Shown in pieces: positions 1 through 64,000 of a stretch of 64,000 nucleotides of DNA. The notes below the pieces were generated by a model. That model was given only the letters and a program-made list of their open reading frames with translations. It made no database searches and was not told the origin of the DNA. How positions within the stretch are numbered: position 1 is the stretch's first letter; every line of letters starts with the position of its first letter. Source of the DNA: Hyphomicrobium sp. LHD-15 (lineage in GTDB: Bacteria > Pseudomonadota > Alphaproteobacteria > Rhizobiales > Hyphomicrobiaceae); the NCBI RefSeq assembly GCF_031157355.1, contig NZ_JAVIFT010000001.1, positions 1,302,001-1,366,000 of the forward strand, in the 5' to 3' direction. The translations under genes were made by a program, and so were the position numbers.

Positions 1-1851
1 GTCTTGTCCTACCCACCCACTGAATATGTGGTTCACGGCATACGCGGCCCGATCTCCTTTGAGCTGAAGACCGGTCTCGTGCCCTTCACGATCATCATCT
101 TCGTCCTCGGCTTCTTCATGAGCCTCGGGAAGGCGGCGGTCTACAGACACGTTCCTGTCTACTATCCCGAAAACGTCGGCGCGGTCGGCGGACTTGTCGG
201 GATGATCGGCGGTCTCGGCGGTTTCATCCTGCCGATCGTGTTCGGTGCACTCAACGATCTCACGGGAATCTGGACAAGCTGCTTTGCGCTGCTTTTCCTG
301 ATCGTCTCCGCGTCGCTCATCTGGATGCACGTCTCGGTCCGGCGCATGGAACGCCAGGCGGCCGCGCCCGATCTCTCGCGCCTGCCCCAGCTCCCGGAAA
401 TGTTGCCGATCCACGAGCCGCATCACGTCGGCGCGATGGGGCCTGCCGTCCTCGAAGATTGGCGGCCCGAGGATCCCACGTTCTGGGAAACGACCGGACG
501 CGACATCGCGCGCCGCAACCTCTGGCTCTCGATTCCATCGCTCTTGCTCTCGTTCGCGATCTGGATGGTGTGGTCCGTCGTCGTCGCCAAGCTGCCGTCT
601 GTCGGGTTCCAATACACGACCGACCAGCTGTTCTGGCTCGCCGCCGTTCCCGGACTCTCCGGCGCCACGCTTCGAATTTTCTACTCCTTCATGGTGCCGA
701 TCTTCGGCGGCCGGTTGTGGACCACTCTTGCGACCTGGTCGCTAATCTTCCCGGCCCTCGGAATTGGCATGGCGGTGCAGAACCCAGACACGCCGTACTG
801 GATCTTCCTGGTGCTGGCCCTGCTTTGCGGCTTCGGCGGAGGCAACTTCGCGTCCTCCATGTCGAACATCTCGTTCTTCTTCCCGAAAAGCGAGAAAGGC
901 AACGCGCTGGCCCTCAACGCGGGTCTCGGAAATCTGGGCGTCAGTGTCGCCCAGTTTCTGGTCCCGGTCGTAATTACGGTTGGCGTGTTCGGCTGGTTCG
1001 GCGGCGAACCTGTGACAGTGACGGAAGGCGATCGCTCATTCCCAATGTGGCTTCAGAACGCCGGTTACGTATGGGTGCCGTTCATCGTCGCGTCCGCCTT
1101 TGCCGCCTGGTTCGGCATGAACGACATCGCATCAGCGCGCGCCTCTTTCTCCGAGCAGTCCGTCATTTTCCAGCGCAAGCACAATTGGATCATGTGCTGG
1201 CTCTATACTGGAACATTCGGATCGTTCATCGGCTATTCGGCCGGCTTTCCGTTGCTCGCGAAAATCCAGTTTCCCGAGGTCGACGCTCTTACCTACGCCT
1301 TCCTCGGCCCTCTCGTCGGCGCGCTGTCGCGGTCGGCCACCGGCTGGATTGCGGACAAATGGGGCGGGGCGCGTGTGACCTTCTGGGTCTTCATCGGCAT
1401 GACCGCCGGTGTCGCAGGCGTCCTCTACTTCCTCAGCGTCGGCAGCTTTGCCGGTTTCTTCGCGATGTTCATCTTCCTGTTCCTCGTCAGCGGCATCGGC
1501 AACGCCTCCACCTTCCAGATGATCCCCGCGATCATGCGCATGGAGATGGATCGCCTGATGCCAAGCGCGGATGACCCCACGCGCCGTCGCAATGCCGAAA
1601 AGGAAAGCGCCGCAATCATCGGCTTCAGCTCGGCGATTGCAGCCTACGGCGCATTCTTCATTCCCAAGGGATACGGAACCTCGATCTCGCTCACAGGTGG
1701 CCCCGAGGCAGCACTGTGGGGATTCATGGCCTTCTACGTAACGTGCATCGCCACAACGTGGTGGGTGTACGCGCGGCGTGGCGGCCTGCTCTACGAGATC
1801 GAGCGCGGTCAAAAAGGGCCGCTTCCGACCTCAGTACAACCAGCAGAATAA
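1..1851 (+). CDS. narK: NarK1-NarK2 fused nitrate/nitrite transporter (5' end outside the window)
   Basis: Major facilitator protein that imports nitrate and exchanges it for nitrite across the inner membrane. The first 110 codons carry the last helices of a NarK1-type domain, with the second nitrate signature (VGAVGGLVGMIGGLGGF). After a cytoplasmic linker rich in Pro and Glu, a complete NarK2-type domain of about 12 helices starts near codon 170, with its own nitrate signature around GNALALNAGLGNLGV. The frame is open from base 1, so the N-terminal half of NarK1 is missing only because of the window edge; the TTG at base 4 is not taken as the start. The stop lies 14 bases before narG, so the genes are probably co-transcribed. 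Fused NarK1-NarK2 proteins are known from other denitrifiers such as Paracoccus, where the two halves act as a nitrate/proton symporter and a nitrate/nitrite antiporter. Confidence 0.93.
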   Translation, partial: VLSYPPTEYVVHGIRGPISFELKTGLVPFTIIIFVLGFFMSLGKAAVYRHVPVYYPENVGAVGGLVGMIGGLGGFILPIVFGALNDLTGIWTSCFALLFLIVSASLIWMHVSVRRMERQAAAPDLSRLPQLPEMLPIHEPHHVGAMGPAVLEDWRPEDPTFWETTGRDIARRNLWLSIPSLLLSFAIWMVWSVVVAKLPSVGFQYTTDQLFWLAAVPGLSGATLRIFYSFMVPIFGGRLWTTLATWSLIFPALGIGMAVQNPDTPYWIFLVLALLCGFGGGNFASSMSNISFFFPKSEKGNALALNAGLGNLGVSVAQFLVPVVITVGVFGWFGGEPVTVTEGDRSFPMWLQNAGYVWVPFIVASAFAAWFGMNDIASARASFSEQSVIFQRKHNWIMCWLYTGTFGSFIGYSAGFPLLAKIQFPEVDALTYAFLGPLVGALSRSATGWIADKWGGARVTFWVFIGMTAGVAGVLYFLSVGSFAGFFAMFIFLFLVSGIGNASTFQMIPAIMRMEMDRLMPSADDPTRRRNAEKESAAIIGFSSAIAAYGAFFIPKGYGTSISLTGGPEAALWGFMAFYVTCIATTWWVYARRGGLLYEIERGQKGPLPTSVQPAE

Positions 1852-1865
1852 GCGGGAGACAATAG

Positions 1866-4800
1866 ATGAGCCACTTTCTCGATCGCCTGACGTTCTTCAA
1901 CCGCGTCGTTGACGAGTTTTCCAACGGCCACGGCGTGGTCACGCAAGAGGACCGCCGCTGGGAGGATGGCTATCGCAAGCGCTGGCAGCACGACAAGATC
2001 GTCCGCTCGACGCACGGCGCAAACTGTACCGGCTCGTGCTCGTGGAAGATCTATGTCAAAGGCGGGATCGTCACCTGGGAAACGCAGCAGACCGATTACC
2101 CGCGCACGCGTCCGGAACTGCCAAATCACGAGCCGCGCGGCTGCGCGAGAGGGGCCAGCTATTCCTGGTATCTCTATTCCGGTAATCGCGTGAAATATCC
2201 GCTGGTCCGCTCGCGGCTCCTAAAGCTGTGGCGCGACGCGCGAGCATCGCGGACACCCGTGGCTGCCTGGACCTCGATCGTGTCAGACCCGGAGAAGCGC
2301 GCGTCCTATACGAAGAAGCGCGGCCATGGTGGCTTCGTGCGCGCCACCTGGGACGAGGTGAACGAGATCATCGCCGCGGCCAACGCCTATACGGTGAAGA
2401 CTCACGGCCCCGATCGAATCGCTGGCTTCTCGCCGATCCCCGCCATGTCGATGGTCTCCTATGCGGCCGGAGCCCGTTATCTGTCGCTGCTTGGGGGTGT
2501 GTGCCTCTCCTTCTACGACTGGTACTGCGATCTGCCGCCAGCTTCTCCGCAAACATGGGGCGAGCAGACCGACGTTCCGGAATCAGCCGATTGGTACAAT
2601 TCCGGCTTCCTCATCCTCTGGGGCTCGAATGTGCCGCAGACGCGCACACCGGACGCTCACTTCTACACCGAGGCCCGCTACCGCGGCGCCAAGAGCGTCG
2701 TAATTTGCCCGGACTATTCGGAAGCGTCCAAGTTCGGAGACATGTGGATCTCGGTAAAGCAGGGAACCGACGCTGCTCTCGCCATGGCCATGGGACACGT
2801 CATCCTGCGCGAGTTCCACATCGACCGGCAGGCGACTTATTTCCGCGACTACGTGCGCCAATACACCGACATGCCGATGTTGGTCCGGCTGGTGAAAGAC
2901 AACAAGGGCAAGCTTGTGCCGGAACGGCTCGTACGCGCTTCCGACTTCGCGGGTGGCCTCGGCGAGACGAACAACCCGGAATGGAAGACGGTCGGCTACG
3001 ACGAAACCTCTGGCGAGATCGTGGTGCCGTCGGGCTCGGTCGGCTTCCGCTGGGGCGAGAAAGGCAAATGGAACCTCGAAGAAAAGGATGCGAACGGTCG
3101 TGATACGAAGCTACTGCTGACGCTGGCAGAGGCAAGGGACGATCTTGTCGACGTGGCCTTCCCCTACTTCGGCAACATCGAGCACGATCATTTCACCGGC
3201 ACGGATCATCCGAGCGTTCTCGAACGCCGCGTTCCGGTCAAGAAGGTGCAGCTTGCCGATGGTGAAGCGCTCGTCGCCACCGTGTACGACCTGTTCGTTG
3301 CGAACTACGGAATCGATCGCGGTTTCGGCGGCGCTCACGTGACCGCCGACTACAACGAGAACGTCCCTTACACACCTGCCTGGGCCGAGACCATCACGGG
3401 GGTTCCGCGCGACCAGATCATCACCGTTGCGCGCGAATTTGCACGCAATGCCGAAAAGACTCGTGGCCGTTCCATGGTGATCATCGGAGCCGCGATGAAC
3501 CACTGGTACCACATGGACATGAATTACCGCGGCGTCATCAACATGCTGGTGATGTGCGGATGCATCGGGCAATCCGGAGGTGGCTGGTCGCACTATGTCG
3601 GACAGGAGAAGCTTCGTCCGCAATCGGGATGGACGCCGCTCGCTTTCGGGCTCGATTGGGGCCGGCCGCCACGCCAGCAGAACGCCACCTCGTTCTTCTA
3701 CGCCCACACTGACCAGTGGCGCTACGAGACTCTAGATGTGAAGGAGATACTGTCTCCGACGGCGCCTCCAGGGCCATGGGACGGCGCGATCATCGACTAC
3801 AACGTGCGCGCCGAGCGGATGGGCTGGTTGCCCTCGGCTCCCCAACTCGAGCAGAATCCACTCTCGATCGCGGCCAAGGCTGCGTCCAATGGACAGGACG
3901 TCAAGGACTATGTTCCTCAGGCGCTTCTCTCTGGAGAGCTCAAGCTGTCTTGCGAGGATCCCGACAATCCGAAAAACTGGCCGCGCAACATGTTCGTCTG
4001 GCGCTCCAACCTGCTCGGCTCATCGGGCAAGGGTCACGAGTATTTTCTGAAGCACCTGCTCGGCACGTCTCACGGCGTATTGGGTAAGGATCTTGGCCAG
4101 GACGGGCGCCACAAGCCGCTCGAGGTCGCCTGGCACGATGACGCGCCGGAAGGGAAGCTCGATCTTCTCGTCACTCTCGACTTCCGCATGTCGACGACTT
4201 GCGTCTACTCCGACATCGTGTTGCCCACGGCGACCTGGTACGAGAAGAACGATCTCAACACCTCCGACATGCACCCCTTCATCCATCCGCTGACTGCTGC
4301 GGTAGATCCGGTTTGGGGGGCAAAGAGCGACTGGGAAATTTACAAGGGCATAGCCAAAGCGTTCTCCGAGGTCGCGCCCGAAGTGCTGGGGGTGGAGAAG
4401 GACGTCGTGCTCACACCCATCATGCACGACACGGCCGGCGAGATTGCGCAGGCACTCGACGTCAAGGACTGGAAACGCGGCGAGGTGGCGCTGATCCCCG
4501 GCAAGACCATGCCGCAGATCACAGTCATCGAGCGCGACTATCCGAACATCTACAAGCGCTTCACGTCGCTTGGGCCGCTCATGGACAAGCTGGGCAACGG
4601 CGGCAAGGGGATGGCTTGGAACACGCAGCACGAGGTCGAGTTCCTGCGACACCTCAACGGCGTCGTCACCGAACCCGGTCCAACCAAGGGACTGGCCCGC
4701 ATCGACACCGATATCGACGCGGCGGAGGTTCTTCTGACCCTTGCGCCGGAAACCAACGGTGAGGTCGCGGTCAAGGCCTGGGCGTCGCTCGGCGACTTCA

Positions 4801-5633
4801 CGGGGCTCGACCACACGCATCTCGCGATCCCGAAAGAGGACGAGAAGATCCGCTTCCGCGACGTCGTCGCCCAGCCGCGCAAGATCATCTCCTCGCCGAT
4901 CTGGTCGGGCCTCGAGTCGGAGAAGGTCTGCTACAATGCCTGCTACACCAACGTCCACGAGCTGATCCCCTGGCGCACCCTTACCGGCCGCCAGCAGCTC
5001 TACCAGGATCACCTCTGGATGCGGGCATTTGGCGAGGGCTTCTGCGTCTACCGTCCGCCGATCGATACCAAGACCGTGCAGCCCGTGCTTGACCGCAAGC
5101 CAAACGGTCATACGCCCGTCGTGCTCAACTTCATCACGCCACATCAGAAGTGGGGCATCCACTCGACCTACACCGACAATCTCCTGATGCTGACGTTGTC
5201 GCGCGGCGGACCCATCGTCTGGATCAGCGAAGTCGATGCGAAGAAAGGCGGCATCGTCGATAACGATTGGATCGAGGCCTTCAACAGCAACGGCGCACTC
5301 GTCGCTCGCGCTGTCGTCTCCCAGCGGGTCAAGGAAGGCATGTGCATGATGTACCATGCACAGGAGAAGATCGTGAACGTGCCCGGCTCCGAGCAGACCA
5401 AGCAGCGCGGCGGCATCCACAATTCCGTGACACGCGCCGTGCTGAAGCCGACGCACATGATCGGGGGCTACGCCCAGCAATCCTACGGCTTCAACTACTA
5501 CGGAACCGTGGGCTCGAACCGCGACGAGTTCGTCGCCGTGCGCAAGATGGCCGAGATCGACTGGCTCGACACACCGACTGCCGATCAGCCGAGCGCCCTT
5601 CCCAAAATCCCCACTGCGGAGGCAGCAGAATGA
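1866..5633 (+). CDS. narG: Respiratory nitrate reductase alpha subunit NarG
   Basis: Catalytic subunit (1255 aa) of the membrane-bound NarGHI nitrate reductase, which reduces nitrate to nitrite on the cytoplasmic face with electrons from quinol. It carries bis-MGD molybdenum and the FS0 [4Fe-4S] cluster. The FS0 motif starts with His at residue 50 (HGANCTGSC), as in Escherichia coli NarG. The molybdenum-ligating Asp is at residue 222 in WYCDLPPASPQTWGEQ. Length and motifs match the family along the whole chain. The ATG follows a GGGAGA ribosome-binding site. The 3' end overlaps narH by ATGA, which indicates translational coupling. No TAT signal is visible beyond the usual vestigial N-terminus of NarG. 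Confidence 0.98.
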   Translation: MSHFLDRLTFFNRVVDEFSNGHGVVTQEDRRWEDGYRKRWQHDKIVRSTHGANCTGSCSWKIYVKGGIVTWETQQTDYPRTRPELPNHEPRGCARGASYSWYLYSGNRVKYPLVRSRLLKLWRDARASRTPVAAWTSIVSDPEKRASYTKKRGHGGFVRATWDEVNEIIAAANAYTVKTHGPDRIAGFSPIPAMSMVSYAAGARYLSLLGGVCLSFYDWYCDLPPASPQTWGEQTDVPESADWYNSGFLILWGSNVPQTRTPDAHFYTEARYRGAKSVVICPDYSEASKFGDMWISVKQGTDAALAMAMGHVILREFHIDRQATYFRDYVRQYTDMPMLVRLVKDNKGKLVPERLVRASDFAGGLGETNNPEWKTVGYDETSGEIVVPSGSVGFRWGEKGKWNLEEKDANGRDTKLLLTLAEARDDLVDVAFPYFGNIEHDHFTGTDHPSVLERRVPVKKVQLADGEALVATVYDLFVANYGIDRGFGGAHVTADYNENVPYTPAWAETITGVPRDQIITVAREFARNAEKTRGRSMVIIGAAMNHWYHMDMNYRGVINMLVMCGCIGQSGGGWSHYVGQEKLRPQSGWTPLAFGLDWGRPPRQQNATSFFYAHTDQWRYETLDVKEILSPTAPPGPWDGAIIDYNVRAERMGWLPSAPQLEQNPLSIAAKAASNGQDVKDYVPQALLSGELKLSCEDPDNPKNWPRNMFVWRSNLLGSSGKGHEYFLKHLLGTSHGVLGKDLGQDGRHKPLEVAWHDDAPEGKLDLLVTLDFRMSTTCVYSDIVLPTATWYEKNDLNTSDMHPFIHPLTAAVDPVWGAKSDWEIYKGIAKAFSEVAPEVLGVEKDVVLTPIMHDTAGEIAQALDVKDWKRGEVALIPGKTMPQITVIERDYPNIYKRFTSLGPLMDKLGNGGKGMAWNTQHEVEFLRHLNGVVTEPGPTKGLARIDTDIDAAEVLLTLAPETNGEVAVKAWASLGDFTGLDHTHLAIPKEDEKIRFRDVVAQPRKIISSPIWSGLESEKVCYNACYTNVHELIPWRTLTGRQQLYQDHLWMRAFGEGFCVYRPPIDTKTVQPVLDRKPNGHTPVVLNFITPHQKWGIHSTYTDNLLMLTLSRGGPIVWISEVDAKKGGIVDNDWIEAFNSNGALVARAVVSQRVKEGMCMMYHAQEKIVNVPGSEQTKQRGGIHNSVTRAVLKPTHMIGGYAQQSYGFNYYGTVGSNRDEFVAVRKMAEIDWLDTPTADQPSALPKIPTAEAAE

Positions 5634-7150
5634 AAGTCCGCGCTCAAATCGCCATGGTGCTGAACCTCGACAAATGCATCGGGTGTCACACCTGCTCCGT
5701 CACCTGCAAGAACGTATGGACCAGCCGCGAAGGCATGGAATATGCGTGGTTCAATAATGTCGAGACCAAACCCGGCATCGGATACCCCAAGGACTGGGAA
5801 AACCAGGGTCGCTGGAACGGCGGGTGGGTCCGAAAGAAGAACGGCAAGATCGAGCCGCGCATCGGCTCGAAATGGCGGGTTCTCGCCAACATCTTCGCCA
5901 ACCCGGATCTGCCCGAGATCGACGACTATTACGAGCCCTTCACCTTCGACTACGAGCACCTGCAGAAGGCGCCGGAGCTGCCGGCGTTCCCGACGGCGCG
6001 TCCTCGCTCGCTCATCACCGGCGAGCGCATGGAGAAGATCCAATGGGGCCCGAACTGGGAGGAAATCCTCGGCGGCGAGTTCGCGAAGCGCTCGGAAGAC
6101 TACAATTTCGAAGGAGTCCAGAAGGACATCTATGGACAGTTCGAAAACACGTTCATGATGTATCTGCCGAGGCTGTGCGAGCACTGCCTCAATCCGACCT
6201 GCGTCGCGTCGTGCCCATCGGGCGCGATCTACAAGCGCGAGGAGGACGGCATCGTTCTTATCGACCAGGACAAGTGCCGCGGCTGGCGCATGTGCGTCTC
6301 AGGATGCCCGTATAAAAAGATCTACTACAACTGGTCGAGCGGAAAGTCGGAGAAGTGCATCTTCTGCTATCCGCGCATCGAGGCCGGGCAGCCGACAGTC
6401 TGTTCCGAAACCTGCGTAGGACGCATCCGCTACCTCGGCGTCGTCCTCTATGACGCCGACCGCATCGAGGAAGCGGCGAGCACACCCGACGAAAAGGATC
6501 TCTACGAGGCACAGCTTGGGGTCTTTCTCGATCCCAACGATCCTGAGGTCATCCGGCAGGCGCGCGCCGACGGCGTCCCCGACAATTGGCTCGAAGGCGC
6601 AAAGCGTTCGCCCATCTGGAAGATGGCGATGGAATGGAAGGTCGCTTTCCCGCTCCATCCTGAATACCGGACCCTTCCGATGGTCTGGTACGTGCCGCCG
6701 CTGTCGCCCATTCAGTCGGCTGCGGAGGCCGGCAAGATCGGCCACGACGGAGAGATGCCCGACGTTCGCAGCCTTCGCATTCCGCTCAAGTACCTCGCCA
6801 ATCTGCTGACCGCCGGCAAGGAGGAGCCGGTGGCCCTGGGTCTCGAGCGCATGCTGGCCATGCGCGCCTACATGCGCGCCAAAACCATCGACGGCGTGAT
6901 CGACGAGAGCATCGCGAGAAAGGTGGGGCTTACCGCTGCGCAGATCGACGAGATGTACCACGTGATGGCCATAGCCAATTACGAGGATCGCTTCGTCATT
7001 CCTACTGCGCACCGTGAACTCGGCGAGGATGCCTACGACATTCGAGGCTCATGCGGCTTCTCGTTCGGCAACGGCTGCTCGGACGGGCGAACGGAGCAGA
7101 GCCTCTTTGGCGTTCCTAAACGCGCCAAGACTCCGATGGAGGTTTCGTGA
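5630..7150 (+). CDS. narH: Respiratory nitrate reductase beta subunit NarH
   Basis: Electron-transfer subunit (506 aa) with four iron-sulfur clusters that carries electrons from the NarI hemes to NarG. The N-terminal cysteine group CIGCHTCSVTC is present, as are the central groups CEHCLNPTCVASCP and CRGWRMCVSGCP. In CRGWRMC a Trp stands where a fourth Cys would be, the known hallmark of the [3Fe-4S] FS4 cluster of NarH. A further CIFCYPR group follows. The frame stays open far upstream, but the ATG at 5630 overlapping the narG stop is the family start (MKVRAQIAMVLNLDKC). The stop codon overlaps the narJ start. Confidence 0.98.
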   Translation: MKVRAQIAMVLNLDKCIGCHTCSVTCKNVWTSREGMEYAWFNNVETKPGIGYPKDWENQGRWNGGWVRKKNGKIEPRIGSKWRVLANIFANPDLPEIDDYYEPFTFDYEHLQKAPELPAFPTARPRSLITGERMEKIQWGPNWEEILGGEFAKRSEDYNFEGVQKDIYGQFENTFMMYLPRLCEHCLNPTCVASCPSGAIYKREEDGIVLIDQDKCRGWRMCVSGCPYKKIYYNWSSGKSEKCIFCYPRIEAGQPTVCSETCVGRIRYLGVVLYDADRIEEAASTPDEKDLYEAQLGVFLDPNDPEVIRQARADGVPDNWLEGAKRSPIWKMAMEWKVAFPLHPEYRTLPMVWYVPPLSPIQSAAEAGKIGHDGEMPDVRSLRIPLKYLANLLTAGKEEPVALGLERMLAMRAYMRAKTIDGVIDESIARKVGLTAAQIDEMYHVMAIANYEDRFVIPTAHRELGEDAYDIRGSCGFSFGNGCSDGRTEQSLFGVPKRAKTPMEVS

Positions 7151-7896
7151 TGAGATATACACTCAAGACGATTTCGGCCCTGCTGTCCTATCCCGACGCA
7201 GCGTTGCAGTCCGCACTTCCAGAATTGCAGGCCGCCGTCGAGACCGAGGGTCTGCTCCCAGAGGATGCCCGGCGTGCCCTCCGCGATTTCATGCAGGAGG
7301 TCGCGGAAGGCGATCTCTATGATCTGCAGGAGCGCTATGTGCTGCTGTTCGATCGTACGCGATCGCTCTCGCTCCATCTCTTCGAGCATGTTCACGGCGA
7401 GAGCCGCGACCGAGGCCAGGCCATGGTGGATCTCGCGGCGCTCTACGACAGGCACGATCTTGCCATCGGCACCTCGGAGCTTCCGGATTTCATTCCGCTG
7501 TTCCTGGAGTTTCTGTCCGCAATCCCGCAAACGGAAGCGCGCCAGCACCTGAGCGAAACCGTTCATATTCTGGAAGCGATCCGCCAGCGTCTCGAGAAAC
7601 GCCAATCCAGCTACGCGTCCGTCTTCTCGGCCCTTCAGAGCCTGGCACAGGAACAGCCCGATGCGGAAGTCCTGAAGGCGATCCTGTCTGCACCCGATGA
7701 CGATCCGAACGATCTTGTCGCGCTCGACGCAGCCTGGCTCGACGAGGAGGTCAAGTTCGGTCCGAGCTCCGATGCAGCCTGCGACACGGACGGACTGGCT
7801 GCAAAGATCCGCGCTGGACGCCGGCCCGCGCCGGACATGCCGGTGCAGCCAACGCTGCGGCCCGTCGTGACCCACACCCCATCAAACCGCGCTTGA
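7150..7896 (+). CDS. narJ: Nitrate reductase assembly chaperone NarJ
   Basis: Cytoplasmic chaperone (about 248 aa, TorD/NarJ family) needed to insert the molybdenum cofactor and FS0 into NarG and to assemble NarGH with NarI; it is not part of the final enzyme. It is helical, with the family region YxLLFDRTRSLSLHLFEHVHGESRDRGQAM near residues 60-95. The C-terminal 60 residues are variable, rich in Asp and Pro, as usual. A GTG three bases upstream is an alternative start; the ATG at 7150 gives the usual MRYTLKTISALLSYPD start. It overlaps the end of narH and is followed by narI after 10 bases containing GGAGG. Confidence 0.96.
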   Translation: MRYTLKTISALLSYPDAALQSALPELQAAVETEGLLPEDARRALRDFMQEVAEGDLYDLQERYVLLFDRTRSLSLHLFEHVHGESRDRGQAMVDLAALYDRHDLAIGTSELPDFIPLFLEFLSAIPQTEARQHLSETVHILEAIRQRLEKRQSSYASVFSALQSLAQEQPDAEVLKAILSAPDDDPNDLVALDAAWLDEEVKFGPSSDAACDTDGLAAKIRAGRRPAPDMPVQPTLRPVVTHTPSNRA

Positions 7897-7906
7897 GGAG
7901 GCGACA

Positions 7907-8647
7907 ATGCGCGAGGCAATCAATTACGTCGTATTCGGTTGGTACCCCTACCTGTGTCTCACCGTGTTCCTGCTCGGGTCCTTGGCGCGTTTCGACCGCG
8001 AGCAATACACGTGGCGGTCGGGGTCAAGTCAGATGCTGCGCAAGCGTCAGCTTTCGTGGGGATCGAACCTGTTCCATGTCGGCATCCTGATCATCTTTGC
8101 CGGTCATTTCGTCGGCCTGCTGACGCCGATCTGGATATTCGATGGCCTCGGCATCTCGCACGAATTCAAGCAGATGATGGCTATCGTCGTCGGTGGTATC
8201 GCCGGTGTCGCGTGCTTCGTCGGCATGACATTGCTCGTACACCGGCGCCTGTTCGACTCGCGCATCAGGAAGACGTCATCCTTCGGCGATATCGCCGTGC
8301 TGCTCATGCTCTATGTCCAGCTCACGCTCGGCCTCGCCACCATTGTCGTCTCCCTCGATCATCTCGACGGCCACGAGATGGTGCGGTTCATGACGTGGGC
8401 GCAGGGCATTCTCACCTTACAGCCCGGCGTCTCAAGTCTGATCGCCGACGCGCATCCGATCTTCAAGGCGCACCTGTTCCTCGGCATGACCGTGTTTCTG
8501 GTTTTCCCATTCACGCGACTTGTCCACGTGTGGAGCGCGCCCGTCTGGTACCTCGGACGGCGCGGATATCAGGTCGTTCGCTCGCGCTCCGGCGCGAACG
8601 GACATCGGCCGGCTATGCCCCGGCCACGGCAACAACCTGCGGAGTGA
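7907..8647 (+). CDS. narI: Respiratory nitrate reductase gamma subunit NarI (cytochrome b)
   Basis: Membrane anchor (246 aa) that oxidises quinol at the periplasmic side and passes electrons through two b hemes to NarH. Five transmembrane helices are visible. The N-terminus (INYVVFGWYPYLCLTVFLLGSLARFDREQYTWR) and the histidines in NLFHVGILIIFAGHFVG and in HLFLGMTVFLVFPFTRLVHVWS fit the heme ligands of the family. The length is close to that of E. coli NarI (225 aa) with a slightly longer polar C-terminus. A strong GGAGG lies before the ATG. Confidence 0.97.
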   Translation: MREAINYVVFGWYPYLCLTVFLLGSLARFDREQYTWRSGSSQMLRKRQLSWGSNLFHVGILIIFAGHFVGLLTPIWIFDGLGISHEFKQMMAIVVGGIAGVACFVGMTLLVHRRLFDSRIRKTSSFGDIAVLLMLYVQLTLGLATIVVSLDHLDGHEMVRFMTWAQGILTLQPGVSSLIADAHPIFKAHLFLGMTVFLVFPFTRLVHVWSAPVWYLGRRGYQVVRSRSGANGHRPAMPRPRQQPAE

Positions 8648-8653
8648 ACCATC

Positions 8654-9487
8654 ATGGGATGCTCAGTCCAAACTGATCTCGTAACCGCACCTCGCAAGCG
8701 CGTCGCGGTCAACGGCCTCGCCATTGCTCACGACGTCATCTCGCGCGAGGCGCAGAACCACAAGGCGCCGACACCACTCGCAGCGTGGACAGCTGCGGCC
8801 CGGGCCCTCGTGGTCCGCGCGCTCTTGCTCAACGAGGCGCGGCGGCTCGGCATCGCGGCCGGGGCTTTGTCCGACGCACAGGGCCGCCGTGAGACCGAAG
8901 AAGAGGCTATGATCCGCACCCTCGTTGAACGGGAAGTGGCGACACCATTGGCGGATGCGGAGGCTTGCCTCCGCTACTACGAAAGCAATCGGCGCCGGTT
9001 CCGCTCAGCTGACATCTACGAAGCCGCGCATATCCTGTTCGCCGCCCGCAAGGACGAGCGCCTCTCCTTCGACAGGGCGCGTGCTGCGGCCGACGCAGCG
9101 CTCGAAATCCTGAAAAGCGAGCCGGGGCGCTTCGCCGAGCTGGCGCGGGTACATTCCGCCTGCCCATCGGGCTCCCAAGGCGGAAACCTTGGCCAGCTCA
9201 CCGCGGGTCAGACTACACCCGAGTTTGAAGCCGCTCTCTCGGCTCTGGAGCCGGGCGCAATGACGGAGCGTCCGATCGAAACCCGCTACGGCTTTCACAT
9301 CATCAAGCTGGAGCGCAAAATCGCTGGCAAGGAGCTTCCGTTCGAATTCGTGCAAGAGCGCATTGCGGACTACCTTGCCGATCGGGTTCACAGGATTGCG
9401 GTCGCGCAGTACGTCTCCCGCCTCGCCGCTCAGTCCGAAATCGAAGGCGTCGCACTGCCCACGCCAGCCGATCTGCGTGTGGCATAA
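8654..9487 (+). CDS. Parvulin-type peptidyl-prolyl isomerase of the nar operon (NifM-like)
   Basis: 277 aa protein with a helical N-terminal part (residues 1-110) and a parvulin rotamase domain (about 115-225), recognised by YEAAHILFAA, the GSQGGNLGQLTAGQTTPEFEAAL block and the ending RYGFHIIKLERK. No signal peptide or membrane helix is seen, so it is probably cytoplasmic. It sits 6 bases after narI and is followed 9 bases later by another small gene, so it belongs to the nar transcript. Parvulins are common at the end of nar operons in proteobacteria and, by analogy with NifM for nitrogenase, are thought to help the reductase mature; the exact client is not proven. The ATG at 8654 is preceded by a weak ribosome-binding site. 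Confidence 0.85.
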   Translation: MGCSVQTDLVTAPRKRVAVNGLAIAHDVISREAQNHKAPTPLAAWTAAARALVVRALLLNEARRLGIAAGALSDAQGRRETEEEAMIRTLVEREVATPLADAEACLRYYESNRRRFRSADIYEAAHILFAARKDERLSFDRARAAADAALEILKSEPGRFAELARVHSACPSGSQGGNLGQLTAGQTTPEFEAALSALEPGAMTERPIETRYGFHIIKLERKIAGKELPFEFVQERIADYLADRVHRIAVAQYVSRLAAQSEIEGVALPTPADLRVA

Positions 9488-9496
9488 GGAGGGATC

Positions 9497-9817
9497 ATGC
9501 AGCTCGGCACACTCCTATCCCGCTTCGACGACCAGTCAGTTGTTCTCGAGATCTTGCTCGAGATGAATGATCTGGCCCTGATGTCCCGCGTACAGACCGC
9601 TGCGAAAGGCGCCGATACCGATGTCGGCGCCTGGGCGTATGACGCGGTCGGCCGTTTCATTGCCTCCGCGGGCGACGAGCAATGGCTCGGCCTGGTTTCG
9701 GTCGCAAGCAAAGCCTCCGATCCCGGAATGGCTGCGCTTCGGCGCATGCTCGAAGTCGTCCTGCAAGACAACAAGCACACGTGCCGAGACTGCAAACCCG
9801 CCATGGCCACGGGGTGA
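9497..9817 (+). CDS. Small conserved nar-operon protein, function unknown
   Basis: 106 aa soluble protein following the isomerase gene after a good ribosome-binding site (AAGGAGG). It is helical, with two cysteines near the C-terminus (HTCRDCKP) that could bind a metal or form a disulfide. No domain is recognised. Its place as the last gene of the nar operon, ending 35 bases before the convergent ubiX, suggests a role in nitrate reductase assembly or quality control, but that is only context. Confidence 0.7.
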   Translation: MQLGTLLSRFDDQSVVLEILLEMNDLALMSRVQTAAKGADTDVGAWAYDAVGRFIASAGDEQWLGLVSVASKASDPGMAALRRMLEVVLQDNKHTCRDCKPAMATG

Positions 9818-9851
9818 CGCGAGTCATCATTGCACACGGAGCGGACACGCC

Positions 9852-10424
9852 CTAACCGCGCCAGGGCACGGCCAAGGCCGGTCCGTCAAGAGACAGGAGA
9901 TCAATTGTGCGACGCGCGATCTGCTCAACGATGTCGGATATCGTAGCTGGAGCGAGATAGAAGGATGCTACGGGTGGCGCAACGATGGCGCCGTACTCCG
10001 TCACTGCCTGCATCGCACGCAAATGGCCGAGATGAAGGGGGCTCTCCCTCACGACGAGTACCAGGCGACGTCTCTCCTTGAGATGAACATCCGCCGCCCG
10101 TGTCAGAAGGTTGTCGGCTACCCCGGATGCGATGGCGGAGGTCGTCCGCATAGAGCAAGGGGCAATGATCATGCCCGCCGTCCGGAAAGAACCGCTGGCG
10201 ATCGACGCCCCGATGTCGACGATTGAATGTCGATATGCGCACACCTGCTCGAGCGAACGCAACGCGTCCGGTCCGACCTCGTGAGCAAGTGTCCGCTCGG
10301 CCGCCTGTGAGACGACCAGATGGACCTCCAGTCCCCGAAGCTCAGCCAGAATTGCCCCGATCCGAACAGCAATGGCGGCGCCGGATGCTCCACTCACCCC
10401 CAGAACAACACGTTTTGCATCCAT
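9852..10424 (-). CDS. ubiX: Flavin prenyltransferase UbiX
   Basis: Makes prenylated FMN, the cofactor that UbiD-type decarboxylases need, from FMN and dimethylallyl phosphate. The 190 aa protein shows the Rossmann-like UbiX/Pad1 features: GVSGASGAAIAVRIG at the N-terminus, a central APCSMRTTSAIASGVADNLLTRAADVHLKERR block, and LVLVVRESPLHLGHLRAM. Its ATG directly overlaps the ubiD stop codon, so the two are translated together. Together they carry out the decarboxylation of 3-polyprenyl-4-hydroxybenzoate in ubiquinone synthesis, a step needed with or without oxygen. Confidence 0.93.
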   Translation of the reverse strand: MDAKRVVLGVSGASGAAIAVRIGAILAELRGLEVHLVVSQAAERTLAHEVGPDALRSLEQVCAYRHSIVDIGASIASGSFRTAGMIIAPCSMRTTSAIASGVADNLLTRAADVHLKERRRLVLVVRESPLHLGHLRAMQAVTEYGAIVAPPVASFYLAPATISDIVEQIARRTIDLLSLDGPALAVPWRG

Positions 10425-11950
10425 CAGCGATCTCCGGCGACACCTCGCTTCACGTCATCGCACAGTCCGAGACGCTCCCACATCTCGTTCACGCGCTCGA
10501 CAACCTGAGCATCCATCGCGAGCACACGTCCCCATTCGCGATCCGTCTCCGTACCGATTTTTGTAGTGGCATCGATCCCGAGTTTGCCGCCAAGCCCCGA
10601 CACCGGGGATGCGAAATCAAGATAGTCGATCGGCGTGCGATCGATCACCGTCAGGTCTCGGGATGGGTCCATGCGTGTTGCAAGCGCCCATGAGATGTCC
10701 CGCCAGTTGCGCACGTCGATGTCTTCGTCGACGACAACAATCACCTTTGTGTAGGAAAACTGCATGAGGAGGCTCCACAACGCCATCATCACGCGGCGTG
10801 CCTGACCAGCGTAGCGTTTGCGGATCGAGACGATCGCCATCCGATAGGAGCACGCATCGGGAGGAAGCCAGCAATCGACAATCTCGGGAAGATGCCGCCG
10901 CAGGATAGGTATGAAAAGCTCGTTCAGTGCCTGTCCAATGACCGATGGCTCATCGGGAGGACGCCCCGTGTAGGTCGAGAGATAGATTGGATCGTGACGA
11001 CTGGTGATGGCGGTGACGCGCATCAGAGGGAACGACTCCACGGAATTGTAATAGCCGGTATGATCGCCAAACGGTCCCTCGGGTCTTGTTTCATGCGACG
11101 AGACGAACCCTTCTATGACGAACTCGGCATCGGCCGGCACCACCAGCGGCACGCTCACACAGCGCGCAAGCCTCGGACGTTCCCCCCGTAGAATGCCGGA
11201 GAAACGCAATTCGGAAATGACCTCGGGGAGCGGAAGTACCGCGGAGAGAATGGTTGCAGGATCGGCGCCGATCACCACAGCGACCGGCATATCGCGACCT
11301 TCGCTCGCCCACAGGCGATGATGAGCAGCGCCTCCGCGATGTGCCAACCACCGCAGAATGGCCTGGTCGGATCCAACCACCTGCATGCGATAGACGCCCG
11401 CATTGTAGTGTGAAATGGACTCCTCGTTCGGCGGACGCGTCAGCACCAGCGGCCACGTGACAAGCGGCCCCGGCTCGTCCGGCCAGCACACCTGGATAGG
11501 AAGCTTATCAAGCGCAATGTCCCGCCCGGTGTGCACCCTCTTTTGCACCACGGGATGGTTCACGAACGCTGGCCTCATGTTCAATGCCGCCTTGACCATG
11601 GGCCAGCGGGAAAGTGCGTCACGAAACCCATCGACCGGATCTGGTTCTCGTAGCGCGCCGAGAAGCTCGCCGAGACGGCGGATGTCGCCCTTCGCGATAC
11701 CCAGTCCCCATGACACCCGCTCTACCGTGCCGAACAGATTGACGAGGATCGGAACGTCCGACTGCATGCCGTCCGCGCGAATGGGGCGTTCGAACAGAAT
11801 GGCCGGTCCGCCCGCCTCGAGCACTCGTCTGTGTATTTCCGTTATCTCGTGCACAACCGAGACTGGCTCGCTGACACGTGCGAGCGCATTCTTCGCGTCG
11901 AGAAAGCTCAGAAAGGCGCGCAAATCGCGAAATTTCGGCAGTTCCCGCAC
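10424..11950 (-). CDS. ubiD: 3-polyprenyl-4-hydroxybenzoate decarboxylase UbiD
   Basis: prFMN-dependent decarboxylase (508 aa) acting on the prenylated 4-hydroxybenzoate intermediate of ubiquinone synthesis. Family features run from the N-terminal LRAFLSFLDAKNALARVSEPV to GDHTGYYNSVESFPLMRVTAI and the C-terminal TKVIVVVDEDIDVRNWRDISWAL. It heads the ubiD-ubiX operon, which diverges from ubiTUV. The 121-base gap between them holds a perfect FNR/NNR-type palindrome, so both sides may be induced when oxygen is low. If another ubiD copy exists elsewhere in the genome, this one could be the anaerobic isoform. Confidence 0.92.
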   Translation of the reverse strand: MRELPKFRDLRAFLSFLDAKNALARVSEPVSVVHEITEIHRRVLEAGGPAILFERPIRADGMQSDVPILVNLFGTVERVSWGLGIAKGDIRRLGELLGALREPDPVDGFRDALSRWPMVKAALNMRPAFVNHPVVQKRVHTGRDIALDKLPIQVCWPDEPGPLVTWPLVLTRPPNEESISHYNAGVYRMQVVGSDQAILRWLAHRGGAAHHRLWASEGRDMPVAVVIGADPATILSAVLPLPEVISELRFSGILRGERPRLARCVSVPLVVPADAEFVIEGFVSSHETRPEGPFGDHTGYYNSVESFPLMRVTAITSRHDPIYLSTYTGRPPDEPSVIGQALNELFIPILRRHLPEIVDCWLPPDACSYRMAIVSIRKRYAGQARRVMMALWSLLMQFSYTKVIVVVDEDIDVRNWRDISWALATRMDPSRDLTVIDRTPIDYLDFASPVSGLGGKLGIDATTKIGTETDREWGRVLAMDAQVVERVNEMWERLGLCDDVKRGVAGDR

Positions 11951-12010
11951 CGAGGCCCCTCTCCACGTGCCGCTTGCGGATCACTAAGCACCGGCCTGTC
12001 CTGCGCGTAT

Positions 12011-12024
12011 TTAACCTCGGTTAA
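12011..12024. promoter_or_regulatory. FNR/NNR-type operator between ubiD and ubiT
   Basis: Perfect palindrome TTAAC-CTCG-GTTAA in the divergent ubiD/ubiT gap, centred about 54 bases upstream of the ubiT ATG and about 68 bases upstream of the ubiD ATG. The architecture (two 5-bp half-sites, 4-bp spacer) is that of CRP/FNR family boxes; the TTAAC half-site matches the NNR-type boxes known from Paracoccus. The same motif recurs near 19608 and 24402. Binding is inferred. Confidence 0.7.
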
Positions 12025-12071
12025 GCGCACATCTCGCGGTTCCGTCTAAAACGGAAATCACGGGAGGCACC

Positions 12072-12629
12072 ATGCTCCAGCGTACATCGCAACACGTTCT
12101 ACGCTTGCCAGGTATCGTGGCATGGGTCGTACGCCCACTGCCCCTGCTGCCGTTGCAGGTTGCACTCGAGCGTCTTCTGGCCGGCATTCTTGAACGTCAT
12201 CCCGATCTTGTCGACCGGCTCTCCGGATTTGAGCGCCGTCGCGTCGCGATCTGTCCCAGCGACGTCCCGGTCATCATCGTCTTAGAGCCTCGTGACGGCA
12301 CCATGATTTTGCGGGTCGAGCGAATCCTCGACGGCGAAACCGTCGCGGCACGCATCTGCGGTCCGCTCTTCGCGCTGATAGGCCTCGTCGACGGCGACTA
12401 CGACGGTGACGCCCTGTTCTTCTCGCGCGATCTCATCGTCGAAGGCGACATCGAGGCGGTGCTAGCGCTTCGCAATGCGGTCGACAATGCGGGTGTCGAC
12501 CTCTTCGGAGAAGCCCTCGCGACATTAGGCCCTTATGCCATGCCCTTCAGCAGGGCCGCGCAAAGCATCGCGCACCTGTGGACCGCCCTTCACACCAACG
12601 CGAGACACAACCGAGAGGCTGCACAGTGA
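12072..12629 (+). CDS. ubiT: UbiT, SCP2-domain factor of O2-independent ubiquinone synthesis
   Basis: 185 aa protein with an SCP2-like lipid-binding fold, the anaerobic counterpart of UbiJ. UbiT binds hydrophobic ubiquinone intermediates and is required for ubiquinone synthesis without oxygen in E. coli and Pseudomonas. The region VAICPSDVPVIIVLEP to LFFSRDLIVEGDIEAVLALRNAVDN is typical, especially FFxRDLxxxGDxExxLxLRN. A clear GGGAGG precedes the ATG. The stop overlaps the GTG start of ubiU, giving an ubiT-ubiU-ubiV order. Confidence 0.93.
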   Translation: MLQRTSQHVLRLPGIVAWVVRPLPLLPLQVALERLLAGILERHPDLVDRLSGFERRRVAICPSDVPVIIVLEPRDGTMILRVERILDGETVAARICGPLFALIGLVDGDYDGDALFFSRDLIVEGDIEAVLALRNAVDNAGVDLFGEALATLGPYAMPFSRAAQSIAHLWTALHTNARHNREAAQ

Positions 12630-13627
12630 CGGCCATTGACGCCCAATCGCTCGAGCTTGTCTGTCCAGCGGGGACACCGGCGGCTCTCCGGACGGCCATC
12701 GATGCGGGCGCGGACGCGGTCTATTGCGGTTTCCGCGACGAAACCAATGCCCGCAACTTTCCCGGTCTCAACTTCAGCCGTGACGAGATGCGGGCCTCGA
12801 TCGACTACGCGCACGCGCGCGGCGCCAAAGTGCTGATCGCCATCAATACGTTCGCGCGGGCCGGCGATCCCGGGCCGTGGCGCCACGCCATAGACGACGC
12901 TTCAGCACTTGCGGCAGATGCCGTCATTCTCGCCGATATCGGGCTTCTCAGCTATGCGGCCCGGACTCATCCCGGCCTCCGGCTGCATTTGTCCGTACAG
13001 GCTGCGGCAGCCAGTTCCGCCGCCATCACCTACTATGAAAAGGCCTTCGGCGTGAAACGTGTCGTCCTCCCGCGCGTGCTAAGCTTGGCTGAGATCGCCC
13101 TGGTTACGCGCTCGATCTCTTGCGAAACCGAGACGTTTGCGTTTGGCGGCCTTTGCGTGATGACGGAAGGGCGGTGTTCGCTGTCTTCGTACGCAACCGG
13201 AAAATCGCCGAACATAAACGGCGTTTGCTCTCCAGCGAGCCATGTCAGCTATCGCGCGGATAGCGGCAGTCTCGTTTCTCGTCTCGGAGACTTCACGATC
13301 AACCGCTTCACCCCCGATCAACCTGTCGGCTATCCGACGCTCTGCAAGGGGCGCTTCAAGACGACCGTCGGAGAGGGCTACCTGTTCGAGGAGCCAGTCA
13401 GCCTCGACGCGCGCCCACTTCTGCCCGGATTGAAGAAGGCCGGCGTTCGAGCGATCAAGATCGAGGGACGGCAGCGCAGCCGCGCCTATATCAAGGCCGT
13501 TGTCAGCGCATTTCGAGAATCATTGGACGCCCTTAACGGTGGTCGGCCGGATCCCATCGACTCTCTTGCATTGATGACGGAAGGGCAAACCGTCACGGCA
13601 GGCGCCTACAAGAAAGCTTGGCGATGA
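12626..13627 (+). CDS. ubiU: UbiU, peptidase-U32-family [4Fe-4S] subunit of the anaerobic ubiquinone hydroxylase
   Basis: 333 aa. With UbiV it forms a heterodimer that hydroxylates ubiquinone precursors without O2; in E. coli the oxygen donor is prephenate. Four cysteines at residues 177, 184, 201 and 240 reproduce the spacing of the cluster ligands of E. coli UbiU (169, 176, 193, 232). The U32 signature region is FGGLCVMTEGRCSLSSYATG. The start is a GTG at 12626 overlapping the ubiT stop (TVTAIDAQSLELVCPAGTP region); the longer open frame upstream lies inside ubiT. The C-terminus (EGRQRSRAYIKAVV) fits the family. Confidence 0.95.
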   Translation: MTAIDAQSLELVCPAGTPAALRTAIDAGADAVYCGFRDETNARNFPGLNFSRDEMRASIDYAHARGAKVLIAINTFARAGDPGPWRHAIDDASALAADAVILADIGLLSYAARTHPGLRLHLSVQAAAASSAAITYYEKAFGVKRVVLPRVLSLAEIALVTRSISCETETFAFGGLCVMTEGRCSLSSYATGKSPNINGVCSPASHVSYRADSGSLVSRLGDFTINRFTPDQPVGYPTLCKGRFKTTVGEGYLFEEPVSLDARPLLPGLKKAGVRAIKIEGRQRSRAYIKAVVSAFRESLDALNGGRPDPIDSLALMTEGQTVTAGAYKKAWR

Positions 13628-13649
13628 GCCACGATTTAGGACTTCGGAC

Positions 13650-14546
13650 ATGTCTCGGATATCGCTGACCCTCGGGCCGGTGCTTTTCAACTGGTCGATC
13701 GACAGATGGAGCGATTTCTACGCGCGCATCGCCGATGAGGCTCCCATCGATATCGTCTACATCGGCGAGGTCGTTTGTTCGAAGCGCCAGCCGTTCTTCT
13801 CCGGGATGCTCCCGGACGTGATCGAGCGCCTCGAGCGGGGCGGCAAGAGCGTGATCTTGAGCTCGCTGGCGCTGCCCACTCTCGAGCGCGAGTTGAGATA
13901 CTGCGCCGCGCTGGCCGATGCGTCGCAGATGGTGGAAGTCAATGACGTTTCCATGATCCCTTATCTCGACGGCCGGCCGCACGCCATCGGCCCCTTCATC
14001 AATGTCTATAACGAAGCCACCGCCTTGTTTCTGGCGGACGGTGGCGCGCGACGAATCGTACTTCCTCCCGAACTGCCGATGCCCTCGATTGCCGCCATCG
14101 CCGCCGCCGCGCCCGAAACCGATATCGAGGTGTGGGCATTCGGCCGTATTCCACTTGCGGTCTCGGCCCGCTGCTACCATGCGCGCCTGCACGGCCGGAC
14201 CAAGGATTCTTGCCAATTCGTTTGCGAGAACGATCCGGATGGACTTCGCGTGGACACACTCGACGACGAGAAGTTCCTTGCCATCAACGGCGTGCAGACG
14301 CTCTCGCATTCCTACTGCAATCTGATCTGCGAAACGAGACAGCTCCGAGATATCGGCGTATCCGCTCTGCGGCTCTCACCGCAGACTTGCGACATGGTCG
14401 CGGTATCTCGCGTCTTCCGCGACGTTCTCGATGACCACTGCGATCCGGAACACGCCCTGCGCCTCCTGCGCACAATCGCTCCAGATACGGCATTTTCGAA
14501 CGGCTTCGTGCACAACACCGACGGAGCGCTCTATGTCATGGAATGA
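13650..14546 (+). CDS. ubiV: UbiV, peptidase-U32-family [4Fe-4S] partner of UbiU
   Basis: 298 aa partner of UbiU in O2-independent hydroxylation of the ubiquinone ring. Cysteines at residues 43 (VVCSKR), 175, 188 and 192 (DSCQFVC) reproduce the E. coli UbiV ligand spacing (39, 180, 193, 197). The N-terminal SLTLGPVLFNW and IVYIGEVVCSKR motifs are diagnostic. It follows ubiU after 22 bases and precedes an FAD oxidoreductase gene after 14 bases. The adjacency to narGHJI makes sense because nitrate respiration needs ubiquinone made anaerobically. Confidence 0.95.
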   Translation: MSRISLTLGPVLFNWSIDRWSDFYARIADEAPIDIVYIGEVVCSKRQPFFSGMLPDVIERLERGGKSVILSSLALPTLERELRYCAALADASQMVEVNDVSMIPYLDGRPHAIGPFINVYNEATALFLADGGARRIVLPPELPMPSIAAIAAAAPETDIEVWAFGRIPLAVSARCYHARLHGRTKDSCQFVCENDPDGLRVDTLDDEKFLAINGVQTLSHSYCNLICETRQLRDIGVSALRLSPQTCDMVAVSRVFRDVLDDHCDPEHALRLLRTIAPDTAFSNGFVHNTDGALYVME

Positions 14547-14560
14547 GGCCATGCAGTGAG

Positions 14561-15553
14561 ATGAAAATGCCCTCGATCACGGTAGTCGGCGCCGGCATTT
14601 CCGGCTTGTGGCAGGCCTATACTCTAGCTTACCGCGGCTACACCGTTCATCTCGTCGATCGCGCCAAAAATCCATTCAGCAAGGCGGCCAGCGCCTACGC
14701 TGGAGCCATGCTGGCGCCCTATTGCGAGCGAGAGACCGCTCCGCCCATCGTCCAGGATCTTGGCTTGCGATCGCTCGATATCTGGCGCGCGACGTTTTCT
14801 GGCGTCGTCAGCAATGGCACGCTGGTTGTGGCGCATCCCAGCGACCAAAGCGAGCTCATCCGATTTTCGCGTTTGACCGAGGGACATCAAACGATCAATT
14901 CCGAGGAGTTGGCGAATCTGGAGCCCGACCTCGCCAAGCGCTTCAGGACCGGGCTCTTCTATGCGGAGGAGGCACATGTAGAGCCGGCGGCGGCAGCTGG
15001 ATTTCTTTTACGAACGATACGCCGTCTCGGAGCACGGATCACCTTCGACTACGACTGGTCCGATAGCGATGCGGATTACGTCATCGACTGCCGGGGGATG
15101 GGAGCGAGCCAAGATATCACGTCGCTTCGGGGCGTCCGGGGCGAACGGTTCATCATTCAAAACTCGGACATATCTCTCAAACGCCCCATTCGCTTTCTGC
15201 ACCCGCGCACGCCGCTCTACGTTGTTCCCTGGGAGATGGGCACCTGCATGGTCGGCGCGACCGTTATCGAGAGCGACGAGAAAGGCCCCGTGACGTTGCG
15301 TTCGGCGCTCGATCTTCTCGCCACGGCCTATGCCATCCATCCCGCTTTCGGCGGCGCGCGCATCGTGGCAATCGATGCCGGTGTAAGGCCCGCTTTTCCC
15401 GATAACGTCCCAAGGGTTATCGTGCGCGGTCGGCAGATCATCGTGAATGGCCTTTACCGGCATGGATTTCTGCTTGCTCCGGCCCTGGCAGAGCTGGTCG
15501 CTGACTATCTCGCGGGCAGTGTCGTCCTCAGTCCCCTCATTGCCGAGGAGTGA
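14561..15553 (+). CDS. FAD-dependent amine/amino-acid oxidase-like protein (ThiO/DAO family)
   Basis: About 330 aa with an N-terminal Rossmann FAD motif (VVGAGISGLWQAYTLAYRG) and the D-amino-acid oxidase fold: a substrate-domain region around MLAPYCERETAPP and the C-terminal VNGLYRHGFLLAPALAELVADYL that closes the FAD site. It resembles glycine oxidase ThiO, but no thiamine genes are nearby. It follows ubiV by 14 bases and so is probably co-transcribed with ubiTUV. It ends 8 bases from the convergent DHODH-like gene. Substrate and electron acceptor are unknown; it could work in ubiquinone metabolism or with the facing pqqADE operon. ATG at 14561 is used; 14567 is also possible. Confidence 0.7.
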   Translation: MKMPSITVVGAGISGLWQAYTLAYRGYTVHLVDRAKNPFSKAASAYAGAMLAPYCERETAPPIVQDLGLRSLDIWRATFSGVVSNGTLVVAHPSDQSELIRFSRLTEGHQTINSEELANLEPDLAKRFRTGLFYAEEAHVEPAAAAGFLLRTIRRLGARITFDYDWSDSDADYVIDCRGMGASQDITSLRGVRGERFIIQNSDISLKRPIRFLHPRTPLYVVPWEMGTCMVGATVIESDEKGPVTLRSALDLLATAYAIHPAFGGARIVAIDAGVRPAFPDNVPRVIVRGRQIIVNGLYRHGFLLAPALAELVADYLAGSVVLSPLIAEE

Positions 15554-15560
15554 TATGCAT

Positions 15561-16355
15561 TCAAGGGTAACGCGTCGTCGGCGTGAGCTCTTTCAGTATG
15601 CGCCGGATCCGCGCTGAGCCCCCGTTCGCATACGCGCTGTGAACCTGGACAAGCGCCGCTCCGGCGTTTATCCGCGCGCGTACGTCATCGGCCGATCTGA
15701 CATCACCAACGGAAATGACCACAAGCCCGTCGAGGTAGGTCGAGATCGCACCGATGCGGCTCAAACAGTTGGAGACCAGAACGATCCCATCGAGGCCGCT
15801 CACGCGCGCGGCCATAATCGCGGCTGGGAAGTTCGTTCCATGCGATCCCGCCGCGAGTTTGAGAAGCAGCGGCACACGACGTCCAACGACCGCGGATAGC
15901 ACATCTCGCACCGCGCTGAGGCGCTTCACGAGCTTCTCAATACCCGGCATATCGCCGTCCCGATGTAGCGCCGGGGCACTGAGGTTCGCGACGACGTAGT
16001 CGGAGAGACCGACCACCTGCCTTAACGTCGTCGTGTAATCTTCGATCACCTGTTCGCTGAGCCCAGGCAGCGCGCTGCCGATATTGGCTCCGACAATCGT
16101 TCCGGACATGGATCGCCCGAGTGAACCCGCGAGCCGCGTTTCCTGCGTGATGGTGCCAACCTCCACATGCCCGAACCCGTGCGAGCAAAGCGACGGTACC
16201 AGCTCTCCCGTCCGGTCGACTCCGGCCGCCAGGCCCAGTGGATTCGCAAATGCGAGACCCATCACGCTCACCGATCGGTTTGCCACCGAACCAGCCGCCG
16301 TCGACCAGGAGATCTGGCCACCAGGATGATTGCGCCTCTTACCTCGTGCGCGCAT
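15561..16355 (-). CDS. Dihydroorotate dehydrogenase-like flavoprotein
   Basis: 264 aa TIM-barrel protein similar to class 2 PyrD: LAFANPLGLAAGVDRTGE at the N-terminus, YVVANLSAPALHR (DHODH has NISSPNT), LLLKLAAG (VKIAPD) and the C-terminal SVGDVRSADDVRARINAGAALVQVHSAY phosphate-binding loop. The central ligand loop TNTT is replaced by VSNCLSR, and the protein is shorter than canonical PyrD (about 340 aa). It is therefore likely a paralogue acting on another substrate. It is the last gene of the pqqA-D-E operon, starting just after the SerC-like gene. The frame is open further upstream, but the ATG at 16355 lies right after that gene's stop. Confidence 0.72.
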   Translation of the reverse strand: MRARGKRRNHPGGQISWSTAAGSVANRSVSVMGLAFANPLGLAAGVDRTGELVPSLCSHGFGHVEVGTITQETRLAGSLGRSMSGTIVGANIGSALPGLSEQVIEDYTTTLRQVVGLSDYVVANLSAPALHRDGDMPGIEKLVKRLSAVRDVLSAVVGRRVPLLLKLAAGSHGTNFPAAIMAARVSGLDGIVLVSNCLSRIGAISTYLDGLVVISVGDVRSADDVRARINAGAALVQVHSAYANGGSARIRRILKELTPTTRYP

Positions 16356-16357
16356 CG

Positions 16358-17431
16358 CTAACCTCTCCGGCGCTTGAAATCGGACATAAAGCTGACGAGC
16401 GCGTCTACGGCGTCCTCGGCAACTGCGTTGTATAGCGACGCACGGAGCCCCCCCACCTCGGGATGGCCACGCAGGTGGCAAAGTCCTGTCGCCTGCGCTT
16501 CCTCGGCGAATGTCAGATCGAGTGCAGGATCAGGAAGTCGAAAGCAGATGCTGATCGACGAGCGGTGCCGTGGCGATGCTCGGCAACTGTAGAACCCGCC
16601 GCTCTCGTCAATTGCTGCATAGAGCTTGGCACTCTTCACCTTGTTCCTTGCCGCAGCAGCCGCAAGCCCACCGTGTTCGCGAAGCCACGCCAGCATTCTT
16701 CCGGCCACGAGGACGGCGAACGTCGGCGGCGTATTGACTCGGGAATTGGACTTGTCCTGGCGCGCATAGTCGAAAGGCGCCGGTGTCCCGCTGCGAGCGC
16801 GGTCAAGGAGCTCCTGCCGCACGATTACGATCGTGAGTCCCGCCGCACCGAGGTTCTTCTGAGCGCTCGCATAGATCAATCCGAAGCGTTCCACGGGGAT
16901 CGGACGCGTCAGGAAATCGGCCGTCATGTCGGCGACCAGTGGAGCGGCAACGTCCTCGGGATAGGATTGGAATTGCAAGCCGTCGACGGTCTCGTTCGTG
17001 GTGTAGTGACAGTAGGCGGCGTTTGGAGACCGGTCCCATGTCGAGGGCTCCGGAAGCGCGCTCTCGCTGCCAAGGGCGATCACACGCGGGTTGCAGTATG
17101 GTGACGCCGCTTCGAACGCACGTCGCGACCAATACCCACTCTGCACATAGTCGCAATTGTTCTTGTCTCCCAGAAGGTTCATGGGAAGTAACGAAAATTG
17201 CGCCGACGCTCCGCCCTGGAGAAAGAGCACACGGTACGACTCCGGAAGATCGAGTAGAGCCCTGAGATCGTGCTCGGCAGACGCCGCGATGTCGGCGAAC
17301 TCCTTCCCGGTAAACGGCAGCTCCAGCGCCGAAACTCCTGAGCTGCGCCACTCGCCAATATCGTCACGGAGAGCCGCCAGAACATCATCAGGCAGCTTGG
17401 AGGCGGCCGAAGAGAAACTGACAACCTTCAC
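16358..17431 (-). CDS. SerC-like class V aminotransferase
   Basis: PLP enzyme resembling phosphoserine aminotransferase: FSSAASKLPDDV at the N-terminus, the LFLQGGASAQFSLLPMNLL block, HYTTNETVDGLQF, the PLP-lysine region SAQKNLGAAGLTIVIVR, NTPPTF and the closing GHPEVGGLRASLYNAV. The GTG at 17431 (VKVVSFSSAAS) is preferred because it falls 16 bases after the preceding gene and matches the family N-terminus; an ATG at 17482 would overlap that gene. It lies between a membrane protein and a DHODH-like gene downstream of pqqADE, far from serA, so it may be a specialised paralogue for an unknown amino or keto acid rather than the serine enzyme. Confidence 0.8.
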   Translation of the reverse strand: MKVVSFSSAASKLPDDVLAALRDDIGEWRSSGVSALELPFTGKEFADIAASAEHDLRALLDLPESYRVLFLQGGASAQFSLLPMNLLGDKNNCDYVQSGYWSRRAFEAASPYCNPRVIALGSESALPEPSTWDRSPNAAYCHYTTNETVDGLQFQSYPEDVAAPLVADMTADFLTRPIPVERFGLIYASAQKNLGAAGLTIVIVRQELLDRARSGTPAPFDYARQDKSNSRVNTPPTFAVLVAGRMLAWLREHGGLAAAAARNKVKSAKLYAAIDESGGFYSCRASPRHRSSISICFRLPDPALDLTFAEEAQATGLCHLRGHPEVGGLRASLYNAVAEDAVDALVSFMSDFKRRRG

Positions 17432-17447
17432 GGGCCAACCTCTGTCT

Positions 17448-17954
17448 TCAGCCGAATAGGAGAATGCCGTGCGCACCGCCAATCATGAGCAGAAGCGTGA
17501 TCGCGGAGAGCACGGTATTGATGCGCGAGGACACGAACGTGATGCGAGAACACCGCAGACGCTCCTCGGTCGAGGCCGGAATGAAGCCCAGGACCTTCTT
17601 TTGGTGCGGCCACAGCACGAACCACAGGTTCGCCACCATGAGCGTTCCGAACCACGCACCCAGACCGATGGTGCCGGAAGCTCCGGATAGCGTGAGCGCA
17701 TCGATCACGTCGCCGCGACGCCACAGCATGTAGAGGCCAGTCATCAGAACGACCAGAGACGCATGACGAAAGATGCCATGCTCGCGTTTGGACGCCCCGA
17801 TGAAGACCGCGCGTGCCGCCTCCGGTGGATCGGCCGGCAGTACGCGCCGAAACACCGGCGTCTGGACCACGTTCACCCAGTTGTGTCCGACCCAGATGAT
17901 CACGCCTGCGACGTGAAGAAGCCGTGCCGCAATATCGATCCCGCCGAGTTCCAT
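17448..17954 (-). CDS. Four-helix membrane protein resembling the PuuD membrane domain
   Basis: 168 aa with four predicted transmembrane helices and conserved polar residues in them: LLHVAGVIIWVGHNWVN, FRHASLVVLMTGLYMLW, GAWFGTLMVANLWFVLWPHQKK and SSRINTVLSAITLLLMIGGAHG. Such histidine-bearing helices occur in the membrane part of the PuuD urate hydroxylase family, which is the closest match from memory, and could hold a b-type heme. It lies 18 bases after pqqE. In this context it might be a quinone-linked electron exit for the neighbouring redox enzymes, but that is inference. Confidence 0.55.
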   Translation of the reverse strand: MELGGIDIAARLLHVAGVIIWVGHNWVNVVQTPVFRRVLPADPPEAARAVFIGASKREHGIFRHASLVVLMTGLYMLWRRGDVIDALTLSGASGTIGLGAWFGTLMVANLWFVLWPHQKKVLGFIPASTEERLRCSRITFVSSRINTVLSAITLLLMIGGAHGILLFG

Positions 17955-17972
17955 TTGTTCCCCGGTTGAGCG

Positions 17973-19115
17973 TCAAATGACGTCCGTTCGTCTCGGATAA
18001 CCGCCTTCGCGCATGATCAATGGCTTGGAGCCGCAGCTCTCGCGCTTCTCCGCGCCGCTGATCAGATCGTCGATAAGGTGTCGGTTGGGAGACTTGGCGC
18101 AGACAGGATCCGTGTTCGAGGCATCCCCCGTCAGCAAGAAGGCCTGACATCGACAACCGCCGAAGTCCTTCTCCCTTTCGCTGCAGCTCCGGCAAGGCTC
18201 CTTCATCCAGGTGTCGCCGCGGAACTGGTTGAAGCCGGGTGACGTATTCCAGATCCAATCCAGCCCGTGCTCGCGGACGTTCGGAAAATCGATGCCCTTG
18301 ATGAGGCGTGCTTCCTGGCAGGGCAACGCCGTGCCGTCGGGCGCAATCGTCAAATGAATCGAACCCCAGCCGTTCATGCAGGCCTTGGGACGTTGGTCGT
18401 GATAGTCCGGAACGACAAAGTAGATCGTCAGCTTCTTGCCCAGACGCTCGCGAGCCGCGTTGACCTGCGCCTCCGATCGCGCGAGTTGCTCGCGCGTCGG
18501 CAGCAGCTCGGCACGATTCAAAAGCGCCCAATTGTAGTATTGCAGGTTTGCAAACTCGACATATTCGACACCGAGATCCGCCGCGAGTTCGATGAACGCT
18601 TCGGTCTGATCGATGTTGTAGCGGCTTACCGGCACATTCAGGACCATAGGGAAGCCCTCGGCCTTGATCGTGCGTGCGATCGAAATCTTGTGGTCGAACA
18701 CATCGAGCCCAACGAGCTTCTCGTTCAGCTCCTGATCGCAGGCCTGAAGACTGAGCTGAATCTGCTTCAACCCCGCCTTTTTGAGCGCACGAAGCCGCTT
18801 CGGGTTCAACCCTACGCCAGATGTGATCAGGTTCGTGTAGTAGCCGAGCCTATCAGCCTCTTCGACAAGCTCCTCCAGATCGCGCCGAAGCATCGGCTCG
18901 CCGCCGCTGAACCCGAGCTGCAGCGAACCGAGGCGACGCCCCTCCCGCAATACCGACTTCCACTCCTGCGTCGTCAGCTCGTTGCGATAACGGTCGAAGT
19001 CGACCGGATTGCTGCACCACGGGCATTTGAGCGGGCACTTGTACGTCAGCTCAATTACGAGCCAGAGCGGCATGCCCAAGCCGTCAAGACTTAACCCGGA
19101 TCCAGCCTTTGGCAT
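17973..19115 (-). CDS. pqqE: PqqE-type radical SAM peptide cyclase
   Basis: 380 aa radical SAM enzyme that forms the carbon-carbon bond between the Glu and Tyr side chains of PqqA. The radical SAM motif CPLKCPWC is at about residue 30, followed by LGFSGGEPMLRRDLEELV and TNLITSGVGL. The C-terminal SPASM region has the auxiliary-cluster cysteines in PKACMNGWG, LPCQEA, PCRSCSEREKDFGGCRCQA and DPVCAKSPNRH. These are canonical PqqE blocks, not those of the mycofactocin enzyme MftC. The start overlaps the end of pqqD by about 30 bases, as is common for pqqDE, and both lie downstream of a pqqA peptide gene. pqqB and pqqC are absent from the window. Confidence 0.95.
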   Translation of the reverse strand: MPKAGSGLSLDGLGMPLWLVIELTYKCPLKCPWCSNPVDFDRYRNELTTQEWKSVLREGRRLGSLQLGFSGGEPMLRRDLEELVEEADRLGYYTNLITSGVGLNPKRLRALKKAGLKQIQLSLQACDQELNEKLVGLDVFDHKISIARTIKAEGFPMVLNVPVSRYNIDQTEAFIELAADLGVEYVEFANLQYYNWALLNRAELLPTREQLARSEAQVNAARERLGKKLTIYFVVPDYHDQRPKACMNGWGSIHLTIAPDGTALPCQEARLIKGIDFPNVREHGLDWIWNTSPGFNQFRGDTWMKEPCRSCSEREKDFGGCRCQAFLLTGDASNTDPVCAKSPNRHLIDDLISGAEKRESCGSKPLIMREGGYPRRTDVI

Positions 19116-19371
19116 GGGCGACCTCCAGAAACTTGAGAACCTCTGCGCTGAGATCGCGCCGTCGATATCGGCGTGAGAGCTCTTCGGTTCCGGCCGCGAT
19201 GGACGACGAACCCGTGCACGCCTCCAGGATCGCGGCGGCCGTCTGATTCAGCTTCACGATGCCTTCGGGGTAGAGGAGCACATGCGCCTGTTGCGGCTCT
19301 TCCCATCGGAAGTGGTAGTTTGGATTGAGCTCGACCACATCATCGGGGCTGATCCGCCTCTCAATTTCCAT
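19084..19371 (-). CDS. pqqD: PqqD peptide chaperone
   Basis: 95 aa RiPP recognition element that binds the PqqA precursor and presents it to PqqE. The block YHFRWEEPQQAHVLLYPEG followed by IVKLNQTAAAIL is diagnostic. It lies between pqqA and pqqE, 42 bases from the pqqA stop, and overlaps the pqqE start. No fusion with PqqC or PqqE is present. Confidence 0.95.
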   Translation of the reverse strand: MEIERRISPDDVVELNPNYHFRWEEPQQAHVLLYPEGIVKLNQTAAAILEACTGSSSIAAGTEELSRRYRRRDLSAEVLKFLEVAHAKGWIRVKS

Positions 19372-19413
19372 GCGCTCCTCCCGAATACGGCACCGTTTTC
19401 GGCCTATCCCCCG

Positions 19414-19530
19414 TCAGCGAACGTACACGTAGGCGGTCACTTCAAAGCCAAGACGCACGTCGCAGTAGGCGGGCGCGACCCAAGTGAGCGTGACGTTTTC
19501 TTCAAGACAGGCGGGAGTGAGGGATGTCAT
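19414..19530 (-). CDS. pqqA: PqqA precursor peptide
   Basis: Short gene of 38 codons plus stop, read on the minus strand. The C-terminal part WVAPAYCDVRLGFEVTAYVY matches the Klebsiella-type PqqA core: Trp-x-x-Pro-Ala-Tyr, Arg-x-Gly-Phe-Glu-Val-Thr and an aromatic tail. The invariant Glu (residue 30) and Tyr (residue 34) stand in the E-x3-Y spacing that PqqE crosslinks. The N-terminal extension MTSLTPACLEENVTL is longer than the 23-24 aa enterobacterial peptide. A strong AGGAGG lies 8 bases before the ATG. It heads the operon with pqqD and pqqE. Confidence 0.93.
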   Translation of the reverse strand: MTSLTPACLEENVTLTWVAPAYCDVRLGFEVTAYVYVR

Positions 19531-19607
19531 CGGGCTTTCCTCCTTTTATCGTATGAAAGGTCGTTGCGACCCCATGCGCACTATCCCCGCAGGCCCGCTG
19601 CGGCCTT

Positions 19608-19621
19608 TTGACTTTTGTTAA
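19608..19621. promoter_or_regulatory. FNR/NNR-type operator upstream of pqqA
   Basis: TTGAC-TTTT-GTTAA, a near-perfect 14-bp palindrome, 78 bases upstream of the pqqA ATG and about 97 bases downstream of the end of the DNR-like regulator gene. It is nearly identical to the site at 24402 (TTGAC-TTCT-GTTAA). It probably drives the pqqADE operon under low oxygen or nitrogen oxides. Inferred from sequence only. Confidence 0.65.
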
Positions 19622-19717
19622 ATCGACGGGTGCGCTTAGCGCGGAAACTGGACGCGCTCACGGTCAAGTGATGACCTGCGCTACTCGCGCGGGACAATAG
19701 CCAGCCTTTGTCTAGGT

Positions 19718-20410
19718 CTAGGCCTCGTCTTCGGGTGCATATTCGACGAAGCTAAGGAGACGTCCAATATCGGCGATGTTGACGGTTCCGCGCTCGACCG
19801 TCACGCCGTGCGCACGCAGATGGGCAAGTGCGCGCGAGAAGCTCTCAGGCTTCATTCCGAGCCGGTTGGCGAGAAGTCCCTTCTCGAACGGAAGCTCTAT
19901 GACGGCCGTGCCTTTTCGGACTTGCGTCAGGCGGACCATGAAATCCGCAATCCTTTGCGGGGCCGAGCGCACTTTAATCTGCTCAATCTGCTCAACCAGG
20001 AACTTGAGCTGATAGGACGCCGAGGCCAGCATCGACATGGCCAACGCCGGACGCTCCTCAATACGGCTGCGAAAGGCCGTGCCCTCCACCCTGAGCAGGC
20101 GCGATGCAGCTACAGTCTCGCCGCTAGCTGGATAGCGCCCCCCGAGGAATATGGCGGCTTCCGCAAACGTCTCGCCGCGCGTGAAGACGTGCAGCACCAC
20201 CTCAAGACCGTCCGGCGTCGTTCGATAGATCTTCACCCATCCATCGAGAACGATAAAAAACGCGGCCGCGGGTTCACCCTGCAGAAAAAGGGTAGCCCCC
20301 TTTTCGTATTGGCGCGGCATCGTATTTCCGACGAGCACCTGCGCCGTTTGTAGTGGCATCGCACCAAAAAGCGGGGTGGACTTGACGATATCCCAATCAG
20401 CAGGGTCCAT
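19718..20410 (-). CDS. CRP/FNR-family regulator of the DNR/NNR type
   Basis: 230 aa with a cyclic-nucleotide-like sensor domain (residues 1-125), a dimerisation helix and a C-terminal helix-turn-helix (LLANRLGMKPESFSRALAHLRAHG). It lacks the N-terminal cysteines of FNR, so it should not hold a [4Fe-4S] cluster. Sequence blocks such as FLQGEPAAAFFIVLDGWVKIYRTTPDGLEVVLHVFTRGETFAEAAIF resemble Dnr of Pseudomonas, a heme-dependent nitric oxide sensor. It likely binds TTRAC-N4-GTTAA-like sites, several of which lie nearby, including one candidate in its own upstream region. It is encoded between the pqqADE promoter and the lipid operon. Confidence 0.87.
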   Translation of the reverse strand: MDPADWDIVKSTPLFGAMPLQTAQVLVGNTMPRQYEKGATLFLQGEPAAAFFIVLDGWVKIYRTTPDGLEVVLHVFTRGETFAEAAIFLGGRYPASGETVAASRLLRVEGTAFRSRIEERPALAMSMLASASYQLKFLVEQIEQIKVRSAPQRIADFMVRLTQVRKGTAVIELPFEKGLLANRLGMKPESFSRALAHLRAHGVTVERGTVNIADIGRLLSFVEYAPEDEA

Positions 20411-20472
20411 GACTGAGCCTAGATGTCGGCTTCATCCGAGTTCCTTCTTGCGCCGCCCCGCGCCGATCCAAC

Positions 20473-20486
20473 TTGACGCAAGACAA
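20473..20486. promoter_or_regulatory. Weak FNR/NNR-like site upstream of the DNR-like regulator gene
   Basis: TTGAC-GCAA-GACAA, 63 bases upstream of the regulator ATG. The left half matches the other sites; the right half (GACAA instead of GTTAA or GTCAA) deviates. It may be an autoregulatory site, but the match is weaker than at the other positions. Confidence 0.35.
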
Positions 20487-20565
20487 GTCGCAGCCACGCC
20501 TTTTTGCCACAGCTCAATGTCGCCCGTTGGCGTTCAAGCGAAATTCCGCCCAACGCAGATCACCT

Positions 20566-20585
20566 CGATCAAATTCGTTTGATCG
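20566..20585. terminator. Perfect 8-bp stem-loop with TTCG tetraloop
   Basis: CGATCAAA-TTCG-TTTGATCG, a perfect inverted repeat with a stable UUCG-type loop, 47 bases beyond the stop of the - strand acyl carrier protein gene and 156 bases upstream of the regulator ATG. It may end the maoC-SDR/fkbH/acp transcript, although no T-run follows, or be an operator of the regulator promoter, since the arms contain ATCAAA and TTTGAT. Confidence 0.4.
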
Positions 20586-20631
20586 ATCGACGCCTGCGAT
20601 CACCACAGCCTCGGGTGCCATGCGGCGTCTC

Positions 20632-20886
20632 TCATAAGCCGTGGCGCTGAAGCACGGTCTCGATGTCAGCCACGCTGCGAATTTCCATCATCTCATCCAT
20701 GGAAAGACGAATGGAGAACGCCATTTCCAGCTCGCGTACCAGAGCGATGTGCTGAAGCGAGTCCCATCTCGAGATATCTTCCGGAGAGGTCGTCCGCGTA
20801 AGGGGACCGGTGTACTGAAACACGTCAGCGAATATCGATATGATCTCCGGATAGGACACAGTCGTCTCAGATGCACTTGCGTCCAT
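20632..20886 (-). CDS. Acyl carrier protein (FkbH partner)
   Basis: 84 aa carrier protein with the phosphopantetheine attachment site DSL (SRWDSLQHIALV) near residue 42. It is distinct from AcpXL (shorter, different termini). Its ATG abuts the stop codon of the FkbH-like gene, so the pair is translationally coupled. In known systems an FkbH-like enzyme loads a glyceryl unit from 1,3-bisphosphoglycerate onto such a carrier protein; that role is inferred here. Its Ser must be modified by a phosphopantetheinyl transferase, and one is encoded at 35319. Confidence 0.88.
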   Translation of the reverse strand: MDASASETTVSYPEIISIFADVFQYTGPLTRTTSPEDISRWDSLQHIALVRELEMAFSIRLSMDEMMEIRSVADIETVLQRHGL

Positions 20887-23115
20887 TTATATCTCCCAGC
20901 TTGCCGTCACAAAGGTCGAAGCCGGCTCATCGCTGGCGTCGCGAACAAACAGCCACGTGGTTCTGCCTGCGTCCGTGCTTGTCTGCGTGAAGCCACAGGA
21001 CGCGTAGAAATCCCGCACCATGGCGTTCTTCGGAGTTGGAACAAATTCTCCGCGAACGCGGCGTATGCCGCGCCGCGCGAGCGCACGCAGCAGCTCGCCC
21101 ACAAATGCCCGCTCGATCTCGCGGCCGATCACGCGGCAGCTCATGACAAGCGTGCGAATAATCGCCTCTCCAGCATCGATATCAACCGTGGCGGCAACAA
21201 CGAGACCATGATCTCCGAACTTGTCGATCACACGGCCCTGCACCGCGATGCCGCTAGCCTCGTCGTTCATGTACCGCGCAATGTCGGATTCCGTCAGACG
21301 CAGCGTCGTCAAATTGAACTGATTAGTCCGCTGATGCATCTGCGCTGCACGCGCCGCGGTCTTGCTGCTCACGAAGCTCAAGACCAGATTCTGCTCGAGG
21401 CCCGCGAGAAACTGATCGATGCTCGCGGCACCTACCTTGGCCTTCCGTGCCTCTCGCTCGACGGCATAGAGCGTCGCACGTGTTTCATCCTCGGCCGTAA
21501 TACGGACGGGCCAGGTCGCTGCGAGCCGCCGAAGCCAAATCGGCCGTTCGGCAGGATCCGAAGGCATCTCCGGAACCATCACCTCCGGACATAGCCGCCG
21601 CATCGCTTCGCGCTCGTGCGGGCTGTCGTCGATGAACAGGAAGGTGTCCAGTCCGAGATTGAGATCGGCTGCGAGCTTGCGGATATTTTCGGGCTTCGGC
21701 TGCCAGTTGATAGCCGTGGCTGAGAAATCGTCCGCTCGAAGCACCATGCCCGGATGCTGCTCGAACACGGAAATGGCATCGGCGTTGTTCTTGCTCAACG
21801 CAACCAGCAGCAGCCCCTGCCCTTTCAGCCTCAAGCATTCCTTTTGGAGGGCTTGATACGCGTTGCCCGGAAAATCATGGCTGCAGGCAAGCCGCTCCGG
21901 ACCGTCGTCGCTGTATACGCCGCCCCACAGCGTGTTGTCGAAATCGACGGCCAATACCTTCGCCCGGCCCCGCCCCTGCAGCTGCCAAGCTTCCGCGAAC
22001 GCCCGAGCCATGAGCCGCGTGGCATCGGCAGAGTACGCGATCCTGCCGTAATACCAGAGCTTGGGATCGGCCTGCTCTTGCACGGAGATCGAGGAGAGCG
22101 CTTGGTCGGCGTCGATGACGACGATGCGGCTCGATCGCTCCGCTGCGTCGAAGATGCGCGCGTTCAATATGTCGACTGCACGCCGAAGTCCTGTGGCATG
22201 GCTGCGATCCAAAAAGCCCGCCGTTGGCGCGGACGGCACCGGGAGGGTGTTGATCAGCAACGGCACATGAGTCCGGGTGGAAAATGCTTCTAACGCATTC
22301 GCCAAGACTTCCGCTTCCGCAACGAGCCGATTTTCCAAGTCATGCGATCCAAGTCGCCAATCCCGCGGTAAAAGGCTTTCGAAGTCGAGCAACACGACAA
22401 GTGCATCGACGTCCGTTGGCGGGGTTATGAGATCCGACAGTGCGCTCCCGTAAAGGCCTTCCGCGATCTCAGCCCTCACGCCCTCCACTGCAAACGCCGG
22501 GCGAATTGCCTCGATCAATGTCCAAGTCGTGGAAGATCCAGAGACGTGAAGCCTCGCGGCTGGCAGTTGCGCAACATGAGTCTCGAGAAGATCGCCAATT
22601 TGATTGAGAATGTGCGGCATGCGATGATAGTGCGCCAACGCCAGACGAAGCGCTTCCTCGTCCCAACTCAGGGCCATGAGCCTCCGCAGCAACGCGCCTA
22701 CAACCGCGGGATCAATATCGGGGTCGTAGGCTAAAGTGGCGATGGCGCCGGAAACCGCCTCGCGTTCGTTCCACTCACCGGACGCGGCATTGAGGCGGTT
22801 CAGCACCGCCAGACTTGCAGTTAGCGTCTGAGCCGAGCCGGCATCCAATTTGTGGCCCGCCAGAAGCAGGGCCTTCGAAAGCCATCGCGGAACCGATAGA
22901 CCTGCCTCGGCGAGCGACAACAACAACAAACTAACCTTCGGCGGCGGGACCTTGGACCAGTCGATGGCCGGCAGAATGACGCGCTGGCGCAGGCATTCCG
23001 GCGCCGCCGCAATGACCGCATCGACGATTTCGCCAATTTTGTCCTCCGTCGCCAGCGCAAGCCCCGGCCGACCTGCACCTGCTCCGCTTTGCCAATAGGA
23101 TGATGCTGATGACAT
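20887..23115 (-). CDS. FkbH-like HAD-IIIC phosphatase/acyltransferase
   Basis: 742 aa. The N-terminal about 375 residues form the variable part seen in large FkbH-like proteins. The HAD motif I is VLAVDFDNTLWGG near residue 385, with FLFIDDSPHEREAMR near 490. The C-terminal about 140 residues are a GNAT-like domain (RTNQFNLTTLRLTESDI, then GEFVPTPKNAMVRDFYASCGF). FkbH proteins make glyceryl-ACP for methoxymalonyl or glycerate-derived polyketide units; related ones act in other lipids or glycans. The start ATG at 23115 lies 10 bases after the stop of the MaoC-SDR gene. Together with the downstream acyl carrier protein it suggests an unusual building block for the neighbouring fatty-acid-like system. 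Confidence 0.88.
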   Translation of the reverse strand: MSSASSYWQSGAGAGRPGLALATEDKIGEIVDAVIAAAPECLRQRVILPAIDWSKVPPPKVSLLLLSLAEAGLSVPRWLSKALLLAGHKLDAGSAQTLTASLAVLNRLNAASGEWNEREAVSGAIATLAYDPDIDPAVVGALLRRLMALSWDEEALRLALAHYHRMPHILNQIGDLLETHVAQLPAARLHVSGSSTTWTLIEAIRPAFAVEGVRAEIAEGLYGSALSDLITPPTDVDALVVLLDFESLLPRDWRLGSHDLENRLVAEAEVLANALEAFSTRTHVPLLINTLPVPSAPTAGFLDRSHATGLRRAVDILNARIFDAAERSSRIVVIDADQALSSISVQEQADPKLWYYGRIAYSADATRLMARAFAEAWQLQGRGRAKVLAVDFDNTLWGGVYSDDGPERLACSHDFPGNAYQALQKECLRLKGQGLLLVALSKNNADAISVFEQHPGMVLRADDFSATAINWQPKPENIRKLAADLNLGLDTFLFIDDSPHEREAMRRLCPEVMVPEMPSDPAERPIWLRRLAATWPVRITAEDETRATLYAVEREARKAKVGAASIDQFLAGLEQNLVLSFVSSKTAARAAQMHQRTNQFNLTTLRLTESDIARYMNDEASGIAVQGRVIDKFGDHGLVVAATVDIDAGEAIIRTLVMSCRVIGREIERAFVGELLRALARRGIRRVRGEFVPTPKNAMVRDFYASCGFTQTSTDAGRTTWLFVRDASDEPASTFVTASWEI

Positions 23116-23125
23116 CCACTTCTCC

Positions 23126-24337
23126 TCAGTGCATGTGCTCGCCGCCCGTGACGAGCAGGTTCTCGCCGGTGATAAAGCCGGCATAGGGAGAGGCGAGCAT
23201 CAACGCTGCGCCAGCCACATCCTCCGGCGTCGCCAGACGGCGCAAGGGCGTCCGCGAAATCGTCATCTCCCGCATGCGATCCGGAACGTTGGCCACCAGA
23301 TCGGTCTCGACCAGGGACGGCGAGATCATGTTCACCGTAATTCCGTCCGGCCCGAGTTCCTGCGCCAGGTTTTTGCTCATCGCCAGCAGAGCGCTCTTGG
23401 CTGCGACGTATGGCAGCCAGTTGTGGGCGGTCCGACCGAGGGCGGCGGAGGACAGCACCATAATGACCTTGCCTCGATTAGCCTTCAAAGCAGGCAGCGC
23501 CGCCTGCGTGACGCGGAAGGCGCTCCCGACGATATGGTCGTAGGCAGTGGCAAGGTCGCTCCAACTAAGCCGCGTGAAGGGAGCGGACAGGATTTTGGGA
23601 CCCGCGCTGTTGACGAGAATATCGAGGCCACCATCGGCCGTGACCTGCTCGATCATTTGCCTGACATCCACCTCTCGCGTGACGTCGGCTTGGACTGTCC
23701 GGCAATGCCCCCCGGCTTCGACAATCTCCCGCGCAATGGCATCTGCTGCGGTCTGGCTCTTGTGATAATTGACCCAGACCTTTGCGCCATGCTGTCCGAA
23801 AAGGCGCGCCACCGCCCTGCCAATGCCGCGCGACGCCCCGCTGACGAGCGCGACGCGTCCTTCGAGAAGACGCGATGACACTACTGGAATTGCTGGCCGC
23901 TCCTGCTCGGCGAAGCGAAGAACCTTCACTGTCGCCACTCCGCGCATGACGCAACTACCGTCGGATCGCAGGATTTCCGTCCGAAGCGTGACGAGGCGCG
24001 TATCCCGATCGATCTTCTCGACCGTCGCGCGCGCCTCGACGGTGTCTCCGATGAAAACCGGCTTCGTAAACTCGATACCCTGGGAGACATAAAGCGCTCC
24101 GCGTCCGGGCAGCTTCATTCCCACCAAGGTCGAGAGAAGGCTCGCGTGAAGGAAGCCGTGCACGACACGCTGACCGAACTCGGTGCGTGCGGCAAATTCA
24201 TCATCGACGTGGAGTGCATTGTGGTCACCGGACAAGCGCGCGAACGCGGCCACGTCCTCGGCCGTGATCGTGCGGAACAAGCTCTCAGCCTGTCCAATCC
24301 TCAGCTCCAGAATTCGGTCTGATCCGCTGGAAGTCAT
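23126..24337 (-). CDS. MaoC-like hydratase fused to an SDR ketoreductase
   Basis: 403 aa two-domain enzyme. Residues 1-145 are a hot-dog MaoC-like (R)-specific enoyl hydratase with the motif DHNALHVDDEFA and VVHGFLHASLLSTL. Residues 155-403 are a FabG-like short-chain reductase with the NAD(P) motif GASRGIGRAVARLF, the active-site Ser and Tyr-x3-Lys (PYVAAKSALLAM), and a C-terminal ITGENLLVTGG. It would carry out reduction of a 3-oxoacyl chain and reversible hydration in one polypeptide. It is the first gene of the - strand operon diverging from acpXL; an FNR/NNR-like site lies about 70 bases upstream. Confidence 0.9.
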   Translation of the reverse strand: MTSSGSDRILELRIGQAESLFRTITAEDVAAFARLSGDHNALHVDDEFAARTEFGQRVVHGFLHASLLSTLVGMKLPGRGALYVSQGIEFTKPVFIGDTVEARATVEKIDRDTRLVTLRTEILRSDGSCVMRGVATVKVLRFAEQERPAIPVVSSRLLEGRVALVSGASRGIGRAVARLFGQHGAKVWVNYHKSQTAADAIAREIVEAGGHCRTVQADVTREVDVRQMIEQVTADGGLDILVNSAGPKILSAPFTRLSWSDLATAYDHIVGSAFRVTQAALPALKANRGKVIMVLSSAALGRTAHNWLPYVAAKSALLAMSKNLAQELGPDGITVNMISPSLVETDLVANVPDRMREMTISRTPLRRLATPEDVAGAALMLASPYAGFITGENLLVTGGEHMH

Positions 24338-24401
24338 TGTTGGTGCCCAATCCGGCTGCTCTGCCCTGCAAAGGCGATAGCCAACACCATCCGATGCAGA
24401 T

Positions 24402-24415
24402 TTGACTTCTGTTAA
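24402..24415. promoter_or_regulatory. FNR/NNR-type operator between the two lipid operons
   Basis: TTGAC-TTCT-GTTAA in the divergent gap between the MaoC-SDR gene and acpXL. Its centre is about 71 bases from the MaoC-SDR start and 132 bases from the acpXL start. It differs from the pqqA site by one spacer base only. It may control one or both operons. Confidence 0.65.
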
Positions 24416-24540
24416 GTGGCCAAGCGGGCAGCACTGCTAGAGCCGAAGTGTCACGCCAAACCAGGCTCGCACTCCGGATCGAGGCTGGCGGTGTGTGAGC
24501 CGTGGCGTCCCCTCACGTTTGCCAATCTCGGAGCATGCAA

Positions 24541-24822
24541 ATGGCCTCAACCTACGAAACCGTTGCCGGCATCATCTCATCCACCAGCGACGTTCCCGTG
24601 GAACGCATCACGCTGCAGAGTCACGTCAAAGAGGATCTGGGCGTCGACAGCCTCGCATTCCTCGACATCACTTTCGAGATCGATCAGACGTTCGGGATCA
24701 AGCTTCCCGTCGAAGACTGGATTGCGCGCGTCAATGAGGGAAAGGACAAGGGCGACGACTATTTCATCATAGGGAACCTCTGCGCCCAAATCGATTCCTT
24801 GCGCGTCTCAGCTGCCGGATAG
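24541..24822 (+). CDS. acpXL: AcpXL-type acyl carrier protein for very-long-chain fatty acids
   Basis: 93 aa carrier protein close to rhizobial AcpXL, which carries the 27-hydroxyoctacosanoate-type acyl chain for lipid A. The attachment site is VDSLAFLDITFEID; the family-specific downstream part FGIKLPVEDWIARVNEG and YFIIGNLCAQIDSL is conserved. ATG at 24541 is preferred, though ATG codons at 24535 and 24541 are in frame. It heads a + strand operon of fatty-acid elongation genes, as in Rhizobium (acpXL-fabZXL-fabF2XL-fabF1XL-adh-lpxXL). Confidence 0.92.
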   Translation: MASTYETVAGIISSTSDVPVERITLQSHVKEDLGVDSLAFLDITFEIDQTFGIKLPVEDWIARVNEGKDKGDDYFIIGNLCAQIDSLRVSAAG

Positions 24823-24835
24823 GGCATCGGCAACA

Positions 24836-25306
24836 ATGCGGCTTGAATACTTCCAGATGCTCGATGGGATCGAGACGCTTGACACCGAAAAGGCGTCCCT
24901 CGTTGCGGTGGCGCATGTGCCGCTCAAGAGCCCCGTCTTCGAGGGACACTTCCCCGGACATCCCATCATGCCGGGCGTTCTTCTTCTCGAAACGATGGCG
25001 CAAGCCGCCGGATACTTGCTCATGAGTCTCGAAGGCTTTGCGCGCATGCCGTTCTTGGCGAGCGCCAAGACAGCCAACTTTCGCTCGTTCGTAATGCCGG
25101 GATCCACGTTGCAGGTAACGGCTTCACGCCTTCATTCCGGGTCGGGCTATGCGGTGATGGCGACTAGTCTCGAATGCGGCGGCCAGCGCGTAGGCGATGC
25201 GCAGCTTATGATGCGCATCCTGGCCTTTCCCTCAGACGCGCTCGCGCAGCACGTCAAACAGGAAGGCCAGAGGCTGGGGTTCCTCAGAACGGTGGAGGCC
25301 GGCTAA
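24836..25306 (+). CDS. fabZXL: FabZ-type 3-hydroxyacyl-ACP dehydratase of the AcpXL system
   Basis: 156 aa hot-dog dehydratase. The active-site region VFEGHFPGHPIMPGVLLLETMAQ holds the catalytic His, with a Glu in ETMAQAAGYL. The opening MRLEYFQMLDGIETLD matches the FabZXL type rather than housekeeping FabZ. It follows acpXL by 13 bases and its stop overlaps the next ATG. Role: dehydration step in building the very long acyl chain on AcpXL. Confidence 0.9.
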   Translation: MRLEYFQMLDGIETLDTEKASLVAVAHVPLKSPVFEGHFPGHPIMPGVLLLETMAQAAGYLLMSLEGFARMPFLASAKTANFRSFVMPGSTLQVTASRLHSGSGYAVMATSLECGGQRVGDAQLMMRILAFPSDALAQHVKQEGQRLGFLRTVEAG

Positions 25307-26523
25307 TGGCGAAAGCGTGCGACCAAGTTTGGATCACCGGCATCGGGCTTATCAGCTCTCTCGGTGAGGGTGCGGCTCTGCACTGGAACAAGCTCTGCGG
25401 CGCGGGAACGCTTCGACCGGTTATCGATCCCCAGCGTTTTGCGCCCTACACGGTTCATCCCCTCGCCGACATCGACTTCTCGAAGCAGATCCCCCGGACC
25501 AGCGATCAACGCCAGATGGAACGCTGGCAACGGATCGGCGTCTATGCTGCAGGACTGGCCCTGGCGGATGCCGATATTGCCGGCGATCAGGAGCTTCTCG
25601 AAAAGACGCATCTGTGCATCGCAGCCGGCAACGGTGAACGCGATATCGCGCTGGATTCCCGCATTCTCGCCGGCAACCACGCGGACGGCGCGCAAGGCGC
25701 CTACCTCAACCAAAATCTTGCGACGGGGCTGAGGCCCACGCTTTACCTCGGCCAACTTTCCAACCTGCTGGCGGGCAACATCTCGATCGTACACAAGGCG
25801 ACGGGGTCATCGCGCACCTTCAAAGGTGAAGAGATGGCCGGCGCATCGGCGGTCGCTGACGCAGTCAATAGGATCGAGGCCGGCCAAGGAGAGGTGTTTC
25901 TCGTCGGCGGGGCACTCAATGCCGAGCGAGAGGATGTCCTGCTCGGCTGCGAGCTTGCCGGTTCATTGTATAGCGGACCTCACCACTCCGTCTGGCAACG
26001 CCGGCCGCAGGGCGGCGGCCTCGTGCCTGGCAGCGTCGGCGCATTTCTGGTGCTCGAGGCCGCCGAGCACGCCCGCCGGCGAGGCGTCGTTCCCTACGCG
26101 CGTATATCCGGTATTGTTTCGGACCGCTCACGGCGACGTGTCGGAGAAGCCTCTTCCGTTGCAGCCAGCCTCTTCAAAGACCTTCGGCTCAATCCGGCAA
26201 ACGAAGATATCGGAGTTCTTTCCGGCGCGAGCGGTGTCGAGCCAGCGACGTCGGAAGAATTGCAGTTCCTCGCCGAACTGGAACGGCAGAAATTCAAGCC
26301 TGTCGTGAGGGCTTGGGGAAGTGCGCTTGGGCATTCGCTCGAAGCTCACTTCTTTGCAGGTCTTGCACTCGCTTCCTTGGCCGTATCCAACGATGCCTTC
26401 TATCCGCCGTTCGACGCATTTGAGGACAAGGGTGACGCCAAGTCGCATCCCGATCGCGTTCTCGTAACCACGTTCGGTCATTGGCGCGGCGAGGCGTTGG
26501 CGCTGGTCCAGTCTGCATGGTGA
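25306..26523 (+). CDS. fabF2XL: Ketosynthase-like protein without catalytic Cys (FabF2XL type, chain-length-factor-like), copy 1
   Basis: 405 aa thiolase-fold protein: WITGIGLISSLGEGAALHW at the N-terminus, LSNLLAGNISIVHKATGSSRTFKGEEMAG in the middle and VLVTTFGHWRGEALALVQ at the end. At the position of the catalytic Cys (about residue 163) it reads KATGSS, so the Cys is replaced. It should not condense acyl chains alone and resembles the KS-beta/chain-length-factor partner of type II polyketide synthases. Its stop overlaps or abuts the following ketosynthase gene, supporting a heterodimer. It is similar along its length to the second copy at 28942. Confidence 0.85.
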   Translation: MAKACDQVWITGIGLISSLGEGAALHWNKLCGAGTLRPVIDPQRFAPYTVHPLADIDFSKQIPRTSDQRQMERWQRIGVYAAGLALADADIAGDQELLEKTHLCIAAGNGERDIALDSRILAGNHADGAQGAYLNQNLATGLRPTLYLGQLSNLLAGNISIVHKATGSSRTFKGEEMAGASAVADAVNRIEAGQGEVFLVGGALNAEREDVLLGCELAGSLYSGPHHSVWQRRPQGGGLVPGSVGAFLVLEAAEHARRRGVVPYARISGIVSDRSRRRVGEASSVAASLFKDLRLNPANEDIGVLSGASGVEPATSEELQFLAELERQKFKPVVRAWGSALGHSLEAHFFAGLALASLAVSNDAFYPPFDAFEDKGDAKSHPDRVLVTTFGHWRGEALALVQSAW

Positions 26524-26534
26524 GAGCGACCGGT

Positions 26535-27818
26535 ATGGGCAGCCGAATGCTGGATCAGAAAGGCCGACCGGTGGTCGTCGTTACCGGAATTGGCCTCGTG
26601 ACTTCGCTCGGCGTCGGCGCAGACTTGTGCTGGAGCAGGCTCACAGCCGGGCACTCGGGCGTGAAGCCCATCACGCGCTTTCCGACGGACGGGCTCCGAT
26701 CTACGATCGCCGGAACCGTCGACGATTTCGATATTACCCCTACGTCGGCTTACGATTTGTCGATGGCGATGGCCGAAGCCGCAGCCAGCGAGGCGATCGT
26801 TCAGGCACGCATCGGAAGCGTGTCGCGCTTTCCCGGCCCTCTTATTGTCGCAACGCCCCCGTCGGAGCTCGAGTGGCCTCACCTCGATCGGCTCCATGAT
26901 CACGATCCCGGTGGCGATCTCACCGGCTACCAGCGAATTCTTGCAAATGCCCGTACCGGGTTGTTCGCAGACTTGGCGAAGCACGTCCGCTTTGCTGCGA
27001 TCGCGGATCGCCTGCAAGAGCGTTTCGGCACGCAGGGCGAGCCGCTATCGATCTGCACCGCCTGCGCATCGGGGGCGACGGCGATCCAGATCGGCCTGGA
27101 GTCCATCCGGCGCGGTGATGCCGACGCGGCCCTCTGCGTCGGTACCGACGCGACCGTCCACCCCGAAGGGCTGATCCGGTTTTCCCTCCTTTCGGCGCTG
27201 TCGACAGCGAACGAGGATCCCAAAAAGGCTTCGAGGCCATTCTCGAAACGCCGCGACGGCTTTGTCATGGCGGAGGGCGCTGGCGCACTGGTCCTCGAAT
27301 CCTACGATGCAGCGAAGGCGCGCGGAGCAAAGATTCTGGCCGTCGTACGCGGATGTGGCGAGAAGGCAGACGATTATCATCGCACACGCTCGAGCCCCGA
27401 CGGCGCAGCGATGATTGCATCGATCCGCAGGGCCCTCGCCGACGCCGGCGTCTCGCCCGAAGAGATCGACTATGTCAACGCGCACGGCACCAGCACCCCA
27501 GAGAACGACAAGATGGAATACCTCTCTCTTCATGCGGTGCTTGGCGAGCATCTTGCTCGCACGCCAATCAGCTCCTGCAAGTCCATGATCGGGCATACGC
27601 TTATTGCAGCAGGCTCTGTGGAAGCGGTTCTCTCGGTGCTCACCCTCAACACCGGCGTTCTGCCACCCACCATCAATTACGACGAGCCGGATCCCGATCT
27701 TCCGCTCGACGTGGTTCCCAACACCAGCCGGACCGCCCGCGTCTCTACCGTGCTCTCCAATTCGTTCGGATTTGGCGGTCAGAACGTCTGCGCCGTTTTT
27801 TCGGGAGAGCCTGCATGA
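26535..27818 (+). CDS. fabF1XL: Beta-ketoacyl-ACP synthase II (FabF1XL type), copy 1
   Basis: 427 aa active ketosynthase: VVVTGIGLVTSLGVGADLCW near the N-terminus, the nucleophile elbow ICTACASGATAIQIG with Cys at residue 177, VNAHGTSTPENDKMEYLSLH with the first His, and SCKSMIGHTLIAAGSVEAV with the second His. The last residues NSFGFGGQNVCAVF close the fold. The ATG at 26535 is used; ATG 26517 would overlap the previous gene. Likely elongates the acyl chain on AcpXL together with the Cys-less partner. Confidence 0.9.
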   Translation: MGSRMLDQKGRPVVVVTGIGLVTSLGVGADLCWSRLTAGHSGVKPITRFPTDGLRSTIAGTVDDFDITPTSAYDLSMAMAEAAASEAIVQARIGSVSRFPGPLIVATPPSELEWPHLDRLHDHDPGGDLTGYQRILANARTGLFADLAKHVRFAAIADRLQERFGTQGEPLSICTACASGATAIQIGLESIRRGDADAALCVGTDATVHPEGLIRFSLLSALSTANEDPKKASRPFSKRRDGFVMAEGAGALVLESYDAAKARGAKILAVVRGCGEKADDYHRTRSSPDGAAMIASIRRALADAGVSPEEIDYVNAHGTSTPENDKMEYLSLHAVLGEHLARTPISSCKSMIGHTLIAAGSVEAVLSVLTLNTGVLPPTINYDEPDPDLPLDVVPNTSRTARVSTVLSNSFGFGGQNVCAVFSGEPA

Positions 27819-27884
27819 CGAAGCACACGGTGGACTTCACGGAATTCGAAAAGGTCTCTCATGTACGGTAGCGAAGGTGTTCGA

Positions 27885-28925
27885 ATGCGCAGTACGACAA
27901 CGCGTGCGGCCGAGCTTCGTGGAAAGCGCTATGTGCTGATCAACTCCGTCGATGATCCGCCCGCTCCCGAGCCGGACGAGGTGAAGGTACGCATCCGCGC
28001 CGTCGCCCTAAATCATATCGACGTATGGAGCTGGCGCGGTATGGCCTTTGCCGAGCGCAAGCTGCCGATCATTCTCGGCGCGGAGGCGGCAGGTGACGTG
28101 ATCGCCGTCGGAGATGCCGTCGAGAACCTGTTTCCGGGCGACACAGTCGCCCTCTACGGCGCCAAAACCTGCGGCACCTGTCCGGCGTGCCGGGAGGGTC
28201 GCGACAATTTTTGCGAAGGTCCGGCCGCAATGTACGGCTTTCATATCGACGGCTTTCTGCGCGAGCGCATCAACGTGCCTGCGCGCATCGCCGTCAAGGC
28301 GCCCAAGGGCCTCAACGTTGTCGCCGCCGCCTGTTCACCGATTACCTTCGGAACCGTCGAGCACATGCTGTTCGACAATGCCAATCTCAAAGCCGGCGAG
28401 ACAGTACTCGTCCAAGCCGGCGGCAGCGGAATTGGAACAGCTGCCATCCAGCTTGCCAAGGCCGCTGGCGCAACAGTGATCGCGACGGTCGGCAGCGCAG
28501 AAAAGGCGAAAAAGGTTATCGCTCTCGGCGCCGACCACGTCATCAACTACCGCGAGGAGCGTGTCTCTGGCCGTGTGCGAAAGATCACCGATCGCCAGGG
28601 AGTCGACGTGGTGTTCGAGCACGTGGGACCGGATACGTGGGAAGGAAGCATCATGTCGCTCAAGCGCGGAGGACGGCTCGTGACCTGCGGATCCACCACC
28701 GGCGTCGCCGCAAGCACGAACCTCTATTTGCTGTTCCAACGGCAGTTACGTCTAATCGGCAGCTTCGGTTGTCGGATGAAAAATATGGAAAGTTCCATGG
28801 AGAAGATGGCCAAAGGCCTCGTTGCTCCGATGATCGATACCGTCATCGGCCTCGACGAGATCGAGAATGGCCTGGAGCGTCTGGAAGCTCGCGACGTTTT
28901 CGGCAAGATCGTGATCGCCCTCTAG
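27885..28925 (+). CDS. Zinc-type alcohol dehydrogenase/enoyl reductase-like MDR protein of the AcpXL operon
   Basis: 346 aa medium-chain dehydrogenase/reductase. N-terminal catalytic domain with HIDVWSWRGM, ILGAEAAGDVIAVG and the structural-zinc cysteine group CGTCPACREGRDNFCEG; NAD(P)-binding domain with VQAGGSGIGTAAIQLAKAAG. The same gene sits in rhizobial acpXL clusters as adh2XL, where it is needed for, or linked to, making the very long chain; it may act as an enoyl reductase or work on the omega-1 hydroxyl. An in-frame ATG at 27861 is possible; the ATG at 27885 gives the usual start. Confidence 0.87.
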   Translation: MRSTTTRAAELRGKRYVLINSVDDPPAPEPDEVKVRIRAVALNHIDVWSWRGMAFAERKLPIILGAEAAGDVIAVGDAVENLFPGDTVALYGAKTCGTCPACREGRDNFCEGPAAMYGFHIDGFLRERINVPARIAVKAPKGLNVVAAACSPITFGTVEHMLFDNANLKAGETVLVQAGGSGIGTAAIQLAKAAGATVIATVGSAEKAKKVIALGADHVINYREERVSGRVRKITDRQGVDVVFEHVGPDTWEGSIMSLKRGGRLVTCGSTTGVAASTNLYLLFQRQLRLIGSFGCRMKNMESSMEKMAKGLVAPMIDTVIGLDEIENGLERLEARDVFGKIVIAL

Positions 28926-28941
28926 TCGATCAGGAGAGCAA

Positions 28942-30171
28942 GTGAGCAACGCGACGCGCAGAAACGACGTTTGGATCACAGGTATCGGGCTCGTCAGCTC
29001 GCTCGGCGCCAATGCCGACGAACACGTCGCGCGACTTTTCTCTGGCGGCCCTGCCGTGCGCCCCGCGCTGGACGAGTCTCGCTATGCTCCCTATCCCATT
29101 CATCCTCTGGCCCCGCTCGACTTCTCGAGCCAAATCCCGAAAAAGAGCGATCAGCGGCAGATGGAGCTCTGGCAGCGGATCGGCGTGCACGCGGCAGGTC
29201 TGGCATTGTCCGATGCCGGAATCGCCGGAAATGCCGACCTTCTCGACCGCACTCATCTCGTCGTTGCCGCAGGCAGCGGCGAGCGCGATACCAAGGTTGA
29301 CTGCGAGGTGCTCGACAAGCTTGGCCCGCGCGATGATGCCGCTCTGCTCGCCAAGGAAGTGCTGCCGAGTGCCCTGCGTCCGACCTTGTTTCTTGCCCAG
29401 CTCTCCAACATGCTCGCGGGGAACATCTCAATTGTCCACAATGTGACGGGCTCATCCCGCACGTTCATGGGTGAGGAGATGGCGGGCCTTGCTGCGATGG
29501 AGAACGCGTTTCGCCGTATCCAGGCCGCGCAAGCCGACGTCATCCTCGTCGGCGGTGCGCTCAACGCCGAGCGCGAGGACTTGCTGCTCGGCTACGAGAT
29601 CGGCCACAATCTGTGGCGTGGCCCCTTCCGACAGGTGTGGGAGAGGCGGGGTGACGGTGGCGGCTTCATTCCCGGCAGCGTCGGCGCCTTCATCGTGCTT
29701 GAATCAAGCGCGCATGCGCGCGCTCGATGCGCAAAAGCCTATGCGAAAATTTCGGCCATCGAAACGGATCGGACAAGTCGAGAGCCCGGAGAAACGGTGC
29801 TGCATGCGCTAACGCAACTCCTAAGTCGTATTTGGAGCGATATCCCGGACGGACCGCTCCTGACCTTCAGCGGTGCAAGCGGCACCGAGCCGGCAACCAG
29901 CGAGGAGCTGCTCTTTCTCTCCCGGCTCGCATCGCTCGATCATGAAACAGCGATACGTGCTTTCGGCAGCGCTGTTGGGCATGGCGTCGAAGCTCACTTT
30001 CCGATGGGCATTGCTCTGGCTGCGCTTGCCCTGAAGCATGGAACCGCTCTCGCACCTACGGAACCGTCGGAGATAGAACGTCCGTTTTCCGCAGCGATCG
30101 AGCGCGTGCTTGTCACGGGTGTTGGTCACTGGCGCGGCGAAGGACTTGCCCTCATCGAAGCAATCCAGTGA
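28942..30171 (+). CDS. Ketosynthase-like protein without catalytic Cys, copy 2
   Basis: 409 aa paralogue of the protein at 25306, sharing WITGIGLVSSLG, the YxPYPIHPLAPLDFSSQIPKKSDQRQME block, LSNMLAGNISIVHNVTGSSRTFMGEEMAG and VLVTGVGHWRGEGLALIE. The Cys position (about residue 166) reads NVTGSS, so it is also a chain-length-factor-like partner. GTG start with GGAGAG upstream. It directly precedes a second active ketosynthase, so the whole fabF2-fabF1 pair has been duplicated with the dehydrogenase gene between the copies. Confidence 0.84.
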   Translation: MSNATRRNDVWITGIGLVSSLGANADEHVARLFSGGPAVRPALDESRYAPYPIHPLAPLDFSSQIPKKSDQRQMELWQRIGVHAAGLALSDAGIAGNADLLDRTHLVVAAGSGERDTKVDCEVLDKLGPRDDAALLAKEVLPSALRPTLFLAQLSNMLAGNISIVHNVTGSSRTFMGEEMAGLAAMENAFRRIQAAQADVILVGGALNAEREDLLLGYEIGHNLWRGPFRQVWERRGDGGGFIPGSVGAFIVLESSAHARARCAKAYAKISAIETDRTSREPGETVLHALTQLLSRIWSDIPDGPLLTFSGASGTEPATSEELLFLSRLASLDHETAIRAFGSAVGHGVEAHFPMGIALAALALKHGTALAPTEPSEIERPFSAAIERVLVTGVGHWRGEGLALIEAIQ

Positions 30172-30178
30172 GGCCACG

Positions 30179-31456
30179 ATGACCAACGCCTATCGTGACA
30201 GCAAAGGTCGGCCGCTCGTCGCAGTGACGGGACTGGGCGTCGTGACATCGCTCGGGCAGGGAAAGGAAGACAACTGGGCAGCTCTAAAGACGGGCCGCTC
30301 CGGCATTCGTCCAATCACGCGATTTCCAACCGATGGCCTGCGCACAACCATTGCCGGCACCGTCGAATTTCTGGGTATCGAACCCTACTCCGCGTCTGCG
30401 CTCTCGGCGGCAATGGCGATCGCGGCGGCAACAGAGGCAATCGAGCAGGCCCGCATCGCGTCCTCGACGTTTCCGGGGCCGCTCTACCTCGCCACACCGC
30501 CCGCCGAAATCGAGTGGCCGCAACGCCGGGCCCTCTACGATGCGTCATCGACATCCACCGAAACGGGATACAAGCGCCTGCTTGCCGCCGCGCGCGGTTC
30601 GGAGTGGCGCGAGCTGCACGCCATTTCCCAGTTTGCGAGCGTCGCCGAATGTGTGGCTCGTCGGCTTGGGACGCGGGGCCTGCCTGTCTCTGTGTCGACC
30701 GCTTGCGCGTCCGGCGCAACGGCAATCCAACTTGGCGTCGAAGCCATCCGGCGCGGAGATACGACGGCCGCACTCTGCATCGGCACCGACAGCTCGGTGC
30801 AGATCGAGGCTTTGATCCGCTTCTCGCTGCTGTCCGCGCTCTCAACGCGAAACGACGCCCCGGCCGAGGCGTCGCGACCGTTCTCCAAAGAACGCGATGG
30901 GTTTGTAATGGCGGAAGGCGCTGGCGCCCTGGTTCTCGAATCTTATCAGGCCGCGATTGCACGAGGCGCCAATGTCCTCGGCATTGTTCTGGGATGCGGC
31001 GAGAAGGCCGACGACTACCACCGTACACGTTCCAAGCCTGACGGCACGGCGATCATTGGGGCAATCCGAAATGCCGTCGCCGATGCAGGCGTCGACCCTG
31101 GGGATATCGACTACGTCAATGCCCACGGCACCAGCACGCCCGAGAACGATAAAATGGAATACATGTCGCTTCGCGCGGTGCTGGGCGATCACCTCACGAC
31201 GACACCGGCCAGCTCGAACAAGTCGATGATCGGCCATACGCTCTCAGCCTCCGGAGCCATAGAAGCGGTGTTTTCGCTGCTAACGATCCAAAACGGCGTA
31301 TTGCCGCCAACAATCAACTACGTCACCCCAGATCCCGAGATCCCGATCGACGCCGTTGCTAACTCGGCGCGTCCCGCCGAGGTGAGGACAGTCCTTTCGA
31401 ACTCGTTCGGTTTCGGCGGGCAGAATGTGTGTCTCGTCCTCGGCGCTCCTCTATGA
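30179..31456 (+). CDS. Beta-ketoacyl-ACP synthase II (FabF1XL type), copy 2
   Basis: 425 aa active ketosynthase, paralogue of the one at 26535. Nucleophile elbow VSTACASGATAIQLGVEAIRRGD with Cys at residue 176, VNAHGTSTPENDKMEYMSLR and NKSMIGHTLSASGAIEAVF with the two His, and NSFGFGGQNVCLVL at the end. It starts 7 bases after the copy 2 partner. Rhizobial clusters usually have one such pair before lpxXL; here the second pair stands where lpxXL would be expected, and the following gene is a porin. Confidence 0.9.
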   Translation: MTNAYRDSKGRPLVAVTGLGVVTSLGQGKEDNWAALKTGRSGIRPITRFPTDGLRTTIAGTVEFLGIEPYSASALSAAMAIAAATEAIEQARIASSTFPGPLYLATPPAEIEWPQRRALYDASSTSTETGYKRLLAAARGSEWRELHAISQFASVAECVARRLGTRGLPVSVSTACASGATAIQLGVEAIRRGDTTAALCIGTDSSVQIEALIRFSLLSALSTRNDAPAEASRPFSKERDGFVMAEGAGALVLESYQAAIARGANVLGIVLGCGEKADDYHRTRSKPDGTAIIGAIRNAVADAGVDPGDIDYVNAHGTSTPENDKMEYMSLRAVLGDHLTTTPASSNKSMIGHTLSASGAIEAVFSLLTIQNGVLPPTINYVTPDPEIPIDAVANSARPAEVRTVLSNSFGFGGQNVCLVLGAPL

Positions 31457-31468
31457 CGCCGCCACGTC

Positions 31469-31482
31469 CTGATCCAAATCAG
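31469..31482. promoter_or_regulatory. FNR-like palindrome upstream of the porin gene
   Basis: CTGAT-CCAA-ATCAG, a perfect palindrome with the FNR box layout but with C/G at the outer positions instead of TTGAT/ATCAA. It lies 120 bases upstream of the porin start, just after the second ketosynthase stop. A weaker candidate than the TTRAC-type sites. Confidence 0.35.
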
Positions 31483-31602
31483 ACAGAGCGAGATTTTTCA
31501 TCTCGAGGCCCTTTCATCGATGGGATCACATCTGGAATGAATTGCAGTTCGCGCTCACAATCCGAGTCGTCGCGCGTTGGAATTCGCACGAGGAGATGGA
31601 AG

Positions 31603-32925
31603 ATGGGACAACGCGCATCGACGGCATTCCAGCCGCTCAAGCTTGTGGCTTTGGCGGCAGCTGGGGTGGTCATGAGCTTCCTGCCAGCGTCAGCCGCTGA
31701 TTTCGGAGGCGCCTGTTGCGCCGACATCGAAGAGCGGATTGCAGAGCTCGAAGCCACGACGGCGCGCAAGGGAAATCCCAAGGTCTCACTCACGATCTCG
31801 GGCTATATCGTCCAGGAGATCACGGCCTGGGACGACGGCGCTGAAAGCAACGCCTACATCCACGGCCTCGGCCCAACACAGGCATCGCATTTCAAGTTCA
31901 ACGGCAAAGCAGCCATCGCGCCGGGATGGTCGGCGGGCTACATGCTGCGCATCCAGGACCTCACCGGAAACGCCTTCGCGGGCGGAGCCAACGCAATAAA
32001 CCAACTCAACGGCACCAAGAACGACGCCCCCAATGCGCAAATGGCGTTCTGGTACTTGCAAAGCGACAGTCTCGGTAAGTTTTCGGTCGGCAAGCTTGCG
32101 AATGCGGCCAAGAGCGCGGCCATGTTCACAGATCTCTCCGGCACGCAGATCCTCGACAACTACACGATGCTTGCCGGCTTTCCACAGTTCACAATCCGCT
32201 CCGGCGGCGACCTCAATCCTGCAGGCCTTACCTGGGGACAGCTCGCATACTGCTATTCTCAGTCTCTTCCCCTCGGCGGCGACTGCAACGGACTTGTGAT
32301 GAACGGAGTGCGCTACGACAGCCCTACGATCGGTGGCTTCACCGTTTCTGCCTCGTGGGGAGCGGACGACTTCTGGGAGGTGGCCGGCCGTTATGCAGGA
32401 GAGATTTCAGGCTTCAAGATCTCGCTCGGCGTCGGCTACTCCGACATGCATGATGAGACGGTGACCGGCGCAGCGGTGTCCGCACGGAAGGATTCGCAAT
32501 TCTTCCAAGTCGGCGGCTACGCACAGCACATCGCAACGGGACTTTTCGTACATGCCGCCTACGGGCACGAGGACAACAACGATACGTTGCTTCTGAATGG
32601 GACGCACGCGAAGGACGGCGAGCACTGGTACGTCAAAGCTGGCTTGCGCAGAGCGTGGAACCCGCTCGGGGCGACGATTGTCTATGGAGACTACGCTCGC
32701 TACAATGATCAACTTGGTCCCGCCGTCCTGGCGCTTGGGGCGACTTCAAGTACGTTCGACCGCTTCGGCGGTGGCATCGCCCAGGAAATCGACGCCGCAT
32801 CGACGACGATCTACCTCAAGTATCAACGTTATGAAGCCAACATCAGCGGGCCATCTCTGTCGCCCGCGGCTAAAGATCTCGATGATGCAACTTTCGTTAG
32901 TTTCGGCGCCCTCGTCTCCTTCTGA
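31603..32925 (+). CDS. Outer membrane porin (alphaproteobacterial Porin_2-like)
   Basis: 440 aa. Signal peptide with hydrophobic core LVALAAAGVVMSFLPASA, cut after ASA, then a short helical segment with a cysteine pair (GGACCADIEERIAELEATTARK) and a beta-barrel starting at VSLTISGYIVQEITAW. Repeated amphipathic strands and the C-terminal aromatic residue (FGALVSF) fit an outer membrane barrel. The ATG at 31603 follows AGGAGATGGA; the frame is open to 31429, but upstream residues lack a signal. Unusual is its place directly behind the lipid cluster; coregulation with outer membrane lipid changes is possible. Confidence 0.83.
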   Translation: MGQRASTAFQPLKLVALAAAGVVMSFLPASAADFGGACCADIEERIAELEATTARKGNPKVSLTISGYIVQEITAWDDGAESNAYIHGLGPTQASHFKFNGKAAIAPGWSAGYMLRIQDLTGNAFAGGANAINQLNGTKNDAPNAQMAFWYLQSDSLGKFSVGKLANAAKSAAMFTDLSGTQILDNYTMLAGFPQFTIRSGGDLNPAGLTWGQLAYCYSQSLPLGGDCNGLVMNGVRYDSPTIGGFTVSASWGADDFWEVAGRYAGEISGFKISLGVGYSDMHDETVTGAAVSARKDSQFFQVGGYAQHIATGLFVHAAYGHEDNNDTLLLNGTHAKDGEHWYVKAGLRRAWNPLGATIVYGDYARYNDQLGPAVLALGATSSTFDRFGGGIAQEIDAASTTIYLKYQRYEANISGPSLSPAAKDLDDATFVSFGALVSF

Positions 32926-33011
32926 GGGCAATTGCAGCGTCAGCGGCTCGAGGATACATAGCCTCGTCGCGCGCTGCTAAACTTCTAGTGTCCTCAACAA
33001 AAGCGGTGCTC

Positions 33012-33025
33012 TTAACTGAGATCAA
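33012..33025. promoter_or_regulatory. FNR/NNR-type site upstream of the DUF2478 gene
   Basis: TTAAC-TGAG-ATCAA, combining an NNR-type left half with an FNR-type right half, about 95 bases upstream of the DUF2478 ATG. Consistent with anaerobic control of that gene. Confidence 0.55.
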
Positions 33026-33065
33026 CGCCAGACACCTTGGTTTCTGTTTTGCTTTTCGGAACCCA

Positions 33066-33084
33066 AGGAGGGGCAAACCCTCCT
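33066..33084 (+). promoter_or_regulatory. Leader hairpin before the DUF2478 gene
   Basis: AGGAGGG-GCAAA-CCCTCCT forms a perfect 7-bp stem with a 5-base loop, ending 29 bases before the ATG at 33114. The stem hides an AGGAGG sequence, so it could gate translation. No family is assigned to it; a molybdenum-cofactor riboswitch was considered because of the gene behind it but could not be shown. Confidence 0.4.
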
Positions 33085-33113
33085 AACCGCGCGCCCGAGC
33101 TTCGAGACAATCG

Positions 33114-33638
33114 ATGAACATCGCAGCACTTTTATATGAAGGCGATCAGGGATCCGTAGTCGATACGTTGCTGGCCGATGTCGCGCTCCATCTGCGCGCG
33201 GCAGGTTGGAAGCTGGCCGGCGCCGTGCAATCGCCCGGCGCTGTGCGCAACAGCCGATGCGAGATGACGCTCGAGGATCTTGCGACAGGAACATGCATCG
33301 AAGCCGCTGATCCCCTTGGTCCGTCCGCGTCAGGGTGCCGGCTCGACACAGGGGCGCTCGAAGACTCCGTCGGTTTGGCGTCGTCGTCTCTCGATCCAGA
33401 CACAAGACTTGTTGTCATCAACCGCTTCGGCAAGCGCGAGACCGATGGCCATGGCTTCCGATCCATGATCGAGAACGCCGTCGTGCTGGATGTGCCGATC
33501 CTGGTCGGGGTGAAACGGATGCATCTCGATGCGTGGAGATCTTTCGTGGGCGGAGAGCCGTTCTTTCTCCCACCTGTTCGTGACGAGATCCTGCGCTGGT
33601 GCGAAACCGTCGCATCGAGCGCGTCATCATCAGCGTAG
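33114..33638 (+). CDS. DUF2478 family protein (putative nucleotide-binding, molybdenum-linked)
   Basis: 174 aa soluble protein. The opening NIAALLYEGDQGSVVDTLLADVALHLRAAGWKLAGAVQ resembles the altered P-loop start of DUF2478, and LVVINRFGKRETDGHGF fits its conserved centre. Homologues are often annotated near molybdate transport or molybdoenzyme genes; here nitrate reductase is the molybdoenzyme in the window. An FNR/NNR-like site and a leader hairpin lie upstream. The function is unproven. Confidence 0.7.
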   Translation: MNIAALLYEGDQGSVVDTLLADVALHLRAAGWKLAGAVQSPGAVRNSRCEMTLEDLATGTCIEAADPLGPSASGCRLDTGALEDSVGLASSSLDPDTRLVVINRFGKRETDGHGFRSMIENAVVLDVPILVGVKRMHLDAWRSFVGGEPFFLPPVRDEILRWCETVASSASSSA

Positions 33639-33658
33639 GGCTGGTTCTCCTCGCCGAG

Positions 33659-34663
33659 CTACGGAGCCGCGGGCTGCCGGCTCAACCAATAACCGGCACC
33701 TACGACGGCCTGATGGGCTGCAAGAGTGGTTGTGATACGTCCGAGCTTTGGATCCTCGCCGCCCCACCACCGGCCGACTTGCCTCAAGAGGTCTCCCGGC
33801 ATATCGAAATTGCGCCACGATCGATCGCCGGTCAACGCTGCGGAGATCCAGGCATAGGTGAACTTGTACTCGAAAAAGTAAGACACATTTCCAGTTCTGA
33901 CTTCCAATCCGGCGAGCACCTGTACGGCAGGCCCGGCATACTGGTATTCGCTGGTGCGCAGCACCTTTGCTTCTCCAGGAAACCACACTTCGACGTGCGG
34001 CAAGGCAAAGCCCGCGCCGAGACCGATATACGGTCGGATACGCGGAGCGATGTTTGCGAGCCGCACGATTGGCGTGAACAAAAGCACGTTGTGCCCGTGA
34101 GTGAATTCGAGGCGCTCGAAGACGTCCGTGAGTTTTACCCGCGCTGGCGCAGGTTCGCCCTTGAGCGTGCCAACCGTGTCCGCATCCTCGATAACCGGGT
34201 TGGCAAGCTTCCGGCCATGGGCGCCTTTGCCGAGACGAGACACCGCCTTGTTGTGCAGAAAATCGACCATGAAGCCGAACGAACCCGAACCCGTGACGGC
34301 GCGCACACCGCCATCGATCGGAAACCGCAGCGCGTCGCCGTCCCACCCGAGCGCCTTGAGCGTCAGGTCGGTATTGTCGCCCCGCCTCAGGTGAACATCG
34401 CTGCGGTTATAAAGTGGCTGTGCCAGATAGCCGGCAACGAGCGTCTCGGTACCGTTTAAGCTGGCATGCGGCTGAGACGACGACGCCTCATTGCCCGCAT
34501 CCGAAGCGTCGCCAGGCGCACTCGTCTGATTGATGCACGCTGAAATCGCCATCACCGACAAAATACCGGCTGCGGCAACCGCGAAAAGCTTGTCGGCCCC
34601 CGCGACCATCAAGGCGCTGCCGGACAAACCGAGAAGGGGTGCTGACCGGAATGTCGAAACCAT
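33659..34663 (-). CDS. Outer membrane beta-barrel protein, possibly lipid A oxidase (LpxQ)-like
   Basis: About 334 aa. The N-terminus has a hydrophobic segment ending in a lipobox-like ISAC followed by a Ser/Asp-rich linker. The C-terminal about 250 residues look like an 8-stranded OmpA/LpxQ-type barrel: GGVRAVTGSGSFGFMVDFLHNKAVSR, LEFTHGHNVLLFTPIVR, RPYIGLGAGFALPHVEVWF and YQYAGPAVQVLAGLEVR. The pair PYIGLGAGFALPHVEV and YAGPAVQ recalls rhizobial LpxQ, which oxidises lipid A glucosamine; the assignment is from memory of the motif. It is convergent with DUF2478 and near the AcpXL cluster, which also concerns lipid A. A longer start at 34699 exists. Confidence 0.6.
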   Translation of the reverse strand: MVSTFRSAPLLGLSGSALMVAGADKLFAVAAAGILSVMAISACINQTSAPGDASDAGNEASSSQPHASLNGTETLVAGYLAQPLYNRSDVHLRRGDNTDLTLKALGWDGDALRFPIDGGVRAVTGSGSFGFMVDFLHNKAVSRLGKGAHGRKLANPVIEDADTVGTLKGEPAPARVKLTDVFERLEFTHGHNVLLFTPIVRLANIAPRIRPYIGLGAGFALPHVEVWFPGEAKVLRTSEYQYAGPAVQVLAGLEVRTGNVSYFFEYKFTYAWISAALTGDRSWRNFDMPGDLLRQVGRWWGGEDPKLGRITTTLAAHQAVVGAGYWLSRQPAAP

Positions 34664-34740
34664 GTGCAGGATGTCCCTTGAACCCACGATAGCGCGCAAC
34701 GCCGTGACGCCGGAGCAGATCCCAACGGGGGCACGCCATG

Positions 34741-35179
34741 ATGATTTAGCAAGCCGTCGCGTGACGGAGCTTGACCACGATCAGCCTTGCCTAGCGGCCG
34801 CGCGTTATGGGCTCACAAAGGCGATCCGAGTGGAGTGTCTGAACGCGCATTGGTTCAGGCGCGTTGCCGGCGCACAGGCGAAATGCACAGCGCGATCGGC
34901 GACAATGGGCCGGTCACGCTTTCGAACGGTCAACGGCTAGAACGAAGAAGCCTCGGCATCTGTCTCCGTCAGCAATGTGACGCTGCGGTCGCGTCGTCTC
35001 GCTCTGTTCCCCAACCGCTTCAAGGAAGAAGCGCCGGAGAAAGAACGGCCAGGAGGATCCGCGAAGGCGACCCACAGCTTCCCTCAACTTTTATCGGGGG
35101 CCTGTAAGATTGCGGTAGCTCGGTGATAGCTAGAGGATTTTGGGGGGGATGGCGGACTAAAGCTAAGTCCTTGAAAGAT
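34741..35179. other. Intergenic stretch without a supported gene
   Basis: About 440 bases between the beta-barrel gene and tRNA-Pro. Short open frames (for example part of 34530-34940 and 34787-35107) have no recognisable domain and unlikely composition. No strong palindrome or terminator was seen. It may hold the promoter of the barrel gene at its left end. Confidence 0.5.
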
Positions 35180-35257
35180 TGGTCGGAGCGAGAGGATTTG
35201 AACCTCCGACCCCCAGTCCCCCAGACTGGTGCGCTAACCAGGCTGCGCTACGCTCCG
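35180..35257 (-). tRNA. tRNA-Pro (anticodon GGG)
   Basis: 78-nt cloverleaf read on the minus strand, including an encoded CCA end at 35180-35182. The acceptor stem CGGAGCG pairs with CGCTCCG. The D arm is GCGCAGCCTGGTTAGCGC. The anticodon stem CCAGT/ACTGG encloses loop CTGGGGG with anticodon GGG. The T arm has GGAGG-TTCAAAT-CCTCT. Confidence 0.97.
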
Positions 35258-35318
35258 ACTTCGGCCCCCCTTATGTCTGGCAATGAGGCCAAGGTCAACG
35301 CCTCGTTCGGTTTCTTCC

Positions 35319-36059
35319 TTACAACAGAGCCTCGATCGCGGCCGCGGTCTCGGGGAGCATCCTCAGCGATGGCGGCAGGGCCCCAGTTGGCAGCGCAATG
35401 GCGGCGAAAATTCCGTCGCCGGCCGGGACGTCGTGAGCAACCACGGACGGAAGTTCAGCGGGCGCACCCTCTCCTCGGTCTGCAACCCCTCCGTCGACAG
35501 CACTCCGCCCCTCCTTACCCGGGCGCAATCGCTCGAGCATAGGGCCGACGCCGGTGCCGTGTGCTTTCGCCACCGCTTCGATACGCACCCAGGCGCGCAG
35601 GAACCGCTCGTCGGCGTCGGCGCCCTGCAAGGGTGCGCCGGCTGCCAACGCAACAGCTTCGGCTTCAATCGGGGCCCGGCGCGCATCCGGCATCCAAACC
35701 GACCGCGTCCGTTCGATATCGACCCCGAGCGGACCGCCAGCCGTGATGCCGATCAACGCCAGATGCTTGGTGTGGGCGAGGCTAAAGCTCGTATCGGCGC
35801 CGGCCAGCGACGGCTTTCCCGTGGCGCTCAAGACAAACGGGGCGTTGCGCATTCCGGTGCCCAGCTTCCGCTCAAGCAGAATGCGAAGCGCGATGTGCGC
35901 GAGGCGGCGCTCGCGGCGTACTCCGTCGTTGCGGACGGCTGCGAGGCGCGTACGCACATCGTCCGACAGCCGAGGTGTCGCCGCTTCAAGCCCTTCGAGG
36001 GCCGCCTCCGATCGATCGAGATTTACGAGCCAAAGCTCCGGCTCCAAGCCTGCGGTCAT
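35319..36059 (-). CDS. 4'-phosphopantetheinyl transferase (Sfp/HetI type)
   Basis: About 246 aa enzyme that transfers phosphopantetheine from CoA to the Ser of carrier proteins. Sfp-type motifs are visible: RRLAHIALRILLERKLG near the N-terminus, TGKPSLAGADTSFSLAHTKHLALIGI, PLGVDIERTR (magnesium-binding GVDIE) and FLRAWVRIEAVAKAHGTG, corresponding to the WxxKEAxxK motif, with Ile-Glu for Lys-Glu. The ATG at 36059 (MTAGLEPELWLVNLDRSE) is chosen; the longer frame adds an unrelated tail. It may activate the carrier proteins at 20632 and 24541. Confidence 0.86.
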   Translation of the reverse strand: MTAGLEPELWLVNLDRSEAALEGLEAATPRLSDDVRTRLAAVRNDGVRRERRLAHIALRILLERKLGTGMRNAPFVLSATGKPSLAGADTSFSLAHTKHLALIGITAGGPLGVDIERTRSVWMPDARRAPIEAEAVALAAGAPLQGADADERFLRAWVRIEAVAKAHGTGVGPMLERLRPGKEGRSAVDGGVADRGEGAPAELPSVVAHDVPAGDGIFAAIALPTGALPPSLRMLPETAAAIEALL

Positions 36060-36244
36060 GCTTAATCCCCGCTCGCGCCGGTCAAGGCAAACGCGATGCG
36101 CTCTCACTATACAAGAGGTTCCAAGCGTGGAGGGGGAAACGGAGGCTCGACAGAGCAGCTCGGTAAACAAACCAAGCAGAGGCGATCTCCGGCCGGCTCG
36201 ATGACACCATCAAACCGGCCGGCACGTTTATGCGTGCGCGAGCC

Positions 36245-36811
36245 TCAGGCGCCGACGGCGCGCGCCCGGCGGGGCGCGCGAATCGGCTCGTTCTTGGCGA
36301 TCGTGTCCTTGCCAAGCGACTCGAGCAGAATGGACCGGCACTGTTCGAGCTCCTTGATAGCCGCCTCGATCGCGGCCAGTTGCTCGAGAGCGTTGCCCTT
36401 GTTGCGCGCATTGCCGCGCCGCGCCGCAACCGACACCGGCGTACGCGCTCCAGACGTAGACGGAACGTTGGCCGGGAGCGCCCGTGCATCCGGCTGAATG
36501 CCGCGGGTCGCAACGGGTGCGCTACGAGCGGCTTCGCCCGGCACCTTGCCGTGGTGCTTGACGTGATCGATGCCCTGCTCGCGGAGGATCTTCTGCACAC
36601 CCTTGATGGTGTAGCCCTCGGCGTGCAGGAGATGGCGGATACCGCGCAACAGCTCCATATCTTCCGGGCGATAGTAACGGCGCCCGCCGCCCCGCTTCAT
36701 TGGGCGAACTTGCGGGAAGCGTGCTTCCCAGAACCTCAACACATGCTTCTGGACATCGAGCTCATCAGCTACCTCGCTGATGGTTCGAAAAGCCTCTGCT
36801 GCCTTGCTCAT
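36245..36811 (-). CDS. MerR family transcriptional regulator
   Basis: 188 aa. MerR-type winged helix at residues 8-78: [50 protein letters not shown], then [21 protein letters not shown] low-complexity middle and a C-terminal helix follow ([27 protein letters not shown]), likely for dimerisation. In Rhizobiales this MerR gene is regularly found beside ihfA, fabH and plsX, as here. No metal-binding cysteines of classical MerR metal sensors are seen. Confidence 0.93.
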
Positions 36812-37504
36812 CGTTACCCCTCGATGCCTTGGCTCAATCGCGCACCAAACCGACTCTCGCCGGTCTCCTTGCCGACGCGCCCGAACACCTCTCGCGCGTC
36901 ACTCGCTATCAGAATCGAGCCCTCTGAGCGCGTCCCTCGTTCGAATCAAAAGACGTACATCCACTCGATACATCTGCTTGCTTGCTGCGATGATATCGCC
37001 AACAGCGCGCTGCGTCTCGATCAATCAGATCGAATGATCACAGGTTTTTTTTCAGCAGACGGCGCAAGTGCTCCACATGCTTTCGTCGCCGATACGCTGG
37101 AGCGCGTTTGCTCTTCTTCGAATCGCAATCCCGCTCCAGGTTCTTGATGAGACCGATGATTCACGCGTCAGGCTGAATAAGGTCCGAAGCGATCATGGTC
37201 TAGGCGTTTTGCTGCTCGCGCGGCGAGAAGCGCAACGGATTTAAAGGCATTCTCTTGCGCAGCGCGGGCACTTGCAGGCTCGTTCGCGTTTTATAACGCG
37301 CGTGCAGCGAACAGCAGACGCGGTGCTCGGCGCAACAGACGGTTCGGCAAGCGCGCGTGAGCATAAGCATGCCCACGGAGCAGAGGGACGTGTTGGGATG
37401 CTTCGGGCGAGACGTGCGCGCAAAACCGGGCGCGCACCGATTCTCCCAGACTTGCACGGGGGCAAAGGGAGCGACGCGACGTTACGACGTTGCTAATTGG
37501 GAAT
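36812..37504. other. Intergenic stretch between the MerR gene and ihfA
   Basis: About 690 bases upstream of the merR-like gene and downstream of ihfA. A run of eight T at 37045-37052 has no clear stem before it. Short frames (37200-37457 and others) show no domain. The stretch near 37285-37480 is rich in short inverted repeats such as GCGTTTTATAACGC, but no known RNA could be assigned. Confidence 0.45.
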
Positions 37505-37825
37505 CTATTCGGCGGCCTTGACCCGGCGCGAGCGACCGGAGTTGATCCGATCCTTCATAATGTTGCTCGGGCGGAAGACCAGGACACGGCGCGGCGTGAT
37601 CGGCACTTCTTTGCCGGTCTTCGGATTGCGGCCAATGCGCTCGCCCTTCTGACGAATTCCGAACGAGCCGAACGATGACAACTTCACCTGCTCTCCGCGC
37701 GCCAAACTATCCGAGATCTCGTTCAAGACGAGCTCGACCAGCTCCTGCGATTCATTGCGAGGCAAGCCGACCTTACGGACCACTGCTTCAGCCAGATCGG
37801 CACGTGTGAGTGTCTTACCGCTCAT
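37505..37825 (-). CDS. ihfA: Integration host factor subunit alpha
   Basis: 106 aa HU/IHF-fold DNA-bending protein. [23 protein letters not shown] at the N-terminus, [41 protein letters not shown] holds the DNA-binding beta arm with the tip RNPKTG. The basic C-terminal tail [11 protein letters not shown] is typical of alphaproteobacterial IhfA. It follows fabH and plsX in the same direction. IHF often assists FNR-type promoters of nar genes, though no direct link is seen here. Confidence 0.95.
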
Positions 37826-38014
37826 GCGCCTAAACCTCCCCGTCGATAGGTATTTTTCCTTATGCTACCGACGTGAGCGCGCGCGGTCAATCACAGATGT
37901 CAATCAAGCAACTGAAATCGCAGGTAGAATTAGATAACGCTGAACGAACCGTGTTTAGGACCGTCCGCCAACGGAGTTGTGCACCGCAGCGTGTCTCTTT
38001 TCGCTTTTGCGAGA

Positions 38015-38992
38015 TCACCAGCGGGCGAGCACCGCACCCCAAGTAAATCCGCCGCCCATGGCCTCCATGAGCACCAGATTTCCTTCACGGAGACGGTGTT
38101 CTTCAAAAGCCAGGTTCAGAGCCAGCGGGATCGAAGCGGCCGACGTGTTGCCGTGCCTATCGATGGACATCACGATCTTTTTGGGGTCGACCCCCAGCTT
38201 TTTGGCAATCCCTTCCAGGATGCGAATGTTGGCCTGGTGGGGGACGAAGAGATCGATTTCGTCCGCCGCGAAGCCGGTTGCGACCAGCGTTTCCTCGATC
38301 ACGCCCGAGATTTTCTGCACGGCGTGGCGGAACACCTCGCGGCCGTTCATGCGCAAATGTCCGACGGTTTTCGTCGAACCCGGACCGCCATCGACATAGA
38401 GCAAATCCTCGAAGCGGCCGTCCGATCGGATCAGCGTCGAGAGGATACCGCGATCTTCGCGCGTGCCGTGCTGGGGCTGAGCTTCGAGCACCACAGCGCC
38501 CGCCCCGTCGCCAAACAACACGCAGGTCGAGCGATCGGTCCAATCGAGGATGCGGGAGAACGTTTCGGCGCCGATGACGAGCGCGCGGACGGACTGCCCG
38601 GTCTTGATGAAGTTGTCGGCGATGGACATCGCGTAGACGAAGCCCGAGCACACGGCCTGGACGTCGAACGCGGCGCCTTTGGTCACGCCGAGGCCCGATT
38701 GAATGCGCGTAGCCGTCGACGGAAAGGTTCGATCCGGCGTCGCGGTCGCGCAGATCACCAAGTCGATGTCGACCGGATCGATGCCGGCCCGAACCAGGGC
38801 TTGGCGCGCAGCCGCGATCCCGAGGGTCGAGGTCAGCTCGTCTTCGGCGGCGATGTGGCGCTGGCGGATGCCGCTTCTCTCGACAATCCAATCGTCGGTG
38901 GTGTCGACGACCTTTTCCAGATCCGCATTGGTCATGACGCGCTTGGGAAGATGTGCGCCGACACCGCGAATGACCGATCGAATGATTGCCAA
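38015..38992 (-). CDS. fabH: 3-oxoacyl-ACP synthase III FabH
   Basis: 325 aa initiating ketosynthase condensing acetyl-CoA with malonyl-ACP. Catalytic Cys in [20 protein letters not shown], His in [18 protein letters not shown], and Asn in [12 protein letters not shown] give the Cys-His-Asn triad. N-terminal [23 protein letters not shown] fits the family. It lies 46 bases downstream of plsX, a common pairing that links phospholipid and fatty acid synthesis. Confidence 0.96.
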
Positions 38993-39038
38993 GGTGTCCT
39001 CTTATTCTGCGTTCTTGGGGCTGGACGGCCCTTTCGGT

Positions 39039-40082
39039 CTAGGGAGCCGGCGATACGGCGCCGAGCCGATGATGGAAGGTCTCGAGATCCGCTGCCAAGC
39101 GCTCCAGAAGCCCGCTCTCAGACATCTCGTAGCCGAGATCGACGGCACTCGCAAAGCCCAGCGCATCGGTGCCGCCGTGGCTCTTGACCGCGATGCCGTT
39201 AAGACCGAGGAACGTACCGCCGTTAACCCGTCTCGGGTCCATTTTTTCCTTGAGAACGCGGAAGCCGCCGCGGGCCAGCAAAGCGCCCAACCGCGACAGC
39301 CAGGTGCGCATCATCGCATCCTTCAAGTACTGTCCGATCTGCCTCGCGGTGCCCTCGGCGGTTTTGAGCGCGATATTGCCCGCGAAGCCCTCGACCACCA
39401 CGACATCGACCTTGCCGTGGCCGATCTCGTCGCCCTCGATGAAACCACGATAATCAAGCGGCAGCTCGACGGCCTTCAGGAGCGCGTGCGCTTCCTTGAC
39501 CTCCTCGGCGCCCTTGATGTCCTCGACGCCGACGTTCAGAAGGCCCGCCGTCGGCCGCTCGACATGGAACAGCGCGCGGGCCATGGCCGCGCCCATCAGG
39601 GTAAAATCCGTCAACTGGCGGGCCGTCGCGCCGATGTTGGCGCCGACGTCCAGCACGATGCACTCGGCGGTGATGGTCGGCCACAGGGCGGCGATAGCAG
39701 GACGCTCGATCCCTTTCATCGGACGCAGGATCAGCTTCGCCATGGCCATCAGCGCGCCGGTGTTGCCGGCCGAGACGGCGGCGTGGGCTTCGCCCTTCTG
39801 CACCGCATCGAGGGCCATCCACATGCTGGACCCCTTGCCGCGGCGCAGAGCCTGGCTCGGTTTCTCGTTCATCGCGACGACGTGGGTCGTGTGAACAACG
39901 CGGGCCTTGGCGGCAAGCGCGGGATGCGCGGCCAGCACGGGCGCAATCCGCGCTTCGTCGCCGAAAAGAATGAAGCTCAACGCGGGATGGCGCTCGAGCG
40001 AGATCGCGGCGCCCGGGATCACGACCTCAGGTCCATGATCGCCCCCCATCGCGTCGAGCGCTATTGTCCGCGGCTGAGCCAT
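39039..40082 (-). CDS. plsX: Phosphate acyltransferase PlsX
   Basis: 347 aa enzyme converting acyl-ACP to acyl-phosphate for phosphatidic acid synthesis. The start [20 protein letters not shown] at 40082 is characteristic, as are [33 protein letters not shown] and [20 protein letters not shown], and the end GINGLV-type [18 protein letters not shown]. The frame is open to 40334, but upstream codons lack conservation features. Confidence 0.96.
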
Positions 40083-40358
40083 TTGGCGAATCTTGAACCT
40101 GTCGAACGAGCCCGGTGCATGTTCCTTTGAGCTTGCTTCACATGCCCCCGGAAGCAAGCCGACGGGAAAATACCTGTTTGCATCTGCGAAACAACCAATT
40201 TCCGCCAGCTGACAGGGGACAAAGCGCGCCACCCTGAAAATCAGTGGTTGCCGACCGGCTTGCCGACCCTTGTCTAGGCCGCTGTTTTCTCGTGCTTCTT
40301 GTCGGAAAGCCGTTTCGCAATTTTCCGGAAGCACTTAACGCCGCAGGAGGGCTGCAGC

Positions 40359-40889
40359 TTAAGGTTTCGGTTTGAGCTTGGCCAATGCGGCAAACGGACT
40401 GGCCCCATCGGGATCAGCTGCCAGCTTCGGATCAACCCATTCGAATTCGGCACCGGGCTTACGCGGATAGGGGTCGAGCCCTGCCGACAGCACGCCGAAA
40501 ATCATGCTTCCGACTTCAATGCGACCATCCTCGATCGGCTCGACATCAGGGACGCTCGACACCACTCGGTCTCCGTCCACGGGCGTTTCATCCTGCAACG
40601 CCTCGATCGGACCAAGCTCGATCGAATAGCTTTCCGAAAGCCGCCCCGGAACAGGCTCCAGACTCACGACACAGGCTTGCGTGACTTCGGCTTCGAGCGT
40701 GCCTGAGAAGTTGTAGCGCCCCGAGCCAAGCGCCTTGATCACGTAAGTCGCCTTGAGAGCCTCGCAGGAGAGAATATCCAGCTCCCGCGCCAATTCGATA
40801 CGCTCTTCCTCTGTCGCTTCCCGCGTTTCGGAAAGCGGGCGCTCACCGATGTCGGTCACGAGTTTGAACCAGTCGCGCAGTGCCGTCAT
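40359..40889 (-). CDS. DUF177 (YceD) domain protein
   Basis: 176 aa YceD-family protein, usually encoded before rpmF and plsX and thought to influence ribosomal RNA or fatty acid gene expression. Family features: ACVVSLEPVPGRLSESYSIE (in many relatives a CxxC pair appears there) and a short acidic C-terminus with SPFAALAKLKPKP. Start ATG at 40889. The gene lies upstream of plsX with a 276-base gap, and downstream of the bc1 chaperone gene by 10 bases. rpmF is not found in the gap. Confidence 0.85.
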   Translation of the reverse strand: MTALRDWFKLVTDIGERPLSETREATEEERIELARELDILSCEALKATYVIKALGSGRYNFSGTLEAEVTQACVVSLEPVPGRLSESYSIELGPIEALQDETPVDGDRVVSSVPDVEPIEDGRIEVGSMIFGVLSAGLDPYPRKPGAEFEWVDPKLAADPDGASPFAALAKLKPKP

Positions 40890-40899
40890 TGCTGTGTCT

Positions 40900-41457
40900 C
40901 TACTCTTGTGCGGCCAAAACGAGCCCGGCCGCGGGATCCGGCAAAACGATGCGTCCCGCGAGCAGGCTCTCGGCCGGTGCCGTGAGAATGCCGGTGCGCG
41001 TTTCCAACGTATAGCGGGCGAGCGCGCGTGCGGCTTGCGGGTTTTCCGCGAGGCCTGGGACGGTCTCAGCAAGCTCGGCTGCCAAAGCCGCCACGGGCTC
41101 CGGCGCGTTCGCTGCGCTGCGGTAGCCCCCACAGCGCTCTCCCAGTGCTTGGGCCGCTCTCTTTACCTTTTTCGGGACCGACATGTCACCCACGCCCATC
41201 TCGCGTAGGCAATCGTCGATGTCAGTTACAAAAATTTCGCTCAGAAGGCGCGCGATCCGACGCCCGCGACGCTCCGACGGAAGGCGCTCCAACACCGGAA
41301 ACATCAGCAGAATAATCATCGCGGTGCGACCTTCTGGCGTATCCAGGACACCATCGCGATCGAAAAATTCCGGCCGGCGGGCCTGGGTCACGATCGCGCC
41401 ATAAAGGTCGACTGCTGTGCGGCGATCTTGAGCCCTGCTTCTAAACCAGGAGAGCAC
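40900..41457 (-). CDS. Ubiquinol-cytochrome c chaperone family protein
   Basis: 185 aa helical protein of the CBP3/UQCC1 family, assembly factors of the cytochrome bc1 complex. N-terminal LYGAIVTQARRPEFFDRDGVLDTPEGR and the ERLPSERRGRRIARLLSEIFVTDIDDCLREMGVGDMSVPKKVKRAA block are highly typical of alphaproteobacterial members. It probably shares a transcript with the yceD-like gene behind it. Confidence 0.9.
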   Translation of the reverse strand: MLSWFRSRAQDRRTAVDLYGAIVTQARRPEFFDRDGVLDTPEGRTAMIILLMFPVLERLPSERRGRRIARLLSEIFVTDIDDCLREMGVGDMSVPKKVKRAAQALGERCGGYRSAANAPEPVAALAAELAETVPGLAENPQAARALARYTLETRTGILTAPAESLLAGRIVLPDPAAGLVLAAQE

Positions 41458-41583
41458 GCAGGTTTTCCAATCTCTTGTGTAAGGGGATTGAGAGGATCAT
41501 GCCGTTGCTTCGAAGCCTCGTTTTAGCTAAGGCCGGAGCTGCAGCACAGGGGTTTCATGAGTCTTCCAGGGGGTCTATCGAAT

Positions 41584-42096
41584 ATGCGCCGTCGGGACGC
41601 GTCCTACCAGAGCTTGGAACGCCGGACCTTAAATCCCTCGGGGGGCTTGCGCCTTGCGGGCCGCGTGCTCGTACCCGTCGCATTGCTGATGACCGTTTCC
41701 TTGGCGGCGTGCAGCGAACAGATCACCAAGCACGGACACCTGTTCCGCGAGTCCGATATTGCGCAGGTGCAGCCGGGCATGGGGCAGGAGCAGGTGCGCC
41801 TCGTTCTCGGCACGCCCACCACCACCTCCACAGCCGGTAACGGCTCGGTCTATTACTACATCTCGAGCACCGAGAAGAAGACGGCGTTCCTAAAAGGTAA
41901 CGAGGTCGACCGGCAGGTGCTGGCCGTCTATTTCACGCCGACCGCAACCGTCGATCGTGTCGCCAACTACGGGCTCAAGGACGGCAAGGTGTTCGATTTC
42001 GTTTCGAAGACCACACCGGCGCCCGGCGGCAAGGAAGACGGAATCCTGAAGCAGCTGTTCCGCAACCTCGGCACCAAGCAGATCTTCGGCGAATAA
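41584..42096 (+). CDS. bamE: Outer membrane assembly lipoprotein BamE
   Basis: 170 aa small lipoprotein of the BAM complex that inserts beta-barrel proteins. Signal sequence with lipobox SLAAC (LLMTVSLAACSEQ), then the SmpA/OmlA domain: ESDIAQVQPGMGQEQVRLVLGTPTTTST and YYISSTEKKTAFLKGNEVDRQVLAVYF. The ATG at 41584 gives a compact signal; the longer start at 41557 is possible. It diverges from the bc1 chaperone gene. Confidence 0.92.
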   Translation: MRRRDASYQSLERRTLNPSGGLRLAGRVLVPVALLMTVSLAACSEQITKHGHLFRESDIAQVQPGMGQEQVRLVLGTPTTTSTAGNGSVYYYISSTEKKTAFLKGNEVDRQVLAVYFTPTATVDRVANYGLKDGKVFDFVSKTTPAPGGKEDGILKQLFRNLGTKQIFGE

Positions 42097-42100
42097 CACG

Positions 42101-42469
42101 ATGGCAGTCGTGGACCCGGCCATTACGATCCCGGTACTCGCGTCCCTCAATCTCGAGGAGACTGAGCGGTTCTATCGTGATGCGCTTGGATTTTCCGTAG
42201 AGAGGATCGGCGACTACGCGATCGCGAAGCGCGACCGGATGGAGATCCATTTCTGGCTCGCAGCCGACCGCATCCATCCCGAGCACACGTCCTGCTACAT
42301 CCGTGGCGGACAGATCGCCGACCTCTACGACGAGTATCGCGAAAGAGGCATCGAGACGCTTTCGGACTTCAAGGTGCGCCCGTGGAACATGAAAGAGTTC
42401 TATATCCATGATCCGCACGGCAATCTTTTGCGCTTCGGCGGCGCGCCCGAAGAACTCGACGCACATTGA
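42101..42469 (+). CDS. VOC family (glyoxalase/bleomycin-resistance-like) protein
   Basis: 122 aa with one vicinal-oxygen-chelate fold: IPVLASLNLEETERFYRDALGFSVERIGDYAIAKRDRMEIHFW and EFYIHDPHGNLLRFG, typical of the bleomycin-resistance-like subgroup. Active as a dimer. No antibiotic role can be concluded. It starts 4 bases after the bamE stop and is followed by a strong terminator. Confidence 0.85.
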   Translation: MAVVDPAITIPVLASLNLEETERFYRDALGFSVERIGDYAIAKRDRMEIHFWLAADRIHPEHTSCYIRGGQIADLYDEYRERGIETLSDFKVRPWNMKEFYIHDPHGNLLRFGGAPEELDAH

Positions 42470-42517
42470 TCCCGCTGTTCTCGCCGAAAACCACTTTCGA
42501 TGATGGACGACGAATAA

Positions 42518-42543
42518 AAAGGCCCCGCTCGCGCGGGGCCTTT
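42518..42543. terminator. Rho-independent terminator
   Basis: AAAGGCCCCGC-TCGC-GCGGGGCCTTT, an 11-bp GC-rich stem with flanking A and T runs, between the convergent VOC gene and hppA. It can work in both directions. Confidence 0.92.
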
Positions 42544-42577
42544 CCGTTTCGTCTCTTCTGTCTGGCGAAGTAGGCTC

Positions 42578-44734
42578 TTAGCTGTGCGACAGCACGGCCA
42601 GCAGCAACAGCGCGACGATGTTGGTGATCTTGATGGCCGGGTTCACGGCCGGACCGGCGGTGTCCTTGTAGGGATCGCCGACCGTATCGCCGGTGACGGA
42701 GGCCTTGTGAGCGTCCGAGCCCTTGACGTGCTTGACGCCGTCCTTATCGACGAAACCGTCCTCGAACGCCTTCTTGGCGTTGTCCCAAGCGCCGCCGCCA
42801 GAGGTCATCGAGATGGCAACGAAGATGCCCGTCACGATGACGCCGAGCAGCATGGCGCCGACAGCCGAGAAGGCCGCGCCGCGCCCACCGATGGCCTCGA
42901 TGACGAAGAAGAGGACGATCGGAGAGAGAACCGGCAACAGCGACGGGATCACCATCTCCTTGATCGCCGATTTGGTCAGAAGGTCGACGGCGCGTGCGTA
43001 GTCGGGACGCTCCGTGCCCTTCATGATCCCGGGCTTTGCCTTGAACTGTCGGCGAACCTCCTCGACGATCGAGCCCGCCGCCCGGCCCACGGCCGTCATG
43101 GCCAAACCGCCGAACAGATAGGGGATCAAACCGCCGAGCAGGAGTCCAACGACGACATAGGGGTTCGACAGGGCGAAGTCGTACTGGACGCCCTTGAAGA
43201 ACTGGAACTCGGTCGAGCCAGCGGCATTGGCCTTGTCGATGAAGTACTGGAGATCCGAGCTATAGGCGGCGAAGAGAACGAGGGCACCGAGGCCGGCCGA
43301 GCCGATCGCGTAGCCCTTGGTCACGGCCTTGGTGGTGTTGCCGACTGCGTCGAGCGCGTCCGTCGAACGGCGGACTTCCTTGGGCAGACCGGCCATTTCG
43401 GCGATGCCGCCGGCGTTGTCGGTCACAGGGCCGAACGCATCGAGCGCGACGATCACACCGGCCAAACCGAGCATCGTCGTGGTCGCGATCGCGGTGCCGT
43501 AGAGGCCTGCCAGATTGTAGGTGCCAAGGATGCCGGCGACGATCGCCACCGTCGGCAGGGCCGTTGCTTCAAGCGAAACAGCGAGGCCCTGAATGACGTT
43601 GGTGCCGTGTCCGGTGACGGAAGCCTGGCTGATCGAGCGCACAGGGCGGTAACCGATGCCGGTGTAGTACTCGGTGATCCAGACGATGAGGCCGGTCAGC
43701 GCGAGGCCAATAAGGCCGCACAGGAACAGGTTCCAGCCGGTGATCGACAGGCCGTTGACCGTGCCGACTTCGCCGAAACCGCCGAGGACATACTCGGTGG
43801 CGCCGTAAAGCCCTGCGATCGACAGCACACCCGATGCGATGACGCCCTTGTAGAGCGCGCCCATGATCGAGTTGTTGGCGCCGAGCTTCACGAAGTAGGT
43901 GCCGATGATGGAGGTGACGATGCAGGCGGCGCAGATGGCAAGCGGATAGACCACGAGCGCGGCGAGGTTGGCCTGGTTGGCGAAGAAGATGGCTGCAAGA
44001 ACCATGGTCGCGACCACGGTAACCGCGTAGGTCTCGAACAGATCGGCCGCCATGCCGGCGCAATCGCCGACGTTGTCACCAACGTTATCGGCAATCGTAG
44101 CTGGGTTGCGCGGGTCGTCCTCGGGGATACCGGCTTCAACCTTGCCGACGAGATCGCCGCCGACGTCCGCACCCTTGGTGAAGATGCCGCCGCCAAGACG
44201 GGCGAAGATCGAGATCAGCGAGGCGCCGAAGCCCAGCGCGACGAGCGCATCAATGACCGTACGGTCGCCCGGCGCGTAGCCGAGAACCTGGGTCAGAACA
44301 TAGTAGTAGATCGAGACGCCGAGGAGCGCGAGGCCGGCGACGAGCATGCCGGTGACCGCGCCCGCCTTGAAGGCGATGTCGAGGCCCTTGGCCAACGACA
44401 CGGTGGCGGCTTGCGCGGTGCGCACGTTGGCGCGCACGGATACGTTCATGCCGATGTAGCCAGCGAGCGCCGAGAGCACCGCGCCGATCAGAAATCCGAG
44501 GGCGACGAGACCGCCGAGAAGGATCCAGGCCAGGGCGAAAATGACAACGCCGACAACGGCGATCGTCTGGTACTGGCGATTGAGGTAGGCCTGCGCGCCT
44601 TCACGGATCGCACCGGCGATTTCCTGCATGCGTGCGTTGCCGGCATCGGCCTTCATGACCGATTGAATGGTGACGACCGCGTAAAGGATCGATAGTGCGC
44701 CGCAGGCGACGATCCCCCATAGAATTTCTGTCAT
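42578..44734 (-). CDS. hppA: K+-independent H+-translocating pyrophosphatase
   Basis: 718 aa membrane pump with about 16 helices that couples pyrophosphate hydrolysis to proton export. The catalytic region [48 protein letters not shown] is intact. The Lys in [11 protein letters not shown] is the residue that marks the potassium-independent class (Ala in potassium-dependent ones). The C-terminal [31 protein letters not shown] is also typical. It is monocistronic and ends at a shared terminator. Confidence 0.97.
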
Positions 44735-45186
44735 TGAATTCCCCTATTTGGTCAGCTCTTTGGCTGAGACCTCGCACGGGGCCATGCTCGCGACAACGCA
44801 TCGCAAGTCTGGATCCCGATGCGCGCTCCAGACCGATTGGTCTGAGACGACCTAGATCACTTTGCGTTTCCCCGTCTCTCCTTAGCGAGAGACGCGCGCG
44901 GACCATGCCAAAAGACCACCTGCGTGGCAATACAGGCACAAGGGAAGGTTCGGGAGGAGACGCGTGCTCCTCCCCAGTCTGGATTCAATTTTTTGGTTTT
45001 TATTTCAGTGCGATACCTTGGCTCTCTCGGAGAGGCGGATCGCAATATTGCTTGCTTTAGTCTTTAGGTGGACGTGCCGGTTCACCCGGCCGCGTACACA
45101 GCGTCTGTGTCAATATGATCGTCAAATAGGCACCCGGGCGCCGCGAATCAACAACGACGGCGCCCTCGACCCATACCGCGACCCGC
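44735..45186. other. Intergenic region upstream of hppA
   Basis: About 450 bases between the hppA start and the end of a small secreted-protein gene. It should hold the hppA promoter. The AT-rich patch near 44985-45015 is notable in a GC-rich background; no ORF with a domain or clear terminator was recognised. Confidence 0.45.
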
Positions 45187-45525
45187 TTACTTGCAGGGAC
45201 GCGCTTCGATCTGGCAGCTAAAGCTTCCGCCTGAACCGGAGCATGTCACGCCCTTGCTCGCCGCCTTCGAATACCGCGCCCAGTCGCTGCCGTACTCGAA
45301 ATCCGTGAAGCTCGCCCAGGAGACGATCGCATCCTTTTGAGCGGCGGCCTTGGACCCGCCGCTGCCGCTGCCGTAGTGATAGTGATCGGTGAAGCAGGTG
45401 CGGCCGCCTTCTTTGCGCAGGTCGTGCATGTAGGCGAAACCCGTATCATCCGCCGCAGCCGGTGCCGCTATCGCGCTCATCGCAACCGCAGCAGCGGCTG
45501 CCCTGAAAATCCATGTTGCCGACAT
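45187..45525 (-). CDS. Small secreted protein, function unknown
   Basis: 112 aa with a clear signal peptide (IFRAAAAAVAMSAIAAPAAA, cleaved before DDTGF). The mature part of about 88 residues has four cysteines (RTCFTDHYHYGSGSGG, GVTCSGSGGSFSCQIEARPCK), a likely two-disulfide periplasmic or exported protein. A His-Tyr-His-Tyr plus Gly-Ser stretch follows the first Cys. No known domain was recognised. Confidence 0.75.
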   Translation of the reverse strand: MSATWIFRAAAAAVAMSAIAAPAAADDTGFAYMHDLRKEGGRTCFTDHYHYGSGSGGSKAAAQKDAIVSWASFTDFEYGSDWARYSKAASKGVTCSGSGGSFSCQIEARPCK

Positions 45526-45678
45526 TGGAGCCTCGTTTCGTATTCAGACACGCGCCGGCACTCTGCCCGATTCACTTAGGGGGCTCGATAGGTGTCAGAC
45601 GCAGTTTTGAACGAATCGAGTTTCCCCGAGGCAAACACGTCACAGATCGAGAAACTTTATTGCCGCTGTCGGAATAAA

Positions 45679-45704
45679 AAAGCGCGCCACAATGGGCGCG
45701 CTTT
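45679..45704. terminator. Rho-independent terminator
   Basis: AAAGCGCGCC-ACAATG-GGCGCGCTTT, a 10-bp stem flanked by an A-run on the left and TTT on the right, so it is strongest when read on the minus strand. It lies downstream of ridA. Confidence 0.85.
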
Positions 45705-45759
45705 GCTTCTCTGTGATTTATCCAGCGCGCGATTTCGAACGCTGTTTGCGAAATGTCAA

Positions 45760-45829
45760 ACTCGCAACTTCGCAGCGGATTCGTTTGCGCTACTTCGCAG
45801 CGACCTAACTTGCGCTACTTCGCAGCGAC
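45760..45829. repeat. 25-bp tandem duplication at the 3' end of ridA
   Basis: The 20-base unit TTGCGCTACTTCGCAGCGAC occurs exactly at 45785-45804 and 45810-45829 (period 25), and a diverged copy with CTTCGCAGCG in register lies at 45760-45779. The right copy contains the ridA stop region, so the ridA tail and stop have been duplicated beyond the gene. Confidence 0.85.
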
Positions 45830-46162
45830 GACGCTGATCTCGACCAGCATGCGGGGATCGACGAGCTTGGCTTCGACGCAGGCGCGCACAGGCGTGTCCT
45901 TGCCGCCGGTCCAAGCCTTGTAAGCTTCGTTCATCTGCTCGCGATGGCGGATGTCGTTGAGCCAGATCGTCGCCTGCACCACCTTCGACTTCGACGTACC
46001 GGCGAGACCGAGCAGACGGTCGATCTCCTTCAGAACCTCTTCCGTCTGACCTTTGACATCGCGCGAGAGATCGGACGGCACGATGCCGGCGGTGAAAACA
46101 AAGCCGTTGGCCTCGGCGGCCTTGGAATAGACCTCGTTGGACTCGTGGCGCGTGATGGTCAT
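45815..46162 (-). CDS. RidA family (YjgF/enamine deaminase) protein
   Basis: 115 aa protein of the YjgF/RidA superfamily, which hydrolyses reactive enamine/imine intermediates in the archetype. ANGFVFTAGIVPSDLSRDVKGQTEEVLKEIDRLLGLAGTSKSKVVQATIWL and VRACVEAKLVDPRMLVEISVVA cover the fold; the Arg in PVRACVEA corresponds to the substrate-carboxylate Arg of RidA. The ATG at 46162 is used; a longer frame up to 46276 adds non-conserved residues. The 3' end lies in a tandem repeat. Confidence 0.88.
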   Translation of the reverse strand: MTITRHESNEVYSKAAEANGFVFTAGIVPSDLSRDVKGQTEEVLKEIDRLLGLAGTSKSKVVQATIWLNDIRHREQMNEAYKAWTGGKDTPVRACVEAKLVDPRMLVEISVVAAK

Positions 46163-46371
46163 GGGTGGGCAAGGCTCCAATAAGAAAGAAACATGAGGGC
46201 GACCGCTTAGCAAAGTACGGCGGCTAGCGCCATACCATCGGTCATCCTCGGCAGAAGCAGGTGAGAACGTCACCACAACGGCAACGGCCTCCCCGGTGGA
46301 GGGATGGATCCTCGGGACAAGCCCGAGGAAGACAGTTGCGCGCGAATTGGCTCGGTATACCCAGTGGCGGA

Positions 46372-46944
46372 CTAGAGAAGCGGCTGCTCAGCGAGACGTT
46401 TCCCATCAATCACAAGGGCCTTGATGGCCACCTCGCCCGATTTGCCCACGGCGAGCACGGCCGAGATCTTCTTGTCGCGCACCTGCTGCTCGAGTTCGCG
46501 TCCGGTGCCTTCCGGAACGAAATAGCTCTCGATGCCGTAGCGGACCGAGACCTTGCGCGGCTCGTTGCCGACGGGGTTCGACACGTAGGAGACAATCCCC
46601 TTCAGCACGACCTGGGCCGGATCGGCCGGCTGGGTGTGGGTCAACGAAAGCCCTGCGACTTCCCACTGCCCCTCGGCGGTGCCGGGCTTCAGAGTGACGT
46701 AGATGGTGTCGCCCTGATTGGTTGCTTCGGGGGCCGGGATCTCGCCGCGCGTGAACCCGTAGCCGAGGATCACGTAGTCGCCACGGAAAATGTCACGTGG
46801 ATCGACCGGGATAACCTCGGCCACGATCTCGCGGCCATCCTTCAAAAGAGAGACGCGGCCGTAGACGATGGACGCGAGCGCGACGGTCTGCACGAGCGCG
46901 ACGATCGCTATGGCAAGCCAGGACGTCGGAGACAGCTTGATCAT
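46372..46944 (-). CDS. GDYXXLXY family membrane-anchored protein
   Basis: 190 aa with one N-terminal transmembrane helix (WLAIAIVALVQTVALASIVYG) and a periplasmic domain carrying the name-giving motif GDYVILGY plus the upstream IPVDPRDIFRG. Function unknown. Such proteins are regularly encoded beside DUF2157 membrane proteins, as here: the ATG overlaps the previous gene's stop by four bases. Confidence 0.86.
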   Translation of the reverse strand: MIKLSPTSWLAIAIVALVQTVALASIVYGRVSLLKDGREIVAEVIPVDPRDIFRGDYVILGYGFTRGEIPAPEATNQGDTIYVTLKPGTAEGQWEVAGLSLTHTQPADPAQVVLKGIVSYVSNPVGNEPRKVSVRYGIESYFVPEGTGRELEQQVRDKKISAVLAVGKSGEVAIKALVIDGKRLAEQPLL

Positions 46945-48038
46945 GACAGGGCTCCTTTGGCCTGCGCCTCACCGCGCGTGTGAAGTCGATAAGCGAGGGC
47001 AGCGAGACCGGCGACGATGAGGCCTGCAACAAGGAAGAACAGAGACTTGTCGAGCAACGTACCGATGGTCTCGCCGTAGACCGCGAGGATCTCGACCGAG
47101 AAGCCGATGTAGCCCAACCAAAGCGCGCCGCGGTTGCCGGTCTTGAGGCCCCAGAAAATGGCTCCGATCAGGATCGCAAGCGCCAGCACGGCGAGCAGAG
47201 TGAAGACATCGAGCGGGGGGCTCTCGAAGAATTGCAGCGCCCAGAGCCCGGCCAGAACGATGACGAGCCCGTAGTTCAGTACGCCCGCCCAGAGCGCCGG
47301 GAGATCAGCCCGCAAGCGTTCGCCGGCAATCGAAGCCGCCATGACGCCGAGACCGATCGCGACGACGAGCCCGTGCGCGTGGCCGTCATTGAGGCGATAG
47401 CCGAGGCTGACGACAAAACCGGTCAGCGCCAGACCCGCTAGATGAATGCCGGGCCGCCAGCGCTGCCAATAGAATGCAGCCGCTACGATGGCCCAGGGTA
47501 TCAAGAACAGCCAGAACACCTTGTCCAAGCGCAGGGCTTCCATCGTGCCCCAGACGGTGACGAGCACCATCGCGAATGCGAGTGCGGGGTTCGATCTCAG
47601 CACGACACCGGCGAGCAGCGCACCCGCGGCCCAGAGCAGGATCGCGTCGGCAACGTTGCCGTCCATGTGATACATCTGCGAGATCAGCATGATCGAACCG
47701 CCGAAGATCGCGACGCCGAGCAGGATGGCGGCGTGAGCAAAGCCCGACATACCTCGACGTGCGAGGGCACCCGCCAAACCGTAAGACGCCCAAAGCGAAG
47801 CCAGCAGCATGCCGAGACGCAGCACGCGCGGCATCTCCTGCCAGTTCGACGCCACGAAACTCATGACCGCAAAGCCAATCAGGACCGCGCTCAGGATCGC
47901 GAGCGAGTTGGCGAGCCCCAAGGTGCGCACGCCCTTTTCCACGTCCTGGCGTATCGCGACTTCTCCTTCGGGAGTCACCCAGCCTGCCTCGCGCCACCGC
48001 GCGAGATCGCGTTCGATACGTTTACGGTAACTCCACAT
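46941..48038 (-). CDS. DUF2157 polytopic membrane protein
   Basis: 365 aa. The N-terminal cytoplasmic part has a DUF2157 start (RIERDLARWREAGWVTPEGEVAIRQ), followed by about ten hydrophobic helices. Function unknown; paired with the GDYXXLXY gene in many proteobacteria, suggesting a joint envelope function. Confidence 0.87.
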   Translation of the reverse strand: MWSYRKRIERDLARWREAGWVTPEGEVAIRQDVEKGVRTLGLANSLAILSAVLIGFAVMSFVASNWQEMPRVLRLGMLLASLWASYGLAGALARRGMSGFAHAAILLGVAIFGGSIMLISQMYHMDGNVADAILLWAAGALLAGVVLRSNPALAFAMVLVTVWGTMEALRLDKVFWLFLIPWAIVAAAFYWQRWRPGIHLAGLALTGFVVSLGYRLNDGHAHGLVVAIGLGVMAASIAGERLRADLPALWAGVLNYGLVIVLAGLWALQFFESPPLDVFTLLAVLALAILIGAIFWGLKTGNRGALWLGYIGFSVEILAVYGETIGTLLDKSLFFLVAGLIVAGLAALAYRLHTRGEAQAKGALS

Positions 48039-48330
48039 GGAGGATCCTGATGCTCTCGTTGTTGGTGATCACGGCAAGACACAAAGACGCCCGCCATCGC
48101 TCAGGGCTGACAATCAGCCGTCATCTGAGCAATACCGAGCGTAATTACTCAACGCAGGAGCATTATGTCACGAGGGAGGCCGCTGCTGTTACGCCGGGAA
48201 CATTCACTCCGGCACGCTCGGTCATTAACGTTTAGATCCGTCGAACGGGGCGGCGCAATCCGACCCCGCTCCGGGAAATGCCCCAGAGACTTCAGTTTTC
48301 CTCAGTCTCGGGGAATTCCCCGTCGCGACG

Positions 48331-48516
48331 CTATTGTTGCGGTGCGGGAGCCGGAGCCGGTGCGGGCTCAGGCGCAGGTGTCGGCGCTGGTTCCGGTGTG
48401 GTGGTGGCTGCCGGTGGCGCCGGCGCATCGCTCACAGGCGGTGGTGTGAAGGCCGTATAAGCGATCACCGCCAATGCAATGGCGGCTGCAATTGCAACAA
48501 CGACTTTTGTGTCCAT
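48331..48516 (-). CDS. Small membrane-anchored Pro/Ala-rich protein
   Basis: 61 aa: one transmembrane helix (VVVAIAAAIALAVIAYTAF) followed by an extended Pro-Ala tail with PEPAPTPAPEPAPAPAPAP repeats, ending in QQ. The ATG at 48516 has a good AGGAGG before it. The tail may span the periplasm or bind a partner. Function unknown; low-complexity sequence makes homology difficult. Confidence 0.65.
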   Translation of the reverse strand: MDTKVVVAIAAAIALAVIAYTAFTPPPVSDAPAPPAATTTPEPAPTPAPEPAPAPAPAPQQ

Positions 48517-48732
48517 GGTGTTTCCTCCGTGCCTGAAAAACACGAACTCATTTTTTAGCACGCTTTACCCCTCCAAGCCAGAAAACGGGGACTTTCGGTT
48601 TATTCCGACACGCGCGCTGCTCATTAAACGTGAGGGCTCGACGGCGGAAGCGACGCACGTCAAGATGCGCCCGCATTCGTTCGCACCGGCGCTGGTGCCT
48701 TTGCGCTTAACCCTAACCGCGATGGCGATCCC

Positions 48733-50130
48733 ATGGATTTCGACGCAACTTTTCTCGCGCGTATTCAGTTCGCTTTTACGGTGTCGTTCCACATCATCTT
48801 TCCGAGCTTTACCATCGGGCTCGCTGCATTCATCGCGACACTGCTCGTCCGTTGGCGTCTGACGGGTCAGGAGCATCTGCACAGGCTCGCCCGTTTCTGG
48901 ACCAAGATCTTCGCGGTCAGCTTTGCGATGGGCGTCGTTTCGGGGATCGTGCTCTCCTACGAGTTCGGCACCAACTGGAGCGGCTTCTCGCGCATCGTCG
49001 GCAACGTGCTCGGCCCGCTGCTCGGCTACGAAGTGCTGACGGCTTTCTTTCTCGAAGCCTCGTTCCTCGGCATCATGCTGTTCGGCTGGAACCGCGTCTC
49101 GCCCAACCTGCATGTGACGTCGGCCGTGTTAGTCGCGATCGGAACGTCGCTCTCGGCGTTCTGGATTCTCGCCGCCAACAGTTGGATGCAGACGCCGGCC
49201 GGCCATGAAGTGCGCGACGGCATCGCCTATCCCGTGAGCTGGCTCGAAATCATCTTCAATCCGAGCTTCCCTTACCGCTTCTCGCACATGTTCACGGCAG
49301 CCTATCTCACGACGTCGCTGGTGGTCGCGGCGGTGGGCGCGCGCTATCTGCTGTCGGGGCGCTTCGTCGAGGAATCGAAGACCATGCTGCGGATGGGCAT
49401 CGGCATGGTGGCGATCCTTGCCCCGCTGCAGCTTTTCATCGGCGACCAGCACGGCCTCAACACACTCGAGCATCAACCCGCCAAGGTGGCGGCGATGGAA
49501 GCGCATTGGGACGGCAACGAACCGGCGGATCTCGTGCTGTTCGCTTGGCCATCCGAGAGCCAGGAGAAAAACCTCTTTGAGATCTCCATTCCCAACTTCG
49601 CGAGCGTGATCCTCACGCATACGTGGGATGGCCGGATCAAGGGCCTCAAGGACTTCGCACCGCAAGACCGCCCGCCGGTGAAGCCGGTGTTCTTCGCCTT
49701 CCGGGTGATGGTCGGTCTTGGCCTCCTGATGATTGCGGCCGGGCTCATCGGCGCCTTCCTGTGGTGGCGCGGGACGTTGTTCAACACAAAATGGTTCCTG
49801 CGCCCGCTTTCGATGTCGTGGCCCGCTGGCTTCATCGCCATCCTGGCCGGCTGGTGGGTGACGGAAACCGGCCGGCAGCCGTGGCTCGCAACAGGGATCG
49901 TGCGCACGGCCGACGCGGCCTCGCCGGTATCGGCGGGCGCCGTCCTGACCACGCTCGTTCTGTTCGTGATCGTTTACGGAATCGTGTTCTCGATGGGCAT
50001 CTACTACATCAACCGCCTGATCGAGAAGGGACCGGCCGGCGCCTCGATCAAGCCGGCAGACGGTGTGCCCTCGCGCCCGCTTTCCGCAGCCGAGGAAGCC
50101 GCCCACGACGCCATCGAAGGGACGAGGTGA
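48733..50130 (+). CDS. cydA: Cytochrome bd-type quinol oxidase subunit I (cyanide-insensitive type)
   Basis: 465 aa heme-bearing subunit. N-terminal ARIQFAFTVSFHIIFPSFTIGLA holds the distal heme-ligand His. GDQHGLNTLEHQPAKVAAMEAHWDG is the quinol-side signature, and the Q-loop is short, as in the cyanide-insensitive oxidase (CioA) subgroup. MAIGLxG-type GWWVTETGRQPW is conserved near residue 380. With subunit II it oxidises ubiquinol and reduces O2 to water with high affinity, useful in microoxic growth. No FNR-like site was found upstream. Confidence 0.95.
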   Translation: MDFDATFLARIQFAFTVSFHIIFPSFTIGLAAFIATLLVRWRLTGQEHLHRLARFWTKIFAVSFAMGVVSGIVLSYEFGTNWSGFSRIVGNVLGPLLGYEVLTAFFLEASFLGIMLFGWNRVSPNLHVTSAVLVAIGTSLSAFWILAANSWMQTPAGHEVRDGIAYPVSWLEIIFNPSFPYRFSHMFTAAYLTTSLVVAAVGARYLLSGRFVEESKTMLRMGIGMVAILAPLQLFIGDQHGLNTLEHQPAKVAAMEAHWDGNEPADLVLFAWPSESQEKNLFEISIPNFASVILTHTWDGRIKGLKDFAPQDRPPVKPVFFAFRVMVGLGLLMIAAGLIGAFLWWRGTLFNTKWFLRPLSMSWPAGFIAILAGWWVTETGRQPWLATGIVRTADAASPVSAGAVLTTLVLFVIVYGIVFSMGIYYINRLIEKGPAGASIKPADGVPSRPLSAAEEAAHDAIEGTR

Positions 50131-50134
50131 GATC

Positions 50135-51148
50135 ATGGACGGCTTGGCTTACTGGCTTCCCTTGATCTGGGTGAGCGTACTTGGCATCGCGGTGGCGCTC
50201 TATGTCGTGCTCGACGGGTTCGATCTCGGCATCGGCATCCTGTTTCCCGCCAATCCGCGCGAAGCCGATCGCGATCAGATGATGAACTCGGTCGCGCCGT
50301 TCTGGGACGGCAACGAGACGTGGCTCGTTCTCGGTGGCGGCGGGCTGTTCGTCGCGTTTCCGCTCGCCTATTCGATCATCATGCCGGCGGTCTATCTGCC
50401 GGTCCTGATCATGCTGCTCGCGCTCGTGTTCCGCGGCGTCGCGTTCGAATTCCGCTGGGTTGCGAAACCCCATCACCAGATGTGGGACATCGCGTTCGCG
50501 GGCGGATCCATCGTTGCCTCGTTCATGCAGGGCCTCATTCTCGGCGCGCTGCTGGAAGGGATCACGGTTTCAAATGGTGCCTTTTCCGGTGGCACGTTCG
50601 ATTGGCTCTCGCCGTTCTCACTGCTGACCGGCCTCGCGGTGGTAGCCGGCTACGGCCTGATCGGTGCAACGTGGCTGGTCATGAAAACGGATGGCGACGT
50701 CCAGGCCCGAGCGCGCGATCACGCCAAACTGCTGCTGCCGATCGTGCTCACGGCGCTGTTGATCGTGAGCCTCTGGACCCCTATTGCCGTGCCGCGCATT
50801 TTCGAGCGCTGGTTCACGCTACCGAATTTCCTACTGCTCGCGCCCGTGCCGCTGCTGACCGCCTACGCGGCGTGGTCATGCTGGTCCGGGCTCGCGACAC
50901 GGCACGACACGAAACCGTTCGTTGCGACGATCGCGCTGTTTCTGCTCGGATTCGTCGGTCTTGCCGTGTCCAATCTGCCTTATCTCGTCCCGCCTTCTCT
51001 CGATGTCTGGCAGGCGGCCGCCCATCCTTCGTCTCAGCTGTTCATGCTGATCGGCGTTCTTATTTTCGTCCCGGTGATCCTCGCCTATACCGTATTCGTC
51101 TATTGGACGTTCCGCGGCAAAGTGAAAGCCGGAGAAGGCTATCATTGA
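50135..51148 (+). CDS. cydB: Cytochrome bd-type quinol oxidase subunit II
   Basis: 337 aa polytopic subunit. GIAVALYVVLDGFDLGIGILFP and VAPFWDGNETWLVLGGGGLFVAFPLAYSIIMPAVYLPV are CydB/CioB signatures. The start ATG at 50135 follows GGTGAG and the cydA stop by 4 bases. A small CydX was not found behind it. Confidence 0.95.
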   Translation: MDGLAYWLPLIWVSVLGIAVALYVVLDGFDLGIGILFPANPREADRDQMMNSVAPFWDGNETWLVLGGGGLFVAFPLAYSIIMPAVYLPVLIMLLALVFRGVAFEFRWVAKPHHQMWDIAFAGGSIVASFMQGLILGALLEGITVSNGAFSGGTFDWLSPFSLLTGLAVVAGYGLIGATWLVMKTDGDVQARARDHAKLLLPIVLTALLIVSLWTPIAVPRIFERWFTLPNFLLLAPVPLLTAYAAWSCWSGLATRHDTKPFVATIALFLLGFVGLAVSNLPYLVPPSLDVWQAAAHPSSQLFMLIGVLIFVPVILAYTVFVYWTFRGKVKAGEGYH

Positions 51149-51310
51149 GCGGCCTGGCCGAGCCGACCGTCTCGATTTCAAGGCGCGTGTGATGTGCATT
51201 TGGTTCTCGTCCCCCTCCCGTCCGGCGGCTTCGGCCGCCGGGTCCGTCGGAGAATTCGGCACGATCGACGCCTTTAAGGCGGATCTCGATCCAAGTGGCC
51301 AGTGCGCCTC

Positions 51311-52900
51311 ATGACCCGCATTCCTCCGTTCCCGCACGATGAGCAAGTTCCAGGACCGACGGGCTCCCAGCCCGTCAAAAAAAGGTCCAAGGCCGCAGTC
51401 ACTCTGAAGCGCCTCGGCATGGGGCTGGTTTCTACGGTGCTGTCGGCTGCCGCCTATTATTTCGCTGCACGCTACGGGCTGGCGCTGCTGACCCAGCCGG
51501 ATGGCGTCGCGGTTTTCTGGCCGGCCTCGGGGATCGCGGTTGGCGCGCTTCTGGTCTTCGGAACGGCGAGCTTTGCCCCAATCGGGAGCGGTGTCGCGAT
51601 TGGAACCATCGCGGCCAATATCGTTGCCGGCCGGCCACCGGAACTCGCCATTCCGTTCGCGTTCGCCAACATGCTCGAATGCCTCATCGTTGCCGGACTG
51701 TCCGAATGGCTGCTCGGTCCGAATTTGCGTTTCGACACGCTGCGAAAGTTCATCGGCATCTTCTTCGCGGCGGCCGTGGGCGCGGCCGCCGGAGCGGTGG
51801 TCGGCGCAGCGACAATCGCGATGCTCGGCAAAGCGGAGGGCTCGTTCCTCGCTCATTGGCACCAATGGCTGCGTTCGGATCTCATCGGCATCATCGCCAT
51901 CACGCCGCTGGTGCTCGGCATTCGCGCGTTGGCCTCGAAGCAGATCTCCGTGCGCGCGCACGTCGAAGGGTTGCTGCTGATCACGCTCGTCTCGGCCGCG
52001 GCAGCCGCGACCTATCCGGACACGCTCATACGGCAGGGGATCGAGGTTACGCTGCCGATCTCAGTCCTGTTTCCGCTTCTTTTGCTGCTCGCCATCCGCC
52101 ACCCGCTCACCTACTCGCAAATCGGCGCGTCGATGGTGGCGATCATCCTGGTCGCCTGCATCGTGTCGGAACGCAAGATCGCGACGGACTTCGATATCAT
52201 GTGGGCGCAGCTTTCCATCGTCTCGATGGTTGCGTGCTCGCTGTCTCTCGCAGCGCTGATCGCGGAACGCAACGCGGGCGAGGTTAGGCGGCAGCTGCTG
52301 GTGCGGGAGCTCGATCACCGAGTCAAGAACGGGCTGACGCTGGTTCAGGCCGTGGTGGATCGCTCACGCGAGCACGCGTCGTCGATCGACGATTTTTGCG
52401 AGAAGCTCGCCGGGCGCATTCATTCGATGGCGCGAACGCACACCATGCTGAGCCGCGAGAAGTGGCAAGGTATCGAACTCGGCCAGTTGATCGCGACCGA
52501 GCTTGCTTCGTATCAGGAGATCAATTCAAAGGCCTTCGTGGGCCCACGCGTTTTGCTGACCCCGGCGCTTGCGCAATCGCTGAGCCTCGTCGTGCACGAG
52601 CTTTCGACGAACGCGATCAAGCATGGATCTCTTGCGCGGCCTGAAGGGCGCGTTCACGTGGCCTGGCACATCGAGCCCGTGCATGAAAATCCGGAGGGCG
52701 TCGAAACACTCGTGATCGAGTGGCAGGAGTTCGGCTTGCCGTTCGTGGGCAAGATCGGACCGGCCGGGTTCGGCACCAGCACAATCCGCGACCTGCTGAA
52801 GTATGAAGCGGAAGCGAGCGTCGATCTCAGCTTCCCGCCGGATGGCGCACGATGCACCGTCCGTCTGCCGATGGCGCCGTTGCGCCTAACGACCACCTGA
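51311..52900 (+). CDS. MASE1 membrane sensor histidine kinase (HWE/HisKA_2 type)
   Basis: About 529 aa. Residues 30-300 form a MASE1 integral membrane sensor domain with eight or so helices (YYFAARYGLALLTQPDGVAVFWPASGIAVGALL). Residues 325-525 form a kinase of the HWE/HisKA_2 class, with the H-box LLVRELDHRVKNGLTLVQAVVDRS and N-box VVHELSTNAIKHGSL. The stimulus is unknown. A GTG at 51302 is an alternative start. The convergent gene at 52931 encodes a single receiver domain, probably its partner. Confidence 0.88.
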   Translation: MTRIPPFPHDEQVPGPTGSQPVKKRSKAAVTLKRLGMGLVSTVLSAAAYYFAARYGLALLTQPDGVAVFWPASGIAVGALLVFGTASFAPIGSGVAIGTIAANIVAGRPPELAIPFAFANMLECLIVAGLSEWLLGPNLRFDTLRKFIGIFFAAAVGAAAGAVVGAATIAMLGKAEGSFLAHWHQWLRSDLIGIIAITPLVLGIRALASKQISVRAHVEGLLLITLVSAAAAATYPDTLIRQGIEVTLPISVLFPLLLLLAIRHPLTYSQIGASMVAIILVACIVSERKIATDFDIMWAQLSIVSMVACSLSLAALIAERNAGEVRRQLLVRELDHRVKNGLTLVQAVVDRSREHASSIDDFCEKLAGRIHSMARTHTMLSREKWQGIELGQLIATELASYQEINSKAFVGPRVLLTPALAQSLSLVVHELSTNAIKHGSLARPEGRVHVAWHIEPVHENPEGVETLVIEWQEFGLPFVGKIGPAGFGTSTIRDLLKYEAEASVDLSFPPDGARCTVRLPMAPLRLTTT

Positions 52901-52930
52901 GGAAAGATGTTCCTCAGACGATCGAACATC

Positions 52931-53344
52931 TCAGGTTGCGACTTCTTGCGCGCGGCGGCCGGTAAATCGCCTGATGTATGTCTCGATCAGATCGTGATCG
53001 AGCGGCTTGTTCAGCCGGGCCAGCGCCTCGCGATCGGCGTTCGTCGGAAGAGCTTCATAAGCCGTGATGATGATATAAGGAATGGATCGCGGGATCAGTG
53101 CGTCCACAAGAGGATCGGCAAAGCCGTCTCGGAGGTTCATGTCGACGAGAACGAGTGAAACCGGGCGCGCTTCGATGATCTTGAGCGCCTCTCTGACCGT
53201 AGGTACGGGGCCGAGAGGCAAAGCGCCTGCTTTCTCGACGATGCTTCGCAAGGACTGAGCAACGTTCCAGGAGTCCTCGACGATCAGCACCGCCACGTCA
53301 TTCCTGTCGCACTTTATGCTTTCAGGTCTTGGGATGATCGACAT
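52931..53344 (-). CDS. Single-domain response regulator
   Basis: 137 aa receiver domain without output domain. Acidic pocket in VAVLIVEDSWNVAQSLRSIVEK, phosphoacceptor Asp in PVSLVLVDMNLRDGFADPLV and the conserved Lys in LARLNKPLDHDL. It ends 30 bases from the convergent HWE-type kinase. HWE-type kinases often signal to such stand-alone receivers. A longer frame to 53404 exists; ATG 53344 gives a normal N-terminus. Confidence 0.88.
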   Translation of the reverse strand: MSIIPRPESIKCDRNDVAVLIVEDSWNVAQSLRSIVEKAGALPLGPVPTVREALKIIEARPVSLVLVDMNLRDGFADPLVDALIPRSIPYIIITAYEALPTNADREALARLNKPLDHDLIETYIRRFTGRRAQEVAT

Positions 53345-53478
53345 GACGTGTCTTAAACTTTCAAGTGGTAGCGTAACCGAATTATATGCTCCCAATTTCC
53401 ACATATGTCCATTGCAGTCTGAATAGGCCCATGAAGTGGCTTGACGGATGGTGCTTTGGGCTGTGATAGGCTCGAATC

Positions 53479-54897
53479 ATGACTAATATCAGTGCAATTC
53501 ACGTTATCGGCGGCGGCTTGGCCGGCTCAGAAGCAGCCTGGCAAATCGCGAGCCAGGGCGTTCCCGTGATCCTTCACGAGATGCGCCCTCACCGCATGAC
53601 CGACGCCCACAAGACCCATGGGCTCGCGGAGCTCGTATGCTCGAACTCGTTCCGGTCGGACGAGTGGGAAACCAACGCCGTCGGGCTTCTGCATGCCGAG
53701 ATGCGGCGGTCGAATTCGCTCATTCTTGCGGCGGGTGACCAACACAAGCTTCCCGCCGGCGGCGCGCTCGCGGTCGATCGCGACGGATTTTCCGCCGAGG
53801 TCACCGCGCGACTGTCGAACCATCCGCTGGTCACGATCGAGAGGGGCGAGATCGCCGGGCTGCCACCGGCCGACTGGGACAATGTGGTGGTCGCGACGGG
53901 ACCGCTGACCTCTCCATCACTCAGCGAGGCGGTCAAGGCTTTGACAGGCGAGACTGAGCTTGCCTTCTTCGACGCGATCGCGCCGGTCGTGCATCTCGAG
54001 AGCATCGATCAGACGATCGCGTGGCGGCAATCGCGCTATGACAAACTAGGCCCCGCGGGAACCGGCGCAGACTATCTCAATTGTCCGATGTCGAAGGAAG
54101 AGTACGAGGCGTTCGTAGACGCGCTGCTCGCCGGCGACAAGACGACCTTCAAGGACTGGGAAGCGTCGACACCTTATTTCAACGGCTGCCTGCCGGTCGA
54201 AGTGATGGCGGAACGCGGCCGCGAAACCTTGCGGTTCGGGCCGATGAAGCCGGTTGGCCTCACCGATCCGCGCTCGACGCGGCGTCCTTATGCCGTCGTG
54301 CAGCTGCGCCAGGATAACGCGCTCGGCACGCTGTGGAATATGGTGGGCTTCCAAACGAAGCTGAAACATGCCGAGCAGGCACGCGTTTTCCGGATGATCC
54401 CCGGGCTCGGAGAAGCCGAGTTCGCGCGGCTCGGCGGGCTCCATCGCAACACCTTCCTCAATTCGCCGAAGCTGCTCGACGGCGCGCTTCGTCTCAAGGC
54501 GCAGCCGAGGCTGCGGTTTGCCGGGCAGATAACGGGCGTCGAGGGCTATGTCGAAAGCGCGGCCATCGGCCTCCTGGCGGGGCGCTTTGCCGCCGCCGAG
54601 CGGCTCGGCCAATCCTCAGTGCCGCCGCCCGCAACGACTGCACTCGGCGCTCTGCTCGCGCATATTACCGGCGGACATCTGCTCGACGAGGGCAGCTCGG
54701 CCTCATCTTCGTTCCAACCGATGAATATCAACTACGGCCTGCTGCCGCCGCTCGACGACGCGCCGTCCTCGGGCACGGACGGGCGCAAGCTCAAGGGCAA
54801 GGAGCGGGGCATGGAAAAGAAGCGCGTCATGTCGCGGCGAGCCTTGCGCGATCTCGACGGATGGCTTGCCCAAACCACGCAGGCAGCTGCGGAATGA
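53479..54897 (+). CDS. trmFO: Folate-dependent tRNA uridine-54 C5-methyltransferase TrmFO
   Basis: 472 aa flavoenzyme making ribothymidine at position 54 of tRNA with methylenetetrahydrofolate. FAD motif [19 protein letters not shown], then [25 protein letters not shown] and [19 protein letters not shown] are diagnostic; [21 protein letters not shown] closes the flavin site. Confidence 0.96.
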
Positions 54898-54940
54898 GAT
54901 AACTCGCTCTCGGGAGATTGCACTGGGCGACGCCGAGCAG

Positions 54941-56098
54941 ATGGTGGTGAAGGTCGTGCCGAGCCTTCGGGTGGTGGCTGCCGACGCGTGGGATGCCTGT
55001 GCGAACCCAGACGCGGCCACGCACAATCCGTTCGTCTCGCACGCCTTCCTCTCTGCTCTGGAAACTGCGGGTGCAGTCGGCCCCGGCACCGGATGGACGC
55101 CGCAGCATCTCGTGCTCGAAGGCGCCGACGGAGACTTGCTCGGCGTGATGCCGCTCTATGCCAAAACGCACAGCCAGGGCGAATACGTATTCGATCACGC
55201 GTGGGCGGATGCGCTGCATCGCGTCGGCGGGGCGTACTATCCGAAGCTGCAAGGCGCGGTGCCGTTCACGCCGGTCCCGGGCCGCCGGTTCCTGGCCCGG
55301 CCGGGGCCGATGGAGGCCGAGCGGGAACGCCTGCTCGCGCACGCAGCCATCGCGCTGGCCGACCGGCTCGGCGTCTCGTCGGTACATGTGACCTTTCTAA
55401 CCGAGGGCGAATGGACCCGGCTTGCCGGAGACGGCTATCTGCAGCGTACGGGACAGCAGTTCCATTGGCGCAACGAGGGCTACCGGACATTCGACGATTT
55501 CCTCGCCACGCTCTCCTCGCGCAAACGCAAGGCGATCCGAAAGGAGCGGGCGGACGCTCAGGCGGCCGTCGAAATCTTCAGTGTGACCGGTTCCGAAATT
55601 ATGGAATCGCATTGGGATGCGTTTTTCTCGTTCTACATGGACACCGGCTCGCGAAAGTGGGGACGGCCATATCTCAACCGCGCCTTCTTTTCGATGCTTG
55701 GGCAAGCGCTCCCGGAGCGGTGCCTGTTGATCTTCGCGCGGCGCGCGGGGCGGATCGTGGCGGGCGCCTTGAACCTCGTCGGCGGCGATTGCCTCTACGG
55801 GCGCTACTGGGGCGCGATCGAGCATCATCCGTTCCTGCATTTCGAGCTCTGCTACTATCAGGCCATCGACTATGCGATCGCGCATGGGCTCGCACGGGCG
55901 GAAGCCGGCGCGCAGGGGGAACACAAGCTCGCGCGCGGGTATCTGCCGGAGACGACGTACTCCTTGCATTGGCTTGCCGATCCACGCCTCGAAGCCGCCG
56001 TTGCGCGCTATCTCGCGGAGGAGCGCAGCGAAGTTTCCGAGATCAACGACCTGCTACGCGCGCATGGGCCGTTCAAGAAGGACGGCGGTGGGTCTTAA
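54941..56098 (+). CDS. GNAT/FemAB-like N-acyltransferase (DUF482 type)
   Basis: 385 aa. Two GNAT-like halves as in peptidoglycan-related FemAB-type proteins. HNPFVSHAFLSALETAGAVGPGTGW at the N-terminus, KTHSQGEYVFDHAWADALHRVGGAYYPKLQGAVPFTPVPGRRFL and the C-terminal EAGAQGEHKLARGYLPETTYSLHWL are typical of the DUF482 family. The true substrate is unknown. The frame opens at 54866 inside trmFO; the ATG at 54941 is used. Confidence 0.85.
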   Translation: MVVKVVPSLRVVAADAWDACANPDAATHNPFVSHAFLSALETAGAVGPGTGWTPQHLVLEGADGDLLGVMPLYAKTHSQGEYVFDHAWADALHRVGGAYYPKLQGAVPFTPVPGRRFLARPGPMEAERERLLAHAAIALADRLGVSSVHVTFLTEGEWTRLAGDGYLQRTGQQFHWRNEGYRTFDDFLATLSSRKRKAIRKERADAQAAVEIFSVTGSEIMESHWDAFFSFYMDTGSRKWGRPYLNRAFFSMLGQALPERCLLIFARRAGRIVAGALNLVGGDCLYGRYWGAIEHHPFLHFELCYYQAIDYAIAHGLARAEAGAQGEHKLARGYLPETTYSLHWLADPRLEAAVARYLAEERSEVSEINDLLRAHGPFKKDGGGS

Positions 56099-56200
56099 GA
56101 GCGTCCGGGGAAGCGCGGAAGCGGGCCGCAAAGGCCTTGCAGTACGAGGGGCGCGGCTCTTAGAAAGACGACATCAACCCGCGACGAGGGACATCTCACC

Positions 56201-56626
56201 ATGGCCGACTACGACACCAACAACGTGTTCGCGAAGATCCTGCGCGGCGAGATTCCGTCCCACAAGGTTTACGAAGACGACAGCGTGATCGCCTTCATGG
56301 ATGTGATGCCGCAGGGCCCGGGCCATACGCTGGTGGTGCCGAAAGCGCCCTCGCGCAATCTGCTCGATGCCGATCCGGCCGTGCTTGCCCAGCTGCTGCC
56401 AGTTGCGCAGAAGATCGCCCACGCGGTGAAATCCGCATTCTCTGCCGACGGCGTGAGCCTCTTTCAGTACAACGAACCTGCGGGCGGGCAGAGCGTGTTT
56501 CACCTGCATGTGCACGTGGTACCGCGCTTCGAGGGCGTGGCGCTCAAACCCCATTCCGGAAAGATGGAAGATGGCGCAGTTCTCGCCGCCCATGCCGAAA
56601 AGGTGCGCCAGGCCCTCGCCGGCTGA
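56201..56626 (+). CDS. HIT family nucleotide hydrolase
   Basis: 141 aa histidine-triad protein. NVFAKILRGEIPSHKVYEDD and IAFMDVMPQGPGHTLVVPK at the N-terminus; the triad VFHLHVHVVPRFEG near residue 105. Probably acts on AMP-amide or AMP-phosphoramidate substrates, as HinT does. Confidence 0.92.
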   Translation: MADYDTNNVFAKILRGEIPSHKVYEDDSVIAFMDVMPQGPGHTLVVPKAPSRNLLDADPAVLAQLLPVAQKIAHAVKSAFSADGVSLFQYNEPAGGQSVFHLHVHVVPRFEGVALKPHSGKMEDGAVLAAHAEKVRQALAG

Positions 56627-56653
56627 TTGATTTCCCTTGGGGGCCTCAAACGT

Positions 56654-57154
56654 TCAGCGGATGGGTGAAAGCTTATCGCGGGGCGGCGGCGGCGCTTGAA
56701 CGGTCGTCGCCATCCATTCTCCGGCCGCGCTCGTTTCCGGCTCGATCATGCCCGAAATGCCGGAATAGCAGCCGCCCAGGCAGGCGGCGGATTTCGGTGC
56801 TGCCTCTTTTGACGAAGCCGTGGTCGAGACCGCGTGCTGGCGCAAGAAGACGATTTCAGGATTGCCGGTCGCTGGGCATCCGGCTTCACACACCACGACG
56901 TCCATTCCCGGATAGGCTGCGGCCAACGGATGCGGTGTCGACTCCCCAGCCTTCTCGGCGTCGAGAATGGCCTTGGCGCGGCGGGTGTAATAGTCGCTTT
57001 CGGGGGCGCTGCCGCTTGCCTCGGAGAGCGCCGCCTGTTCCGACGCATCGGCGTCAGGCGCCACGAGCGCCAACATGATCGCCAGGGCGGCCAGCCCCAT
57101 GAGATGACCCAAAAGGGCCGTGCTGGGCACGCCCCGTACGCCAACGCTACGCAT
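56654..57154 (-). CDS. Secreted or membrane-anchored protein of unknown function
   Basis: About 166 aa. One hydrophobic N-terminal segment (LLGHLMGLAALAIMLALVAPDADA) that could be a signal peptide, then a polar domain with Cys pairs in VVVCEAGCPATGNPEIVFL and SAACLGGCYSGISG. The CxxxC spacing twice suggests disulfides or metal binding. No domain recognised. A longer start at 57199 is possible. Confidence 0.65.
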   Translation of the reverse strand: MRSVGVRGVPSTALLGHLMGLAALAIMLALVAPDADASEQAALSEASGSAPESDYYTRRAKAILDAEKAGESTPHPLAAAYPGMDVVVCEAGCPATGNPEIVFLRQHAVSTTASSKEAAPKSAACLGGCYSGISGMIEPETSAAGEWMATTVQAPPPPRDKLSPIR

Positions 57155-57234
57155 CGTTCTCTTCCACGCTCGACACACCGTAAGCTCGGACTGTCGCAAA
57201 GCGGGGTTAACGAAGTGCTGCGTCGGAAGATGCT

Positions 57235-58638
57235 TTACGGCCGCGCGGCGGGATAGCGCCAGTAGGCGCCGCGATCGGTCGTGACCTCCTCGAGCGAAGG
57301 CGTGCGCAGTTTCGGAGGCCGCGTGCCTGTCGCGATCAGAGCGGCGATGTCATCCAGCAAGGCGTTGTTTTCCGCGTAGCCCGAATGGTTCAGGCCGAGG
57401 CTGTCGGTGCTGGCCGCCGAAACATCGATGGTATCGATGCCGGGCAGAACGAGCGGCCCCGTCGGCGGGACGTCGCCCGCACGCGGGATACCGCCGTAGA
57501 AATTGCGCGAGACGCGGAGCGCCCGGTCGTTACCGGCCGCATAGAGCGTCACGCCGCTGGCAAGACCACGGATCTCGGCCGCGATGTTCTCGAAGTTGTC
57601 CCGGTCCACGTCCGGCGCGGCGAGAATGATCTGGCTGATCTGAACGCCGTCGGGCTTCGAGCGACGCAAATCCTTCAACACCTGAAGGGTCGGCTGGTTG
57701 CCCATGCTGTGGGCGATCACGCTTACCGACTTTGCGCCCGACTTGTTGATCACGAGTTCCATGAATTGCTTCAGATACGGCTCGGCCTGACCGGAGCTTT
57801 CCCGATCGTAGGTGTAGCTGGCGAGGCCGCCACCCGACGGCCAGCTATAGGCGAAGGCCGCGCCGTCGAACTTCAGGTCATAGGAAATCTGCGCCGCCCG
57901 GTAGATCGCGTAGTCGAAGCTCGTGTTGTAGCCGTGCACGAAAATGAACGCGTGGTCCTTGTAGCGGGCGGACGCTGCCAGCCGTTCCTTTACGAGGGTC
58001 AGAAACTCTTCCTCAGAGAGTGCCTTGATCTCGTCCATCGTGAAATGGCGGTTGGGATCCTCGGCTTCCTCGTAGAGCGTCACGTTGAACACCCGGATGG
58101 CCCAGGGGCGCTCGATGGACGGCACCTTGTGCGCCTTGGGAACGGTGACGAGGGCACGGCCGAGTTCAAGCCGACGACCGCGTTCGCTGCCGTAATCCAG
58201 GCGCTTCTCGTTCGGGCTCTGCGTGCGGTCGGTGCCGTAATAAATCGGCACGACATCCCAATCGCCGGCAGTGGATTTGGCCTCCTCTGCGGGCGCGGGC
58301 GGCGGGGGTGCGCCGACAGGAGGTGGGGCTCCACTTCCGACCGGATCAGGCGCGGCGGCGGGCGGGCGGGCCGCCGCTCGGGGGCGGGCCTGGCCTTCCT
58401 CCAGCCTTCCCTGGCCGCGATCGGCCTCGTCCGGGGCGGCTTCGGGTGGGGGGGCGCCTGCTGAAGGTTCGATGTCGTCGGTTGCGGGTGGAGGCGGCGC
58501 CTCCGCGCCCGGACCGGGCGCCGGAGCCGTTGCGGGCGGAGGACTGCCGCTCTTCGGCGCTTCACCGCACGATGCAATTGAGATTGCTGCAAGACAGACC
58601 GCCAACAGACCCAATCTACGCAACGCAACCTCCCCCAA
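57235..58638 (-). CDS. Alpha/beta hydrolase lipoprotein (DUF900 type)
   Basis: 467 aa. Signal peptide with lipobox ISIASCGEA, a Pro/Ala-rich linker of about 100 residues, then a hydrolase domain: VPIYYGTDRTQSPNEKRLDYGSERGRRLELGRALVTVPKAHK, FIFVHGYNTSFDYAIYRAAQISYDL, and nucleophile elbow VIAHSMGNQPTLQVL. Probably an envelope esterase or lipase with unknown substrate. Confidence 0.88.
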   Translation of the reverse strand: MGEVALRRLGLLAVCLAAISIASCGEAPKSGSPPPATAPAPGPGAEAPPPPATDDIEPSAGAPPPEAAPDEADRGQGRLEEGQARPRAAARPPAAAPDPVGSGAPPPVGAPPPPAPAEEAKSTAGDWDVVPIYYGTDRTQSPNEKRLDYGSERGRRLELGRALVTVPKAHKVPSIERPWAIRVFNVTLYEEAEDPNRHFTMDEIKALSEEEFLTLVKERLAASARYKDHAFIFVHGYNTSFDYAIYRAAQISYDLKFDGAAFAYSWPSGGGLASYTYDRESSGQAEPYLKQFMELVINKSGAKSVSVIAHSMGNQPTLQVLKDLRRSKPDGVQISQIILAAPDVDRDNFENIAAEIRGLASGVTLYAAGNDRALRVSRNFYGGIPRAGDVPPTGPLVLPGIDTIDVSAASTDSLGLNHSGYAENNALLDDIAALIATGTRPPKLRTPSLEEVTTDRGAYWRYPAARP

Positions 58639-58855
58639 AACCCACGTAAACCATTACTATCTGGCCCGCATATGGGGCCCTATTTTGGCCCTGCGAGTGG
58701 CCTGCGCCATTGAAGGATCGCTTGCGCATTCCCACGTCTCGCAATGGCGCTCGAAAGCGGCCCGGAGCCTAGTTCCGATCTTACCTCAGATCAAACGGGA
58801 TTGCGCAGGGTTCGCCCTTTAAACCTGCTATTCGTGGGTCTATCCCTTCAGGTAA

Positions 58856-59530
58856 ATGCGGCAGCGAGACACCATTCTTCTGACGGGCTTCGGCCCCTTC
58901 CCCGGCGTTCCCGAGAACGCGAGCCAGAAGTTTGTGCCGAAGCTTGCCCATCTGGCCGCTCGCCGTTTCAGCGCGCATCGCGTCGTCGCCAGAATATTGC
59001 CGACGGAATGGGAGCGCGCACCGATACGCCTCAAGTCGCTTTACGACCGCGAGCATCCGAAGCTCGTGCTTCATTTCGGGGTATCGGCGCAAGCGACCTC
59101 CTATGTCATCGAGACGCTTTCGCGAAACGCTTGCCGGATCGCGGAAGATTCGGTCGGCGCGTTGCCCCGCGACGGCATCGTGATGAAGGATGGTCCCGAC
59201 ACGATCCGCTCGCGCTTACCTGCAGAAGATATCAAGACGCGGCTCGCGGCGCTCAAGGTGCCGGCGGTGCTTTCCGAGGATGCCGGCGGGTACATCTGCA
59301 ATGCTCTCCTCTACCGATCGCTGATTTTCGCGGAGCAGGGCGAGCAGCCGGCGGCTATGGTCGGCTTCTTTCATATTCCGCGGGAGATCCCGCCCGCGCT
59401 TCTGAAATCGCGCGCCAATCCGCGCGAGATGCGTTTCGATTGGGGCACAGCACTGATCGGCGGCCTCGAGATCATCCGCACCTGCCTCGGCCGGCCGCCC
59501 CCGTCGCGGCGGCATGTTAAGGTCCTTTAA
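58856..59530 (+). CDS. pcp: Pyroglutamyl-peptidase I
   Basis: 224 aa cysteine peptidase removing N-terminal pyroglutamate. ILLTGFGPFPGVPENAS at the start, catalytic Cys in DAGGYICNALLYRSL and His in VGFFHIPREIP. Catalytic Glu lies between (in the IAEDSVGALPRDG region or nearby). Slightly longer than usual (about 215 aa). Cytoplasmic. Confidence 0.9.
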   Translation: MRQRDTILLTGFGPFPGVPENASQKFVPKLAHLAARRFSAHRVVARILPTEWERAPIRLKSLYDREHPKLVLHFGVSAQATSYVIETLSRNACRIAEDSVGALPRDGIVMKDGPDTIRSRLPAEDIKTRLAALKVPAVLSEDAGGYICNALLYRSLIFAEQGEQPAAMVGFFHIPREIPPALLKSRANPREMRFDWGTALIGGLEIIRTCLGRPPPSRRHVKVL

Positions 59531-59596
59531 CCCGCCTCGGGCATGATCCGCGTTTGCGCTCGCGTCTCGAACGATCGGGCTCTGGAGCCGCCCTTC

Positions 59597-60958
59597 ATGC
59601 CTCTCGACCGCCGCACACTTCTCTCGACCGGACTGGTCTCGACCGGCCTTGCCGCTGCAGGCCTCAGCGCGACGGCCGTTGCGGGGCCGCGTCCACAGGC
59701 CAGCGAAGCGCCCGGCTCCTTGCCCATGATCGCCCCTGTCGACGGGTCCGATCAAACGACCGAGTTGCAGATCGCCGTGGACACGGCGGCCGAGCGTGGC
59801 ATCCCGCTGGTGCTTCCGCCCGGGCGCTTCCGGGTTGGGCATCTCGAGCTTCGGCCAAATACCCGTCTCATCGGCGCCTCGCGCCAGACGGTGCTCGAGT
59901 TCACCGGCGGCGAGGCCTTCCTGACCGCGCGGGGCGCGGCCGGAGTGCGGCTCGAAGCGCTCGTCATCGATGGCAACCTGCTCGGCATGGACGCCAACCG
60001 CGCGCGCGGCCTCATTGCCTTTGAAGATTGCGTGGATCTTTCCCTTCGGGATCTCGACGTCCGGCGCGGGCTCCTGAACGGGATCGCGCTCACGCGTTCG
60101 TCCGGGTCCGTGACGGACTGCTCGATACGGGAGATGTCGCAGGCTGGCCTCATGAGCCTGGACGCCCTCGGGCTCGACGTCTCGCACAACTCCGTTCTCG
60201 ACTGCGCCAACAATGGCATCCAGATCTGGCGCAGCAGCGCGGGCGATGACGGCAGCCTGATCAGCGCCAACCGCATCGAGCGGATCGCCGCGAAGGGTGG
60301 CGGCAGCGGCGAGAACGGCAACGGCATCAACGTCTATCGCGCGGGCGGTGTGCTCGTCTCAGCAAACCAGATCAGGGACTGCGCGTATTCCGCGATCCGG
60401 GGCAATGCGGCGAACGACATCCAGATGGTCGGCAACGCATGCCGCGGCATCGGCGAAGTGGCGCTCTATGCGGAATTCGGCTTCGAGGGCGCGCTGATCG
60501 CGAACAATCTCGTCGCAGATGCGGCAAGCGGAATCGCGGTCACGAATTTCAACGAAGGCGGCAGGCTCGCCGTGGTGCAGGGAAACCTCATTCGCAACCT
60601 CAAACGGCGCGAGCACGAGCCCGTCGACAAGCGCGGCGTCGGGATCGGCATCGAGGCGGATGCAGCGGTTTCCGGAAACGTCATCGAAGGCGCACCGACC
60701 GCGGGGATCATCGCCGGGTGGGGACCGTATCTGCGCGACGTGGCAATCACGGGAAACCTGATCCGGAACGCAGCCGTCGGCATTCTCGTGACATCTGACG
60801 CGGCGGCGGGTGCGTCTCTCGTCAGCCAGAACACGATTTCGGGGGCGCGGGACGGCGCCATCCGCGCGATGGATCACGGCACGCCGCACGGGCCAGATCT
60901 CGCCTTGTCCGATGGCATTGCTGGACGCGTGACCTTGCGCGGAAACCTCGCGGTGTAA
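59597..60958 (+). CDS. TAT-exported parallel beta-helix repeat protein (TIGR03808 type)
   Basis: 453 aa. Twin-arginine signal LDRRTLLSTGLVSTGLAAAGLS, cut near AVAG. The rest is a right-handed beta-helix with repeated N-x-I/L turns: GVRLEALVIDGNLLGMD, NGIQIWRSSAGDDGSLISANRIERI, GVLVSANQIRDC, and so on. Such alphaproteobacterial proteins are uncharacterised and resemble polysaccharide-acting beta-helix enzymes. ATG at 59597 places the RR near the N-terminus. Confidence 0.85.
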   Translation: MPLDRRTLLSTGLVSTGLAAAGLSATAVAGPRPQASEAPGSLPMIAPVDGSDQTTELQIAVDTAAERGIPLVLPPGRFRVGHLELRPNTRLIGASRQTVLEFTGGEAFLTARGAAGVRLEALVIDGNLLGMDANRARGLIAFEDCVDLSLRDLDVRRGLLNGIALTRSSGSVTDCSIREMSQAGLMSLDALGLDVSHNSVLDCANNGIQIWRSSAGDDGSLISANRIERIAAKGGGSGENGNGINVYRAGGVLVSANQIRDCAYSAIRGNAANDIQMVGNACRGIGEVALYAEFGFEGALIANNLVADAASGIAVTNFNEGGRLAVVQGNLIRNLKRREHEPVDKRGVGIGIEADAAVSGNVIEGAPTAGIIAGWGPYLRDVAITGNLIRNAAVGILVTSDAAAGASLVSQNTISGARDGAIRAMDHGTPHGPDLALSDGIAGRVTLRGNLAV

Positions 60959-61015
60959 GGCGCCGCTTACGCGTTCATTCAGAGAACTCGCATTCACGCA
61001 ACCGGCGTGTCTGGC

Positions 61016-61095
61016 CCCCGGCCTTCGCCGGGGTGACGGTGGTGATTGGGCTATCGGCGTCCACTAAATCAATGTCACCCCGATGAAGATCGGGG
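61016..61095. repeat. REP-like pair of inverted hairpins
   Basis: Two 7-bp stems with 4-base loops (CCCCGGC-CTTC-GCCGGGG at 61016-61033 and CCCCGAT-GAAG-ATCGGGG at 61078-61095) in inverted orientation, with mirrored flanks GGGGTGAC (61030-61037) and GTCACCCC (61074-61081). This resembles the bacterial interspersed mosaic elements common in alphaproteobacteria. Confidence 0.7.
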
Positions 61096-61159
61096 TCCAG
61101 GCGGGCATCAGCCGGCACACATCGGGCGCAACTTGTTCGAGGACGTTACCGGATGAGCG

Positions 61160-61846
61160 CTACGGCGTGGGCGGGGTTGCGCGGATGAGCTTCAGAAGCT
61201 CGCTGTCTTTCGCGATCTGGGTGGTGTCGCGGCACTGGTCCTTGGCTTCGTCGGTGCATTCCACCGTCACCGTGTAAGGCACGCCGAACTTGGTGATGGT
61301 GTACTCGGCCAGCAGGCCTTCTTCGCCACCTTCGTTGCGATCGTCGAAGACCGAGACGGCGGGGCCTGCCTGCGGCGCGGCCCCACGGCTTTCGTTCTGA
61401 TATATTGGATAGTTCGACGGAAACGCGTGCTGCACCCTGAGATCGGCCGAGACCGAAACCGTCACGTCGCCGTAGCGTTCGACGATCTGGTACCAGACGG
61501 GATCCGCCTCATTCATCACGACATCGCGCTCGGTCGCCGGGCGCGGGCCGATACGGAAGGTGTTTTCCGCAACCCCCGGCGTTGCATCGAATGCCAGCAC
61601 CGGCAGCTTCAGCTTCGCAAGCTGATCATCGGCGGTCGGCCCGAGAGAGCGGGGCGGATTGGCCGCGTTTGCGCTGACAAAGCTTTTGATCTCGGGATCT
61701 GTCCACTGCACGGCGATGAGGTTGTCGGCCGCCGCCACGGCGCCAGCGCCCAGGCAGGCCACTGCCATCATGGCCACGCAGGCGAAGGATCTCGATTGCG
61801 GAACAGCGGCGCGGCGCACATGCGAAGACTTGTCCTCAATCGTCAT
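61160..61846 (-). CDS. Secreted protein of unknown function
   Basis: 228 aa. Signal peptide with core CVAMMAVACLGAGAVAAA. The mature part contains WTDPEIKSFVSANAANPPRSLGPTADDQLAKLKLPVLAFD, no recognisable domain, and two Cys near the C-terminus (VECTDEAKDQCRD). Probably periplasmic. Confidence 0.78.
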   Translation of the reverse strand: MTIEDKSSHVRRAAVPQSRSFACVAMMAVACLGAGAVAAADNLIAVQWTDPEIKSFVSANAANPPRSLGPTADDQLAKLKLPVLAFDATPGVAENTFRIGPRPATERDVVMNEADPVWYQIVERYGDVTVSVSADLRVQHAFPSNYPIYQNESRGAAPQAGPAVSVFDDRNEGGEEGLLAEYTITKFGVPYTVTVECTDEAKDQCRDTTQIAKDSELLKLIRATPPTP

Positions 61847-62234
61847 GTGGCACTTCCTTGTTTACGCAGCTGGATATTCGTCTGCTCCGCGAACTGCCGG
61901 TCTCGAGCTCGCGGCTCAAGGTGTCGGTCTGGCGGCGGGCCGTTCGGGGCCGACATTACCCGGCCGCCGCGTTCACGATCAAGTCCGTCGGCGCCAAGCG
62001 TCTCCCGCGGGCAACGCCGCGACACCCGTATGCGCGAGGAGGCGGGTGCAGGTTGAACGGCCGCGCGCAAGATAGTATGCCCCTCTTAGCCTTGCTCCCG
62101 TGGGGGGAGGGCCACGATGCATCAGGCTTGCCCGCCGCGCTGTAGTCTCGCCCGGCGCACTCTGATCTGATGCCCTCATGGGTTCAGCCCATTGCGGCAT
62201 GATCGTGGTCGAAACGTTTTGCGTGGAGACCCGC
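61847..62234. other. Intergenic region before the AsmA-like gene
   Basis: About 390 bases between two divergent genes. It should carry the promoters of both. No supported ORF, although short frames exist; no strong palindrome was recognised. Confidence 0.45.
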
Positions 62235-64000
62235 ATGGCCACCGATCCCGGAGCGCCCGCCGCCGCGTCCTCAGCCGACGCGCCAAAGAAATCCGGCAGA
62301 GGCTGGCGGATTTTTCGCACCATCCTGATCGGCGCCGTCGTTTCGATCGCGCTTCTCCTCATCTTCCCGCCACTCGGCATCATCAAGGATCAGCTCGCCA
62401 AGAGCGTCGGCGAGTCCATCGGCCGCAAGGTCACGATCGGCGGCATGCGCCTCAAGCTTGGACCGAAGCTCGATGTCGCCTTCGACCAGGTCGCGGTTTC
62501 GAACCCCGAGGGGATGCCCGCGCGCGACGTGTTCCAGGCCGAAACCGTCCAAGCCACCGTGGACCTGCTGCCGCTGCTGAAAGGCCGGGTGCGGACGGAT
62601 AGCGTCGCACTCATCAAGCCGGTGTTCGCTCTCGAGGAAGATGCAAACGGCACGCGGAACTGGGTGTTCACGACAACGGGCACCGTCAGCGGCGGGCCGC
62701 AGCTGAGCCTTCCGCCGGTTTCGACGATCGAGAATGGGACGCTCACCTTCCAAAGCGCTAAGACCGGCGCGCAGCGCGCCGCAAGCGCCATCAACTCCGT
62801 GCAGACGCTCGATCAGGTGGCTGGCTCCCTCGCCGGCAAGGGTTCGTTCATCGCAAATGCCGAAACCGTCGTTTTCGACGTCGCGCTCGCGGACTTCAAT
62901 GCGGTGATCGGCGGCAAAACCTCGCCCCTCAAGGCCTCGATCGACGGGCGCCCGCTCAAGGCTTCTGTCGATGGCGATGCGCAGTTCTCGGCCGCTGCCG
63001 AGTTCAAAGGCGATGTCAGCGCCTCCACGTCATCGTTGTTCGAACTCGCGCGCTGGCTCGGCGCCGATACGACCGTCTCCGGCGAGCCGCTCAAGACTTC
63101 GCTCGAAGGCAGGATCCTGGCCACGACACGCGACGTGACGTTCGCGGAAACCGACGTGATGATCAACACCACGAGCAGCCGGTTCGACGGCGTACTCGAT
63201 CTCGGGGGGCAGCGGCCCAAGCTTTCGGGCACGCTCGCGAGCGAGCATGTCGATCTCGGACGGATCGTGAAAACGCAGGGCCGAACCTCGCTTGCGCCCG
63301 AAACCGTGCCGACCGCGTTCGAACCGCAGGTCACGGCCGGGTGGCAGCAGCTTCTCGACGACCTCAATACGCTCGAACGCGGGCCACAAGCCGCCGCACA
63401 GGCCGAGGCGCTCGCGAGTGCCGCGCCGGCGACACTCGGATGGAGCGAGCAGCCTTTCAACCTCAAATCCCTCAGTAGCCTCGATCTCGATCTCGCGATC
63501 AGCGCCGCTGCGGTCACTTACGGCGCGCTCGATCTCAAACAGGCCCGGGTCAAAGCCGCCATCACCGACGGCGTGCTCGACGCCAATCTCGACGAACTGG
63601 CCGTGGGTGACGGCAAGGCGACGGGCAAGCTCAATCTCGACAGCCGGGCTTCCCCGCCGCGCGCAGCCCTCAACTTGAACCTGACGGACGTCGCCGCCGA
63701 GCCAATCGTCACCGAAATCACCGGCAAGCCGTTGCTGGCCGGAACGTCGAACGTCGAGATCTCGGCGACGGCCGCCGGACAGAACCAGAGCCAACTCACG
63801 TCGACGCTGGAAGGAAAAGCGCATTTTCGAATGGGCGAGGGCGCGCTGCGCGGCTTCGACGTGCGGCGCATGATCTTCGAGTGGTGGAAGAGCTGGAAGT
63901 TCGATCTCGCCATGCGCACCGGCTTCCAAAAGCTCGAAGCGCAGTACGACATCAAGAAGGGAATTTTGCGCAGCCAGCCCGGGCTTTCGGTGGGTGGCTC
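62235..64000 (+). CDS. AsmA family protein (3' end outside the window)
   Basis: At least 588 codons, open to the window end. N-terminal cytoplasmic tail and one transmembrane helix (GWRIFRTILIGAVVSIALLLIFPPLG), then the AsmA N-terminal domain (IGRKVTIGGMRLKLGPKLDVAFDQVAVSNPEGMPARDVFQAETVQATVDLLPLL) and later the C-terminal repeat part (AHFRMGEGALRGFDVRRMIFEWW). AsmA-type proteins sit in the inner membrane and affect outer membrane lipid or protein transport. The ATG at 62235 is chosen; in-frame ATGs at 62178 and 62199 precede it. Confidence 0.88.
   Translation, partial: MATDPGAPAAASSADAPKKSGRGWRIFRTILIGAVVSIALLLIFPPLGIIKDQLAKSVGESIGRKVTIGGMRLKLGPKLDVAFDQVAVSNPEGMPARDVFQAETVQATVDLLPLLKGRVRTDSVALIKPVFALEEDANGTRNWVFTTTGTVSGGPQLSLPPVSTIENGTLTFQSAKTGAQRAASAINSVQTLDQVAGSLAGKGSFIANAETVVFDVALADFNAVIGGKTSPLKASIDGRPLKASVDGDAQFSAAAEFKGDVSASTSSLFELARWLGADTTVSGEPLKTSLEGRILATTRDVTFAETDVMINTTSSRFDGVLDLGGQRPKLSGTLASEHVDLGRIVKTQGRTSLAPETVPTAFEPQVTAGWQQLLDDLNTLERGPQAAAQAEALASAAPATLGWSEQPFNLKSLSSLDLDLAISAAAVTYGALDLKQARVKAAITDGVLDANLDELAVGDGKATGKLNLDSRASPPRAALNLNLTDVAAEPIVTEITGKPLLAGTSNVEISATAAGQNQSQLTSTLEGKAHFRMGEGALRGFDVRRMIFEWWKSWKFDLAMRTGFQKLEAQYDIKKGILRSQPGLSVGG

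Follow-up and report, generated by a model that had tools for sequence, protein, structure and literature searches.

In a 64-kb window (the whole stretch of 64,000 nucleotides analysed here) of the 4.29-Mb genome of Hyphomicrobium sp. LHD-15, a minus-strand operon encoding a MaoC-SDR fusion, an FkbH protein and its own acyl carrier protein (ACP) diverges from an acpXL-fabZ-fabF fatty-acid operon. This divergent arrangement, first described in an earlier note made from the sequence alone, is confirmed, with the genes lying where that note had placed them. Quite possibly, although we would not call it probable, the locus constitutes one pathway in which a C3 starter unit loaded by FkbH is processed by the MaoC-SDR fusion and extended by ketosynthase (KS) pairs to an (omega-1)-oxygenated very-long-chain acyl group.

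The locus is held within a narGHJI/ubiUV island, and a 203-bp gap separates the two operons (Table 1). The plus-strand operon runs in the order acpXL-fabZ-KS2-KS1-reductase-KS2-KS1 (24541-31456), and its second KS2-KS1 pair (28942-31456) extends it beyond the gene list given earlier. The MDR-type reductase, a counterpart of which occurs in canonical acpXL loci too, is likely the enoyl reductase. The Crp/Fnr-family protein is a candidate regulator of the box in the gap; its gene falls outside the conserved core of the locus.

Table 1 Features of the divergent acpXL/FkbH locus (positions in the window).
Feature	Position	Strand	Basis
Crp/Fnr-family regulator, no cysteines	19718-20410	-	Pfam cNMP_binding + HTH_Crp_2
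ACP, partner of FkbH	20632-20886	-	Pfam PP-binding (E 9e-6), WDSL motif
FkbH	20887-23115	-	TIGR01686, intact motifs, invariant Cys; mechanical ORF start 23184
MaoC dehydratase/hydratase-SDR ketoreductase fusion	23126-24337	-	Pfam
CRP/FNR-type palindrome TTGACTTCTGTTAA, putative site	24402-24415	.	Shared divergent promoter region
AcpXL	24541-24822	+	PRK06508, 128.9 bits (cut-off 83)
FabZ-like dehydratase	24836-25306	+	Profile matches
KS2a, FabF2XL-type, Cys to Glu, chain-length-factor-like	25303-26523	+	PRK06519, active-site comparison
KS1a ketosynthase, outside canonical FabF1XL group	26541-27818	+	PRK06501, intact triad, tree
MDR-type (zinc ADH-like) reductase, adhA2XL counterpart	27861-28925	+	Profile match
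KS2b, Cys-less, partner of KS1b	28942-30171	+	Profile match, active-site comparison
KS1b, in canonical FabF1XL group	30179-31456	+	Tree, support 100/99

FkbH proteins are reported to make glyceryl-ACP (PMC7489565), and FkbH loading modules to yield D-lactate-ACP (PMC7901079). The FkbH of the window matches TIGR01686 at 259 bits (cut-off 147), and its closest named relatives are Hyphomicrobium proteins. A start at 23115 (742 aa), with GGAG just upstream and the MaoC-SDR stop codon 10 bp before, appears better than the mechanical one. The protein retains DxDxTxW, SKN, the Lys, DD and the Cys of MSCRVIGRE; this SCR cysteine, which we take to be the nucleophile (Cys683, numbered from the listed start 23184), is kept in 63/63 homologues, including those of Streptomyces plasmid KASIII-FkbH-ACP operons. 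A loss of the catalytic Cys had been considered, given that the ALSKN of the protein has Leu at the Cys position of the CSKN seen in some FkbHs, but that position varies and Cys683 is invariant. Missing active-site residues would have counted against glyceryl transfer in the earlier note; instead, the signature residues of the HAD and GNAT domains are present, and the features of a glyceryl-ACP synthase (intact HAD motif, SCR cysteine and partner ACP) are found together. An AlphaFold model (mean pLDDT 82, pTM 0.52) predicts a helical N-terminus followed by Rossmann-like (FkbH_N/SGNH-like), HAD phosphatase and GNAT-like domains, and a Foldseek search with it returned BF1531 (3slr) as the best PDB match, the other top matches being mostly GNAT acetyltransferases.

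The MaoC-SDR fusion and both carrier proteins also have their catalytic residues. In the fusion, MaoC occupies residues 22-111 and SDR residues 158-402, and the MaoC Asp/His and SDR Tyr/Lys are unchanged in 28/28. The serine of WDSL is kept in all 25 ACPs related to that of the FkbH operon, and the DSL serine of AcpXL in 28/28. Among the ketosynthases, KS1 keeps its active-site Cys in 70/70, whereas KS2 (FabF2XL-type), canonical and variant alike, has Glu at this position in 73/73 and in every case also lacks the first His and the Lys of the active site, so that KS2 resembles a chain-length-factor partner. KS1b clusters with canonical FabF1XL in the KS1 tree, and the acpXL-adjacent KS1a sequences fall outside the group; hence most variant loci comprise a canonical-like pair and an additional pair. 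The KS2 tree was a quick version and was not relied on.

The two operons co-occur. AcpXL is found in 23 of 103 genomes of the window's family and the FkbH clade (membership at E below 1e-150) in exactly the same 23, never apart (Fisher p = 1.9e-23, which overstates independence given the relatedness of the genomes). MaoC-SDR divergently adjoins acpXL in all 23, with FkbH next to it (in genome G428, FkbH starts on another contig) and the FkbH-operon ACP usually coming next. H. zavarzinii ATCC 27496 (L033) also has the locus. The conservation across all 23 rules out chance adjacency, and the neighbourhood analysis proposed earlier, for which operons that never co-occur would have been the adverse outcome, thus came out in favour of the association. 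In a sample of the order, AcpXL occurs in 110 of 397 genomes and the FkbH clade in eight, all of them AcpXL-positive and belonging to the window's family, f11 and f46; the divergent arrangement was also found in a second family of the order. Outside the order, the FkbH clade was not found in samples of the phylum (398 genomes) or the class (385 genomes).

The canonical rhizobial locus differs in content. For comparison we used 20 canonical acpXL loci from other families, and none of the three genes (MaoC-SDR, FkbH and its ACP) occurs in any of them, which, for this sample, bears out what the earlier note expected of standard rhizobial loci. An lpxXL-type acyltransferase is present in 19 of the 20, at 40–58% identity to the reference copy, and the contig of the 20th ends early. 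No lpxXL orthologue was found in the 27 variant genomes searched, where acyltransferases reach only 30–36% identity, as they also do in genomes without any AcpXL; in three canonical control genomes the search gave 47–49%. The variant genomes therefore offer no LpxXL orthologue for attaching the predicted acyl chain, and a plain canonical very-long-chain fatty-acid (VLCFA) operon is ruled out. Nothing usable was found in the literature on Hyphomicrobium lipid A or VLCFA chemistry.

The shared operator proposed earlier corresponds to a conserved, putative CRP/FNR-type palindrome in the divergent gap. The box of the window has one mismatch to TTGA-N6-TCAA, and several relatives have perfect sites; at most one mismatch is seen in the gap of 16 of the 23 family loci, and two in L101 and L104. 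The box was not found in L105-L109 or most f11 loci, and it is missing from 19 of the 20 canonical acpXL promoters. Judged by sequence, the locus thus has the TTGA-N6-TCAA-like promoter palindrome of a CRP/FNR (FixK/NnrR-type) regulon. One further, exact match to the pattern lies at 19608 in the window, upstream of pqqDE, and there are one-mismatch sites at 12011 (between ubiD and an SCP2-domain gene), 20473 (upstream of the Crp/Fnr gene) and 33012 (upstream of DUF2478), with nine strand-wise matches against 2.9 expected. The window also encodes NarG, UbiU, UbiV, UbiD and UbiX, and the SCP2-domain protein is positioned like UbiT. UbiTUV replaces O2-dependent hydroxylation. Across the family, ubiV is present in 16 of 23 acpXL-positive genomes versus 1 of 80 others (p = 1.7e-12). 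The seven acpXL-positive genomes without ubiV comprise the five L105-L109 genomes, all boxless, G404, which has a divergent box, and G458, the assembly of which is 88% complete. With neither box nor ubiV in L105-L109, the anaerobic link is lineage-specific. Together, the box and the ubiV association support, on sequence grounds, the earlier pointer to denitrifying conditions.

In the pathway that we propose, FkbH would take the glyceryl unit of 1,3-bisphosphoglycerate, strip the phosphate and load the C3 unit onto its own ACP, where MaoC-SDR would act as a dehydratase-ketoreductase pair, most likely converting glyceryl-ACP through (enol)pyruvyl-ACP to lactyl-ACP. KS1a/KS2a, as a KS/CLF-like pair, would condense the hydroxy-C3 starter with malonyl-AcpXL, and the product would then be lengthened to the very-long-chain acyl group by both KS pairs, working with FabZ or MaoC, the SDR and the MDR reductase. 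Its (omega-1) oxygen would come from the starter and not from O2, and a lactyl starter with malonyl units would give an odd-length (omega-1)-hydroxy acid without O2. In the window's lineage, a CRP/FNR-type regulator may switch the pathway in step with nitrate respiration and with the synthesis of ubiquinone without O2. Given the absence of lpxXL, the acceptor may be lipid A, reached via another transferase, or another lipid. The proposal would account for the joint occurrence of the three minus-strand genes, for the extra KS pair and for the tracking of anaerobic respiration by the locus in much of the family, and the earlier idea of an acyl chain begun by a glycerate-derived unit is plausible and fits this evidence. 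Against it, a C3 starter predicts odd chains, but the known rhizobial very-long-chain acids of lipid A are even-chained (PMC7663294, PMC5644692); moreover, the nearest FkbH relatives outside the clade lie beside MBOAT genes, the box is missing although the genes are present in L105-L109 and in most f11 loci, and the fusion could serve ordinary elongation, as the window lacks the separate SDR of many canonical operons. A more specific version, in which FkbH, MaoC-SDR and the ACP prime a KS-CLF-like synthase with a glycerate-derived hydroxy acid, giving O2-independent (omega-1)-oxygenated very-long-chain lipids during denitrification that are attached elsewhere than at the LpxXL site of lipid A, is conceivable but doubtful.

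The MBOAT neighbours bear on a different role, in which FkbH-ACP makes a glyceryl or lactyl donor for ester attachment to the completed very-long-chain acid or its lipid. Tertiary substituents of this kind exist on rhizobial lipid A, where 3-hydroxybutyrate or malate is esterified on the (omega-1)-OH by enzymes that are unknown (PMC7663294, PMC11901934). The nearest FkbH relatives outside the clade adjoin MBOAT acyltransferases, a neighbourhood that points to an acyl-donor role there, and FkbH-ACP pairs with such neighbours occur at loci L148 and L144. L148, from another genome of the same genus (G344), is an AcpXL-less cluster with FkbH, an ACP, a more distant MaoC...SDR fusion and the MBOAT gene, and this recurrence suggests that FkbH with these activities is a module of its own. 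Nevertheless, no acyltransferase is conserved with the locus studied here and an extra KS pair is, and we consider such a donor role unlikely.

Alternatively, the starter might be glyceryl-ACP itself, leading to an omega,(omega-1)-dihydroxy very-long-chain acid, with MaoC-SDR confined to the elongation cycle. The starter logic is the same, and because the window has no separate SDR gene, as many canonical acpXL operons do, the fusion may replace it. However, MaoC and SDR always lie within the FkbH operon, not the acpXL operon, and f11 loci have the fusion on top of an SDR within the acpXL operon, which makes an unprocessed starter improbable in our view.

Two further uses of FkbH lack their partner genes here and are therefore ranked low. 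An extender of the hydroxymalonyl or methoxymalonyl type, placing an internal oxygen in the chain, would follow the FkbH-ACP use known from FK520-type pathways (PMC7489565), but neither the two dehydrogenases nor the O-methyltransferase of such a pathway is conserved at the locus, and we regard this as very improbable. A tetronate that ends the chain, as RK-682-type lipids have, is hardly credible: the tetronate set of three genes includes FkbH and ACP (PMC4979870), but the locus has no conserved FabH-like gene and the sole KASIII-like open reading frame seen in the window (from its N-terminal sequence; 38015-38992) is about 7 kb away.

Should the proposed starter-unit route be true, at least one lineage would have a concrete answer that can be tested. 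Priming of the polyketide kind would then be part of membrane lipid synthesis, and in methylotrophs an envelope lipid would be tied to nitrate respiration. A chain-length-factor-like FabF2XL would furthermore matter for all very-long-chain fatty-acid operons of rhizobia. The rhizobial acpXL-fabZXL-fabF2XL-fabF1XL-adhA2XL-lpxXL operon serves the 27-hydroxyoctacosanoic acid of lipid A and shares AcpXL, FabZ, KS2, KS1 and the MDR reductase, in the same order, with the window; it ends in lpxXL, however, whereas the variant has no lpxXL, usually has a second KS2-KS1 pair and has the divergent FkbH/MaoC-SDR/ACP operon. Type II KS-CLF systems likewise place an active KS beside a Cys-less homologue, but the CLF has Gln at the Cys position where KS2 has Glu, and here the partner genes are fully reducing and the carrier is AcpXL. 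The glycerate-utilisation operon of tetronate pathways (FkbH-like, ACP, FabH-like) resembles the minus-strand operon in pairing FkbH with its own ACP and in the same signature residues, but here MaoC-SDR and a fatty-acid operon are found and no FabH-like partner. By description, the activities also resemble those of bryostatin-type polyketide synthase (PKS) loading modules: that of bryostatin consists of FkbH, dehydratase, ketoreductase and ACP and converts glyceryl-ACP to pyruvyl- and then lactyl-ACP, whereas in the window these activities reside in discrete proteins that would serve a type II fatty-acid system instead of a modular PKS.

Near-copies of the CRP/FNR-type palindrome between the divergent acpXL and FkbH operons recur elsewhere in the window, and these sequence matches point to a possible local regulon that would include PQQ synthesis genes.

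Intergenic sites of the window that nearly match the palindrome of the acpXL/FkbH promoter region
Position	Nearby gene
12011-12024	ubiD
19608-19621	pqqDE
20473-20486	Crp/Fnr gene
33012-33025	DUF2478

Elsewhere in the window, a short dihydroorotate-dehydrogenase-like ORF (15561-16481) lies next to a ThiO-like gene, as well as to an ORF with a tentative SerC-like assignment.

A different cluster, combining FkbH, an ACP, an MBOAT acyltransferase and a MaoC...SDR fusion, is found in another genome of the genus Hyphomicrobium (G344; L148:3504-8789), from which AcpXL is absent. The FkbH module is not present at two loci of another family, f31 (L121 and L131). At both, ubiV adjoins a canonical acpXL-lpxXL operon and is itself adjacent to a conserved ORF that may be ubiU (L121:9398-11286, L131:2919-4808).

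The two window genes for KS2, the FabF2XL-type ketosynthase homologue (25303-26523 and 28942-30171), were compared with loci L113-L132 from other genomes. In this active-site comparison the catalytic Cys is replaced by Glu in the KS2 of every acpXL locus examined, including canonical ones. Because KS2 has Glu at this position, FabF1XL and FabF2XL may form a pair resembling a ketosynthase and its chain-length factor (KS-CLF).
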